NCBI GenBank assembly: GCA_016630905.1
Contig: WBMQ01000012.1
Span: forward strand, 1,054,001 to 1,118,000
Origin: Capillidium heterosporum
Lineage: Eukaryota > Entomophthoromycota > Entomophthoromycetes > Entomophthorales > Capillidiaceae
Direction of reading: 5' to 3'
Length of the DNA stretch: 64,000 nucleotides
The notes below the pieces were generated by a model. It worked only from the letters and a program-made list of their open reading frames with translations. It was not told the origin of the DNA and made no database searches. Each line of letters starts with the position of its first letter. Positions within the stretch are counted from its first letter, which is position 1. Shown piece after piece: positions 1 to 64,000 of the stretch. Made by a program: the position numbers and the translations under genes.

Positions 1-2
1 CC

Positions 3-1218
3 TCTAACCAGCCTATTGAAATTTTCGACAGCAATACCCAAGCTTATCCATCTGGTCAAGGTTCAGGTAGCTACCTGAATTTTAAGTTGCAAATATTTAA
101 CTTATTTTAGGCCAAAATCCACATACAAGTGAGCCCCCTCTACAGGAACCGTCCAATAGACCTTTTGTTTCAGGGCGGTTGAGTCCACAGATCTTTAGAC
201 CGAGGGACTTTAGTGCAAATGAGCAAATTACTCGAGCGATCCACAACGCCTCACTGGAAAGCGCGCGACGGTACGACCGACCTTTCCAGCTCAGTCGAAG
301 CAACGCCAGACGGCCATCCTGGCTGCGTGAAAGTAAACATAGTCCATATCACCGGCTCGATACGACCAACTGCCTGACTGAGCATTTTTTGAACCATATC
401 GTCGACCCTATACCATGTTCGCCTGATACCTTTAGTTTTCTGGTCCCAGGACGTTCTTTCACTGGCGTACAGACTCAACCTCCGTACTGCTACATCCACA
501 ACCCCGATCCCGAAGCCGACCTAGAGCAGTGGAAAGTCCGAGTGGTAAGTCTACTTTGGAAACGAAACGTTAATATCTGTTAGGTAATCCAAAGCTTCGA
601 TGCCGCCCGAGCTACCTGCACCGGTATAATGGAAGCAATCAACGCCCCATCCAACTCTTCCACCGTCATGACGCTTTGGGATGGTCAAGTAAGTGCATTT
701 GATTTGCTTAAATCTTATTTTATTAGATAATTGACTTCCGTAACCACCACCTCTGGACCCGGGCTTGGGGTGCGACCCACCGTACTGATTTAAACCACTG
801 GAAACGATTCAAACCGTTTATTGAGCTCTGCAGGTTGTACAAGCAAAAATACAGCTTGGGAGAGCGCCGCGACTTCACTTCCACCTTGAATGACATCTAT
901 AGCAAGTACATTTTTATGCGTTGGAAAGGTAAGCTGCTTTGAATAAACCAAGATATTTAATTCCAATCGGTAGAGCGAGCTTTCGCCAACGCCATTGACC
1001 GGGATAGCGGATTGACTATCGCCGGCTTCTACTACATCTCCATCAAGCGATCCAACGGACATATCGAAGGTGACTTTTTTTTAAATGGATTGGGTGTTTA
1101 TGTATTTCTTTTGATAGGGTTCTACTGTGATCCCAAAACGAAGCCGTTCCAAAAATTGGAGTTGAAACCAGTCATCGATGATCAAGGCCTATGTTTCCAG
1201 AGCTTCAGTTTCCATTAG
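3..1218 (+). CDS. GID4: GID4, substrate receptor of the GID/CTLH ubiquitin ligase (5' partial)
   Basis: GID4 proteins recognise N-terminal degrons (Pro/N-degron) for the GID/CTLH E3 ligase, which controls gluconeogenic enzyme turnover in yeast. Exons are 3-66, 111-544, 584-688, 727-928, 974-1069 and 1118-1218, and all phases agree. The beta-barrel domain is clear: GIMEAINAP, TLWDGQIIDFRNHHLWTR, HWKRFKPF, then IFMRWKERAF, LTIAGFYYIS and the closing PFQKLELKP, in the usual family order. The N-terminal 150 or so residues are a low-similarity, Ser/Arg/Pro-rich extension. The reading frame runs off the left edge of the window, so the start codon is not seen. The last donor is GTGACT and the first is GTAGCT, both weaker than the GTAAGT used elsewhere. 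The introns are 38-48 nt. Family identity is very likely; the first intron (67-110) is the least certain part of the model. Confidence 0.9.
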
Positions 1219-1744
1219 TTTTCTACCTTTGGTGGTATAGAAAAGTGAAGGTGTATGTTATCTGTAAGCTGGGAAGAGGTAATTTATGACTGGTCCATAC
1301 CGTTATTTATCTTTTCCTTCAACTCTAGGTCCTTTTCTACTGTCTACAACGATAGATAGCCGCCGACCTTCCAACTTCCAATGCATAGCTCCCCACCTTT
1401 CAATCTTTACCCCAACCAACCTCTACCTCTCTCTTTTGATTATGACAATAAAGTTAACTATTTAACTTTTTGTTTTCAATTACCTCTCAATTTTGAGTAG
1501 GTTGGTTGGGTCTTCGGGTTAAAGTTTGTGGTGGAGCATTAAAATTTATAGTTGAGTGACTGGCCTACTTTGTAGATTTTTCCACCAACTATCGAAGGGA
1601 AGTAGGCCAACTTTAAGTTCGACTTATATAGATTGTACAATAGGATATAAAAATTTTGTCAAGTGCTTATTAAAATAATATATTTTGAAATTTGTTTTCT
1701 TTTCGATTTCTAATAAAGTAGATGTATTGTATCTATATATTTAT
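1219..1744. other. Convergent intergenic region
   Basis: This spacer lies between the 3' ends of GID4 and the minus-strand tRNA-binding gene. It is CT-rich then AT-rich. It holds the 12-nt inverted repeat listed separately; I see no gene. Confidence 0.6.
1411..1510. repeat. 12-nt perfect inverted repeat with 76-nt loop
   Basis: CCCAACCAACCT at 1411-1422 is the exact reverse complement of AGGTTGGTTGGG at 1499-1510. The pair sits between two convergent genes, so it could fold in either 3' UTR. Whether it acts in 3'-end formation is a guess. Confidence 0.6.
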
Positions 1745-2621
1745 TTAACTTACCTGCGCCGAGCAAAGTTCTGATTTTAGGTACTTGCCATTGACTTTAG
1801 CTATCAGTTCCACTCCTTTAAAACTGAAAGTCAAATGGCCCATTAAATTGGTCTTCAAATTTGGTTGGATCTTCTGCCACCTTTTACTCGATATCACTTT
1901 ATCCTCAACTATAGATTTTGCATTTATTTTAGTGTCCTATTATTGGTAAAGTAATTGTTACCTAATGTTTCTAAACCTTCGAAAGTTACATCTTGTCCGG
2001 GTTCTGTTTCAACTTTGGCTTCTACCAACTTGACTAAAGTTTGGCTGACTTCGGTTGGAGTTGATGGTGGGGTTGAAATTTGACTGGCTGCTAAAACCAT
2101 ACCTTCTGATAACACATTTTTCAATCTAGTATTACAAATAAAACTTGGTAAAGCTTTGGAATGGAATAAAAATTTACTTGATAGGTTTTAAATTGGTAGC
2201 TACTACTACCTTCTTACCCTAAGCATATACTATATTAAATATAAGAATTGTTATTGATTTACCAAAAGTTGCTGAGGCAGGTAGTAATCAACTAAACCAG
2301 ATACAATAACCCTATCTAAAGTACCAAAGTTGATGTTTTGGATGTAAAGTTTGCTAGCTTCCTTGTGGGTATCGACTTGAACTATCTGCCCGACTTTTAA
2401 TTTCAACTCTGACAATATCTGTAGTTTGATAGTGAGATCCTTCAAGTCGTTGGCTTCCAAATCCAAATCTTTGAGCACTATTGTTTGAAAACAAAGTTAG
2501 TAAAGATGTAGTTTATAACTTATATAAAGTTACAGTTGGTATTGATGCTATAGTTTTTAATAGTTGTACGGTGGAACTTTGGGATAGTAGTTGGGTTGAT
2601 AAGGCGTCGTAACTTGAACAT
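1745..2621 (-). CDS. tRNA-binding (EMAPII/Arc1 C-terminal-like) protein with mitochondrial presequence
   Basis: Exons (minus strand) are 2621-2534, 2477-2263, 2218-2178, 2125-1962 and 1908-1745. The product is about 210 residues. Residues 1-29 (MFKLRRLINPTTIPKFHRTT...) are basic, without acidic residues, and look like a mitochondrial targeting sequence. The rest is one tRNA-binding OB-fold: LKVGQIVQVDTHKEASKLYIQ, VIVSGLVDYYLPQ, KKVVVATNLKPIK, LSEGMVLAAS, then WQKIQPNL. This is the module found at the end of ARC1, EMAPII/AIMP1 and bacterial MetRS. Two introns fall at the same positions and phases as in ARC1 at 54.7-56.1 kb of this window, so it is probably an ARC1 duplicate re-targeted to mitochondria. 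Intron 1 has a TACTAAC box. The final CAG|GTAAGT could be a further donor, which would replace the last two residues; that is unresolved. Confidence 0.8.
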
Positions 2622-2956
2622 GGTAGTTACGATTTATTGAGTGTAAAAGTGACAAGGACTGAAAATTTGTTGCTTCTTTGAGGAAAGAGCTGAAATTGAA
2701 TGTAGGGCAAAAGTAGGTTGAGGATTGCCAAATTAATTACATTGTAGCTAAAGCTGAGCTTTATGATATGTGCAATTGATTTGGAAATTCGTCCTTTTGA
2801 AGCTAGCTCTATTTCGTATAGAACTTGAAGTGCTCGCTATGTATTCTTTAATTGAAATAAAGGTAATTTAAAATTGTAAGCTATAGCTGTAAAATATAGG
2901 AAACAGCTCGTATTAGGAATAAATATTTATTAATGCTAGTACAAGGAGAACCGAGT
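2622..2956. other. Intergenic spacer
   Basis: AT-rich 335 bp between two minus-strand genes. I see nothing in it beyond the likely 5' region of the tRNA-binding gene and the 3' region of the Lys/His-rich gene. Confidence 0.5.
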
Positions 2957-3589
2957 TTAGTAGTCGTAGTCACCGTGGTGTCCGTGACCGTAGTGGTCGT
3001 GACCGTGACCGTGGTAATTGTCGTGGTGTCCGTGACCATGGCCGTAGTGGTCGTGACCGTAGTCATCGTGGTCGTGGCCGTAACCGTGTCTACCGTGCTT
3101 GCCATGCTTGCCGTACTTTCCGTGGTGACCACCGTAGTTGTCATCATCATCATCGTACTTGTCATCTTTGTCGTACTTGTCTTTACCATACTTGTCATCC
3201 TTCTTATCGTCTTTCTTGTCATCCTTCTTGTCATCCTTCTTATCGTCCTTCTTGTCATCCTTCTTGTCATCCTTCTTATCGTCCTTCTTCTCTTCCTCCT
3301 TGGGCTTTTCCTCTTCCTTGGGCTTCTCCTCTTCCTTAGGTTTCTCCTCCTCCTTAGGCTTTTCCTCCTTGGGCTTGTCTTCCTTAGGCTTATCTTCCTT
3401 GGGCTTGTCCTCCTTAGGCTTTTCCTCTTTGGCAGCATCAGCGGGTCTAGAGTTGCCCAAGAGACCACCCAACAAATCGCCAACGACTGGCAAGCCACCG
3501 GAAGGCTTCTTGGCGACGGCGGGGGAGGTAGCGGCTACCGAAGCGACGGCTAAAGTGGTGAGGAATACTACGTTTTTGAAGTGAACCAT
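2957..3589 (-). CDS. Small secreted protein with KPKE, KKDD and Gly-His-Asp repeat blocks
   Basis: Intronless frame of 210 residues. Residues 1 to about 20 form a signal peptide (MVHFKNVVFLTTLAVASVAA). A short hydrophobic, Gly/Leu-rich segment follows (GGLPVVGDLLGGLLGN). Then come three low-complexity blocks: about ten KPKE(D/E) units, eight KKDD units encoded by near-identical 12-nt repeats, and a C-terminal Gly/His/Asp/Tyr block with many GHDH, GHGH and HHG motifs plus a run of five Asp. I recognise no catalytic domain. The alternating charged blocks and His/Asp-rich tail suggest a disordered extracellular or wall protein able to bind divalent metals; that function is inference only. A TATA-like box lies about 90 bp upstream. 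The other long frames over this locus are shadows of the repeats. Repeat number may be polymorphic or mis-assembled. Confidence 0.8.
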   Translation of the reverse strand: MVHFKNVVFLTTLAVASVAATSPAVAKKPSGGLPVVGDLLGGLLGNSRPADAAKEEKPKEDKPKEDKPKEDKPKEEKPKEEEKPKEEEKPKEEEKPKEEEKKDDKKDDKKDDKKDDKKDDKKDDKKDDKKDDKYGKDKYDKDDKYDDDDDNYGGHHGKYGKHGKHGRHGYGHDHDDYGHDHYGHGHGHHDNYHGHGHDHYGHGHHGDYDY

Positions 3590-3677
3590 TGTAAGATGCT
3601 GTTTCTAAGTTTCTAAAGTTGAGATGCTAAGGCTTTCTACTGAAGTTTGATACTACTCTTTGGTGGCAATTCGGGCC

Positions 3678-3686
3678 AATATATAC
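3678..3686 (-). promoter_or_regulatory. TATA-like box upstream of the secreted Lys/His-rich gene
   Basis: Read on the minus strand the sequence is GTATATATTG, about 90-100 bp before the ATG at 3589. Similar AT runs are common in this window, so position is the only support. Confidence 0.35.
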
Positions 3687-4221
3687 TTTGAAATTGTTGA
3701 CCATGTGGTTATTCCCCGGAGTATGGATCGCCTTGAAATACCATGTGTTAGTGCCCAGTCTAATTAACCACTATCTTTGCAGTAGGTTGAAACGTTTTCT
3801 TGAGCTTGTTTCTACGACTAACTTTAGTCCAACGAAATTAACGGTTGGCTGTTGATTGATTAAAATTGCGGTCGATAGGGTAGCAGCTGTAGCTTCGATG
3901 TTTAATTCCCTGTTATAGCAGTTGTTGCAAACATTGGAATTAAACTGTATATATCGGCTCATAATTTAGCACTACTTTCCCCACAGCACAAATTTTAGTC
4001 TGAAAAGCTGATTGACCCAGCCTTGCCCCAGCTTTATCGATTTAAAACGAAATTGCATCGTGAATTGATACACTATAGCTTTGAAGAATAAGATTGGTAT
4101 ACTTTATTACTTTGTAAAGTGAAATACAATGTAATGCCATTCAGGTTTTTTGAAAACTTGGTGTAGTATTGATAGTTAAACTATAGCTTGCTAATTATTA
4201 AAACTGTACTTTATAGTGGCT

Positions 4222-4527
4222 TTACAGCGGCGAACTGCAATATAAAAGGTATAAGTGCTTGGACCCAGCTATTAAAAGTTGGAAATGCCACGCAAAGGGG
4301 TTGATGCTAGATGCTATTAAAGCTGGTGAAGGTGAGATGAATTGATTACTAATTGCTTCAAAGTGGAGCATAGTTGAAAACTCGTTGAATTTGTCAGAGG
4401 TATTAACCTTGTAGAAATATAGGTTGGCACTTTTTGTCGTATACCCGACTAAAGTTCGATTGGATTGAATTGCTATACAGCCACCTTCATCGTAGATACC
4501 CAAAGACAAGAAGCCATGAAATTCCAA
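4222..4527 (-). pseudogene. Possible remnant of a beta-propeller-type gene
   Basis: A 101-codon open frame without an ATG (it begins at TTG after an in-frame stop) encodes GGCIAIQSNRTLVGYTT and NLYFYKV, a spacing that loosely recalls a WD40 blade. It ends at a normal stop and has no partner exons that I could join. It may be a decayed gene fragment or simply a chance frame in AT-rich DNA. Confidence 0.2.
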
Positions 4528-4876
4528 AACTCACATTAACTAAAAAGGAAATTATGAGACTACAGTTAATTCAGAATTTCGATTCCTCCTTTTCTATTTT
4601 ATGCTTTCAGCTTGAAACATAAAGTCGAAATCCAGTACTTCTTCCTAATGGGTGTATCTAGCTATAGCCAATTATACACAGCTATTCTTGAACCTCCTTA
4701 AACCTTCCTTCAATTCACCCTAAAGCAAGCCTTTGCCTTCAGAAATCTGAAATTGAAATTTTAAAAACCACTTACCAAACTCAAGTTGCTATTTATTCCA
4801 GCTTCATCTTACTATGCCAAGCTTCTACAATTCCATCACCCTATAGACAGCTCAAGGCCGACTTCAACAAACCAAA

Positions 4877-6640
4877 ATGGTAGATAGAAAGCCTAATACC
4901 TTCAAAGGCAATGTCTCACTCTATAACTGCGATCGATGCGCACTTTACCGATCTAAATGCGATAAAGCTCTACCAACTTGTGGTAGGTGTAAAGCAAGGT
5001 CAGTAGAATGTACTTTGAACCGAGTGCTCAAGAACAAGAGACACCTCAAGCCAGGTGATGGTGAAGGTCAGAATAAATTTATGCTTAGGGACTTTAAAGC
5101 TAAGAAGGGCTTCAGCTTTGTCGACGTAGATATCTTTAGTGGGGGAGTGGCGAAGATAGATAACCACTGTAAGGATAATAACGATGGAAAGCTTCAAATA
5201 TTCGATATCAACCGGTATATCAATTCAGCGTCGAGTGTACACAACTTGAACAAGGCCGTTTTCAAAAGGATTGGCAGCATGACCTTGACTTACAACTTAC
5301 ACTCCTTGGTAAGTCACTCCAAGAAAACTGAATTGAAGATAGTTATCCCATCTTTTATCGATATTTACGAACCACTGAACTTCCTTCTATCGGGAACCGT
5401 TACATTCCCATCCTATAAAGACGAGGTCAAGGTATCTTTAAGTGATTTCCTTAACGTCCTGAGTAGGAGTTTCCAAGCTTACTTTGATAATGAAAACCCA
5501 ATATTTATGTTATTCGATAAGGAGACATTTTTTTCAAAGCCTAGGTCCGGTTTTTTAATGTACGCCATCGCGTTAAGTGGTATAAAGCATATACAGCAAA
5601 CTAAAGTTGTATCTCAAATCGCATCCCTGTTCGAATTTAGGCTGTTCAAGTGCTATGTCCGATGCTATACTAGACCATGCGTCGACACCTTACAAGCTTT
5701 ACTAATCACGTTAGTGAGTCTCAAAGGGGTAAAATGGGTCCAACTTGGTAATTATATGTTTAACGGTTACATCAACAGTTTAGCTAGTCTTCTTGGACTA
5801 CATCTACTCCAAAACGAAACCCCCAACAACTCATGGTCGACCAACAAGATGGAGAAGTGGCTGACCTACAGCGCAATAATTCGAGTCAATTCCTTAGCTG
5901 GTTGGGTATACTTATCCAGTACCTGTTCCATAATTGATGAATGTGCAGGTACATCCAACTATGATCTCAATACTTCCCTACAGCAGCTAGTTACGCACAA
6001 GTATGCCCCGAGCATGATGCTATCCAGCTTCTTCATCCACACTGGTTTGGACTTCAAAGCCATCTCAATAGCCCAACAAACGATAATAAGTAAAAGGTTT
6101 GTCGAAGCAGACATCGTACCTATCGTCAACAATGTAGTTCTCTCTTTAGAGTCCAAGTCATCTATTATTCAAAAGTACTTTAGAAAACTCAAGAAGTTAG
6201 AGCAAGGTAGAAGATATGCGTACAGTTTAGAATGCTACACCAACATGCTCACCTTTTTTACCAACATTTTCATCTGTAGGGCTTACTCTCTACCGGTTCA
6301 TTTCGGTATCCCTAAGGATACTACTAAGATACCAGCCTCAGTTCAAAAGATGCTGCCCAAATCCCTACAGGCGATTCTAATTCTATGTCAGTGCAGCTTG
6401 AGTCTACCCAGAAGTAGTTTTTTGCAGAGCTATACATCCATGTTGTGTAACGTATTCCTATGTGTGCTGTTGCAGCAGGATTACTGCCCTAAGGAACTTA
6501 CTCTGCAGTCGGCTGTCGTCTTGGCCAACCGTAGGTTCGAGGATTTTGAAAGCTCGGGTATCAACTCCAAAACCTCCTTCGTCAACTTGATGGTCGTCGA
6601 TAAGCTGTTCAACTTGAATTTGGTGGACAATGGTTGTTGA
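4877..6640 (+). CDS. Zn2Cys6 (Gal4-type) transcription factor
   Basis: Single-exon frame of 587 residues. The binuclear zinc cluster is at the N-terminus: Cys18, 21, 28, 35, 38 and 45 in the spacing C-x2-C-x6-C-x6-C-x2-C-x6-C, followed by a basic stretch (KNKRHLK). This is the fungal-specific nuclear DNA-binding fold. The remaining 500 residues are helical and Leu/Ser/Ile-rich, as in the regulatory middle region of this family, but I see no motif that identifies a named regulator or ligand. It is one of the few intronless genes here. The next gene (PUS7) is 614 bp downstream on the same strand and functionally unrelated, so the target pathway cannot be read from context. The ATG at 4877 is the first in frame and puts the zinc cluster at the usual distance from the N-terminus. 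Confidence 0.92.
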   Translation: MVDRKPNTFKGNVSLYNCDRCALYRSKCDKALPTCGRCKARSVECTLNRVLKNKRHLKPGDGEGQNKFMLRDFKAKKGFSFVDVDIFSGGVAKIDNHCKDNNDGKLQIFDINRYINSASSVHNLNKAVFKRIGSMTLTYNLHSLVSHSKKTELKIVIPSFIDIYEPLNFLLSGTVTFPSYKDEVKVSLSDFLNVLSRSFQAYFDNENPIFMLFDKETFFSKPRSGFLMYAIALSGIKHIQQTKVVSQIASLFEFRLFKCYVRCYTRPCVDTLQALLITLVSLKGVKWVQLGNYMFNGYINSLASLLGLHLLQNETPNNSWSTNKMEKWLTYSAIIRVNSLAGWVYLSSTCSIIDECAGTSNYDLNTSLQQLVTHKYAPSMMLSSFFIHTGLDFKAISIAQQTIISKRFVEADIVPIVNNVVLSLESKSSIIQKYFRKLKKLEQGRRYAYSLECYTNMLTFFTNIFICRAYSLPVHFGIPKDTTKIPASVQKMLPKSLQAILILCQCSLSLPRSSFLQSYTSMLCNVFLCVLLQQDYCPKELTLQSAVVLANRRFEDFESSGINSKTSFVNLMVVDKLFNLNLVDNGC

Positions 6641-7254
6641 GTTTAGTTGTTTATCAATGGTGATGGCGAGTAAGATGGTAGAAAGTTGTTCCATAAAGCT
6701 TCGAGATTGCGGAATTGATTTTCATGGGGGTTGATGAGGATAGACTGGGTGGATTATCAAGCTTTTCAAGTAGTCCAAGTAAAAGTATTGCAAGGATCAA
6801 TGACAGTAGATTATGTTGAGTAAAATAAGCTTTGCAATGTAGTGTAGCCAGTATTTTATTATATATATATTGGTCCTTCGCTGATGTATTGATGTTTATC
6901 AATTTGAAATAAATTTTTATGCAACTGCCTTCACTATAATCCATCTCAAAGTGTATATAGGATGGTTATACATCCCTATACTGCTCATCAAAAAAACCTG
7001 GATATAGCTCTGGCTTCACATACATTTTAAATAAATACAAGTATCTTCTTTATTGTATATCATATGGTATGAATTTACCTACTAAATAGCTGTAAAGATT
7101 TGGTTCAAGATCAGTACCATCGAATTACTATTATCAAAGGTGTATATTCCTTGTCCATCATTTGTAAAATATTTAAACTTTGAAGTCAGATTGGAATTTA
7201 TGTCAAAAATGGAAAATATAAAAAGTTTGTTTTCTCTTTCGTCAAAATTTTGAG
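6641..7254. other. Intergenic spacer upstream of PUS7
   Basis: 614 bp, AT-rich, with short TATATATAT runs around 6860. No RNA gene or ORF that I would support. Confidence 0.5.
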
Positions 7255-9329
7255 ATGTCTGTTGAATCTATTGAAGCTACCAGTTTGAACATCAAAGACC
7301 ATAAGCTCATGGTAGAGCCGGAGATGAAGAAGGCCAAGGTGGTGACTAAGAAATCTAGGGAGGAACAAGTCGGCATATTGGAGTACCTACAACCTGAGAT
7401 TAAAGGTTTTGGAGGAGAAATTAAGTCAAGGTATTTAGTATAAGAATAAATTAGTTTTGACAGTTCATTTAGGTTCAAAGATTTCTTAGTCAATGAAATT
7501 GACCTGGATGGTAATGTTTTACACCTGGAGTCTAACGAAAGCATCAATAAGGAGCGAAGAGTTAAACCAGATATTGAACAAGTAATTTGGATATACTGTA
7601 CATACTAAAACCATTCCTCTTCCTTTTTTCAGCCACAAAGCATTGCTATTGAGAAACCTAAAGTTGAGAAGCCAAACGACGAATTTTACACCGGATTATC
7701 CAACCTCATTGCAGATTTTAAAGTAGATATATCAAGCTTAAACGAGGAATTGGCTAAATTGAGAGAAGTAATCGATTCTGAAAGTAAGCAAGGGTACACT
7801 TTAAATATTGTTATCGACGATAAAGCCAGCCGCACTTCAATTCACCAATATATACGTGCCCACAGCTCCGGCCACGTTGAAACCAAAGCTACTGAAGACA
7901 ACAAGATCCACTTCACCTACAAGAAAAAGGCAGTCCAAATGAATCGCTCAAGGAAGGATGCTCAAGAAGCCGATCGATATTGCCACTTTAACCTATATAA
8001 GGAGAACCAGGATACCATGAAATTACTAAGTAGTTTGGCCAGCATACTGAAGGTAGCTCCCAAGAACTTTCAATTCGTAGGAACCAAAGATAAACGTGGA
8101 GTTACCGTACAACGAGTATCTGTCTTCAATGTCAACGAGAATCGACTCAAGGGGATCAATCGTAGGCTTCGTGGTGCATCCATGTCTTCATTCAGGTATC
8201 TATTTATCAAGTCGTTTTTTAAGTTTTGAACTGTAGTATGCATAAGGAGCAGCTCAACTTAGGTGAACTATCGGGAAATCAGTTTACAATAGCAATTCGA
8301 GACCTTACCCTTGATGCTAATGGCGAATACACTTTAAAAAACGTTCAGAGTTCAATCGAAGCTGACCTAAACACGTTTAATGCGAACGGTGCCCAGTTTT
8401 TGAACTACTTTGGCCTACAGCGTTTTGGCACCTCGGGAATCTCAAGCCACCTGCTAGGGCAGCTTCTCTTGAACTCTGAGTTCAATACATTTGTCGACAC
8501 TCTTTTGGGTGCTCAACCAACTGATCCACCCGAGCTGGTAGCTCTCAAAGAGAAGTACAGTCAGAATCAGGACGCCAAGACCTTTCTCAGCAAATTGCCC
8601 TACTACCATACCGCCGAACGGGCTATACTATCAGCCTTTGCCGACAACATCAACAAGACAAATGCCCTAGGTGCCATCCTCCGTATTCCGAGAACTCTCT
8701 TACTCATGTACTTGCATGCCTACCAAAGTTACATCTTCAACCAGGTGTTATCCATCCGTATCAAGGCCTATGGGGCTTCGGTCATCGTCGGTGATCTCGT
8801 CAAATTGGATGACGGCTCCGTCAAAGTAGTCGAATCCGAAGAGGAGACGGTAAAATATACGATCCAGCAGGTCGTACTTCCTCTGCCTGGGCACCAGATC
8901 ATCTACCCTGATTACCAGCAGGAGAAGTTAAAAGATATATACACCAAGCTGATGGCGGAGCAGAAGCTCGACCCCAACGATATGGTACGCAAGGTTAAGG
9001 AACTATCCCTCAATGGAGATTACCGTTATATAGTTGAACAGGCTAAGAATCTCAGCTGGTAATTTTATACTTTTCCTATTATTTTAATTGCAGCTTTTAG
9101 GGAATTTATCCAGTACGAAGATAAGATTCAGGATCTGACATTGACCGATTTGGATCGCATTAACAACATACCGAAGGTGCAGTCGAATCCAGGTAACTAT
9201 TTTTATATGGTGGGTAGCTAATTAAGATTTTTAGATGGAACTAGATTAGCACTACTCGTCACCTTCAAGCTTAAAGCTTCGACGTACGCTACCATGCTGT
9301 TGAAACAGCTTATGAAAAGCAGCAATTAG
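7255..9329 (+). CDS. PUS7: tRNA/mRNA pseudouridine synthase Pus7 (TruD family)
   Basis: Pus7 converts uridine to pseudouridine in tRNA, U2 snRNA and mRNA. Exons are 7255-7430, 7473-7581, 7633-8195, 8237-9058, 9101-9192 and 9235-9329, giving 618 residues; the S. cerevisiae protein is somewhat longer. The N-terminal TruD signature GFGGEIKSRFKDFLVNEID spans intron 1. The catalytic-loop motif FVGTKDKRGVTVQR lies near residue 245 and contains the active-site Asp of the family. Further conserved blocks are LGELSGNQFTIAIRD, FLNYFGLQRFG and PRTLLLMYLHAYQSYIFN, plus the C-terminal STYATMLLKQ. Intron 2 carries a branch-like ACTAAAAC. In intron 4 the nearer CAG gives a stop, so the acceptor must be the TTTTAG ten bases later; intron 4 therefore has two AGs only one of which is productive. 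Confidence 0.95.
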
Positions 9330-10129
9330 AGTATAGATCTTTTGATACAATTTACATAGGTAAGTTGATGATAATAGTTTTTGCTTTAGCCAGGATATAT
9401 AAATAAATCATAGAGACACCTGTTAGGACTTTAAATGATATGGTACCTGCTGCTTCCTCTACTTATGTTTATAGTGACAGTTTGTTGATTTTACTTACAT
9501 GATGCTTGTATAATAAATATGAATAGATAAATTATTACTTGCCATTCCTTTATTAATTAAAAGTGAATTCATTACCTTCATTAGTTCAAAACTTATATCT
9601 ACGGTTATTTATTTATTGGATACTAAAGTCTAATCAGGTTTGCATATATATGGCTATATAGCCCATTAATTATAACAAGCTAACTGCAAATATAATGCTT
9701 ATAAGGATGTCTAAGACCTTTAGCTTGAAAACATAGTTGTCAAATATTCGCTTAGTTTAGATAAAGGATTTCAAGTACAGATGCAAAGTAGGTAAAGACT
9801 TATGCCGTGTCACGTTGCAAAGGGATATCTGTATAAATTTTTCAGATCCAACTGATAGCCTATCCAATCCCCTATAAGATTGCGTCTTCGTACAGTTCGC
9901 CAGCTGAAATATGAAATTATTGCTGGAATTACGCAAAGGATCCACCTTTTGAGTTCATTCTATCCAAACAGAAAATAGGTTTAGTAATTTTAGAAATGAG
10001 AATGATGCAACCAAGGCTAAAATTATGTAAGGACCATACCCACCATGATTGGCCCAGCCTAATAACTTGAACAGAAGCAAATTTTTTAAAGTTTCTCAGG
10101 CTTTTATAATTATAACCGACAGTGAAGAA
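9330..10129. other. Intergenic spacer with a tiny uORF
   Basis: 800 bp of AT-rich DNA. A five-codon ATG-to-TAA frame lies at 10045-10062, about 70 bp before the SR-protein start. It may be translated in the SR mRNA leader, but no transcript start is visible. Nothing else seen. Confidence 0.4.
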
Positions 10130-11727
10130 ATGGGTACAAGATTGTTTTTGGGACGTTTGGCTAGAGGCACCAACGAAAGGGACATCGAAAAACTTTTACG
10201 CGGCTATGGAGAGATCCGCGACATAGCTTTGATGGACAGATATGGTTTTGTTGTAACTCCATTTTGTAAACCACCAAATTGAATTCAAATTAGGAGCTTC
10301 GCAACCCCAAAGATGCATCGGATGCCTTGCACGACCTCAATGGAAAAAACTTCCGTGGTGAAAGGTATATTTTCAACATGCTCAACTTCTAAGTTTGTAG
10401 GATAATTGTCGAGTACGCACGTAGCCGTGGTTCCGGTAGAAGTGAGCGAAGGGATACTCGCAGGTAGTTTTTGTAGAGATTATGGAAACTCATTTTTTTA
10501 GTGGTCCACCTAGACGTACTAATAACCGGCTTATTGTCGAAAATGTCTCTTCGAGAGCTAATTGGCAGGTAACTATTAATAATTTTATAATAGGCAAAAC
10601 AGTTTTATTTGAAAGCATAGCCTTTAAGTTTTATTATATTTACCACTACCCTTGTTTTTATTGAAAATCTTTGTATAAACAGCAGGTGTGGGGCTACTTG
10701 TTGGTGGTGGCTTGTTCTTCTCGGAACTGGGTTCTACTTTAAACTAGCCACGCTTTACTTTGGTGCTAACCTGCGTTTTATCTTTGCCCTTGGTCTTTTT
10801 CTTGTTTGTCTTTCACTGCTTTCGCCTTTTGTCGAGCTTTATGGTGGTTGCTTCACGCGCGCCTCGGCTTGTCGGTTGGTCACTTCACGATGTCTAATCT
10901 ACTCTGTCTATAGGATCTGAAGGACTTTATGCGCAAGGCTGGCGAAGTCAGCTTTGCTGATTGCCACAAGGACCGTTTTGGTGAAGGGTAAGGTCTGACA
11001 CGTGAACCTAATTTAATCTTTTCAGGATTGTTGAGTTCGAGAACCACGAGGATCTCAAGTACGCTCTTGACAAATTGCAGGACTCAGAGTTCCGTGGAAA
11101 GCGCATTCACCTGATTGACGTAATGCTTTAATGAAACTTGTCTGACTTTAGTAGGATTCTGCCAACGGAAGCGCCCGTCGTCGCTCCCGCTCGCGCTCAT
11201 ACTCGCGTTCCCCTCGTCGCGCCAGGTCGAGAAGCCGTTCCGCCTCACCCCGTCGTTCCCCTCGTCGCTCATCTCGTCGTGAGCGATCTCGCTCCCGCTC
11301 CCCACGCCGCTCCTCCCGCCGTTCGGCCTCCCCCCGTCGGGACCGTAGCCGCGACCGTGCCCGCAGGAACCGCTCCCATTCCCCTAGCCGCAGGTCTCAG
11401 GATGGTGAAGGGGATTACCATTCTCCCAGCCGCAGACGTAGCCACCAATCCCGTTCCCGCAGCCCTCACCACGACCGTTCACGCTCCCCGGCCAACGATG
11501 TCAACGGTGACGGTTCACCCCACCGTCGCCAAGGTGATGCCCTCGACTCCTATGATGCCAAGGAGAACGACTATGACAGTGGTAAGGAGCGCTTCTCCGA
11601 CAACGCCGAGAACACCAACGGAGTCTATGACGACACTAAACGTTCCAACACCTACGGTGACGAAGGCCTTGATATTTATAGAGAGGATGTTGAGAACTTG
11701 GAAGCTCAGGACCACCAGGAAGACTGA
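10130..11727 (+). CDS. SR splicing factor with two RRMs and a C-terminal RS domain (Srp2-like)
   Basis: Exons are 10130-10252, 10294-10364, 10401-10463, 10502-10568, 10914-10987, 11026-11119 and 11155-11727, giving 354 residues, close to the length of S. pombe Srp2. RRM1 carries RNP2 (LFLGRL) and RNP1 (YGFVEL). RRM2 ([30 protein letters not shown]) has the SRSF1-type linker [12 protein letters not shown] in place of the usual SWQDLKD. The tail has RS/SR dipeptides (RRRSRSRSYSRSPRR) and then an acidic Asp/Glu/Asn-rich end. SR proteins bind exonic enhancers and recruit U1/U2AF. Intron 4 is 345 nt, roughly eight times the local norm. The last acceptor is a TAGTAG tandem: the first AG would insert a stop, and the second (used here) keeps the frame. 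Both features suggest regulated splicing of its own message, a known habit of SR genes. Confidence 0.93.
10569..10913 (+). other. 345-nt intron inside the SR-protein gene
   Basis: It begins GTAACT and ends CTATAG, splits the RRM2 linker, and is far longer than the 35-75 nt introns elsewhere. Its middle (about 10680-10900) is clearly less AT-rich than neighbouring introns and contains internal CAG/TAG acceptor-like and GTG donor-like sites and a GCTAAC branch-like motif near 10770. A poison cassette or nested RNA is possible; I could not recognise a snoRNA box pair. Confidence 0.7.
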
Positions 11728-12793
11728 TTTTTTTGAGCTTTACTTTGCCATCCCTCGCTTCTACTCCTTATCATGCTAAATAAACTCAAGCAGTCCCAAG
11801 CTGATATTCTATTTTATGCCTTTAGATGTATTAACTTTGATATGTGGCTATACATATTTACTTTTAATTAATCCGCAGAGTAATATTTAATGTTCTTATA
11901 GTCAGGCTAATGTATCTATGGATAGTTGCTTCCAATAGAAAATACAAACATTGATTCATAAGGCAAAATATGCTATTTCATCCATTCCTTCTATTTATAA
12001 GCACTTGTTGTATATGGGTATATAGAAATGCTGTTGGGTTTAGATATGCTATAATTAAAGAAATACCTGTTTGTAATTTAAATAGGAGGTGCAACTCTAT
12101 ACCAAACCTCAAGCCCAAGACTTTATCTAACATCAGATAAGCCCTAAACTTTGCTATTTATTATAGATTGCTATAGCTAAGGTAGATATCAACAGGGATT
12201 ATATGGCAGCATCTCAGCGATTTAAATCATATGAGTAAACCGGACTTCAAGTATGTTATTACTGAAGCTAAACCATTCTAACCGACTACGAGTTATCTCG
12301 ATTGACTCTGAACATTGAATTGAAGACCAGAAATAACATTCTGAAATAATTGAAGCTGTACGATTTACTACCTAAAAATATTTTCATCTAGAGGTTTTGA
12401 AGATAATAAGCTTAATGAAATCGACTATATCTCCAAGAATTCTCTAGATTTCAAGAGACATTAAATAGATAAGTATATGTTGAAATGTATATTTAAGTGA
12501 TAGGCACATGGATTTATATTAGGGAGGTAGAGCATTCTTCTACATCCGTATACAAGTGTTGAACTTTCTAATCATTTAAACCAAGTATAACCTTCCATCA
12601 ATATAAACATTCCGAGTCAAATTCATCTAAAATTTAGTCAATCAGATCAAGCTAAACAAAATTCGAGCATAACTTGATTTCCGGCTCTAGTTTCAACTTT
12701 AGCTTTGAATTGAAGAATAAACTTTCACAATGACAGTCTTTACTTCCACCTCGTTTACAACTACTCTTTATCAACTAATTTCCAACTAATATC
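11728..12793. other. Intergenic spacer
   Basis: About 1.07 kb of AT-rich DNA between the SR gene and the ZIP transporter. No coding frame, tRNA or obvious repeat found. Confidence 0.5.
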
Positions 12794-13834
12794 ATGTTTT
12801 GTAGATCTACACTAAGTCATTTAGTGGTATTAGCAGCTATAGTAAGTCTTGTTTTTACTCAAAGCACCAACGACATAGCTGATGAAAAGGACGATGAGAA
12901 GACGAGAATAATCTTGGGGTTCTGCCTAGTTATAGCCGGTGCTTCACTTTCGACATTAGGAGCGGCCCTTATCTACTTTGAAAACATTTCCCAACACCTA
13001 CCTTTTATCAAGACGAAAGTCAATATCTCGGAAAGCCCTAAGTTCTTGGCTTCAGCCCTTAGTCTATCAGCCGGTATTTTGATGTCGACAATATTTATGA
13101 ACTTGATACCGGAAGGCTTGAAATCTTTCGAAACTTCAGACCTATTTGGTAAATCGTTCTCCAATTTGGTCGCCGCCGTCTACTTCGCCATCTGTATGTT
13201 AGTTGTCCAATTCTTCCACCACATCAGGAACAAACGTAATAATGGTAAGACCCACGCTTCCCATGGTCACGGTCATCAGGAATTTCAAGTATCGGGATTG
13301 AATTCAGATATGGAGCTGCATGAAGGTAGTTCGAACGCCGATAGGATGGAAGTAAAGGAGAGGGAGAACCGTAAAAGATTAAAGAGTTTGGGATACCAAG
13401 TGGCAATGGCAATTGCATTACACAACTTCCCCGAAGGTGTCATAACTTTCGTCTCGGTCTACCGTTCCTTACGATCTGGACTCCTCTTTGGCCTAGCATT
13501 ATCTTTACACAAGTTCCCTGAAGGTATTATGATAAGTGTCCCATTATATCTAGGCACTGGGTCCAAATTCAAAGCTGTTTTAATTACCGCCTTGGCTTCT
13601 TTCACGACCCAGCTTTTAGGTGCCTTGTGCTCGTATCTATTATTCAAGATCTATTGGAACGATATCATTGCTGGCGCTCTCTTTTTGTTGGCAGCCAGTA
13701 TACTACTACCTACCGTCTTCCAAGGTATGTTGCCACTTGCCAAGAATTATGACCCTGAGAATAAGGTGGTGGGGAAGTCGATATGTGCCGGCATCGTTAT
13801 TTTTACTTTTTTGACAAGTATTGTAACTCATTGA
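12794..13834 (+). CDS. ZIP-family zinc/iron transporter (Zrt3-like)
   Basis: Intronless, 346 residues. A signal-anchor-like N-terminus (MFCRSTLSHLVVLAAIVSLVF) is followed by about eight membrane segments. The two ZIP metal-site helices are present: HNFPEG at about residue 210 (TM4) and HKFPEG at about residue 239 (TM5), where many relatives have HNIPEG in the second position. Between TM3 and TM4 is a cytosolic or lumenal loop with a short His cluster (HASHGHGHQ), typical of zinc sensing or handling. The double HxFPEG layout and length best fit the Zrt3/ZIP11-type branch that releases zinc from the yeast vacuole, rather than plasma-membrane Zrt1/2; this sub-assignment is inference. The ATG at 12794 places the first membrane helix directly at the N-terminus. 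Confidence 0.88.
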   Translation: MFCRSTLSHLVVLAAIVSLVFTQSTNDIADEKDDEKTRIILGFCLVIAGASLSTLGAALIYFENISQHLPFIKTKVNISESPKFLASALSLSAGILMSTIFMNLIPEGLKSFETSDLFGKSFSNLVAAVYFAICMLVVQFFHHIRNKRNNGKTHASHGHGHQEFQVSGLNSDMELHEGSSNADRMEVKERENRKRLKSLGYQVAMAIALHNFPEGVITFVSVYRSLRSGLLFGLALSLHKFPEGIMISVPLYLGTGSKFKAVLITALASFTTQLLGALCSYLLFKIYWNDIIAGALFLLAASILLPTVFQGMLPLAKNYDPENKVVGKSICAGIVIFTFLTSIVTH

Positions 13835-14380
13835 TCTTTACTAGTCCCTTGTTCAAGTATAGAGATTAAATGAAACATTTAATATGCTGCTGACAATTAA
13901 ACTAGCTGGTTTATTAAGAGCTGTATACAAATTGATTGGTTTTTCTTTAGATACAAATATCTTGTTTAGCGAAAGTTCATATAATGTTTATCTATTTATA
14001 GCATGCTAATAGCTTCTTCATATGCTACAGTTTTCTCCCAGTTTTACCAACTGAAACATCTGTTTAAAGATATACAAATATTCTACATTGTGGTAGAAGC
14101 TTCCACCCAGTCCTTCAGTTGGATGTTCTTGTACTTTACTTGAAGTATAATTTCGAGATTTCTCATTCAACCAATTGCAAAAATTTTCATCCAAAATACC
14201 TTTACTTCATTGGCTTCATAAGCTCAACATATAACCTTTGACTACTTCTAGCTTTGAGGTTCCTACCAAGTAAGCAAGTCAAAAAATCGGATTGATTCGG
14301 GACCAAGAACTTCATTGAAATTTTGAAAACCCAACTTTCAAACTTTTGAATAATCAACTTTCAACCACTATACAACAACA
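13835..14380. other. Intergenic spacer before TIM17
   Basis: 546 bp, AT-rich. I see no gene; the last 50 bp (CAACTTTCAA-type repeats) resemble the CA-rich leaders seen before several ATGs here. Confidence 0.5.
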
Positions 14381-15051
14381 ATGGGAAGACATTCCGATCC
14401 TACACGACAGCCTTGGTAAATTTAAACCCTAGTAATCTATAATTTAACCTCAACATCCTTTAAATAAAGCCCATGGATTATCCTCTACGATTTGGGAGCT
14501 GGGTTCACCATCGGTGCCATCTTAGGTGGTGGTTGGAATCTGTTCAAAGGAGCCAAGAACTCTCCTTCGGTAATTCTATTTATACCATCTTATATTTATA
14601 TATATATCTCTTTTAACTGTAGGGCTATCGATTGGCAGGTGCACTTTCAGCCGTCAAAGCTCGAGCACCCGTCATGTCTGGTACATTTTTAAAGTAAAAA
14701 GCCAACCTAATAGAATCTAGGAAATTTTGCCGTATGGGGTGGTCTATTCTCAACTTATGACTGTGCCCTACTGGAAATCCGTCAGAAACAAGATTTATGG
14801 AACTCCATTATCGCTGGTGCTTTGACAGGTGGTTCCTTAGCAGTTCGAGGTACCGTACTTTACTAATTTTCATATATTTACCCATTTTCTATTCACAAGG
14901 TGGACCTAAGGCGGTAGCCATTTCAGCTACGTTCGGTGGTGTAGCTCTAGGTGTCATGGAAGGAATAGGTCTAGTTTTCTCAAAGTACATGCAGCCCCCT
15001 CCCCCAAGCGCTATGCCAGCTATGAACCCCAATCCATCCCAACCTCAATAA
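14381..15051 (+). CDS. TIM17: Mitochondrial inner-membrane translocase subunit Tim17
   Basis: Tim17 is the core channel-forming partner of Tim23 in the TIM23 presequence translocase. Exons are 14381-14415, 14470-14569, 14623-14680, 14721-14849 and 14900-15051, giving 157 residues; the yeast protein is 158. The first intron splits the family's N-terminal Asp-Pro-Cys-Pro-Trp region, here [15 protein letters not shown], so the tiny first exon is well supported. Four membrane helices carry the typical GxxxG pattern ([63 protein letters not shown]). The two Cys that can form a disulfide (PCPW and STYDC) are present. The C-terminus is Pro/Met-rich. Intron 1 ends in AAAG with no pyrimidine tract. 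Confidence 0.96.
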
Positions 15052-15921
15052 TTTTCACATTTGTTATTTAACTTCGATCCTACAATTTTAGAACATCTTA
15101 TAAAATAGATTTGAAAATATTGATTAATAGTTTTGGGCTGGTAGTTTAGTTGATATATAAATCTGCTTTCAATTCGGATGGCTTTAGCATCTTATTTTAA
15201 ACGCTTTAACGATTGGAATTCTGACTTACAGTTAATCATATCTTTTAATCTAGATATTAAATATACATCTATCAAAAATATAATACTATTTATAAATAGA
15301 TGTTATGGCAACATACTACCTTTTACTTATCTAAATAGTATCCTAAGTAAAATTCTTTGACTATTTACAACTATAGCATCTACACTTTCATTTGGTTTTT
15401 CGAGGTACTATATAATTAAAGTAGTATATGTGTAGTACGGTTGTATCTTAACAATACACTTGTATATTCATAGAAAAAAGAGGATGTAAAAGATAGATAG
15501 TATTCTAAATACCAAATACATATAGATACTAATTAGTTTGAAAGTGCTTTATGTACAGCCTTCAACCACTATTCAGTTTATACTTACTTTTTAAAACAAA
15601 TAGCAGTACGTTTGTTGATGAGTAGATCATCACTATATATTCTAACAAAAACTGTCGATATTTCTGTAGAGTACTGAGTTTGATGGATTGGAGTGGGCTA
15701 GAGATGTCTAGAAATCAATACAGTATTTCAACCAAGCATAGCATGACTATAGCGAAAGTTGACCACTAAAGTATAAAAGTCCTAAAAGAAAATAAGACAG
15801 CCAACAATTTGAAACTAAAGCTTAGTGTAAAACTATTAAGTTTATGATGGCTCAGATAATTTTTATAAAACTTTTCCAATGCTGCCACTAAAATCAATCG
15901 ATTGCTGCTCTTTATCAACTT
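15052..15921. other. Convergent intergenic spacer (TIM17/MSP1)
   Basis: 870 bp of AT-rich sequence between two 3' ends. The frame at 15178-15360 has no family features and I do not support it. Confidence 0.5.
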
Positions 15922-17680
15922 TCAATACAAATCCTCCGTCAGTATCACGTTGGCATCTTCACCAACTCGACTTAACGAGGACGGACTTACCGAATCGAGT
16001 TCAGCGGGGGTGAAGTCATCGATGGAGTAGCCTTGAATCTTGAGGACCTTGATGAAATCTTTAGTTTCCAAGGCCCGAGGTTTCAACTCCAAATTGCTGA
16101 GCTCCGAACTATCGTTCCCCGAATTCATGTTGGAACGGTGATGCCCGGCCATGTCAATCCCTTTCATAAACTCACGCACTGGGATCATAGCTGCTTCACG
16201 GCATAGTTCCTTGAGGTCGCTACCTGTTAAAGTTAGTGGTAGTAAAGGTAGGGAGAGATACCAGTCATTCCGGAAGTCATCTTGGCGATCTTTTCTATAT
16301 CTAAATTGGTCTTGGGTTCAACTTTGGCTAGAAACTTTGGAATTTGGTTAGAAATGTTGGAATGGTAGACTTACCAAGCTTAAAATCTGGATACGCTGTT
16401 CCTCCTTAGGTGGGGCGATGTTGAAACGTTTAGGCATACGACGCAAGATAGCAGAATCTAATTTTTGCAAAAAGGTAAGTCAAAGTTAATTGCCATCACT
16501 ACCTATTTCTAAAGGACGATTGGTAGCACCAAGAATCTAAAGTTGAGTTAGTAAGGAACTTTAGATTGAAAATGGTGACCAGAATCTGAGTATCGGGACC
16601 GGAGACTAACCCATCCCAAAGACTAGATAGATTTAAGTAGATGGAAATTCAATAAAAACTTACGTCATAAATTCAGCTTTGATAGTAGCGTTGACTTCAT
16701 GGTCGGAGGAGCTTCGCTCCCTAAGGAAACAGTCAATCTCATCGACAAAGATAATACAGGGTTGCATCTTCTTGGCCAAGGAGAAGAGAGCAGCCACCAG
16801 CTTATTGCTCTCTCCAAACTATAAAAATCGATACAAAAAGTAATAAGTATACTAAAATTTTAAATAAAAGATTACCCATTTGTCAGTCATAGTGGATACA
16901 CGCATATGTATTTACAATATAAAAAGTTAAGGATATAGGGGTTAAATAAACAAGCAATAAAATATACAAAAGGATATTGAGAAAGGTAGCGCCCGATTCC
17001 TTAGCTAAACATTTAGCTAACATAGTTTTGCCACAGCCTATAGACATGCGAATAAGTACAATACATTGAAACTAAAATAGTACCGGGAGGTCCGTACAGC
17101 AGTACACCTTTAGGTGGACCCAATAAATCGTTACTACCGTTGAATACGTCGGGGTAGCGTAGTGGGTAGATAACTGTCTCCTTCAAATCTTCAACTATAT
17201 TTTCTAAACCTATAGTTTCGATTGGATATGAAGTAAAACTTGTAAATTTTAAATATTGTATAAATCAAAGTACCGCCAATATCTATTTAAGAATTATAAG
17301 TTTAATTTAGGTTCATTTAAAAAGTTACCTTCAAATGTCACTTTTATGTCATCGGGATGGATCAACTCGGTTGCAATAATATGTTCGTGGTCGGTTAACT
17401 CCAGTCCCTTTTTCTAAAAAATACACATTGTAAGTTTCAAATTTAATTTAAAAAATACTCCCAACTTTTCCAAAGCCTTTAGCGCCTTATCTTTAGCAGC
17501 TTTCTTAGTGTTGCTAGTTGGGTCCAATTGCTTGAAGACGTACTTCAATCCATAAAAGAATATAACGTTGGTAACTATAAATAAAGCGGCTACAAAATAT
17601 ATTTTTAATTAGCTAACTTTGTCAAATGTCTTTCAGTTGTAGATACCTTCGGCTACAAATTTGTTCCTTGGACTCATCAT
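15922..17680 (-). CDS. MSP1: Msp1/ATAD1 AAA-ATPase, mitochondrial/peroxisomal outer-membrane extractase
   Basis: Msp1 pulls mislocalised tail-anchored proteins out of the outer membrane. Thirteen exons (minus): 17680-17647, 17589-17459, 17413-17329, 17282-17274, 17209-17084, 17037-16978, 16907-16876, 16818-16664, 16622-16580, 16536-16503, 16457-16375, 16334-16262 and 16223-15922, giving 388 residues. Features in order: N-terminal membrane helix ([16 protein letters not shown]), DIGGLENI, Walker A GPPGCGKT (about 126-133), pore loop 1 DKWFGES, Walker [10 protein letters not shown] (about 183-188), sensor GATNRP, arginine-finger block [19 protein letters not shown], then the Leu/Lys C-helix region. 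Exon 4 is only 9 nt. Intron 6 is an AT-AC intron with U12-type signals, while all others fit GT-AG. Intron 9 has a weak donor GTCACC with a strong TACTAAC box. Intron 11 must end at the CAAAG, since the nearer TAG breaks the frame. Confidence 0.95.
16908..16977 (-). other. U12-type AT-AC intron in MSP1
   Basis: The intron starts ATATCCTTTT at 16977, has TCCTTAAC at 16933-16926, and ends AAATAC at 16908; it is 70 nt long. Removing it joins CTC A to AT ATG CGT, giving [13 protein letters not shown], which aligns without gap to the Msp1/ATAD1 region before the DKWYGES pore loop. Keeping it shifts the frame into a stop. No AG dinucleotide exists from the donor through the exon start, so no GT-AG solution is available. 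Confidence 0.85.
17274..17282 (-). other. 9-nt microexon of MSP1
   Basis: ATATTGGCG, flanked by TAG on its 5' side and GTACTT on its 3' side, encodes the middle of the conserved EDIGGL motif. Without it the motif would lose three residues (Asp-Ile-Gly) although the frame would stay open. Confidence 0.85.
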
Positions 17681-18324
17681 AGCTTTTGTTGCTGAACTCT
17701 AAGTTTTGTTTTGGCAAGAAGTTTGCTGGTTTTGATTTCCTTTAATGTGACTTTTAGTCTATTTTTGAATTTTGAGGGATTGGAAGGATGGGACCAATTA
17801 AGGCGTAGCAAATTTGGTCGTGAAGTTGGAAGTTTGGTTTAATATATTTAACCCTATGAGTTTATACATATTGGAGAGGTAAAGTTTATAGTCTTGGATA
17901 GTTGATCAAGGCTGCATACCAACAAGCAAACTTGTACCTATCCAGGCCTAGTTATACTTTTATGCTATGCATATGTTTTTATATTTAAAATTTTGAGTTA
18001 AATTTTCAATTTAGTGAATTCCAAACCTCCTATATCAACGTATCTCCTTACCTATATTCCAACTCTGTCAGCTTTTCAATAAACTAACCTCCAAAACCAG
18101 TATATTCGATGTACAAAAGTTTGGTAAAGGGTATATCATGTTAGTAGAGGAGTTAATATAAACCACCAATACTTTCTAAATAAATAAAAACCTCAAGTAT
18201 AGACGTAGCATTTGCTCAAATGAACTATATATAGTAAAAAATAAAACTAAACCGATCTAAAATGCTTATATAAGATTTAATTCATCTTAAAGAGAATGCA
18301 AATCAAAGCCCTTTACATCAAAAC
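17681..18324. other. Intergenic spacer
   Basis: 644 bp between MSP1 and the F-box-like gene, both on the minus strand; this is the MSP1 promoter side. AT-rich, nothing recognised. Confidence 0.5.
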
Positions 18325-19758
18325 CTAGATTTTAGTTACCTTGTCCCCTTTTACCACAAACTGTAATTCTTTAGCATTAGTCAACACCCAATCGGAATAG
18401 ATATCTAGCAACCACTCAGAATCGTATATGAAAACTTGCAACTTACTTAAGCTGAAGCAAGGTAAACTTCGGTTAGAGTAACTGATACAGTTGGAGTTGT
18501 TGTTGTCGGGACCTATACCCTGCAGGCGTAACTCTACCAAATTAGGGAATTTCTGCAAGGCAGTAAAGAAATCGATGTCATACCGAGCTAACCTCAACGT
18601 TAGCTTGGTAACCGAATATAGCGAATCTTCTATATCTACTGAACCACTGGTATCTGTCGAAGTGCTGTTAGTTAGTTCAGGTATAAAGGTATCCAAAGAG
18701 TACAAAGTTAAAGTCAGCTGTTTCAAGCATTTCAATCCCATTAGATGCCTCCAGCTTAAATTTAAGATATCTCGATCATAAGCAAATATTAGATTGGAGA
18801 CTTCTAGCTTGTGCAAATTGGGAAAGTTAGTTGGCAAGCAATCCAAAGTCACTTTGGTAAACAGGTAGCATTGGATGGAGGTAATCTGATGCCACTTGAA
18901 ACTTAGGAAGGGAACCAACAACCTCTGGCAGTAAAGCTCAGCTGAGAAGTAAGAGTCGTAGGGAACGAACTTCAAGTTGGAGAGCTTGGGGAAGTTGAAC
19001 GGGTATATCTTGCCTTCGAACGGGATGTTGGTTTGATCGCATTTCATATGTAAAGTTAAGCTTATAAGGTTGAGGAACTTGCCATTGAGCTTGGAAAAGT
19101 TGAAGTGAAAGTCGTTGATATCGATAGTCAGATGCTTTAGGTAAGATAGCTGGAACGATGGAACTTGCAAGTCGATGTTCTGTAGGATGTTTGAACCTAC
19201 TATTAGGGAAGTGAGCTTGGATAATGTCAAGATATCTTTGAGAAGTTTAGTTTGGTAGTAGTTTTCGCCACCGTAATAGGGTAACTTTAAGCTTTTAAGG
19301 TTGGGAAAGGTGAAAGTGATGGTGTCGAAACCCAACTGATTGTCGATAAACAAATTGCTTTCGTGCAACTCCAGATACTTTAACTTCTTGCTGTGAAAGA
19401 ACTTCTGCAATAGGATGCTGGAGTAGGCAAAGGTCTTCAATATAGTTATCCTGGATAGATTGGGCAGGTATTCAATTAACTTCAACTTGAACAAGCTGTC
19501 GCTAAAGGTTAAGGAGGTTATTAGCTTCCCTAAGCCTACATCCTTCTTCAACAGCAAAGCTATGGGTTGGGTACGGTTGTACCTACATACAATTAGTTGT
19601 TTCAAGTAGCTGAAGTAGCTGTGGTTGAGGTAGAGTAGGTTTATCAAGTCCAAAGTATCTATAGCATCGAATATTAAATCGGAAAGCTCGATGGGTAGGT
19701 CCTCTATGTAGTAAGCGTCTGTTGGTAGAATTTCTAAATGCTTGTTCTTTTCCACCAT
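18325..19758 (-). CDS. F-box/leucine-rich protein, substrate-adaptor type
   Basis: Intronless, 477 residues. An F-box-like segment lies near the N-terminus: IEDLPIELSDLIFDAIDTLDLINLLYLNHSYFSYLKQLI (about 18-57), with the Leu-Pro start and the Leu/Ile heptads of the Skp1-binding fold. It is followed by repeated leucine-rich units of the form Phe-Pro-Asn-Leu-x-x-Leu-x-Leu (FPNLKSLKLPYYG, FPNLHKLEVSNL, FPNLVELRLQGIG). Such proteins recruit targets to SCF ubiquitin ligases. The F-box is degenerate and the target unknown, so naming a yeast counterpart is not justified. Similar LRR/F-box genes often expand in fungi. No conserved neighbour suggests its pathway. A second ATG-less frame overlapping the 5' end is a shadow. 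Confidence 0.75.
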   Translation of the reverse strand: MVEKNKHLEILPTDAYYIEDLPIELSDLIFDAIDTLDLINLLYLNHSYFSYLKQLIVCRYNRTQPIALLLKKDVGLGKLITSLTFSDSLFKLKLIEYLPNLSRITILKTFAYSSILLQKFFHSKKLKYLELHESNLFIDNQLGFDTITFTFPNLKSLKLPYYGGENYYQTKLLKDILTLSKLTSLIVGSNILQNIDLQVPSFQLSYLKHLTIDINDFHFNFSKLNGKFLNLISLTLHMKCDQTNIPFEGKIYPFNFPKLSNLKFVPYDSYFSAELYCQRLLVPFLSFKWHQITSIQCYLFTKVTLDCLPTNFPNLHKLEVSNLIFAYDRDILNLSWRHLMGLKCLKQLTLTLYSLDTFIPELTNSTSTDTSGSVDIEDSLYSVTKLTLRLARYDIDFFTALQKFPNLVELRLQGIGPDNNNSNCISYSNRSLPCFSLSKLQVFIYDSEWLLDIYSDWVLTNAKELQFVVKGDKVTKI

Positions 19759-20291
19759 AATCTCTTTTGTAAATGTATGATGAAAAGGTCATACATTGTA
19801 AACTTATACAACTTTAGCTTGGAAACGCACAATGACATCGTCGATTATATCATAAATTTGGAGGTGATGCAACAACTTTAAATTGGAGGCCTAGATCCAT
19901 GGAGTAAAATATGAGGTATACCTACTATAGTAAGAAAGTAAGCACTGCCATTGAAACACCATATTTGATTTGAAGTAGATCCAACAAGTCATTTAGTTAC
20001 TTCACTTTCTTGTCTATATGGGGGTTTATAATACTTGAGATAACCTCAAAATTCCATACAAACTAGTCTATTTCCAATAAACACTATCAAAATTTGTAGG
20101 CTTAGGTTCTAGAATACAATATTTGAAACTATATCATAAAATGTATAACATTCGTTAATCCAATATATTAGAAATAGAAAATAACAGTATACATAAAAGC
20201 TTTACATGTTCTTAAAAAAGTAATTGAGCCTGGCACTTCAAAAGGTAGTATACATTAAACCGACGTGGATGAACCGATATCTGAAGCGTAA
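19759..20291. other. Intergenic spacer
   Basis: 533 bp upstream of the F-box-like gene and downstream of SRP54. AT-rich; nothing recognised. Confidence 0.5.
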
Positions 20292-22188
<1,897 letters not shown>

Positions 22189-23000
22189 GTTACCTTAAAC
22201 TATCTATCTAGAAAATTAAGTTAACTAAACTGGTACTTGAGTTCAAATAAACGTAAACATGTAGTGTCGAATGCTGTACTAAAATTTACCTATATTTTTT
22301 TCGTTGTATGTTGTAAAGACTTCAATTGACTTTAGCTTTATCTTCGTAAACTTCACTTCAAACTTCAAACCCAACTTGAAAAGTAAAGCTCCTGAACCGG
22401 TGAATTTGGTAAAAAGTGAGAGATGAGTAAGAAAATAATTGGTTGAAGTGGTGGTTTTATCCTTTTGTAGCCAGAACTTCGAGTGCTTTACAACATCTTT
22501 TCTGATACTATTTGGGAAGTTTTTAATGAAATAGTAATTTTTTGTATTTAAAGCATCAAAATGGCTGCATATAATTTAAATCTCTCAGTGGGGCCATATC
22601 ATATCATTAAAGCTGCTTCCAAAGCGTTAACCTTATAACGACGTTATAAAAGTATATTATATCACTAGACTTGAAAGTTCTATGGGTTTTTTACCTATTT
22701 GTATATCTACTGCACCTTATTTCCATATAAAATAGCTGCTTCACTATGATTTTTAGTACTACTCTGATCCAAGAGTTTATAACTTTCTAACAATTTTGAG
22801 CAGCTAAACCAGTTTATAATGACACTTAGCTAAGCATTGCTTAGTTCTAGAATCTCCAATAAATATCGAAACACGGGGTAGCTATTGGTTGTAGATTTAT
22901 TATGAAAATTAGTGGGTTTTTATCCTTTGCAGAATCCTACTTTGAAATAAGTTTATTAGTTTGACTTACTGCCATTACATAGAAAATTATTTTCGTTATA
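22189..23000. other. Divergent promoter region SRP54/RBM25
   Basis: 812 bp serving two genes that point away from each other. It holds the 17-nt palindrome listed separately; otherwise AT-rich. Confidence 0.55.
22633..22649. repeat. 17-nt palindrome in the SRP54/RBM25 divergent promoter
   Basis: TTATAACG A CGTTATAA: 8-nt perfect arms around one central base. It lies about 445 bp upstream of SRP54 and 350 bp upstream of RBM25. A dimeric regulator site is possible but untested. Confidence 0.55.
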
Positions 23001-25462
23001 ATGGATCCATATAAGAACCAGCCTAATCCTAATGCCCCATATCAATATGGTAAATTTTGATAGTTTTAATTTGTTTCCATTTTAGTTTAAACAGAACTGA
23101 ACGTATATATTTTTATAAATTAGGAGCTCAACCAAATGGAGGCCAACAGTCAACTTTTATGGCCCCTCCTATAAATTATGCGCCTCAGCCAATGTATTAC
23201 CAACAGCCCTATCCATACCCTATGATGCCACAGCAGCCTGGATATGGCTTTCCGCCACCCATGCCAATGATGGGCATGCCACCTCCGAACTACGGATACC
23301 CTATTCCGGTACCAACGGTACAAGCACCACCGGTACAAAAGACAATACTCAATCAAACTTCAGCTTCTAACTCTGCTCCTTCCATCACTACGAATCAAGT
23401 TCCATTGACAGTGCCAACAATCGCCCCTTTAACGGTCACAGCTCCTATAACCACCTCCCTTGCCGGTAATAATCAAAAAGCACTTCAATTATTTATAGGT
23501 AGTATTCCGGATGGGGTAAAGGATGAAGATATTGAAAAGATTCTCAAGGTAATTTATTTAGTGTTCATGTAAATGTAGCATATCTTAATGTATTTTTTAA
23601 AATTAGTGCTTTGGAGATTTATCAAAATGGAAAAGGCTAGTGAGCCCTACCACCAAAAAATTGCAAAAGTTTGGATTTGCCGAGTTTTTCGGCCCAAAAC
23701 CAATTATTGCTGCGTTAAGGATTTTAGGCGATATTGAAAGGCCTATTTACTTGCCCTCACCTATACCAGCACCAGAAAATGCACCCAACAAGCCAATTAT
23801 GGTACTTTAGTATAAGCCTCTTTATTTTAATATAGTTTAAATAGGTTAAAGTAGATGATGAAGTTCAAAAGTTTATAAATCTTTACAAGAGAACTCACAG
23901 TGTTGCTAAGGTAATTTTGATTTTAGAATATCCTTTTAATATAGAACATATAGTTGGAGGGAGACAATAATGACGTTGAGGTATATAATAAAATTGAATC
24001 GATAATTAAAAGTATGCCTGGTCACCCTGAAACCGAAAATGCAGACGTTGCCGGCCCAGATGCAAACAAAAAAGCTTCATCTAGGGATCGACACCGTTCA
24101 ACTAGCAAGGATGGTGACTCCGATTCCAGTGATGATGATCGTGACCTGAGGAGATTCATAGCTTCTGAGGAGCATAGAGCTAGACATCGTGCTGACGAAT
24201 ACTACGATGTAACTTTTATGTTGTTTTCATTCCATCTATAACGGTTTTTAGAGGCTTAAAGCTTGGGAAGATCGTGAAATCTACCGTAGCAAAGCGTATA
24301 AAAGAAACCAACAACGCGACAGTGAAACTGAGATACTAAGAGCTAAGGACCGGGAGACGCACGCAACTCGATTTAAGGAATGGGACGATGATAAGGAGCG
24401 AGAATCCGGTATTGAAGATTATTACGCCGACCGGTATGAATTTTTTCTTAACATTGCTAACCTTTTTAGTGCACGTTGGTGGGAGAAACGTCAGCTGATA
24501 CGTCAACATGAAATTGATGCTGATGAAGCTGATAAGCAACGTGAACGTGAGATGTTGGAGCATGAAAAGAAAATGAAGGAGCTTCAAATCAAAGAGGAAG
24601 CTGAGCGTAAAGCTAGATTGGAATGGGAGGCTGCTGAAAAGGCCAAACAAGCTGAAATTGCGGCACAGATGGCGTTGGAAGACTTTCCATCAGATAAAGA
24701 AACTAAACTTGATAACGACGACGATACTGCGTCGGCTGTTTCGGGGCTTGGGCCGGAGCCCGATAGTTTTAACCTACCAGCTGCCTCCAACAAGCTGCTA
24801 CTCAACGTCGGTTCCAACAGCGGAAAATCTAGCCCATCCATGGTCATGCTACGTCGACCTCGCGCCATCACCAGCACCCTCAATACCGACCACGGCTTCA
24901 TTGGTAACGACGACGACGAAGCCGATATAACCAAACGTCCCCGCCGACAACTTGTCCCCCTCGAGTACTCAGATGGCGAGTACGACCACTCAGACTCGGG
25001 TAAGAAGAGTAAATCCTCCAGCCGTGCTGCCCGTAACTCAGATAGTGACAAGAAGCACAAGCTCAAAGATCTTATGGATAGCATCCCTTCGGCTAAAGCG
25101 GAACTTTTCAAGTGGGACATAAAGTGGGAGTATCTCGATGACGTAAGTTGATTTGATATTTAAACCTGACAATTTTGTCTAGGCTTCCTTCAAAAAGATC
25201 GAAGGATTCGCGAGCAAGAAGATCATAGAGTATTTAGGCCAAGCCGAACCCGAGTTGACGAAGTTTGTCATTGACCATTTACGTAACAAGCAACCTCCTA
25301 ATTTGCTGGTCGATGAGATGGAAAAGGTAAGTTGCCATTTTTTAAGCAATTATTGACAGATGGATTATCTAGGTCCTCGATGAGGAGAGTACCACCTTTG
25401 TCCTACTGCTGTGGCGTATGATTGTGTTTGAAACTGAAGCTAAACATCTTAAATTACTCTGA
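23001..25462 (+). CDS. RBM25-type U1 snRNP-associated splicing factor (RRM, RE/RD-rich, PWI)
   Basis: Exons are 23001-23049, 23124-23548, 23607-23801, 23845-23910, 23954-24208, 24252-24433, 24470-25142, 25183-25326 and 25373-25462, giving 692 residues. In order: a Pro/Tyr/Met-rich N-terminus (YYQQPYPYPMMPQQPGYG), an RRM starting LQLFIGSIPDGVKDEDIEKIL and continuing KLQKFGFAEFFGP, a long charged Arg/Glu/Asp-rich coiled region, and a C-terminal PWI domain (DLMDSIPSAKAELFKWDIKW ... KKIIEYLGQAEPELTKFV ... VLDEESTTFVLLLWRMIVFETEAKHL). This is the architecture of human RBM25, which links U1 snRNP to 5' splice-site choice; yeast Snu71 is the reduced relative. A full-length form fits a genome with many introns, weak donors and an apparent minor-type intron. 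Every junction keeps frame. Confidence 0.93.
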
Positions 25463-27117
25463 TATGCCTGCTTTAAACTGCTGCCTCGGTCCTACTATTT
25501 TCTATTAAAAGTCCTATTTTACAGGTTTCTATTTATATTTAATTGTAACTCCATCTTTTACTGTAGCTAAACTAATTCAAGTTGTCTTTTATTGTACTAT
25601 ATATCTAGATACTAATGTCTATCAGAGGTCAAGGTATATTTTTAACTTGGATGTTGACAGTATCTATTGCAAAATCGATGTCTATTTATTAAGATTCATA
25701 TTTACTATGTCAATAAAAGTGAAGCTTTAAAGCAACTGGTAACCAACTGAACAGGTAAGCAAACCATATCATTAGACTATATGGTTTTTTGAAATGCTTA
25801 TTGCAAGAGCTACATTTCTTTTGTAATCCAATTCAGGCTACTAGATGTTTTTAGCTTCTATTTTTTGCTATGACTAACTTTTGTTTTACCACAACACAAG
25901 TGTGAAGTTACCATTGCAGATGCCATTACGAGTATACATGGATTTTTAGTGCTGCATAGGTTAATTGGGAATTAAACAAATATAGATAAACATCCGATGA
26001 TTGCTGACATCACTTTATAATGTTTTCAATCGTAACTTAATAAACTTCCACCCAATATTGTCTCGATGCATTGATTCATTGGCACTTTATTGCATATGAC
26101 AACGTAAGAAAACTAGATCTAAACTCGGCTTCCACATTGCAACAGCACCACCATGATATAGTTAATTTTCACAGTAGCCTCAGTATATCTACTTCAGGTA
26201 ATGCCTACAACAACATTCCACTTACGGCTGCAGATGATAAGCCTTGAGTATCTTACAACTTTATGAACTCTATCATCGCTGAAATGATATTTCAAATCGA
26301 TGCATCCAATCTCAATCCAACCTAGACATCAATTTATACCACCAATAGCTATGATCTCTCAATGTTTCGTGGTATGTACAAGGTCTCAAAATATCGTTTC
26401 ATCCTTTACTTAAATCTGGCTCTAGAGCTGACGAACTTTTACTATAAGCGGCACTAAATTTTACGATGCAGCTATTGAGACTTGTCTATCCAATAGATAG
26501 TATCAGTCCAATGTAGCCTTATTCCTAGTAAAGTAATGCAAGAAAGCAATAGCATGGTAGAAAAGGATTGGTAGTCCAGGCATAACTTTACTGGGATCAA
26601 GCTTGATTTGAAATCATCAATTTTCAATTTATCGGCTTTGCTAAAGGATATCGAGAAGTTCGTGATTAGTTGGAGCATTCGGGCAATATTTTATAAGCAA
26701 AGCTATATAGCTTATGTACACTCTTATAAGCTAATCCCAAACAGTACATACTTCACCTATTAAAACATTTAAGCAGGTAACCTAAAAAGGTAAATTCTAT
26801 CTTAAAACCTCGATGATTTAATCATTAAATCATCGGTCCGATAGGAATGGTAAAACTAGATCGAGTGTTTTCCCAACTAAAGCCAGACATACCCTTACTT
26901 CATTACGGTTGAACTTTGATGGCTTAAAGCTTCTTGTTGGCTGGAAATAGACATTTTGGCACCTTTATGAAGCTTATTAGTAACCAAGTTCTTAAAAATG
27001 AAAACAAGCTTGGGCCTATGAAAATATACTATTCTGAAAATTGTATGATTTCATCAGATCAAATAATATATAAAGTAAACATTATCCTACCAACACTGCC
27101 AAACAATCTTTTTTAAA
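25463..27117. other. 1.65-kb intergenic region
   Basis: One of the longest spacers in the left half. It contains the 25-nt palindrome at 26811-26835 and no frame with family features (26472-26678 looks like chance). Confidence 0.5.
26811..26835. repeat. 25-nt perfect palindrome
   Basis: Arms CGATGATTTAAT and ATTAAATCATCG (12 nt each) flank a single C. It lies 283 bp upstream of the ATG at 27118. A perfect match of this length is unlikely by chance in a region this size, though AT-richness raises the odds. Confidence 0.7.
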
Positions 27118-27714
27118 ATGCCATCAAAATGCAACCTAAGTTTAATCGCAGCACTCGCCCTTGCCAAACACGCCCCCAACTTCCCAAAGTCGCAACAAGG
27201 TAGTGAGTACAGCAAAAGGAATATGACAAAGTCTCCTGTACCGTTAGATGAACCCATCATCGACTCTTGCTTGGAAAGTAAACAATTTAGTGAAAGCTCG
27301 GCTGACTCTTTAGCCTCCAAAAGCGACTTGGAAAGTGAAGGTTCAACTCTAAGTGGCGTACGCTCTACATCTATGGAGGATATCCTCAACGATCCCATCT
27401 TTAACCAAGCCCTTGAAAATGTTCGAAACGCCGTCCACAACTCATGCAACTCCAAAGTCAACATGGGATCACTGGCAATGGAGGATCCTAAGATTCGTGA
27501 TGCCATCGAGCAAGCTTATCTAGTAATGCGGAAGCCAGAGATCCAAGCTATTGCAAACAAAAAAGCTTCTGATGTAGCAAGTAGGAGGAATTCGGACGAG
27601 TTTTCTTTGAATGGTAAACCGTATAGAAATAAGATTACCAACTTGAAGACTTCGGTATCTTCGCCTGCTCTTATACGTACGACTGGAGCTGATGATTTAG
27701 CCAATACTATATAA
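27118..27714 (+). CDS. Ser-rich protein of unknown function
   Basis: Intronless, 198 residues; I do not recognise it. The first 90 residues are Ser/Glu/Leu-rich and probably disordered (KQFSESSADSLASKSDLESE). Residues about 92-152 form an ordered, helical-looking segment with paired Asp-Pro motifs (DILNDPIFNQALENVRNAV ... MEDPKIRDAIEQAYLVMRKPEIQAI). The DP-x-(I/F) helical rhythm faintly recalls the DP/STI1 repeats of co-chaperones, but similarity is too weak to assign. The last 45 residues are basic and Ser-rich. No signal peptide or membrane helix is visible. The long open frame, normal ATG context and non-random codon choice support a real gene. Confidence 0.6.
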   Translation: MPSKCNLSLIAALALAKHAPNFPKSQQGSEYSKRNMTKSPVPLDEPIIDSCLESKQFSESSADSLASKSDLESEGSTLSGVRSTSMEDILNDPIFNQALENVRNAVHNSCNSKVNMGSLAMEDPKIRDAIEQAYLVMRKPEIQAIANKKASDVASRRNSDEFSLNGKPYRNKITNLKTSVSSPALIRTTGADDLANTI

Positions 27715-28803
27715 CAACTTTGAATTGAACTGCACATTAACTGCCTACCTTAAAATACTAAACCATTTCTATTTATATTTATATCCACGTTCTAACTCCA
27801 GTGCAAATAAAACTATGTCTAATTTATACTAAACATTATTGTGTTTTTGATTTTGTTGTAATTGTTAGCATATAGCTATGGTTGTAAAAATATATAAAGT
27901 TATCTCTGAAATAGCTATATTTATGTTCTCAGTTTATAAAAGTAAATATATTCAAATAGATTGCTGATAAAGAGCTCAACGAAAAGTCAAGTACATTAGA
28001 TAACTCATATGTGAGGATGGAAATCAATTTGCAACTTCAGCTGGCAAATCTACAAAGGAAAATAATTGTCTCAAGAGTAGTCTTAGAACTTTGAACCGCC
28101 CAACTAAAATATATACTATAAGATCAAACAACACATAGGTTTCAAATGAAACATACCTACATATCTACTTACATTTGATACTTTGTAATATAAAGCATAG
28201 TAATGGTGATTACTATCTATATATTCCAGAATTCTAAATTTGAAACTTGCTACAGAAAGTAGGTTGGTCTTTAAGGCTATATGAATGTATTAATGCAGCA
28301 AATATATCGCAGAAATGAAGGTTATATTCTAAGTTTCGTTATATAAATACCTATGTAGTCAATACGAGTACGCACTAAACACTTTAACTTTTATAATCTA
28401 TGGAATTTACTTCAATTATTCCATTTTAGTCAAGTATAAGTAGACACATTTACTCAAACTATGAATGCATGCCTAATAATAAACTGCAAGCTGCTGTACT
28501 ATTTTTATATATTTCAGCTTAGTCTACCTATTAATTATTATCAGGCCATAATCTATCATAATAGATAGCAGCTACAATTGTAATCCCGAGATTTATACCT
28601 CAGCCTTTAGGCTCAATGTCTCCGCACATTCAGATTTGGATCCGATTTCCAGTTATTCAAGTCCAACCAATAAACCCCAGTTTCCAATATCAATTGAAAT
28701 TTTCTACACGATCCACCACATTTCAACCTTACAAGCTTTGGTGAGCAAATCCAACTTTCAACTATACTGAAGAGCAAGATAAAGAAAGAGTACCAAATAA
28801 CAG
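27715..28803. other. Intergenic spacer before MGM1
   Basis: About 1.09 kb, AT-rich, both neighbours on the plus strand. No gene or clear element recognised. Confidence 0.5.
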
Positions 28804-31574
28804 ATGATCGGCAACTATCTGACCCAACTATGCCGACAAAATTCCTTTAGAGCCACACCTAGGATGTCCAAATTTACATCACCAAATTTAACAAAGCCGA
28901 GATTGTTTTCAACCTATACTCAAAGCACCAGTTTAATTAAAATTAAGAGTAACGCAAGCACGTCTAGGTTGGATGTAAAACGAAGCATAGCATTCACGGC
29001 GGTGCCAAGGTTCTTTTTAAGGAGTATGAGGCTACCAGTTACCTTCTTAGGAGTAGGTGCAGGCACAGCTGGCTACGTCAACTTTCGTCTTCATGGTAAC
29101 TTATCGATTTATTAACAGCTTTGCTTATTTCTTCTTTTTATCCATTAAAATATAGAGGCTACCAAAAACTTTGTCCCAGACTGGATGACTGATGCTTTCA
29201 AAGAAGCCAACACGTTCTTAAAAGTGCCAAGGAAGAGGGAAACAGTTTCTTCACCGACCTCCAAACCAAATTCTCCTCCTTTTTCGACGAAGGCAGTGGA
29301 AGGTGACGTATCTTCGTTTAGCATACCTGGGGCTTCCTAACCAGAATTTACCTAGCAACAATTTGGTACCGCAACCGGTGCCTACTTGGGAAGATGATAA
29401 GGAAGAGGAAGACAAGCCAGCCCAACGTAAACCGAAGCTGTTCAAGCGTAGCGAAGTTGAGAAAGACGAACAGTTCTCCCCGTTGATTCGCAAGCTTATC
29501 GAGATAAGGGCCATATTGAAGGCAGCAGGTCCCAACCACTCCCTACACATGCCCGCTATTGTCGTAGTTGGTTCCCAGTCCTCGGGAAAATCTTCCGTTC
29601 TTGAAGCTATCGTCGGTCGTGAATTCTTACCAAAGTAAAGTTATTTTAGCTTATAAAACTAATGTTTTTTTAGAGGCGGAAATATGGTGACGCGTAGGCC
29701 AATCGAATTGACATTAATTCATTCACCCGAATTGGACCAAGAGTATGGAGTGATACCCCAGGTCAACAAAAATAAGATCTACGACTTTGAACAGATTCAA
29801 GCTTCATTGGCTACTCTCAATCTACAGGTATCCAGTCACGAGTGCGTCTCTGACGATCCGATTGAACTCAAAATCTACTCACCCAACGTCCCTGACTTGA
29901 CGCTGATCGATTTACCCGGCTACATTCAAGTACACACCAAGGACCAACCTCGCACGCTGAAGAAGAAGATCGCCGACCTTTGCCACCGCTACATCAGCCA
30001 ACCCAACGTCATTTTAGCAGTATGCCCAGCCGACGTGGATCTTGCCAACTCGGAAGCGCTGTTGGCCAGCCGACGAGTTGATCCCAACGGATATCGTACC
30101 CTTGGTGTCGTCTCCAAATTGGATCTAGTTGAACCTGCTTTGGGTGTTTCCATATTAGAGAACCAGGACTACCCACTGAAGTTAGGCTACATCGGAGTCA
30201 TCTGCAAACCTACGGATCGCGGCAACTCCTTGCGACCAATTGCACCCAACGATGCTCCGAAACCGGATCCCTTCGCCAGTATGCCCATTTACAAACATCG
30301 CAACTTACGGGTTGGAGTACCTAATCTACGTCGGACATTGATTGAAGTTTTGGAGGACCGCATGGGCCAGGGACTGCAATCCCTATATGATACGGTGCAA
30401 GGTGAACTGGAAGAGGTACGATACCAGTACAAGGTTGAATACAACGACCGGCTCATCAGCGCCGAATCCTACGTCGCTGAATCGATGGATATTTTAAAGA
30501 TAAGGTTCAAGGACTTTACCGAAACCTTTGGCAAGGCGCAAATCCGAGCTCAGATCCAAGCTTTGTTGCAGCAAAAGGTTATGGATGTGGCAGCCCGTGT
30601 ATATTGGTCCGACCCCGATATTTCCCAACTTAGTAAAACACTCAACGACGATCCCATCTGGTCCACCAAATTGGATCGAGCTGCCGCTTTACTAACTAAG
30701 AGTGGAGTAGGTAAGCTGAGCACGCAGCTCGTCGTCGACACGTTGATGCAACACATGGACCGGATCAGCAAAACCGAACCCTTTATTCACCACGATGCTA
30801 TGCGTCGACAGATCATCCAGTTTCTCCGACAACATCGTCAAGAGTAAGTTGAAATCAACAGTGGACCAAGTTGAGAACACGATCAAGCCCTTCAAATTCG
30901 AAGTCGACTGCAACCGTCAAGAGTGGCAGGAGGCTCAAGAGCAGACCACTTTACTTTTGAAGCAGGAGATTCAGATGGTTGATACTGCTATCAGCAAGAT
31001 CCAGAAAGCAGTAGGCTCAGCCAAACTTAAGGCCGCCCTCAACTATCTGCAGCAGGCGGCCCGTCAAGAGTACATGGACCCTATGGGCTTGGAAGCTTTA
31101 GGGAACGGTAGTGGTGACAACAGCGACAACAACGGTGAAGTAACGGTCGCTCCCTTTAGCAGCAAACTTTTAGATAAGGCTAGGGAGGCCCAGTGGCTCA
31201 AAGACCGTAAGATGGCCCTCAAGTTTCGGTTGGCAGTCACCAAATCCCGACCCTGTAGGACGAGTGACAACAAGGTTCTGTGCCCTGAAGTCTATCTAAA
31301 TATGGTAGGCACCAAGCTCACTGGCACAGCTGTCATGTTCATCCAAGTCGAACTTTTGAACGAAGTCTTCTTCCAGTTCCCTAGGGAAGTCGATACTCAC
31401 TTGTTGTATAGGGGCTTGGCCACTAAGGAGCAGGCTCTCAAATTTGCTTTACAGAACCCCAAGGTGCGTAGGCAATTGGAACTCTTTGAGAGTAAGAAGC
31501 AGTTGGAAGTTGCTAGCCAGAAATTGAGGTACATGTTGGGTGAGCGCAACAAGGATGGACGTGAGGAACATTAA
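28804..31574 (+). CDS. MGM1: Mgm1/OPA1 dynamin-related GTPase of mitochondrial inner-membrane fusion (contains a +1 frame shift)
   Basis: Mgm1 fuses inner membranes and shapes cristae. Exons are 28804-29095, 29156-29307, 29345-29634 and 29674-31574. The N-terminus is a basic mitochondrial presequence followed by the inner-membrane anchor ([16 protein letters not shown], about 80-95). The dynamin G domain has G1 GSQSSGKS (about 222), G3 DLPGYI, G4 VSKLDL. The stalk/GED region includes [15 protein letters not shown] and extends to 31574. Within exon 4 the frame moves by +1 between about 30795 and 30847: MRRQIIQF is in one frame, [18 protein letters not shown] in the next. No GT-AG pair can account for it. 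Because about 250 conserved codons follow, I read this as a sequencing indel, a very recent lesion, or a programmed +1 shift. Intron 2 (37 nt, GTATCT...CCAG) is the most uncertain junction. Confidence 0.9.
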
Positions 31575-31784
31575 ATTTGGAAATAGCGTTTTTTATTGTT
31601 GGCTGTAGTATAGTATTAGCTTTGCTGTTGTTAGGCTGGGCAGCTTATCCTAATGGAAATATTGGAAAAAAGAGTCATGGAAATAAATTGTTCTTAGATA
31701 ATGGTACTATACCTATAAACTTTATAAAATAAATATAATTTAAAAGATAAACTTCACAAAGTCAAATTTATTTCACAAATTCAG

Positions 31785-33044
31785 CTAGATTCTTACTACT
31801 TTTTTGCACTTCTTCAACTTGGGTTTATATTCTTCAGTCATGTTGGGGTTGAACTTAGGCTTGACGAATTCGAAGAATTTAGGCTGCTCAGGCTGGATTT
31901 CGATATCCTGCTTCAACTGCTTAGCTAAAACTTGCAGTCGGAACTTGATATCCTCCTTTACCTTCTCATCAACTGGGTACTTCAACTCCTTCTCTACCTT
32001 GGGTACGTCACTTTCAACTACCTTATCGGTGGTAGTGGTAGCAGTGGCAGTAGCAGTTACCGAGCCTGAAACTGAACCGGTAGGGGTAGCAGTAGTCAAG
32101 TAGGATTGACTGATTGTTCCATTCACATTCGAAACTCTCAAAGTGGACGAAGTCAAAGTCAAGCTCTGCGATTTAGTAGGATACTTGTTAGTCAAAGTTA
32201 GGAAGTCAGGGATGTCAAGTTGGCCACTCGAACTCTTGGCACTAGAACTAGTAACTTGGTCGGTAGGGTAGTTGCCAGTTAGGAGGTCTTAGTCGATTGG
32301 ACACTCGAAGTTGGGGTGGCAGTGGTGGAGGCAACAGTTGTGGATTTACCAGTAGGGTATGTATCAGTAACGTCAATCAAGGTCAGGGTAGATACAGCGG
32401 TCGCCGAATTTACTTTGGTGGAGGTGATGTTGGAGTTGATGGTCGAGGTGATAGAAACATAACCGGAAATGGAGGTGGGTACGGAAGCTGAGGTGGAGTT
32501 GGAACCGGATTCGGTAATTGAGGTTACACTAGGTGACTGAACCAGAAGTTTGGCTGGTTACTGAACCAGTAGATGAAACTGAATCGGTAGCTGAAGTCGA
32601 ACTAACGCTACTGTCGGTGCCGGTAGCACTGGTACTAGTAACCGATAAGCTAGTCGAGCTTCCAACTGAACTGGTAACTGAAGGTACCTCAGCACTGCCA
32701 CTACCGTCATCGACGTTGTCGTTGGAGGCACAGAAGCTGAACTGGTAGCTGAAACTAACTGCCTTCACTGCCAAATTGGGATCGGTCCTGTAGAACCCAG
32801 TCGTCATAAAGTCGATTACGTTGGCCTCGGTACATGCAGTATCCTTGTACAAAGTTAAAATAGTGTTGTCGGTACGTAAGTTGATAGAACTCAAGTTGAT
32901 GGGCGAAGCTAGTGGGATACAGCTGGTTGCTACATCACTCTTCAAGACTTTATCCTTGATGGTAGGGCCGTTGACAATAGCGGTGAACATGGAGCCTTGA
33001 ACTAATGTCAACAGTACACTTAGGGTAACTAATGGGACTTGCAT
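31785..33044 (-). pseudogene. Secreted Ser/Thr-rich protein gene with two frame breaks
   Basis: The 5' frame (33044 to 32529) gives a signal peptide (MQVPLVTLSVLLTLVQG), a 100-residue ordered domain with three Cys (SCIPLASPINL ... LYKDTACTEANVIDF ... FSFCASND), then a Ser/Thr/Val tract that hits TAG. The next frame (+1), from about 32540 to 32285, continues Ser/Thr-rich coding (TSASVPTSISGYVSIT) up to a TAA. A further shift returns to the first frame (32283 to 31785): Ser/Thr tract, then a basic, charged C-terminus (KVEKELKYPVDEK ... KLKKCKKVVRI). The net shift is zero. The Ser/Thr bias persists through all three, so the whole was one gene. No GPI signal is seen; a mannosylated wall or secreted protein is likely. 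I cannot tell decay from sequencing error. Confidence 0.7.
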
Positions 33045-33903
33045 ATCTTTCTACTATTAACTAATTTAATTAGGTTTTCGGGATTGTAATTTTTAGGTTG
33101 GGAGGGATTAGGTGTATTAGGTCGGAAACAAGGAAAGACGTAGTAAGTAAAGAAATGAAAAGCGATGGAGTTGGGGATTATAGAGTTGTAGGAGAAATTA
33201 GGATGAACCACTGGATAAAAATAGTATCTGTTATAAGGTACAAGTTATTCCTCAAAGGCGGGCTCACCGCCAATTTATTTTTAAAATGCGCAAGACTTTA
33301 ATGGTAAATATCAAATTTATTTTTAAAAGCTGTATAGTTTTGGACCACATTGAAGCGTATGATGTTGGAGATATAGGCAGTTTACTTTGTATTATATATA
33401 TACCATCTGAAAGACCAACTCCTGGGAAGCTGTACATTAAAGTTCGATATGCCTTCCGATATTGAAGCTAGATAAAATGTTGGAAATTTGCTATTCTTCC
33501 GCTCAATTGTCAGAAGGTGCTTTATGAGAACTTGAATAGACTCTAATATTGTTTAGAAATAGCTAAGCAATTGGATATATAAATAGAATTTAGCAAAGTT
33601 CATCTACAAATGGATTTCTATAATAAACTTTTGTCAAACAAAAATAGGCCAGCTTCAAATTTACAATTGATAATTTTATCAACATCGTTGGTTAATAATC
33701 AACTTATATCATTCAAAGATTTGGTGCCTTTAATTGCACCCAATTTAATGTGTTTCGTACTCTATAGAAGAGTAATTTTGAGGTTCGAACCAAGAAACCA
33801 GATATCATGGGTATAAAGCTGTAAATCTCAAGGAATTTCAATTCTAAAAACCTTGTTCCTTAATGTCACCACGTATAAATATCTATATCAAAGGGAATTA
33901 CAA
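33045..33903. other. Intergenic spacer
   Basis: 859 bp between the Ser/Thr-rich gene and tRNA-Ile. The short frames at 33098 and 33610 show no family features and are not supported. Confidence 0.5.
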
Positions 33904-33998
33904 GCTCTTGTAGCAAAGTGGTTAATGCGTCGTGCTTATAATTCTAAAGTTATACAGAAGTCACGCGAAGGTCACGGGTTCGATCCCCGTCTAGAGCA
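33904..33998 (+). tRNA. tRNA-Ile(UAU) with intron
   Basis: Acceptor arms GCTCTTG and CTAGAGC, T arm ACGGG-TTCGATC-CCCGT, discriminator A. The anticodon loop reads CTTATAA, giving anticodon UAU, which decodes AUA. An intron of about 19 nt (roughly 33942-33960) follows position 37; fungal tRNA-Ile(UAU) genes commonly carry one. One acceptor pair (T6/T67) is mismatched. The RNA is followed by an A/T run suitable as a Pol III terminator (TTATTTTTT). Confidence 0.85.
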
Positions 33999-34350
33999 TT
34001 TATTTTTTACTTTGAGGCTTCTGATATAGATCTCTGTTGTCGAGACTTAGATCCTTCTCTTGCTTTTTACTATACCTCTATTCCTGTATTGGATTGTTGA
34101 AATTTTCGAAACTTGGTTAACCTTAAATCACCTGAAACGCATTTAATATAGATACAGGTTTGGTTTATGTTTGTATTTGAATCATTGTAATACACTTCCA
34201 GTATGTTTTAAAAGAATGTATTTAATCAAAAAAATATTATTATGAAACTAAATATATTATTGAAAACCACAATAACTAACAACTAGGAAATCAAACTATT
34301 TATTATCCTACCATAACTTACCCACGTTCAAAAGTTAAGTTGAACCTAAC
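33999..34350. other. Spacer between tRNA-Ile and ULA1
   Basis: 352 bp, AT-rich, holding the tRNA terminator T-run just after 33999. Nothing else seen. Confidence 0.5.
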
Positions 34351-36418
34351 CTAATTTATGCTTTTTGAACTTAGATCAAAGGTCATAATCTTAGTTTTGG
34401 TTCCATCGAAGACCATAGTCGAGACCAGGGGGAAGTATTGCTTTGTTATAAGCTTAGTAAGTTCTTGAGCGACTGCACCTCCAACTACAGCTGCCGTAGC
34501 TACCATCTCACCTAGATGTCCAAACTTGACGAGGTCACCTACAAAACTATTGACAGCATCAGGGTAGCTATCCTCAAGCTGTGTCTGGTGGTGGTTGAGC
34601 AGGTGCTTGAGCTGCTGGGTAACGAGCTGCACATCGTTGTTGAAACTAGTAGAGCTGTCGACGCTGCCTAAATTTTGATTGGGAACTGCTTAGTATAAAT
34701 TGTTACTACAAAATTGGAATCAAGAAGGTACCTGGCAGTTTGTTGGCAATGGTAACAGTACGCTGTTTGGCCCGAATAACTAGGTAGTACCATAATGCGC
34801 TTTCACCATCCTTGTCGAGCTCCTTAAAGTCCAACATAATACCTCTACCGTTGGTGAAGTTGGAGTCGTCCCATTCGTCCTGTAATGAGAGCTTGGGTCT
34901 TGCCAACTGGAGATGGTAGGCCTGCTTACAAAACGTCGTTATAGCTTCGTCGTCAAGGCTGGAAAGCCTCGATTGCAAGTTGTTGGACTCCAATAGCTGG
35001 ACGAGGTGGTTTCTAAAGGCGTCACGATCCAGTCGACTTTGAGCTAGGTAAATGGTTTGAAGCTGGATGTATCTCTTGGAGTCGGATTTCATGTCGGGGA
35101 TGGATCCTGATAAGGGAAGGTAGACACCCTGTCCTTCGTTGAGGTAAAAGCTGTGCAGTGCGTTGACTAGAAGCCAGAAATTATCAGTCTAAAGCAAGCA
35201 AATGGTTATTTCAAATCCTTATTGATTAACCGTTCTACGACAAGTTCATTCAGATATTTACCTCTTGAGTTATTTCGGTGCATTTGGGATCTTCAAACAG
35301 ATCTAGAATGGACTTTGGAACTTGGTTGACTTTGACTTTCGAGTTGATGGAGTTGATGGCTTCCTCGTAGTTTTCCTGGTTTACAACCTTCATACCCTTA
35401 GCGATAATCTTGCCCAGTTCCTTCCGTTCCTGGTAAGTAGTTGGGAAAGTTTTACCACCTTCCTAGTTGCAAAAATATGAATGTTGGCACTCGATTAGAA
35501 AACGTTGAACTTACCTGCAACTCTGACCACTTTTGTATATAGTGCACGAGTAGAGCCACATAGGGTATGTTTCCATGGACTTCGGTATCTTCAATGATAT
35601 CAGGAGATTCTCCAACTACTTCAGGACTGCGAATCCAATCCAACAACCCCTCTATAGTTTCAGGGGCATTTAAGCGTAGGTCATCGATGTTATCAGGATG
35701 TGTTTCAATAACTAAAGCCAATATGATTAAAGGCTGTACAACGAATAAAATGAAATGCTAAATTTACCTGATTGCTCTTTGTAAACCAATCTAAAGTACC
35801 CTACGTAACCAGAGACGTCAATAACAGCAATGGGCATATTTAAAGGCTTGATGTGGTCACATAGCTTGACGACGAACGAATCGTTCAGAGAGTTGGACAT
35901 GGGTAAAATGATACAATCAAAGTCTAAAAAGAAATCGATGCTGTTTTCTGTCACTGTAACCGGATCCTTTAAAAATAAAATTAACCCAAGAAATGCTTTT
36001 AGTTTACCTGATTTATGTAGTAGCCCTCGACACTACGATTAAGCTCATTTAAAACTTGGACATTTATACTACCCCTCTGAGCTCCTTCTTCAAACTCCAT
36101 AAAGAAGTTATTGGTCAAGTCATTAGTACTGCAGATCTTATCGTCAAGGATAGTAAAAGACTTTATCCCTACGTTGATAAAAATACAAAGTTTATTTTTG
36201 AAATTTCAACCAATTTTACCTGATAAGATCATGTTCTTCAACGCCTCACTCCCAGTTGGTGAAACTCCTAGACACAAAACTCGGGCGTTGGCTAGAGCTT
36301 CCTGACCGGAAGCCTTCCATAGACTAAAAAATTTATCGCTAAGTTTACTACTAAAGATTACTTTTTACCGTATCTGACGGTCGTAACGTGCTTCATGCTT
36401 CTCGATTACTTCTTCCAT
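34351..36418 (-). CDS. ULA1: NEDD8-activating enzyme regulatory subunit (ULA1/APP-BP1/NAE1)
   Basis: With UBA3 this subunit activates NEDD8/Rub1 for cullin modification. Exons (minus) are 36418-36369, 36323-36220, 36168-36008, 35966-35768, 35711-35515, 35462-35262, 35188-34732 and 34685-34351, giving 567 residues. Conserved blocks in order: YDRQIRLWKASGQEALANARVLCLG, GIKSFTILDD, NNFFME, IAVIDVSGYVGYFRLV, ETHPDNIDDLRL, NYEEAINSIN, IPDMKSDSKRYIQLQTIY, and the terminal GGAVAQELTKLITKQYFPL. These are the family's adenylation-like half and the catalytic-Cys-like half that lacks the Cys. Length is slightly above the human 534. All junctions keep frame; most donors are GTAAA/GTAAG, and intron 3 ends in TTTAAAG. 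Together with the F-box-like gene it fits a cullin-RING theme in the window. Confidence 0.95.
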
Positions 36419-36791
36419 GCTTGATAAACTATTGAGAGAACTTTGGTTTGTAATCTTTTATAACTGATGCTATGACGTTTTATTTGGATTGGAGAAGCTT
36501 AAAAAGCGAAAATTTAGTGCTGAATTGAATTGAAAGGAATTCGATTATATCTTAATAAAATGTGCCTTATAGTAATTTACATTTCAGCTTTGTATTAGGT
36601 TATATTAATAAGTTGTTTACTAGTAACACCAATCTCTATTTTTATTGATTAAAAGTAAATTTATACCCAATATACATTAAAGTATGCACTAGGTAGTTAG
36701 TTTAAACACAATGTTAACAATTGATAAATGTAATGCTTGTAACCCTAGCTTCATTGAACTGCAACCACATATCTTATAATTAACTGCAGGA
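36419..36791. other. Spacer between ULA1 and the AIG1-like gene
   Basis: 373 bp of AT-rich DNA at the 3' end of the AIG1-like gene and the 5' side of ULA1. Nothing recognised. Confidence 0.5.
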
Positions 36792-37699
36792 TTAAGCTTC
36801 GGTAATTTTGATGATCGGTACATCAGGCGACACTTTGACATCAGGTAGCTCTTCATTCGAATCATTAACACTTATCTCACAGCGATCTAAACTGGAATCG
36901 AAGCGCAAAGGTTCGTGATACTTCAACTTCAAAAGGCAAAGTACCCAGTAGTAGACGATAAAGAATACAGCCGAAAGGCATATAATCAAGGCGCATGGCA
37001 AGGCATTCTCCTCGTAGTTTAAAAAGTTGTAAGTCCATCTTCCAGTTCTAAAATTGGTATTAGTATTTCAAATTACATTGTAAACGTACGTGCTATGGAT
37101 TAGGAAGGCGTATGCCGGATAAAGCAGAATAGTAAAAGCTATGGCGAGAACGTGCGAAAAGATAAGGGCTGTTTTGGAGAACAGCAGTTCGGTTACAATA
37201 GCTAGTGAGTTGCCACCATGGATGGTGATGGTGATAAAAGTAGACAAAGTCGTTGTATTCAGGTTGTCGAATAGATCGGCTTTAGCTAGCAGAACCCAGT
37301 ACGATATAGTGACTATCAAACTTAACGGTACGCTTATTTCATATTGAAGCTGATATAGGAACCGCAATCTTGGATAGTTGATAAAAGGTAGGTAATCCGA
37401 GTCCTTTAGGTGGAGCATAGAGATATAGGCGGAAATCTAAATATATATTAGTAAAGCATAGAAAACTATACTACTGTTAAGAAGATGGTGATCCCATAGA
37501 ACTGAAGTACACTCAAGTAAATGAAGTAATTTAGAACTGTCTCCTGGCGAAGTATGAAGAGGATCAAAGTGACAACAAAGTATAAGGCGTATAGGCATCG
37601 CAACAGCGCCAAAACTTTGAAGTTTACGTATCGACTTTGAACAAATCTTGATGGGGCGTAAGGGTGCCTGGGATCCCAGCGTTTGGTAACCCACAGCAT
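36792..37699 (-). CDS. Multi-pass membrane protein, AIG1/FAR-17a-like
   Basis: Exons (minus) are 37699-37475, 37436-37090 and 37047-36792, giving 275 residues with about six membrane helices. The N-terminus is WVTKRWDPRHPYAPSRFV; helices follow (VLALLRCLYALYFVVTLILFIL, FYGITIFLTVV, VPLSLIVTISYWVLL, then ITIHGGNSLAIVTELLF and FSHVLAIAFTILLYPAYAFLI) and finally TGRWTYNFLNYEENALPCALIICLSAVFFIVYYW. The Thr..His-x-x-Asn-Ser pattern (TITIHGGNS) and the Gly-x-Trp-x-Tyr-x-(F)L motif fit the AIG1/ADTRP (FAR-17a) family, whose animal members hydrolyse branched fatty-acid esters. The assignment is by pattern memory and moderate. It is divergent from a P450, and the pair is tandemly duplicated just downstream, which hints at a lipid-modification pair. 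Confidence 0.65.
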
Positions 37700-38208
37700 T
37701 TAGTCTATATAAATATATAAAGGGCTCTTTTACTCGGAATATAGTTTAATTTATCAGTGTACTGTTGAATAGACGAACGTTGCAAAAAGTATTTTTTGAA
37801 AGGTACAATGGCTTTGTTTTGATAGTAAACTATAGGAAAGATTGAACTGACTGCCTAACAACTTTATTATATAATTTGCAACCGTAATCAACTTTAGTGG
37901 GTTTAGCTTTCCTTAAATTAGTATAGCTCAAAGGTCGTTGCAAACTTTAAACAGATGTCAGTGTGATTGACGATTACTATATTTTTCCTTTACTTTGTAT
38001 TGCAGTTAATGGAGGGATATATTTTATTAGGTTTATATCTACATCTGAATTGAAAATTCAAGTTGTTTTGAAAGTCTTGAAGACATTGAAATCCTTAAAT
38101 TTCCGATAAGAATTTTATTTGAGATCAGTATACCTGTGAATACCTATATAGCCATGCCTTATCACAAAACTACAACGCAACTTACTTTTATAAACTAATA
38201 CATACCTA
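37700..38208. promoter_or_regulatory. Shared divergent promoter: AIG1-like gene / P450 copy 1
   Basis: 509 bp between two start codons pointing apart. Parts resemble the spacer at 40090-40629 between the second copies. No specific regulator site recognised. Confidence 0.45.
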
Positions 38209-39652
38209 ATGTCATTATCTATCATTAATATAGCTATTCTGGGAATAGCCATCATAGCAATTTACAGCATCTACTGCTTTATAAAGGTACCAAAAAATGT
38301 AAGCCACTTCCCCAGGCTATCTTTATTAGACGGATTGTGCAAGCCTCTTTTCCAACCGATCATACCTCGAGAAGACATTAGAACAGAACACCAAGTTTTT
38401 TTACAAAGACAGCGGACTGTACTTGAAGTTCGACATGAACGAATGGAATGTCTTCATTACATCTCCCGAACTGGTTCGCACCATTTTGAAGGAAACTGAT
38501 ATCTACCCCAAAATCATACCCAGTGAGTGATTTCCGACCTGCCTACTGGGTAAATTTTTAGGATAGAATGTCATACTCAGCAACGGAGACATGTGGAAGC
38601 ACTATCGTAAGTTGGTATCAGCCCCATTCAAGAAGGAGTTCCACCCAACTTTGTTCAAAGCCAAGTTCGACCAGCTGCAAGGCATATTGGAACTAGAGAA
38701 AAACGAGTGGATCGATGTCAACAGACTGATGCAGAAGATCACTATGGACACGCTAGGCATCAGCATCCTAGGTGTCGACTTTGATTTTTTAGATAAAGAC
38801 AAAGTACCGTTCATAGAGAGCTACAACAAGGTGATCCAAGTAGCAGCTCAACCCTTGTACCTACTGCTCCCCATCCTCGATAAATCTTACAACCCGTTCC
38901 GATCAGAAGGCTTCAAGGCTTTAGACGATTTGACCAAACAACTACAAGACTTACTTGATGCCAAAAGACAGAACTTGGAAGCCAATCGTGACAAACCCAA
39001 CATAGCTAAGGATATACTGACTTTGCTACTGGAAGGAAACCTGAACGCGGGGCTAAGTGATAATGAGATCATCAGCAACCTTTTAATATTCATTTTGGCT
39101 GGTCACGATACGGTAACACTCTTCTTGTCGACTGCTTTACACTTGCTATCCACTCATTTGAAAGCTCAAGACGAGCTACGTCGTGAGTTGAACGAAAATA
39201 TTGAAGATGAGGATAACATCAACTCACAAAAGTTGAAATCGCTACCCTACTTGGACGCCATTTTGAACGAAGTTTTGCGGCTTTACTCACCGATCACACC
39301 ACTACCCCACCGCATAGTTTCTGAGGACACTCAGCTGAACGGCTACTTCGTACCCAAAGGTACTAAAATCATATTGGACCTTCTCAACATGCAGCGTAAC
39401 CCATCTAACTTCGAGGATCCTCACAAGTTTATTCCAGAACGATTTTTAGATGGTTGTAGTAAAGGGTACATGGCCCCCTTCGGCGACTTCTCTAGAAAAT
39501 GTCTAGGTATGAACTACGCCAAGATGCAGCTCAAATTTTGGTTAGCCAAGTTGGTGATGAACTATAAATTGGAACCAAATGGTAAAGGTTTACGATTTGA
39601 AAAAAGCCATTTCAAGGTAGAGGAGCTCTGGTTGAAGTTTGTGAAGTTATAG
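38209..39652 (+). pseudogene. Cytochrome P450, copy 1, disrupted by one frameshift and two stops
   Basis: The frame starts with a membrane anchor (MSLSIINIAILGIAIIAIYSIYCF) and a Pro-rich hinge (KVPKNVSHFPRL). At about 38400, next to a run of seven T, coding continues one base out of frame (KDSGLYLKFDMNEWNVFITSPELV). TGA at 38528-38530 and TAG at 38564-38566 then interrupt it; the second copy has TGC (Cys) and CAG (Gln) at these sites. From 38591 to 39652 the frame is intact: I-helix LAGHDTV, K-helix EVLRLYSP, PERFLD and heme loop FGDFSRKCLG. In the heme loop the usual Gly of FxxGxRxCxG is Phe, as in copy 2. This is a recent pseudogene, or an allele with sequencing errors. The long 3' frame could still be expressed. 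Confidence 0.8.
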
Positions 39653-39879
39653 AAAGGCTTATTTTTCAATAAATTAGGCATATATTTATCCATCATATCA
39701 TTTTTAAGTTGTAATTAGACTAGTATATATATTTTTGAAATGATACCATCCGATTCAAGGTTGACAGCTTTACAATTTCAAATCGAATATAAAGTTATCG
39801 AGTAAATGATATGATTTTCTAAGTAGCACATATAAAGTAGGTAAAAATCTAAAGGGCAGATAGTAATGCCTATAAATAT

Positions 39880-40085
39880 GCATAATGATTAAGAGTACGA
39901 TGGCCCTAAAAGATTGAAGTACACTCAAGCCAACGAATTTGGGAAAGGCTTTCAACGAAATATCAAGATAATCAAAACAACTGTAAAGTACAAAGTATAT
40001 GAGCAATTCAACAGAGTAGAGGCTTTTAAGTTTATGTACCCACTTTGAACCAATTTGTGATGCAACTATCAGTGTCTTAAGTCTT
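39880..40085 (-). pseudogene. Remnant of a second AIG1-like gene (exon 1 region only)
   Basis: DNA here aligns with exon 1 of the AIG1-like gene at 37475-37699, for example the shared TTGAAGTACACTCAAG and the block CAACAG...TTTAAGTTTA-TGTA-C-CACTTTGAAC. The translated fragment (YLDISLKAFPKFVGLSVLQSF) has drifted and the second and third exons are missing. It lies between the two P450 copies in the position expected from a tandem duplication. Confidence 0.75.
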
Positions 40086-40629
40086 ATTATCTAGCAGCTT
40101 ACATTGCTTTACTTGCAACGAAGTAAAGATAATGTTTTAGATGTGCTATATTTTGGTTTTTCAAAATGCTGATAAAAAAGATTTACATTGTAATATATAT
40201 ATTTTTAACGGTATAATATTTTTAAGTTGCTACCAAACCGTAGAAGTTGTACCAACCAGTATATCAGCTTTAAACGTGTGAGTTGCATCAACAATGGATT
40301 TTTCTTTGCTTTAGAGAAACCGAGAAGCAGTTGTAGATAATAAACAGATGCAAGTGCAACAACGACTTACGTACTCATATTTTGCAAGCTAGTTTTCTAG
40401 GTAGGGTGTTGCATTTCAAATAAACTAAAATCTAGTTAGGTTTTATAGGCTGACATAGGTATCTAAATTAGAAACTACAGTTTTTTTGACGTTAAGTTTT
40501 AGGAGACGTTGAAATATCAAATATTTAGATGCAAAAATAGTGATATATTGCATCTATGAATACCTATATAATTTGACTCAAGCATAAAAATACAAAATAT
40601 TTTACTTCTACTCAGCTAATATATACCTA
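40086..40629. other. Spacer between AIG1-like remnant and P450 copy 2
   Basis: 544 bp; the former divergent promoter of the second unit. Partly similar to 37700-38208. No gene. Confidence 0.5.
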
Positions 40630-42082
40630 ATGCCATCCTATATCATCAACTTAGCTATTCTGGGAATAGCCATCACAGCAATTTACAGCTTATATCGATT
40701 CTTTAAGGTACCAAAAAATCCTAAGTCATCTCCCTAGGCTACCTTTACTAGATGGATTTTGTAGCCTATTTTCCAATCGATCTATCCTTGAGAAGATGTT
40801 AGAGCAGAACGCCAAGCTGGATGCTTGCAGCAGTGGCAACAGGATATATCTAAAGTTCAATCTAGTCGAGTGGAGTGTAGTTGTTACTTCTCCCGAGCTA
40901 GTACAATCCGTATTAAAGGATACTGAAACTTACCCGAAGACTGTACCCAGTGAATGCTTCCCAACCAGTCTTCTGGGCAAGTTCCTTGGGCAGAACGTTT
41001 TCTTTAGCAATGGTGAAATGTGGCGGCGCCAACGTAAGCTGATTTCACCACCCTTCAAGAAGGAGTTCACTTTGGCAGCGTTTGAAGGTAAGTCCAATCA
41101 GCTGGGGAGAATCCTGAATCGATTGGGAGACGACCATATTGAAGTCAACAAACTTATGCAAAAGGTAACCATGGACATGTTGGGGATCAGTCTCCTAGGT
41201 GTCGACTTTGACTTCCTGGAGCGGGACAATGTGCCGTTCATAGAGAACTACAACAAGGCCTTCGAGTACGCGATCCAGCCACTGTACCTGTTCCTTCCTT
41301 TTTTGGACAAACCTTGCAACCCGTTTAGATCGGAAGGCTTCAAAGCCCTGGACGACCTGACTAGACAGTTGCAAGATCTACTAAATGCTAAAAGGCAAAA
41401 CTTAGAAATCAACTTGGACAAGCCCAATGTAGCCAAGGATATTGTGACCTTGCTGCTAGAAGGAAATTTGAACGCAAAGTTGACGGACTGTGAACTTATT
41501 GACAACCTGCTTATATTTCTGGTAGGTGGCCACGACACGGTAACCTTCTTCTTATCGACCGCCCTACACCTCTTATCCACTCATCAAGAAGTTCAAAGTA
41601 AGTTACGTCATGAGTTAAAGAAATGCGTTAGTTATGATAAGGATATCGACTTGCACAAGTTGAAGTCGTTGCCCTACCTGGATGCCGTTTTGAACGAGGT
41701 TCTACGACTTTACCCACCAGTCACCCCAATACCCCACCGCATAGTCACTAAAGATACAAATCTCGGTGGATATATCATCCCCAAAGGCACAAAAATAATT
41801 TTAGATATCTTTAGCATGCAGCGCTGCCAATCCAACTTCGAGGATCCTCACAAATTTATGCCAGAGCGGTTTTTGGATAGTCAAGGTAAGGGGTACATGG
41901 CCCCCTTTGGTGATTTTTCTAGAAGATGCCTGGGTATCAACTATGCCAAAGTACAACTCAAGTTTTGGTTGACCAAGTTGGTAGCCAACTATCAGGTGGA
42001 ACCGGACTCTAAAGGCCTGTGTTTTGATAAGAGCTACTTCAAAGTGGAGGAACTTTGGTTAAAGTTCGTCAAGTTGGAGTAG
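40630..42082 (+). pseudogene. Cytochrome P450, copy 2, with an N-terminal frameshift
   Basis: ATG at 40630 opens an anchor (MPSYIINLAILGIAITAIYS) nearly identical to copy 1, then after KVPKN one extra base (about 40718) throws it out of frame to TAG at 40735-40737. In the next frame LSHLPRLPLLDGFCSLF continues, and an uninterrupted frame from 40796 runs to 42082 with all P450 landmarks: LVGGHDTV, EVLRLYPP, FMPERFLD, FGDFSRRCLGINYA. Start at 40796 would lack the ER anchor and so is probably not the native start. If the extra base is a sequencing error the gene is intact, about 483 residues. Family: an ER-bound microsomal P450 of the CYP4/CYP52 kind by general look; I do not assign a subfamily or substrate. 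Confidence 0.75.
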
Positions 42083-42458
42083 AATTGCATCTTTCGATAA
42101 ATTAAATATAATGTGATATTTGTATGCTCAGTTTAAACTGCAATTAAGTACATATTGTAGCTGAAAGTTTAGTAATAATATCTGTTTGTTTGGAGTTGAC
42201 CACCTGATAGTATCAAATTGAATTTTATTTTACTAGAAGTTGAGACTAGAGCAGTTGGCTGATATTCAAAAGTATATATACTTTTATAATTACTAAAAAT
42301 AATTTTTAAACAGTTTACTATACAGAAATATATACTATACACGTATCGAAGTGATAAATCAGCCAATAAGTATTGGAGCGATAGAAATCAAAAGATTTGG
42401 TAGGAGAGCAGATTTTAAGCTAAACAGATATGCACTCAAAGAAACAGGAGCACCCTTA
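42083..42458. other. Spacer before tRNA-Thr
   Basis: 376 bp of AT-rich DNA between P450 copy 2 and the first tRNA-Thr. Nothing recognised. Confidence 0.5.
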
Positions 42459-42530
42459 GCCTCTTTAGCTCAGGGGCAGAGCGTTCCCCTAGTAAGGGAA
42501 AGGCCACTGGTTCGATTCCGGTAAGAGGCA
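42459..42530 (+). tRNA. tRNA-Thr(AGU), copy 1
   Basis: 72 nt, no intron. Acceptor arm GCCTCTT/AAGAGGC, D arm AGCTC/GAGC, anticodon arm TTCCC-CTAGTAA-GGGAA (anticodon AGU), T arm CTGG-TTCGATT-CCGG. The second copy is 389 bp downstream. Confidence 0.93.
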
Positions 42531-42847
42531 TACAGATCTGGGATTATCTTTGATCTGATCTTTCATTTTTTATTTATACTAAAAATATACTAATTTGAAC
42601 TATGTACATCAATAACACAACCATTTTATACTTACCAAATCTTTAACTTTTCATTTTTTTTACTAATAAACTAGACTTATATATTTTTTATTAAATAGGT
42701 TATCTGAAGGTTAAATTTTGTTTTGTCCAAAGAACTACAAGGGCTTCAATAGAATTTAATATTAGAAATCTTGAAAATTTTCAAGTCTGAAGGGTCTCCT
42801 TGTAATTACAAGTAAGTATCTTGAAGAAAGGAGAACATCCCTAATTA
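42531..42847. other. Spacer between the two tRNA-Thr genes
   Basis: 317 bp. AT-rich with a T-run after copy 1 that would terminate Pol III. No gene seen. Confidence 0.5.
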
Positions 42848-42919
42848 GCCTCTTTAGCTCAGGGGCAGAGCGTTCCCCTAGTAAGGGAAAGGTCACTGGT
42901 TCGATTCCGGTAAGAGGCA
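42848..42919 (+). tRNA. tRNA-Thr(AGU), copy 2
   Basis: Identical to copy 1 except one C-to-T change in the variable region (AAGGCCACTGG becomes AAGGTCACTGG). Both copies are preceded by TTAGCCTC-like sequence, consistent with a local duplication or gene conversion. Confidence 0.93.
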
Positions 42920-43408
42920 TATTGGGAGGTAGTTTCAAGTTGAACTTGTCTTTTTGGATATTTCTCAATATGTCCAACTCCCTTAGGCAAATAAATATTC
43001 CAAATAAATAAAAATTGCTTGACTTTTAGCTGCTTGTATAGCGTCATCCTGTATTCTTTTTTACAATACAAACTTAGCAAATATACACATACATTCAAAA
43101 TATATTATGTTTTTAATACATCGGGCAGTGAACTATATATTCTCTAAAAAGTAGGTGTCAGCATCAGTAAAAACTTTATTATGGGAACGGGCCAAAGTAT
43201 ACTAAGTCCTTCTACCAATCTTCTCGAAAGCTATTAAACTATTTGAAATACAGTACTTTTGTACTTTACTTCTATATTTACTATAATTAATTGGAATGGT
43301 GCACTTTTACAAAGCATAACTTTATAAAAATTTACTGCATACCTAGCTTCATTATATACTGTCATCGATGAAAGTTAGACCAATCATTCAAACATCAAAA
43401 GAACTTAG
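42920..43408. other. Spacer after tRNA-Thr copy 2
   Basis: 489 bp between the tRNA and the 3' end of the S9 peptidase gene. AT-rich; nothing recognised. Confidence 0.5.
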
Positions 43409-46092
43409 CTACTTTCCAATGTTCCCCAGCAAAAAGATCAGCTGCTTAGCCCACAATCCCGTCCTTAAACTGTAGTCATTAGGGAAGTGGGCCATATTTT
43501 CAACTAATCTCAGACGAAAGTCTACATCACTCATGTCACAGTTCGAAATTAGAGTACGAAGTTTGGCTATATATTTGAGTAGATCTACTGGGTTGATCCG
43601 TTCGTCATCAATACCACCAACTATCATAACTTTGGGAAACTTTGTCATTTTAGTGTTGATTCCATCCAAGTTAGTATATGGAGATATCAACCTCATACAT
43701 TCTAGCAATTTAGTGTTATTAGCATTGGTTAGGTCCCCCCATTCCTCAACTTCTACTTGAGTTAAGGGTAGGTCTGGGTTGCCCATGCTTGATATGACGT
43801 CTAAGAACGGTGAGTTCAAAAGTAAACTATTATAAAGTTCTTGGGACGCTACTTAGTACTAGTATTAAGGCTATAAGTTTACCTGGTCTACGATGTAGGG
43901 CTGAAGTGACGACAACAGCACCAGCTGAAGTAGCTTCACAGCATATGCATTTTTTGGGTTCCTCAATCTTAAATCTCTTTATCAGATAGTCGGTTGCGTT
44001 CTCAAAATCGATTATGCTATTTAATTTGTTGCCTTGTCTACCTTTGTGGTACCAGTCGGTACCTAATTCATTACCACCCCTTCCAAAAGTATAAATATTG
44101 AGGAACGTAGATGTTTTAAAAGTATACCTGACGTGAACTAAACAGATTACCCAACCTCGCTTCAATAATGGTAGGTGGTAGGGTCTAAAACTTGGGTTGG
44201 TACTGATCCCGTAGCTTCCATACGCTGTCATCAAAATGGGTGTCCTACTTACATTAAATAAATAGTCTTGTAGAATAAATTTACCTTCCATCAATGTCAA
44301 GATTTTTATTATAGTACAAAGTGATCGGCAAATTTTCATCCAAGCTTGGGATAGCTACCTGCTTCAAATTTTATATCGTCCAAGTAGGGTGGTAGGTTAC
44401 TATTGAAATCTAAAATTCAGTTACAGATAAACTCCACGTACTTTTACAAATTTTACCTCTAACATCAAACTTATTAGATAATTGTACCTTTGGCTTCATG
44501 TCATATAGACTAGCTTTGACATTTTGAGGTGGGCTGATAGGTGATTCTACCAGCAAGTTTATGTCGGTTTCGGTAACTAACTAAAAATAAGATGAATATG
44601 GATAAGCTCATACCTTACTTTAGTGTTGCCTATAGGGTGTAAAGTAACAGGTAGGAATTGTCTTTTATCATTAGTTATTGAAATCTCCTTTAAAATATTG
44701 GATTCAAAGTGGTAGTACCAAACTTTGTTGACAGCTTTATATTTGCCAATAACTACTGCAAATTCCTAAGTTTATTAAAAATTAATAAAACTAAAAGTAT
44801 ATATAAAGATACTTACATTATAAAGTTCCACATCGACGATGACAATATTTGGATCTAGTGCCACCTTCTTGGCTTTCGAAAACCAATCTTTAGGATCACT
44901 ATAAAAATCTTTTTCAGGCAGTAACAGAAGTTGGAAATTGGAGCTTGATAGGTTGGTCAGTATAACAAAATTATCCTATATTATAAAAGTGACATCAGCA
45001 AAAGACATATTTTAAAGAGTAGAGGTACGTTGATATGATCCACATAAACTTCTACCTCCTTACAAAGTTCCTGGAATAGAATGGGAGGTACACCTTTTAT
45101 TAGTTGGTTGGTAGCTACCAAGTAGGTTTGAGAACTCGTGAGTTTGGATCCAGTTATCACAACAAATTTCTAAAATCATAAAATCAATAAAAAACTAACT
45201 TTACATTGAATTTTACTTTAGATCGCGACAAGTTGACATCCAAAAACAGTTCTTTACTTTCCAAAAGTAGATCTTCCTTTCCATCTACAAACTTGAACAG
45301 TTGACTAGGTCGCAATTTCTCATCTAGAATCGTATAGACTACACTCCACTTACCTTGGTCATTCAAGTTGATGAAATTAAAGACCTTATCTCTGAAATGG
45401 AGCAACTTGACTATTTGAAAACCAGGTCGGTCGGTATAGATTGCCAATTGAAAGCAGCAGAGGTAATGGTACTCTTTGGTGTTGGGTTGTAAACTTAAGT
45501 ATAGAACATTGGTTTGTATATCAAAAGTTAACTTGATGACTTTTACTCTTTCTAAATCTTTCTTTTGATTCAAAGTTAACTTATCCTCAAGCTTATTTTG
45601 TATTTCGTTTAGACCATCAAAGACAACTATCTACATAAAAATAAATACATTGAGTGAATGAGACAAAATATAGTTACTTTATTGTACTTAGGCTTCTTTA
45701 CTTCTCAAATAATACAAATTGCAACTACTATCAAAGTAATGAAAGTAACCATCATCTTCGAATATTAGGTATATATCATCTTCGTACCTACTTCTATCTT
45801 GAGATTCAGCAATCGATTGAACAAAGTTCAGTTCGTCGACAAATTTAGTTACCGCTTTTTTTTGAAGTTGAAATTTAGAGTCAAAGTACTGGTTCTCTTT
45901 CAACATGTACTGGTAGGTTAAAGTATCTTTGGTTCTATCTAAGGAGGTTAAATGTTGGAACCTATCGAAGCATTTTGTCGCTGTCTTTGCTGCTAAGGAA
46001 GGTGGCAGTGGTGGTGGTATAGGTGGTTTAATCGATTGGAGCCTGTCGACTAGACTGTTGACCTTCAACCTGTTGAAGTACCGTTTCAACAT
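43409..46092 (-). CDS. Prolyl-oligopeptidase family (S9, oligopeptidase B-like) peptidase, mitochondrial-type presequence
   Basis: Exons (minus), best estimate: 46092-45750, 45700-45678, 45630-45205, 45169-45029, 44975-44817, 44765-44619, 44580-44457, 44409-about 44360, about 44358-44285, 44244-44128, 44079-43883 and 43848-43409. The start MLKRYFNRLKVNSLVDRLQ is presequence-like. After a beta-propeller region comes the hydrolase domain: VAIPSLDENLPITLYYNK, LMTAYGSYG, GWVICLVHVRGGNELGTDWY, nucleophile block EATSAGAVV (usual GGSAGG), VMIVGGIDDERI (Asp) and ENMAHFP (His). The Ser-Asp-His triad is therefore present, but the Gly-rich nucleophile elbow is altered. The family cleaves oligopeptides after basic or Pro residues. 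Two joins are weak: intron 1 (donor GTTACT) and the one near 44359, where one base remains unexplained. The gene is AT-rich compared with neighbours. Confidence 0.8.
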
Positions 46093-46920
46093 AGTTTTTT
46101 ATCTGTAAGTTCAGGCTGGAAGCATGATCAGAATTTGGCTTTGTAGAATTTAGCAAGTTTTGATCAAAATTCTAAAAATGGATTTGGAAATGAGTAATGA
46201 GAGTTGCTCTGTAATAATCAAAAATGTAACTTAGAATCGGCGAGAATGAAATGCTGGCTAATAACAATGGTCTATAAAGTAGTGTACTATAAAATAAAAT
46301 AGTTATTTATAGCTATTTTAATGTAGGGATATTATAAAAGTAGATGTATCCTAGTGGAGGTTTAGATTGAAGGATGATTATTAGGATTCGCAAAGCTATA
46401 CTTTTACAAATTTATCGGGTTGAAATGTATAATCCATCATCTACCTCCATCTTAGAGGTCAATGTAAAACCCAATATACTCTGACAAGCTTATAAGGTTT
46501 ATCTACCACAGCTCGGCTCCATTTATCCATCTCTTGATTTATATCACCCTTAACTCAGTCTTAAGATCCAACTAGCATTTTCTTTGGAATTCAAGCTTTT
46601 CCTTTCATAAATTTCTTTAACGTAAGCCTCCATATGTTTCAATCTTCCAAAAATACTTTACAATGGTAATCGTATTCTTACCTTTAATCAAAAACAAATA
46701 CTAAATAGTGCATATTAGTGTTACTTAAATGTGCCAACTAAAAAATCGAAAGTTATTTAGGAAAACATTGCAAAGATTTGCCAAGAACTCAGTAGCCAAT
46801 AGATAGCCTATTTAAAGAGAAATGATAAGGTATCACAAACTCAAATACTTCGAAAACATTCGATAAATTTTTATAAATCCATCACTACAGCTTCAATCTC
46901 TCATACAAAACTAAAAAACC
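46093..46920. other. Divergent spacer S9 peptidase / PET117
   Basis: 828 bp between two start codons pointing apart. AT-rich, no obvious site. Confidence 0.5.
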
Positions 46921-47277
46921 ATGTCGATAAGAGCCAAGACGGTATTTGCTTTATCCTGTGCCTTCACCACAACAATGGTGCTAGGTGTCCACTACTTACA
47001 GAACGAGGAGCGTTATGTATAGCCTAATTTCAAAACAACCTCCAACATATACCAACTAAAAATTTCAAACTAGATGATGCGAGAAGGTCCACGCCGCGAC
47101 GACAAAAAGCTGGCCCAAAAACTCAATCAGACTCCTGAAGAGTTACAACAGAGTTTAGAACGGAGGGAACTCAACCGTTTGGAATTAGAGCAACAAGCTT
47201 TGCTGTATACCAAATTGAAAGCCGAGCAAAAGACAAAGCAGGTTGACTACCTGCTAGATAAACCTAATACGGAATGA
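46921..47277 (+). CDS. PET117: Pet117, cytochrome c oxidase assembly factor
   Basis: Pet117 links heme A synthase (Cox15) to complex IV assembly. Exons 46921-47016 and 47074-47277 give 99 residues, about the family length (yeast is slightly over 100). The start MSIRAKTVFALSCAFTTTM is the typical Pet117 N-terminus with one membrane helix, followed by VLGVHYLQNEERYMMREGPRRDD, containing the conserved His-Tyr-x-Gln ... Arg-x-x-Met segment, and a helical Glu/Gln/Leu/Lys tail. The intron is 57 nt, donor GTATAG, with CTAAAAAT branch-like sequence near its 3' end. Confidence 0.9.
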
Positions 47278-48059
47278 TGAAAGTAAGTTTTTCTTTACTT
47301 ATTTAGTTCACTTTGATTTGATATAATTTTCGGACTTCAAAGAAGGCTTATAGTTTTTTTCATAGACTATTTTGAGTCGATACATCTGTCCTAGATCAAC
47401 ATCTATCTTTTTAATAAGGATGGAAAACTAGAGTGAATACCCAGCTTCTTTTATTTCATTTTACCTATATATTTTAAATCGTTTAAGCCTTAATTTTCAA
47501 AATAGTTTGTCTAAAGATATATTTATTTGAATATTACGATTTTTTCAATGTAAGTCTTTGTATATACAATGTACATACAAATATTTCAAGTTGAAGAGTT
47601 GGGATTTCATACAAACATCTTTATACAATTTTGAATGATAGTAGGTAGGACATTAAGGTTTAACTTGTAGAGGTGGGTGGTTATTTAAGGGAAATCGGGA
47701 GCTGGCTACAACTTAGTTGACATTTTATTTTTTACTAATAGTAATTCCATCATTCAATTTTACTAAAATTTTCTATTAGATGGTTCATATGGGTTCTACC
47801 TCTAGATTTACCAAGCTTGTGTACGTACATTAAATTAACATGATAGTAAATTTTTGCAGTAATAGTTTCAAATACGGTTAACTTTTATTTTTTGTACCTT
47901 TTTGAGCAACTATTAGTATCGTTAACTAGTAAGTATACTAAAATTACATATTTTCATATAAATATATCTTTACGCTCATCCTATTGGTATTATAATAAGC
48001 TGATATAAACTAAATATATAATGTAGCTTTATTATAAATTCAAGGGGTCTTTGTAGCAC
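47278..48059. other. Start of a 5.8-kb gene-poor stretch
   Basis: 782 bp of very AT-rich DNA downstream of PET117. No gene or repeat recognised. Confidence 0.5.
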
Positions 48060-49185
48060 TCAGTAAATTGTCGTCGTAAAAGGCAGAGTCCTTGTCATCA
48101 GATTCATCACCCAGTTCAACTCAATTTGCTAATAAAACTATCGCTAAATTAATTTACTATTTTGGTTATGACTAGCCTCTAAGGGCATCTTCCCTTTATC
48201 GAAGTCACCCTTGAACTATTGTATTACTGGAAGGTGGGGTCCATCATAAAGGCGATAAAATCCAATGTGCCGATAAGTCCTAAGGTCAATTAACATAGGA
48301 TAGCAAAAATAGATAGTCCAAATGCGAACTCCGAGCGAATTGTCATTCTTGGTTAACACCATCATACTTTTGACAAATATACCATTGAAGGTGATGAAGC
48401 AATACAGGAGGTAGAGTGAGTTACATATTGATTAGTCAAAAAATACCGATAAGCATACTTATACTCGAGATGACAACCTTTTTATATAGTTCTGTTAAAA
48501 GTTGACTAATGGGTTAAAAACCTCTGAAATTTTTTTGATCTACCCAAAGTATTAAGGTTAGTCTGCAGCTTATAGATAACTAAGGTACATACAGAATAAC
48601 AGTATACGGCGGTTATAATGACTCAAAGTGTGACGAAGAAGAGCTCAAGCAGTTTGGGGTTCTTGACATCCGCTACTATAGTGCGCCGGTTAGCTTTATT
48701 TATTTACAAAAACTCTAGTGTCAAACTAAGTTGGATTTACACTTCCTCAAAGTTTACCATAGGTCGGAGTACACAGAAATAGCACTAAACCTATGAAATC
48801 TCTCCAGTATCCATAATTTTATTTCTTTATTGAGGAGTTTGCCCTGGAGGAATTCAAGGTGCAGATAATGATGCTCAAAGAGCAGTAAATTTATCTATCA
48901 AAGAACATATAAAAGGCGAAAAAGGAGCAGATAGGACCGAAGCCAACGGTAGAGAAGCAGGAGATGATATTAAAGATAAAATCTATGAATACGATATCGA
49001 CTTGCAAATATAAAATGATTCGATCTAACAAGGTTCGATCGTAGAAAGCTAAGATAGCTAGCCTAGAATCAATAGAAAATGATTACAGATTATGGCAAGT
49101 AGAGTTAGTAGTATGAAGGATAGAACAGTGTTAGGCATGTTTAGCTTGGAGATGATGCCAAAAAGGTTTTTGTTGCGATGTCCAT
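48060..49185 (-). pseudogene. Decayed membrane-protein gene, copy A
   Basis: Read on the minus strand from ATGGACATCGC at 49185. The DNA matches copy B (51223-52120) over at least 300 bp, including TTCTATGATCGAACC / TATGATAAAAACC and the FIDFIFNII/FMDFTFHLI region. Multiple stops and shifts interrupt it, but hydrophobic segments survive: YDRTLLDRIILYLQVDI, FIDFIFNIIS, FNGIFVKSMMVLTKN, SLGVRIWTIYFCYPMLI. An acidic tail (LGDESDDKDSAFYDD) ends near 48060. It was a multi-pass membrane protein; I do not recognise the family. Confidence 0.7.
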
Positions 49186-51222
49186 GGTTGATACTCGATG
49201 ATAATACTGGTGGATATATTGGATCCCTAAGGCTGCACCAGCTTTATTTAACGATGGCTTTGAACAAGAGTAAATTCTTTCTTGTTAAATAGTCTTCATT
49301 TCACTAGTAATGAAAGTAGATGTGATTGTCAGGAGTTGGTGTAAATTTAGGAAAGGTATAGGTTATTTCAAAAATTTAGATAGCCTTAAACGATATACAG
49401 TGTATTGCCGAATCTATATTTGAAAGTGAGAAAAATTACAAACACGCTGCCTTTATACAAGCGACAGTTGGCAGTTGTGGTAAAAGATTTTTCAATAGCA
49501 AAGGAATAGTATTGTACAGAACTCTTTCCAGATACGTATAGATAACAAAGTAATGCTATAGTTCTAGAGATATCTTTAAAATTTTTAGAGGTATATGGTG
49601 AACAAAGGCTTTTTATTCCAAGCATTCAGATAAATACTACTTCTAAATATGTAAAGACAGTAAAGACTTATATTATTTCAAATTGGGCTTTATATAATGT
49701 ATTATACGAATGAAATGTATTTTTAACCTAAATTTGGTCACAAATGAGGAAAATTTTAGGCAGGATGCTGCTACATCAATGAGAACTTACTAATCTAGGT
49801 CTAGATGGATATATGTGATACATCGTCAAGGAACCTATATAAGGAAATATATGTTTTCAATAATAACTTTGACTCTTTTAAGGTTTTAAACAGAGGCTCT
49901 TTTCAAATATGTAGAAGTAGTAAAATATTGCGATCTTTCAAATTGTAAAAAGTTTGAAATGCTCAAAGTCAATCTAGTAAACGGATATAAAATAAGACTG
50001 GTTGGATTTTCTAGTTTGTAAACAAAAGAAATACCCTAAACTAACAGATGTTTTGTAAAATAAAAGTGATGTAGGTAGATCCTGTAATAAATCTGCTTTA
50101 AGAACAGATTTATTCTGTATAGCTCTCAAAGGGTGAAGACGATGGATAAAGTTGAAGGTATGATTGGCTTGAAGTTAGTTTTCTACCTTAGCTAGATTAT
50201 AGAGAGTTTTGAAGACGTAATATTGTTTATAGGATCTTAATATATTGATGGAATATCTATTTGTAACAAAAGTTAGCTTCATATTGATGGTTTAATATAG
50301 GTGATTTTCCTATAATTGAATTTTAAATACAAATTACCAACATACTTCAACATGTCCATCAAATTTACAAGCCTATATACTATAAATAAACTTTTCCTAA
50401 ACTCACCAACTTAATTGATATGTAGCTATATATATTTACTATTTGCTCGGTTTACAAATAGGTAAACACCTTGGTTCGTAAATTTTCCTTTTAAAATAAA
50501 TGTATATATAGATATATCCACTACGTTTTCAATTGATAAAACTTTTATCGACTTTTTAGGATAGGAATATCCTGCTGTCCTTTCAAAGTAGATTTGAATG
50601 ATTAGCTACATGGAACTTCAACAGCGAATCTATATACTACCAAATTGAATTACATCTGTATCTTTGAAAGCTATATAGCTATCGTATATATATATGAAAA
50701 TTTCATAGTATATAAATCATTGAGTAGTTAAATACTGTATACAGTTTATAGGGATAAGGTTGTCAGAAGGAACAATACGTGAAAATGTTTTTTCATTTAT
50801 CTTTGGCCTATCCTAAAATCAAAATTTAGGTAGACAAGCTGAAATATAGATATATATTCTTAAGTGCCTTTCGATTTCATCGAAATGAAAGGAGGAAACA
50901 TTCCTATTAAAACAAACTATCTGGCTCAAAAGTACAATATATTGAACTTATGCTTTCAATATCAACTTGATAGTATCCAACAACCGATGGACACCAAATT
51001 GAATGTATCCTTAGCTGATAGATAAAGAACTCTAGTTTATTTTAATGGCTTCTTAAATTGTGCTCAAGAGCTTCTGAATATTAAAATTTGTTGGATTGTG
51101 AAAAGTGAAATATATTTAAACAGTAATAATATGTCCATGATGAAAGATATCTCTAACTAACTAATTTCGATACCAGCTCAGGACATTCAGGCTTTACTTC
51201 AAATACCATTCAAATATCAACA
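49186..51222. other. Spacer between the two decayed membrane-protein genes
   Basis: 2.04 kb, AT-rich. An 11-bp hairpin with one bulged G and a 3-nt loop lies at 50867-50892 (CCTTTC ... GAAAGG outer arms, ATTTC/GAAAT inner arms). No intact gene seen. Confidence 0.5.
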
Positions 51223-52120
51223 ATGGATATTACTAAAAAGGTCCTCTTCAATGCCACTCCCAAGCTAAATATGCTTAGTAGTGTCCTATAATTTATATTT
51301 CCAACATTACTCGCCCTAATATATAAGTTTACATGTGAATTTCAATCCAATATATTTTGTTATTTATGATAAAAACCTATTGGATCAGATCGATTTACAT
51401 CTCCAAGCTGGAATAGCCTTCATGGACTTCACCTTCCACCTCATATTCTACATCTTCAATAACGTCGATTCCAGACCTACCTGCTCTTCGCCTTATACAT
51501 ATTCTTTGAATGACAGTTCTATTGCTTTTAAAACGTAGTCCGCTCTAAATTTACAGCTAATGTTCTTCCAAAACATTTCTTACAACCCCAAATAAGAGTG
51601 TTGGTACTGGGCAAATTATATCGATTTAGCTTTAGAGTACACTTTGATATCCTTTATCTGGCTAGCGTGCAATAGGTTACTGTACCTACTATGTTACTCC
51701 ATAGCTTTGAGTGATGCCTTTGTCGAAAATATAACAATGCTGGCTAAAAATGGCAACTCATTAGGAATTTATATTTGAGCAGCTTACGGGAGTGGTAAGA
51801 TCCCATCCAAAACCACTTTAGTTTTTAGGGCTTATAGATACCTTCAACTTTATTGTCTTATGCTAGATCTCACTTTCCAGAATGCAATTTTGGCTTGTAT
51901 AAGGGTGCCAAAGTAAAGGTTAGCAAGTTCTTTGCTAAAGAGGATAATATCTACGACAGTAAGTAGGGTTCGTTTATTATAGCTACTATAGTTTTTTAAC
52001 TGAGTTAGACTCAGAAGCTAGCGTTGACCTTGGTAATGGTACATCTAAGGATTCGGCTCAACAATTTTGTAAAAGATCTTTAAAGGGAATATATCACTAG
52101 TAGTTTGATTGTAGTAAATA
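51223..52120 (+). pseudogene. Decayed membrane-protein gene, copy B
   Basis: Starts ATGGATATTAC and aligns with copy A. Segments survive in different frames: YDKNLLDQIDLHLQAGIAF, FMDFTFHLIFYIF, then ITMLAKNGNSLGIYI, with stop codons between. The NGNSLG / KNDNSLG motif is shared by both copies. The two copies are oriented head to head 2 kb apart, consistent with an inverted duplication followed by loss. Confidence 0.65.
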
Positions 52121-53075
52121 TACTTTGAACTTATGGGTCCAATGATATCAGTCACTACTTTTTTGATAGTCATATATATATTTGTTTAAGATTCTTGTAG
52201 TTATAAACATTTAATTATATACCTATATTCAAACTTTTAGTACCTTAAACTTCAAGATCCTTGGAATGGCTGTATTCCTGTTCCAATAGCTTCATATAAT
52301 TTCATGATTCGAATAAAAGCTATAATGTACTAGACACTTCCTGGAAATATACTAGTCCGATACCTATATCCCATTTACTCATCACTTTTTCCAGACAGTT
52401 TTTTCCATAAAATACTTTGACCATTCACTCAGATTACTTGAATCCAAAAGATGTAGTGTACTTCCTTTTATTGTTCTTTCTTCCAGCAGGTATACCTCCT
52501 GCAATGGGTTTGAGGCATCTATGCTAAAGAAACAAAATAATGATAATGTAAATAAAAACCTCTGGCAATTATTTACATTTCATGTTATATATCAAACTAC
52601 ATCATTAACTACTATAATTGGGTACTTAAAGCTTAAGCTAATAGCTTTTGCGGATTCCTTCAATATATGACGCAGTTTTATTCGAATCAGTTTCAAATTA
52701 GATAAAGTTCATACACCATTCCTGCATATCGTTACCCAAGTTCCTTTATTGAACACTACAGAGGCTAAAGCTCAAGCAGCTTTCAATCCACTTGCAGGAA
52801 AGCAAATTTCTAGATAAAGCGATCAGCGGAGTTGACTAAAATATCCGGAATCGCAACTCGGAGAGTTGCACAACGAACCTTCAATTTTGTACTGCAAGCT
52901 GATTTGAACTCCAAACTGTCCAAACATCCCAGCTCAATGAAAGTTCGCAAAACGTGATTTCCCATAAATTCTATTCGGTGCATAAGCTTAGCCTAAAGTC
53001 TAAATTCCGGCTTGGAATTTGATCTGGCAAAACTAAATTTACGCTTCTATCTATCAACACAGCACCCAACCCAAC
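52121..53075. other. Spacer upstream of SNF7
   Basis: 955 bp between decayed copy B and SNF7. Less AT-rich in its last 250 bp, which is probably the SNF7 promoter. No gene recognised. Confidence 0.5.
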
Positions 53076-53765
53076 ATGTCCTGGCTATTTGGAAGACCTA
53101 AAGCACAAACGGTAGCAAAGGAATCTATAACTAAACTCAGAGAGAACTCAATCATACTGGAGAAGAGGGAGCTGCATCTGCAATCTCAAGTGGATAAGGA
53201 AATAAAGAATGCCAAGATTCACCTTAATAACAACAACAAGAAAAGTAAATTTATTATTTAATTGCTTACTAATTATTTTTCAACAGAGGCGCTCGAAGCC
53301 TTGAAACGCAAAAGGCAGTGGGAGGAGCAGATAAACAAGCTATCAGCCACTCGCCTCAACGTCGACACCTTACTTATGACTATTGAAAACTCCAAGGTGG
53401 ACTTGGAGACGGTAAGCGTTATGAAGCAGGGAGCCCAAGCTATGAAGATTATGCAAAATGAGATGAAGATCGATAAAGTTGAAGATGCTATGGATGATGT
53501 ACGTGACCAGATGGCCAACGCCAACACCATCTCGGAAGCTTTAGCTGAGCCTATCGGTGTAGGTGCTGAATTCGACGACGACGAACTTATGCGTGAGCTA
53601 GAGGAGTTTGAAACAGAGTTGATTGATTCCCAGCTTACTGAGGCTAATGCGCCACCTGTATTTATTCCTCATCAGGAACCGGTTCAAGCTTCTAAGCAGC
53701 AGCATGTTGAATTGGATGAGGAGCAGGAGGACTTTGCTAGACTTCAAGCTGAGTTGGCTATGTAA
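53076..53765 (+). CDS. SNF7: ESCRT-III subunit Snf7/Vps32
   Basis: Snf7 polymerises into membrane-cutting filaments for multivesicular body sorting. Exons 53076-53244 and 53287-53765 give 215 residues. The N-terminal basic helix-forming segment (MSWLFGRPKAQTVAKESITKLRE) is followed by coiled-coil helices (LEKRELHLQSQVDKEIKNAKIH, ALEALKRKRQWEEQINKLSATR, VSVMKQGAQAMKIMQNEM, VEDAMDDVRDQM), an acidic C-terminus and a MIM-like end (EQEDFARLQAELAM). The ANT-like Met-Trp start and the length fit Snf7 rather than Vps20 or Vps24. The single 42-nt intron uses donor GTAAAT and ends CAACAG with a TACTAAT branch-like box. Confidence 0.93.
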
Positions 53766-54686
53766 GTTGCTGACGTACGTACCTTCTTCTTAATTCCCGT
53801 AGCATGTCTGATTTTTTAAAGCGATTCAATATATTTCTTTGAAGTGGTATATTTTTCAAGTTTTTTTGTTTTTAGGTTAGATGGGGCTTTTATACTGTAT
53901 GTTTGTATACTATAGAAAATGTCTTACAAATATATAAGACACTAAGCATAATATTGATTTATTAACAGCTTTTGGCTATGCTTCATATACTGTAAATTTT
54001 CATCAGCTTTGCTAAGTATATTTTCCAACTGATCTACTATTTATCTTTAATAGTTCCACTTGGCAAAGCTTGGCGAACTCGAAGTTGCCCTTCAAGTAAT
54101 TAATTTTATCATTACGTAAGTTCTAGTGAGTTTTCAATAAAAGCTTAATTGGCTTATCCAACTTGCCTTTCATAATAACAATCAGTTTCAGCAATATAGT
54201 CTTGACGAATGGTGATGATGAAAAGTTCATCAATTTAAGTTTACTTTCAAAATAACTTAGCCTCTCTATTGACAAGTAGTTTACCAGACTCACATTTCTA
54301 ATAGTAATTCTATAATTGTGCCATTACTTTATATTTTAAACTTATCGTCCTCATCAACTTTATTAGTAATACCATTATTATTTCATTTGTATAGCCTTTC
54401 CATCCATTCCCATCCATCATTTCGAAAATTAGAGTTGATTTCAGCTATATCAACACATTTCCAGACTAGATGGAGAAGTTCAACCTACGACGAATCTATA
54501 CTTTAGAGATCAACTTAGTATACGTATACAATTATAAATTAAAAAAGCCTATTGTTTTTTTAAAAAATTGATAGCAATTTCTTTGCCTTTAAGCCATTTC
54601 CATATATAATTCTACAGCTTATACCAGTGTCACCAAAATATTTAAAACTGAAAAACTATATAAAATACAAATTCAACCCCTCAACT
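53766..54686. other. Convergent spacer SNF7/ARC1
   Basis: 921 bp of AT-rich DNA between two 3' ends. The frame at 54318-54506 has no family features and is not supported. Confidence 0.5.
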
Positions 54687-56068
54687 TTATTTCAATGGAG
54701 CGTTCTTAGCAGTTTCAGTTCTACAGACCTCACCAGCAACCTGAAGGAAATGGAAGGTGCCAGTCTCAGCATCTTTCCAACCGGCCTTGCACTCATCATC
54801 AGTTAGAAGCCCGGGCTGCAAAGTCTCCCAGATCTTCTTCTTGGGGTTGAGTACAGGTTCGGGTAGGTTACCTTCGAAACCTTGGAACTCGACCTTGTCA
54901 CCGGGCTTGGAGTCAGCAGGAGGATTGACGAATTCAACTTTGCCTTCGGCACTGGTACCACATAAGACCATGGCGTAGGATTTAACACCACGCATGCTGG
55001 AGTAAAGTAAATTAGATGTATGTATTTAGCATTTAGAGGTACCTGACTGGCTTCAAGTTACAGACTACGATCAATTTACGACCCTAATATTTCAGTGGTG
55101 ATGACAATGAGTGAGTAAAGTTTAGGAAATATCGAGATGTACCTGCATCTGTTCAAGGGTGAAATGGTTGACTAAACCGGATACTACAGTCCTAGGCTCA
55201 GCTTCACCCATCTCGATCTGCTCGACATACAACGAATCAGCTTCTTCATGCTTCTTGACGCTGACAATCTCACCAACTCTCAAATCCAATAGTGAAGGAA
55301 TTATCTTCAGAGCTTCAATTTATCATAAGCTTCAATTAAAAATATGTCTAAATTTACCTTCCTTTGCGGCAGGGGCGGGTTGACTCTTTTTCTCTTTCTT
55401 CTTCTTAGCCAGACCTAAGGCCTCCATATCGACGATAAGTTGAGGTAAAGGATCCTCCTTCAATGTGGCTAGAGCACCCAATTTCTGCTGGACTTGGTTG
55501 GCCCAACGCATAACGTTCAAAAGGGTTTTCTGGTCTTCGACAGAGGAGGTACTAAGATAAGGGTGGAGGCGAAGGAAGGCGACGACGTCTGAAGGGCTGA
55601 ACTGATTTAAGGATAAGAAGGTTTTTCCAGAGAGGAAGGCGTTCACTTCCTATTTTTAATGCTTAATTATAAAATAAAAAATTAAAGTACCTTGGCTAAA
55701 GTGTTCAGTTCAGAAGCTGGAACTGAGGTCTTGGTCAACCACTGCTGAACCTAAAATCTGTTAGAGTACTATGCCAAGTTAAACTTTTACATCGGTCTGT
55801 AAAGCGGCATCACTAGCCTTGAACTTTTCATTAAGCTTGAAACTTAAAGCTAGGATTAGGACGTTCAGTTCTGAGATTTCACTACCATCTTCAAGCTTCA
55901 ATGAGGAAGCCTTTTAATAATAATAAATGTTAGATACCATTAAAATTAACACAAAATTACTGAGGCATCCTGGTTCAAAGTTAAATTCTGAAAGGTAGAT
56001 TCGGCATTCAAGTACTTGTAGATTTGGTAGAGTTCTTGATCCTGAGCATTGATGTTTAAAGTTGCCAT
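54687..56068 (-). CDS. ARC1: Arc1, cytosolic tRNA-binding cofactor of methionyl- and glutamyl-tRNA synthetases
   Basis: Arc1 holds MetRS and GluRS and delivers tRNA to them. Exons (minus) are 56068-55961, 55910-55791, 55750-55691, 55649-55358, 55312-55143, 55083-55043 and 54996-54687, giving 366 residues (yeast 376). The N-terminal GST-like domain runs about residues 1-160 ([22 protein letters not shown] ... [13 protein letters not shown]). A Lys-rich middle ([15 protein letters not shown]) leads to the EMAPII-like tRNA-binding domain: [59 protein letters not shown], then [12 protein letters not shown]. Introns fall before GRKL and after NLKPV. There is no presequence, unlike the shorter paralogue at 1.7-2.6 kb. 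Intron acceptors include the plain TTGAAG and TTAAAAG. Confidence 0.95.
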
Positions 56069-56390
56069 GTTGATAATCTTTGGGAAGCAAAGTTGGTGAT
56101 TAGTTTGCAAAGCTAACTTTATAAAGGCTTCTGAAAAATTTCATCATATAAATAATTATTTAATTGGTGTAAAATTACAAATTAGTATATAAAATTGACT
56201 AATTAAATATGTTTGGTATTGTTTTAACTAAACCAAAATCATAGAGAATTCAATAAGCAACCAATAAAGCTTTTCATTAAAGCTGAAAGTTATCCTTGAC
56301 AGCTTTCCAAACAAATTTTGTAGAACTTTCAACTTTCAACTCTCGAATTCAACAAGCCAACAATCCATCACAACAGTATTAGAAGACAAG
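56069..56390. promoter_or_regulatory. Divergent promoter ARC1/ELP1
   Basis: 322 bp between two start codons pointing apart, both tRNA-related genes. AT-rich. It contains TTTAAC- and CTTTCAAC-like repeats before the ELP1 ATG, but I see no defined site. Confidence 0.4.
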
Positions 56391-59300
56391 ATGCGAAGTC
56401 TAATCCTATCGAGTCAGATAAACCGAGGCTTGAACGGTACCGAGTTCAAGCTGATGACTACCAACCCTTTAACGAGGACGACCTACTTGATCACCTATTC
56501 CAACTCTGAAGCCTTTATTTTCGTAACTGAGGTAAGCTAATATTTGAGAATATTTTTTAAAGTTATGGAAAGGATGGTTTAGAGCAGCTAACTGAGCTTA
56601 CAAGCTTCCCTTTGGAATCTGACGAAAACATAATAAGTTTCGAGTATTTGTCTGATACCGACAGTCTGCTTCTAGCTAGTGATATCGGCAATATATTTAA
56701 CTTCAGTTTCGAGACCAACGAGGTAACCAACTTTATTTGTAAACGACACCAATACAAGTTTAAATTGTAGGCAGAGACTATAGGTACTATAGACGATGGG
56801 ATACAAGCCTTAACGTTATCTCCCGACGAAGAACTTATCGTGATAGTCAACGCCGTCAACTTGATAATTATGAACAAAGACTACTATGTTATCTCCGAGT
56901 CACCACTAACCAACCAGAAGAGTATAGAGAACCCAGTTACGGTAGGCTGGGGTAAAAAAGAGACGCAGTTCCATGGAAGTCTAGGTAAGGCAGCAGCCCA
57001 ACTCGGTAGTGTTCCTACAAAAGTCGAGATAGCCGATAACGACGACTTACTTCCCAAAGTAAGCTTTAGGGGAGATGGTAACTACTTTTGTCTTTCTATG
57101 GTTGAGGAGAATAAAGGTAGAGGAATCAAAGTCTACGATCGTCAGGGTAGCCTACTCAACTTGGGAGAACCGGTTACCAAGCTGGAACGAAACTTAGACT
57201 GGAGACCTAGCGGTAACTGGATTGCAAGCAGTACCAAGACCCACAAGTACCAAATTGTATTCTTTGAACGAAATGGTCTACGCCACGGCGAATTCACTTT
57301 GAACTCCGACGTGGATAAAGTCATTGATTTAAAGTTCAACGGAGATTCTTCAGTATTGGCGGTAGTTGTCACTAAGGATGGTAAAGATTACGTACAGTTG
57401 TGGACTACCAACAATTACTTCTGGTACCTAAAGTCAGAAATTGAGGTTGGTAGCTATAGAGGCCTTGAATTCGACTCTGAGCGACCTTTGAGCTTGAAGA
57501 TTTTGAGCCAAACTACGTTGAGCCAATACCAGTTCTACTTGGATCGTATTTCAAGTGCCTACCCTAGTCCTGATAATGCGGCCTCGGTTGCCGTAATCAA
57601 TGGGACTCAAATGTTCCTAACACCCTTTCGCTATAGGAACGTTCCCCCACCAATGGCTGCCTTCACTTTACAGTTCAAGGGTGTTATCGACGCCGCCGCT
57701 TTTTCCAATTTTGGTGATGGGAATTCATTAGCCGTAACTACTACTGGGGCTACCCTAGAGATTGCAAAACTTACTGTTGACGGCAGGAAGCTAAACTACG
57801 ACATCACATCAGTAATACCTATCGACCAAAACGTACGCTACCGTCACCTAGCTTACCAATCTGAAACTACAATCTTCGGTCTGGGATATGATTTGCAGGC
57901 GAACAACGACGTTGTAACCAAGTTCGACTTGGAAAATAAAACTACGACGATGTGCCAGCTCTTTGAATCGTTCATCAACATGGTAGCCAACCCCAATGCG
58001 GGCAAGTATCCCATATTGCAGAGTCGGAATGGCCACTTGTTCAAAGTAAACATCGATGAGGTCGATAGATTGTCAGTAGCTCCATTACCGATATCTTTCC
58101 CTGAGCCCTGCTCCAGCATGACAGTTGTCCACCGTCCCGAAACCGAACTTGACCTCGTCCTTGGTCTGAATTCTCGCAACCGTCTGTATGCCAACACCCA
58201 GCTCATCGACGATCGGGTGACTAGCTTCTTCTTACATGACGCCTACCTCATCCTCACCACCTCTGACCATATCAGCAGGTATATCCAACATTCGGATCTA
58301 CTCCTCGGCAAATTCGACAACGATTGTAATGATGGAACTTGGTCCCGAGTTGTGGAGCGCGGGGCTAGAATCGTAACTAGCTTGTACTTTGGTGAGGCTT
58401 TGGTCTTGCAGATGCCTCGAGGTAACTTAGAAACCATCTACCCAAGAGCTCTAGTACTTGCAGCTGTCAAGCAACTGTTAACGCAGCTCAAGTTCGGGGA
58501 AGCTCTTGTAGCTTGTAGGAAGCATCGCGTCGATATGACGATCCTGTATGACTTTAATCCCGAAGCTTTCCTTACCAATATCCAAAGCTTCGTGGAGCAA
58601 GTTAAGGAGGCCGACTATTTGAACCTATTCTTGACAAGTTTACGCGATTCATTACTCCAATTCGATAGCAAGAAACCTACCGAGCAAGATATACAAAACA
58701 AATTGAGGGTCAACCTCATCTGCGACATTTTAAATGAAACCTTCACTGCTATGGATACCGAAAAGTACCTCCAACCTATAATTTCGACGCTGGCCTGCCA
58801 CTCCCCTCCCAAGCTGGAAGAAATACTAAAGATTGTACGTCAATTCGATGGAAAGTCGGATTTGGTAGATGATGCCATCAAATATGCTACTCTACTAGTT
58901 AATGTAGACGCCCTCTATGACGCCGCCTTAGGCCTATATGACTTCAAATTGGTACTACAAGTCGCCCAGCACTCTCAGAAGGATCCTAAGGAATACGTCA
59001 CTTTCTTGAGGAAGCTTGAGAAATTGGAAATTAACCGAAGGCACTTTGAGATTGACAACCATCTTAAGCGTTATGATGCCGCTTTGAAGCATATGCCCAA
59101 AACTGGTAAGTTTGCTACAACAAAATGTATTTTTAATATGAAATTGTCAGATTTTACATTTGAGGAGGTGTTGGATTTCATCCGACTGCATAAGTTGTAC
59201 GTCCAGGCTATAGATCTGTATAGGAAGACGGAATACCATAAAGATACAGTTGAGGCATACGCTCAGCACCTCTTCACCAACAAATTGTATCTTGATGCCG

Positions 59301-60590
59301 GTCTAGGTAACTTTCCATTATTTTGAAGCTTTCTAAAATTTAAATTATAGCTTACGACTCCGTTGCCAGCTACGAAAAGGCGGTCGAAGCTTACCAGAAA
59401 TCAGGTCACTGGCAACGGGCCCTCATTGACGCCAACAGATTGAAGTGGGATGAGGAATCAATTTTGGTTTTGATCGAAAATATGCTAAGTTGAGATTCTC
59501 GTTGGGATATTGGTACTAACTTTTTTTAGTTTATCTGAAGGGTCATAACAGATATTTGGAAGCTGCCCAACTCATCGAAATTTACAAGAAGGTACATTTG
59601 ATTTATAAAATGAACGCGCTAAACAAATTTGTAAATTAGGATGTTGAGGAGCAGTGCCAATGCCTACTCGAAGGTCATCACTGGGCTGACGCCCTCTACA
59701 CCGTAATTTTTACCTCATTTCCATAAACTTACAACGTTAGTGCAATATCAACGACCGTCTAGATTTAATCGAAACTGACGTCCTAACTAAGCTGGATCAA
59801 GGTAATTTTGAAACTCAAAGCAATATAACAAACTCTTTTAAAACAGTGGTGGAGCAGGTGGAGGAGGATCTTCAAGAGATGGTGGATCAGTTCACGAAGC
59901 AAAAAGAGCGATTACATGAGATGCGCACTAAACCCAAATTGCCCATCCTCCCCGGTATTTTTTATTTTACAGTCAGCAAACTTATACCCTTCTTATAGAT
60001 GATCCCAGCCTAGAAAACATCGATGTCATGTCGGAAGCCACCACCAACTTCACCATCTATACCAAGCAGTCGACCATTGCTTCCACCGCCAATTCCTACG
60101 GATCCAAGTACTTATTTACCTCCCAAATATACTAAATTATTTTAGCAAAACAGGCAAGAGTCGTCGCAAGCAGGAACGCAAACGTAATAGCGGTCGTAAA
60201 GGTTCCGCTTTCGAAGAAGAATACCTATTGGGCTCTATTTCTAGATTAGTAGGTCGCGTCAATACTATGCAGAAAGACCTGGTTGCTTTACTGCCTGCCT
60301 TGGTTACCTTCCCTACAAGAAACTCCGTTGCCAAGAGATTGATGGATAAGTTGACCAAGTTTATAAATGTGTTGGAGGAGAGTTTAGGACCCATCTACGA
60401 CTACAAGAAGGAACCTACATTGGCGGAGTCGGTTGGTTTGGCGCAGACTCAGGCCGATCAGCCGGTCCAGGTAGTTTACTTTTTTATGGCGATTCTAAGA
60501 TATGTCTTTCTTTAGGAGCCTATTGTCAAGCCAGTTGTCGAAAGAATCAAGTTCCAATTAACGGTATTGGAGGATCCTAATGTGCTTTAA
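56391..60590 (+). CDS. ELP1: Elongator subunit Elp1 (Iki3/IKAP)
   Basis: Elp1 scaffolds Elongator, which modifies wobble uridine 34 of tRNA. Exons are 56391-56531, 56573-56722, 56771-59105, 59151-59306, 59351-59488, 59530-59591, 59640-59702, 59741-59801, 59847-59954, 59999-60107, 60146-60470 and 60516-60590, giving 1240 residues. The first half is two beta-propellers (VKVYDRQGSLLNLGEPVTKLE, DWRPSGNWIAS, FFERNGLRHGEFTL); the second half is alpha-solenoid (LLTQLKFGEALVACRKHRVD, HKLYVQAIDLYRKTEYH, YLDAGLAYDSVASYEKAVEAYQKSG), with the basic tRNA-binding loop KSRRKQERKRNSGRKGS near residue 1110. Intron 3 (59106-59150) is 45 nt with no stop, so it reads through; homologues suggest it is spliced out. 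Intron 5 uses the weak donor GTTGAG. Confidence 0.94.
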
Positions 60591-61411
60591 GTTTTTAAAG
60601 ACTTGGTAAAGCCGAATAAATTAAAAATAGAGGCTAACTAACAATGGTAATTTTATTATACTTTTGCTACTTTTGCTTTATCTTTATCTGTCCTTCCACA
60701 GACCAGCAGGATATTATAAAGCGAAGTGATTTTATCAGAGTATATTTAAAAATGGATATACTTTTTGATAGTGACGAATGCTGTTTAGCTGATTTCCTTT
60801 GTGTAAAGTAGTGCTTGCACTAGAGTTTATTTCAAAATGAACACTAAAATCCCATATCAGTTGTACATTAAATTAGTCAAAGCTGTTGGTTGTGATACCA
60901 TTAAACCGAGTTCTATATGATGATTATTTTGAAACGGACTCTGAAGCTCTGAACGAACTCTAGCTTTGAGTTTCAGCTTGTAAGGCTTGGAAACGAAATA
61001 AAAGGCGAAATAGAAAATAATATGCTTTATTCCATTAATTATGTTTTATGGCTATAGTTATGAAATGTTTAGAATCTATATAGCTTATATATATTTATAT
61101 ACATCTAACTCAAGTGGTATATATCTCTTTTGATTATACAGCAACCATAGGACAAAAGTTGTCATTTTATAGTTCAAAAAGCTAATACTTTTGGATTAAA
61201 TGCACTTGGATAGAAAGCTGCCATTGGACAAAAGCAAATATATATGTCCTTAAAACATTAGCTCAAAATAGCGTTTATTCAATTCGCTTAATCAGTCTTT
61301 GCCTCCCCAACTTAAAACCCCATCAAAAACTTTACCTATCTTCCAGCTACGCCAAATCTGCTACTGGCAGTACCTACAACATTCAAAATAATCAACCTCC
61401 AATAGCAAAGT
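60591..61411. other. Convergent spacer ELP1/HBS1
   Basis: 821 bp between two 3' ends. AT-rich, no gene, no RNA recognised. Confidence 0.5.
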
Positions 61412-63985
61412 TCAAAAAGTTACCTCAATTACAACTCCAGTCGCAATAGTCATACCGTTTTTTCTCAGGGTAACTCGGGCCAGCTCCTTACAACTCTTGA
61501 AGTCTTCGACACACATCAACCCATCGACTCTAACAACAACTTCGCCTGACGAATTCTTGGTTAGGACGCGAGGTTTCGTTCGGATGACTTTGCCAGTTGC
61601 CTTATCCAAACTGGCGACGAGGTCGGTGATAAACCCAGGTAGGTCCAAGGATTGAACGTGAACAACTACTGAAGTACCCTTGGTGATGGGAGTCTGTGGT
61701 TCGAAGATGAGGATGCGAACTTTGATATGATTGGTGACCGGGACTAAAGCTTCTGGCTTACAAAGAATGGAGCCAGGGCTTCAATAGAAGAACAGGTTAG
61801 ACATGTGTTATTTTAAAAGAAAGGTACCGCAGTTGCAAAATATCCAAGTTACCGAGAGTAACTAATACAGAGTCTCCGGCAGCAGCCCAATCAGCAGCAG
61901 CGTCGTTGACCTCAATGTTCTTGACAACAGCCTGTTCATCTCCTGGCTTAATACTTAAAAATTCACCAATCTGAAAGTGGCCTTGGATGACACGTCCTGA
62001 GACGGTAACCCCAGAGGTGGCACCAAGCCCGCCCTTGAAGAAGTCGCTGACTGGGAGTCGTAACGGTAGGTCTACAGATCTCGTCGGTGGGTCAAAGGAA
62101 TCTAAACTCGAATGTAAGCACCTAGTAGCTAGTAAAGTTTACCGATGGCTTGAACTAAGCTAGGCCCCTCGTACCATGCCTTCAGCGGGTGATCATCTGG
62201 TACCACTACCTCCAGGTTGTGTCCATGTAAACCACTTACTGGGATGTAGGTAACACTGTTCTGTGGGAAGCCAGCCTGGGTTAAGAACTCTCCTAGCTGC
62301 GACTGAATCTCCTGGTAGCGGATTTGCGACCATTCCGTCTTTATAAAACAGCATTCAATTAGAAAGCCATTAGAAATAAACGTAATACCATATCCAACTT
62401 GTTGATAGCAACCACCAATTGCCTGACACCCAAGGAACGGATCAAAAGTGCATGCTCACGCGTCTGCCCCTGGCCGGTGAATCCTGATTCAAACTCACCA
62501 GGCGTGGCATCGACAACTAGAACTGCGACATCAGCCTAAATTAAGGTTAAAAATTAAATTCAAAAAATATATTAATAAGTTACCTGGGCAGCCCCTGATA
62601 TCATATTGGGTATAAAGTCACGATGGCCGGGCGCATCAAGGATGGTAACCTGGAATTTGGAAGTCTGAAACTGAGCGGTGGCAATATCGACCGTGACCCC
62701 ACTTATCAAAAAATTTTAGTATCTAGTGACTCTAGTTAATTTTACCGTTCTCGTTCTTCGCTGGTCTCATCCAAAACCCAAGCATAGGCGAATGACTTCT
62801 TACCCAGCTTCTCGGATTCTCGTTCAAAGCGTCGCATGGTTCGTTCGTCGACCTTACCTACCTTGTAAAGCAGATGGCCCATTAGTGTCGACTTACCGGC
62901 ATCCACATGACCTATTACCGTTATAAGCGATGGCTATTTCATATACATCTTACCAACTATGATCAGGTTGAGGTTGCTAAGATCCTTATTTCGACTCTGG
63001 TAGGCCTTGACAACGTCGATGCGCTTGTTACTGGGTGGTGGCGTCGCAGCTGATACTGGGGACGGTGGCGTGCTTAAATTCATGGCTTTGAGGTCGATCT
63101 CGAGTTGGCTTACCGGCTTGGGGGAGGAAGTGGGGGTTGGAGTTTTGGTGGCTAGTGTTTGGGGTGAGCGAGGAGGCGGTAGACTCGGCCTTAGGCCGGA
63201 GCGTTACCTTTAAGAGCACCGGCTCGTTGGCTCTGCGCCTTGAGCACGATGTCGTCGGGGCTAGCCGTGTTAAATTTAGACGGCTTGATGGGTGGGGTGG
63301 CCGACTTTCCTGCCTCTAATATCAGCCCATAGGAGGTGAAGCTGTTAGTACCGGTGAACGACTTTTTCAAGACGGCGAGGCGAGGAATGGTGTCTGTTAT
63401 CAGGGTTTGACCCATGATAGAGGGTTGAGCTAGTAGTGGGTGGGAGAAAGTGGACTTGGATTTATCTTTAATTTTGGCATCAGGGCTCACGCTTGGGTTC
63501 AAATCGACATCTCTTGAAATGTTGGACTCTTTGCTCGGGCCTTGATTGAATATCGATGAAAGGGTGGTAGATTTAGCGGATGTATTGGAAGCTAGCTGTG
63601 CCAAAGAGGGCTGTGCAGTAGAGCCAGGTTTAGAGCCGAGTTTGAGGGAGTTTGAAACTGGTTTAAGGTTATTCAGATTTGGACTGTTGAGTAAAGATCC
63701 AAGGGATGATGTTGCTCGAGGACTGGAGTTTAGGTTAGCCATTAGATTCGATAACGAAGGTGAGGCTTTAGAAGTCGGCTTATTCAGGCCCATCAAGTTT
63801 AAGTCGGTTTTTTGGTTTGAGGCGTTTAAACTTAATGAAGCTAGATTCGGCAATGTACTTTGAAGGCTTTGGCTATTTTTTGTGATAGAGCCCTTTGGAC
63901 CGCTCATAAGGTCTGCTAAGGTTGGTATATTTGTAGCTTTGGCAATAGTTGGAGTAGTTTGAACATTACGATTGGTCGTTGACAT
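61412..63985 (-). CDS. HBS1: Hbs1, eRF3-like translational GTPase of ribosome rescue
   Basis: With Dom34, Hbs1 frees stalled ribosomes (No-Go decay). Exons (minus) are 63985-63208, 63151-62954, 62911-62746, 62701-62584, 62535-62389, 62338-62143, 62101-61828 and 61778-61412, giving 747 residues. The N-terminal half is long, Ser/Asn/Leu-rich and disordered ([18 protein letters not shown]). The conserved helical Hbs1 segment [12 protein letters not shown] lies near residue 250. The G domain has GHVDAGKS (about 325), DAPGHRDF and AINKLDM (about 465), with two beta-barrels behind. The first intron must end in CACTAG at 63152 to restore the frame; the next in-frame alternatives meet stops. Acceptors include GATAAG, TATAAAG and TTGAAG. 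The extended N-terminus is longer than in S. cerevisiae (611 residues in total). The window ends 15 bp beyond the start codon. Confidence 0.94.
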
Positions 63986-64000
63986 AAGCTCAATCAGTGT

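Follow-up and report, generated by a model that had tools for sequence, protein, structure and literature searches.

Whether an intron that begins with AT and ends with AC is evidence of a minor spliceosome surviving in a fungus is the question raised by one gene in the window, that is, the whole 64-kb stretch of DNA analyzed here. The gene encodes Msp1, the outer mitochondrial membrane AAA ATPase that serves in mitochondrial quality control, and its fifth intron had been proposed to be of the U12 type. Here, we consider the intron itself, its counterparts elsewhere in the assembly, and the RNAs and proteins that would be needed to remove them.

The exceptional intron of MSP1

The MSP1 gene model (15922..17680, minus strand) comprises 12 exons and 11 introns and encodes 385 amino acids. 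Its product carries a Pfam AAA domain (9.4e-37), and its best solved relatives are Msp1/ATAD1-type translocases. Ten of the 11 introns are GT-AG, the exception being intron 5; intron 8 (window 16579-16537) has an unusual major-type 5′ site, GTCACC.

Intron 5 (16908..16977, minus strand, phase 1), predicted to be a U12-type AT-AC intron, lies between exon 5 (16978..17037) and exon 6 (16876..16907). Its 5′ splice site, ATATCCTTTT (16968..16977), agrees exactly, read from 16977 to 16968, with the U12-type AT-AC sequence /ATATCCTTT, and its branch-site motif, TCCTTAAC (16926..16933), which ends 18 nt before the end of the intron, is close to the TCCTTRAC expected near the 3′ end. The 3′ splice site is AC (16908..16909). 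The coordinates and sequence of the original prediction were confirmed on the minus strand, as were the length of 70 nt (not a multiple of 3), both motifs, the AC terminus, and the absence of AG throughout the intron.

Splicing at the terminal AC would restore the coding frame, as judged from the Msp1 alignment across the junction. The joined exons 5 and 6 give a 21-residue segment that aligns without gaps over the junction to solved Msp1/ATAD1-type proteins, for example, FISIRMSSIMDKWYGESNK, which bears out the claim that removing the intron restores an Msp1 segment. Were the intron retained, the frame would stay open within it but be shifted, so that translation would end at a stop codon in the exon that follows. 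Between 17037 and 16819, we tried 35 alternative GT/GC-AG pairs spanning 30-200 nt, of which none yielded the conserved Msp1 peptide.

The origin of the DNA matters for the interpretation. The nearest named relative of the Msp1 protein is that of Neoconidiobolus thromboides, and the next two named rows are Rhizoctonia solani and Massospora, with Entomophthora, represented by a partial protein, lower among the best 120 of the 8000 candidates scored. The nearest Elp1 proteins are those of Neoconidiobolus and Massospora, and in a quick Elp1 tree of 31 rows the window joins these two (SH-aLRT 99), albeit on a long branch, and stands apart from the five rows of Ascomycota and Basidiomycota. The fungus, therefore, probably belongs beside the Entomophthorales (Zoopagomycota); an origin in the Dikarya was rejected as less likely on the Msp1 ranking together with the Elp1 ranking and tree. 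The original prediction had remarked that survival of the minor spliceosome would be notable if the genome came from Dikarya, a remark that does not apply here since the Msp1 ranking and the Elp1 tree point to Neoconidiobolus and Massospora.

One of these relatives may share the intron. The annotated Msp1 of Massospora cicadina (P0004) reads GAAFINILFLPLHVTGLRWQYGESNK (GAAFINILF...); Neoconidiobolus and Entomophthora read FINMRVSTLTDKW / FINMRVSTLTDKWYGESNK. Because AAT ATC CTT TT translates as N-I-L-F, the protein suggests that Massospora MSP1 has a ATATCCTTTT intron at the same position, through which the gene predictor read. Gene predictors that recognize only GT-AG introns will break such genes, of which the Massospora record seems to be an example.

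Elsewhere in the window, two neighboring and mutually similar open frames (38591-39652 and 40796-42082) look cytochrome P450-like by eye, and two tRNA genes with equal Rfam scores (42459-42530 and 42848-42919) are found 389 bases apart.

Similar introns across the assembly

The original prediction had proposed a scan for further introns with ATATCC and CCTTRAC. We searched the assembly (29.5 Mb, 44 contigs) and estimated chance occurrence by first-order Markov simulation of the 64-kb window (300 runs, both strands). The pattern ATATCCTTN{20,50}CCTTAAC is expected 0.01 times per 64 kb, that is, 4.6 times when scaled to the genome; it was found 28 times, versus three times for the reversed pattern used as a control. 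The full ATATCCTTTT is present in 19 of these 28 matches, which represent 18 distinct sites, one copy being found in identical form on contigs C22 and C23. The matches on C22, a contig of 38 kb, recur close to the end of C23 (C22:13900-18000, C23:3054300-3058400), so that C22 may represent a duplication or an alternative haplotype. The scan thus delivered 18 distinct ATATCCTTTT...CCTTAAC sites, 17 of them resolved as AT-AC introns.

The nine matches without the TTTT extension were left out, possibly at the cost of a real intron. Four of them are identical copies of one stretch starting ATATCCTTCCTATAGAACCC (C9:89528, C10:38016, C13:10073, and C13:45653), which looks like a repeat rather than an intron. 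In two further searches, GTATCCTT with the same CCTTAAC branch occurs at three places versus one in the control, and the relaxed TATCCTTTTN{20,50}CTTAAC has 28 genome matches versus eight in the control. The best-looking new match to the relaxed pattern (C32:2365428) was rejected, as it is preceded by T and lies in stop-rich sequence.

Seventeen of the 18 distinct sites, MSP1 included, could be placed as AT-AC introns by reading frame, the frame being chosen by eye; L008 is the exception. The 17 introns are 60-83 nt long and end in an AC located 10-27 nt past the branch motif; nine are in phase 1, six in phase 0, and two in phase 2. In 12 of the 17, a retained intron would itself supply a stop. 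Of the other five, two (L014 and L022) have lengths that are multiples of 3 and contain no stop, so that the case for their removal rests on domain alignments. At least one AG occurs inside 13 of the 17 introns, the systematic test of in-frame AG acceptors having covered MSP1 only, and in L023 an AG located three bases before the chosen end could serve as the acceptor instead.

In eight of the 17, an above-cut-off Pfam domain spans the junction, the genes being MSP1, CLP1, ICMT, XPG, a lipid-droplet hydrolase (LDAH), a lipoate ligase, a gene of syntaxin-6 type, and ChAPs. Two more have weak, sub-cut-off domain matches (eIF2B type and TNPO3 type), and one, in a Rab-like gene, has a domain match only past the junction and was left out of the support. 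For the genes of the remaining six, no Pfam family was found at E <= 0.01.

With strict motifs, we count 17 AT-AC introns versus two GT-AG introns, a count from which degenerate GT-AG minor introns could be missing because it rests on those strict motifs. The two GT-AG introns with both motifs lie in a muskelin gene, where a domain spans the junction, and in a FHIT-like gene, where the intron adjoins an apparent 5-nt exon (by eye). Their branch-to-acceptor distances are long (27 and 32 nt, respectively), and both may, therefore, be major introns. In the FHIT-like gene (C32 near 600081), the apparent exon, TGGTC, lies between a GT-AG intron and the GTATCC...CCTTAAC...AG intron, and the join reads, by eye, PIVSGHVLV.

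The genome thus appears to keep a small set of minor introns with strict motifs, nearly all of them AT-AC. Human minor introns are 26% (PMC10639083) or 24% (PMC8280824) AT-AC in the portions of these sources consulted. The probability of drawing at least 17 AT-AC introns among 19 is 1e-8 if 26% are AT-AC, and 0.15 if 77% are.

One explanation of this bias, which we regard as possible though doubtful, is that the lineage shed most of its minor introns and kept about 20, almost exclusively AT-AC and with strict motifs, and that its minor spliceosome became specialized for AT-AC introns, with U12, U4atac, and the proteins diverged or reduced. In human cells, splicing of the AT-AC subtype depends on CENATAC. 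If the explanation is true, an AT-AC-specialized minor spliceosome would provide a natural test case for the persistence of this subtype. A small AT-AC-biased set would represent an intermediate state.

RNAs and proteins of the minor spliceosome

A search for the machinery had also been proposed. Here, the RNA-family searches of the genome scored 39-48 of 1208-2155 candidates. A U11 snRNA gene is present at C32:604887-605085 (59.5 bits, E 3.7e-9), above the Rfam cut-off of 39, with a TATA-like stretch upstream (by eye); among 14 control genomes, three had U11 matches at E <= 10 and none exceeded the cut-off. A second locus, C6:224221-224337, is probably a U6atac gene: its score of 28.7 bits (E 4e-4) falls just short of the cut-off (33), no match was seen in any of the 14 control genomes, the key motif AGGAGAGA is in place, and five T follow 46 nt downstream. 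Both U11 and the U6atac candidate are able to pair with the 5′ site of the intron, a comparison made without a shuffle control.

The picture for U12 is less clear. Rfam gave no genome match at E <= 0.001; at E <= 10 there were six, all below the cut-off of 53, and seven of the 14 control genomes also matched. The best two, both weak, are C12:2620866 (27.6 bits) and C41:1204507 (22.6 bits). We examined these two of the six and rescanned a third, L066, which gave no U12 at E <= 1. A pattern search with GTAAGGAN{38,66}ATTTTTG had 30 matches versus 26 in the control, that is, no signal. Of the two examined, L064 is the better in pairing with the extended branch site: at positions -1 to -4 it scores 13, 10, 14, and 8 of 18, versus 4, 8, 17, and 9 of 18 for L065. 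By eye, however, L064 shows no clear Sm site. L065 contains AATTTTAG, and one of its folds preserves the 5′ stem along with two more hairpins. Pairing with the U6atac candidate resembled that of shuffled sequences, 974 and 1060 of 2000 shuffles being as good. Neither is convincing on every test, and neither was chosen as U12.

For U4atac, Rfam gave no match in the genome at E <= 1, a search whose sensitivity in this lineage has no positive control. A motif complementary to the U6atac candidate had 19 matches versus 37 in the control, none convincing by eye, and an Rfam scan of four loci from this search found no U4atac.

Proteins were searched exon by exon with single human queries for RNPC3 (65K) and ZCRB1 (31K). 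The RNPC3 query had one match. It lies in an open frame of 594 codons, which matches the ZCRB1 query twice as well; this frame was taken, without being read out, as a PABP-like protein and rejected. The ZCRB1 query had 21 matches, and the two best, once read out, were rejected because one resembles a glycine-rich RNA-binding protein and the other a CstF-64-like protein. Among the matches inspected, all were thus other RRM proteins, and no orthologue of RNPC3 or ZCRB1 was recognized. These negative results for U12, U4atac, and the proteins are weak because few RNA candidates were scored, the proteins were searched exon by exon, and MSP1 suggests that exons are short. At least part of a minor spliceosome thus appears to be present: U11 stands above its cut-off, U6atac just below, and U12 is weak, while searches that might readily have overlooked them did not find U4atac, RNPC3, or ZCRB1.

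Competing readings and known minor-intron sets

We consider it very probable that window 16908-16977 is a true U12-type AT-AC intron and that a minor spliceosome has survived to excise it, the splicing being predicted from the DNA. This is the reading of the original prediction, and it is supported by the intron's own motifs, the 17 further distinct sites (16 of them resolved as AT-AC), the U11 gene, and the near-cut-off U6atac. From established knowledge of the minor spliceosome, U11 would pair with ATATCCTTTT and U12 with TCCTTAAC, bulging the branch adenosine; U11 would then give way to U6atac at the 5′ site, after which the exons would be joined at the AC. We infer splicing at the other sites in the same way, together with the presence of U12 and U4atac and the participation of minor-spliceosome proteins.

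U2-type AT-AC introns exist, and intron 5 might be a rare one handled by the major spliceosome, its U12-like motifs being remnants or chance. The uncertain U12 and the failure to find U4atac, RNPC3, or ZCRB1 would suit this reading, but we judge it very unlikely: the motif pair occurs at 28 places versus three in the control (18 distinct with ATATCCTTTT), genes for U11 and, probably, U6atac are present, and motifs so strict are not expected after loss of the minor spliceosome. Unlikelier still is a mis-modeled exon boundary or an assembly error, with some other GT-AG arrangement in use. Intron 5 is predicted from the DNA sequence; none of the 35 alternative pairs gives the conserved peptide, and the identical signature interrupts other conserved genes.

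A further possibility, compatible with the best explanation, is that the intron is of the U12 type and is spliced inefficiently or in a regulated manner, retention lowering Msp1. The frameshift into a stop in the next exon would fit, as would the relatively high basal retention of AT-AN minor introns reported for human cells in the part of PMC8280824 consulted; we nevertheless hold this to be rather improbable.

On the U12-type reading of intron 5, a credible minor spliceosome can be added for one more fungal lineage outside the Dikarya, this one beside the Entomophthorales. The finding belongs to a known kind because PMC10639083, in the sections consulted, documents minor introns in the phylum; the AT-AC bias is the less expected feature. 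The same sections give 249 minor introns for Basidiobolus meristosporus (Zoopagomycota) and 205 for Rhizophagus irregularis, describe a pronounced loss of minor introns in the zoopagomycete ancestor, and list no convincing minor introns in Ascomycota and Basidiomycota; the strings "conidiobol" and "entomophth" are absent from the main text. The introns here resemble those of Rhizophagus and Basidiobolus in that their 5′ sites and branch motifs are of the minor type, phase 1 is the most frequent (9 of 17), and minor snRNA genes accompany them. Unlike in those fungi, the set is smaller by strict motifs (18 distinct sites) and almost all AT-AC, although counts from our strict motifs and from those authors' classifier are not like for like.

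An AT-AC majority is shared with Blastocystis, for which the consulted text of PMC10639083 gives 77% (196 of 253 minor introns), but Blastocystis is only distantly related and has far more introns of this kind; 49% are in phase 0 there, compared with six of 17 here. Closer in scale are Rhizopus and Phycomyces, credited with small minor-intron sets in the part of PMC2846911 consulted, with nine AT-AC and eight GT-AG introns in Phycomyces by one method and eight and 12, respectively, by the other. Like these, the present set is a small zygomycete one that includes both AT-AC and GT-AG types; unlike these, in which the subtypes are near balance, it is biased toward AT-AC.
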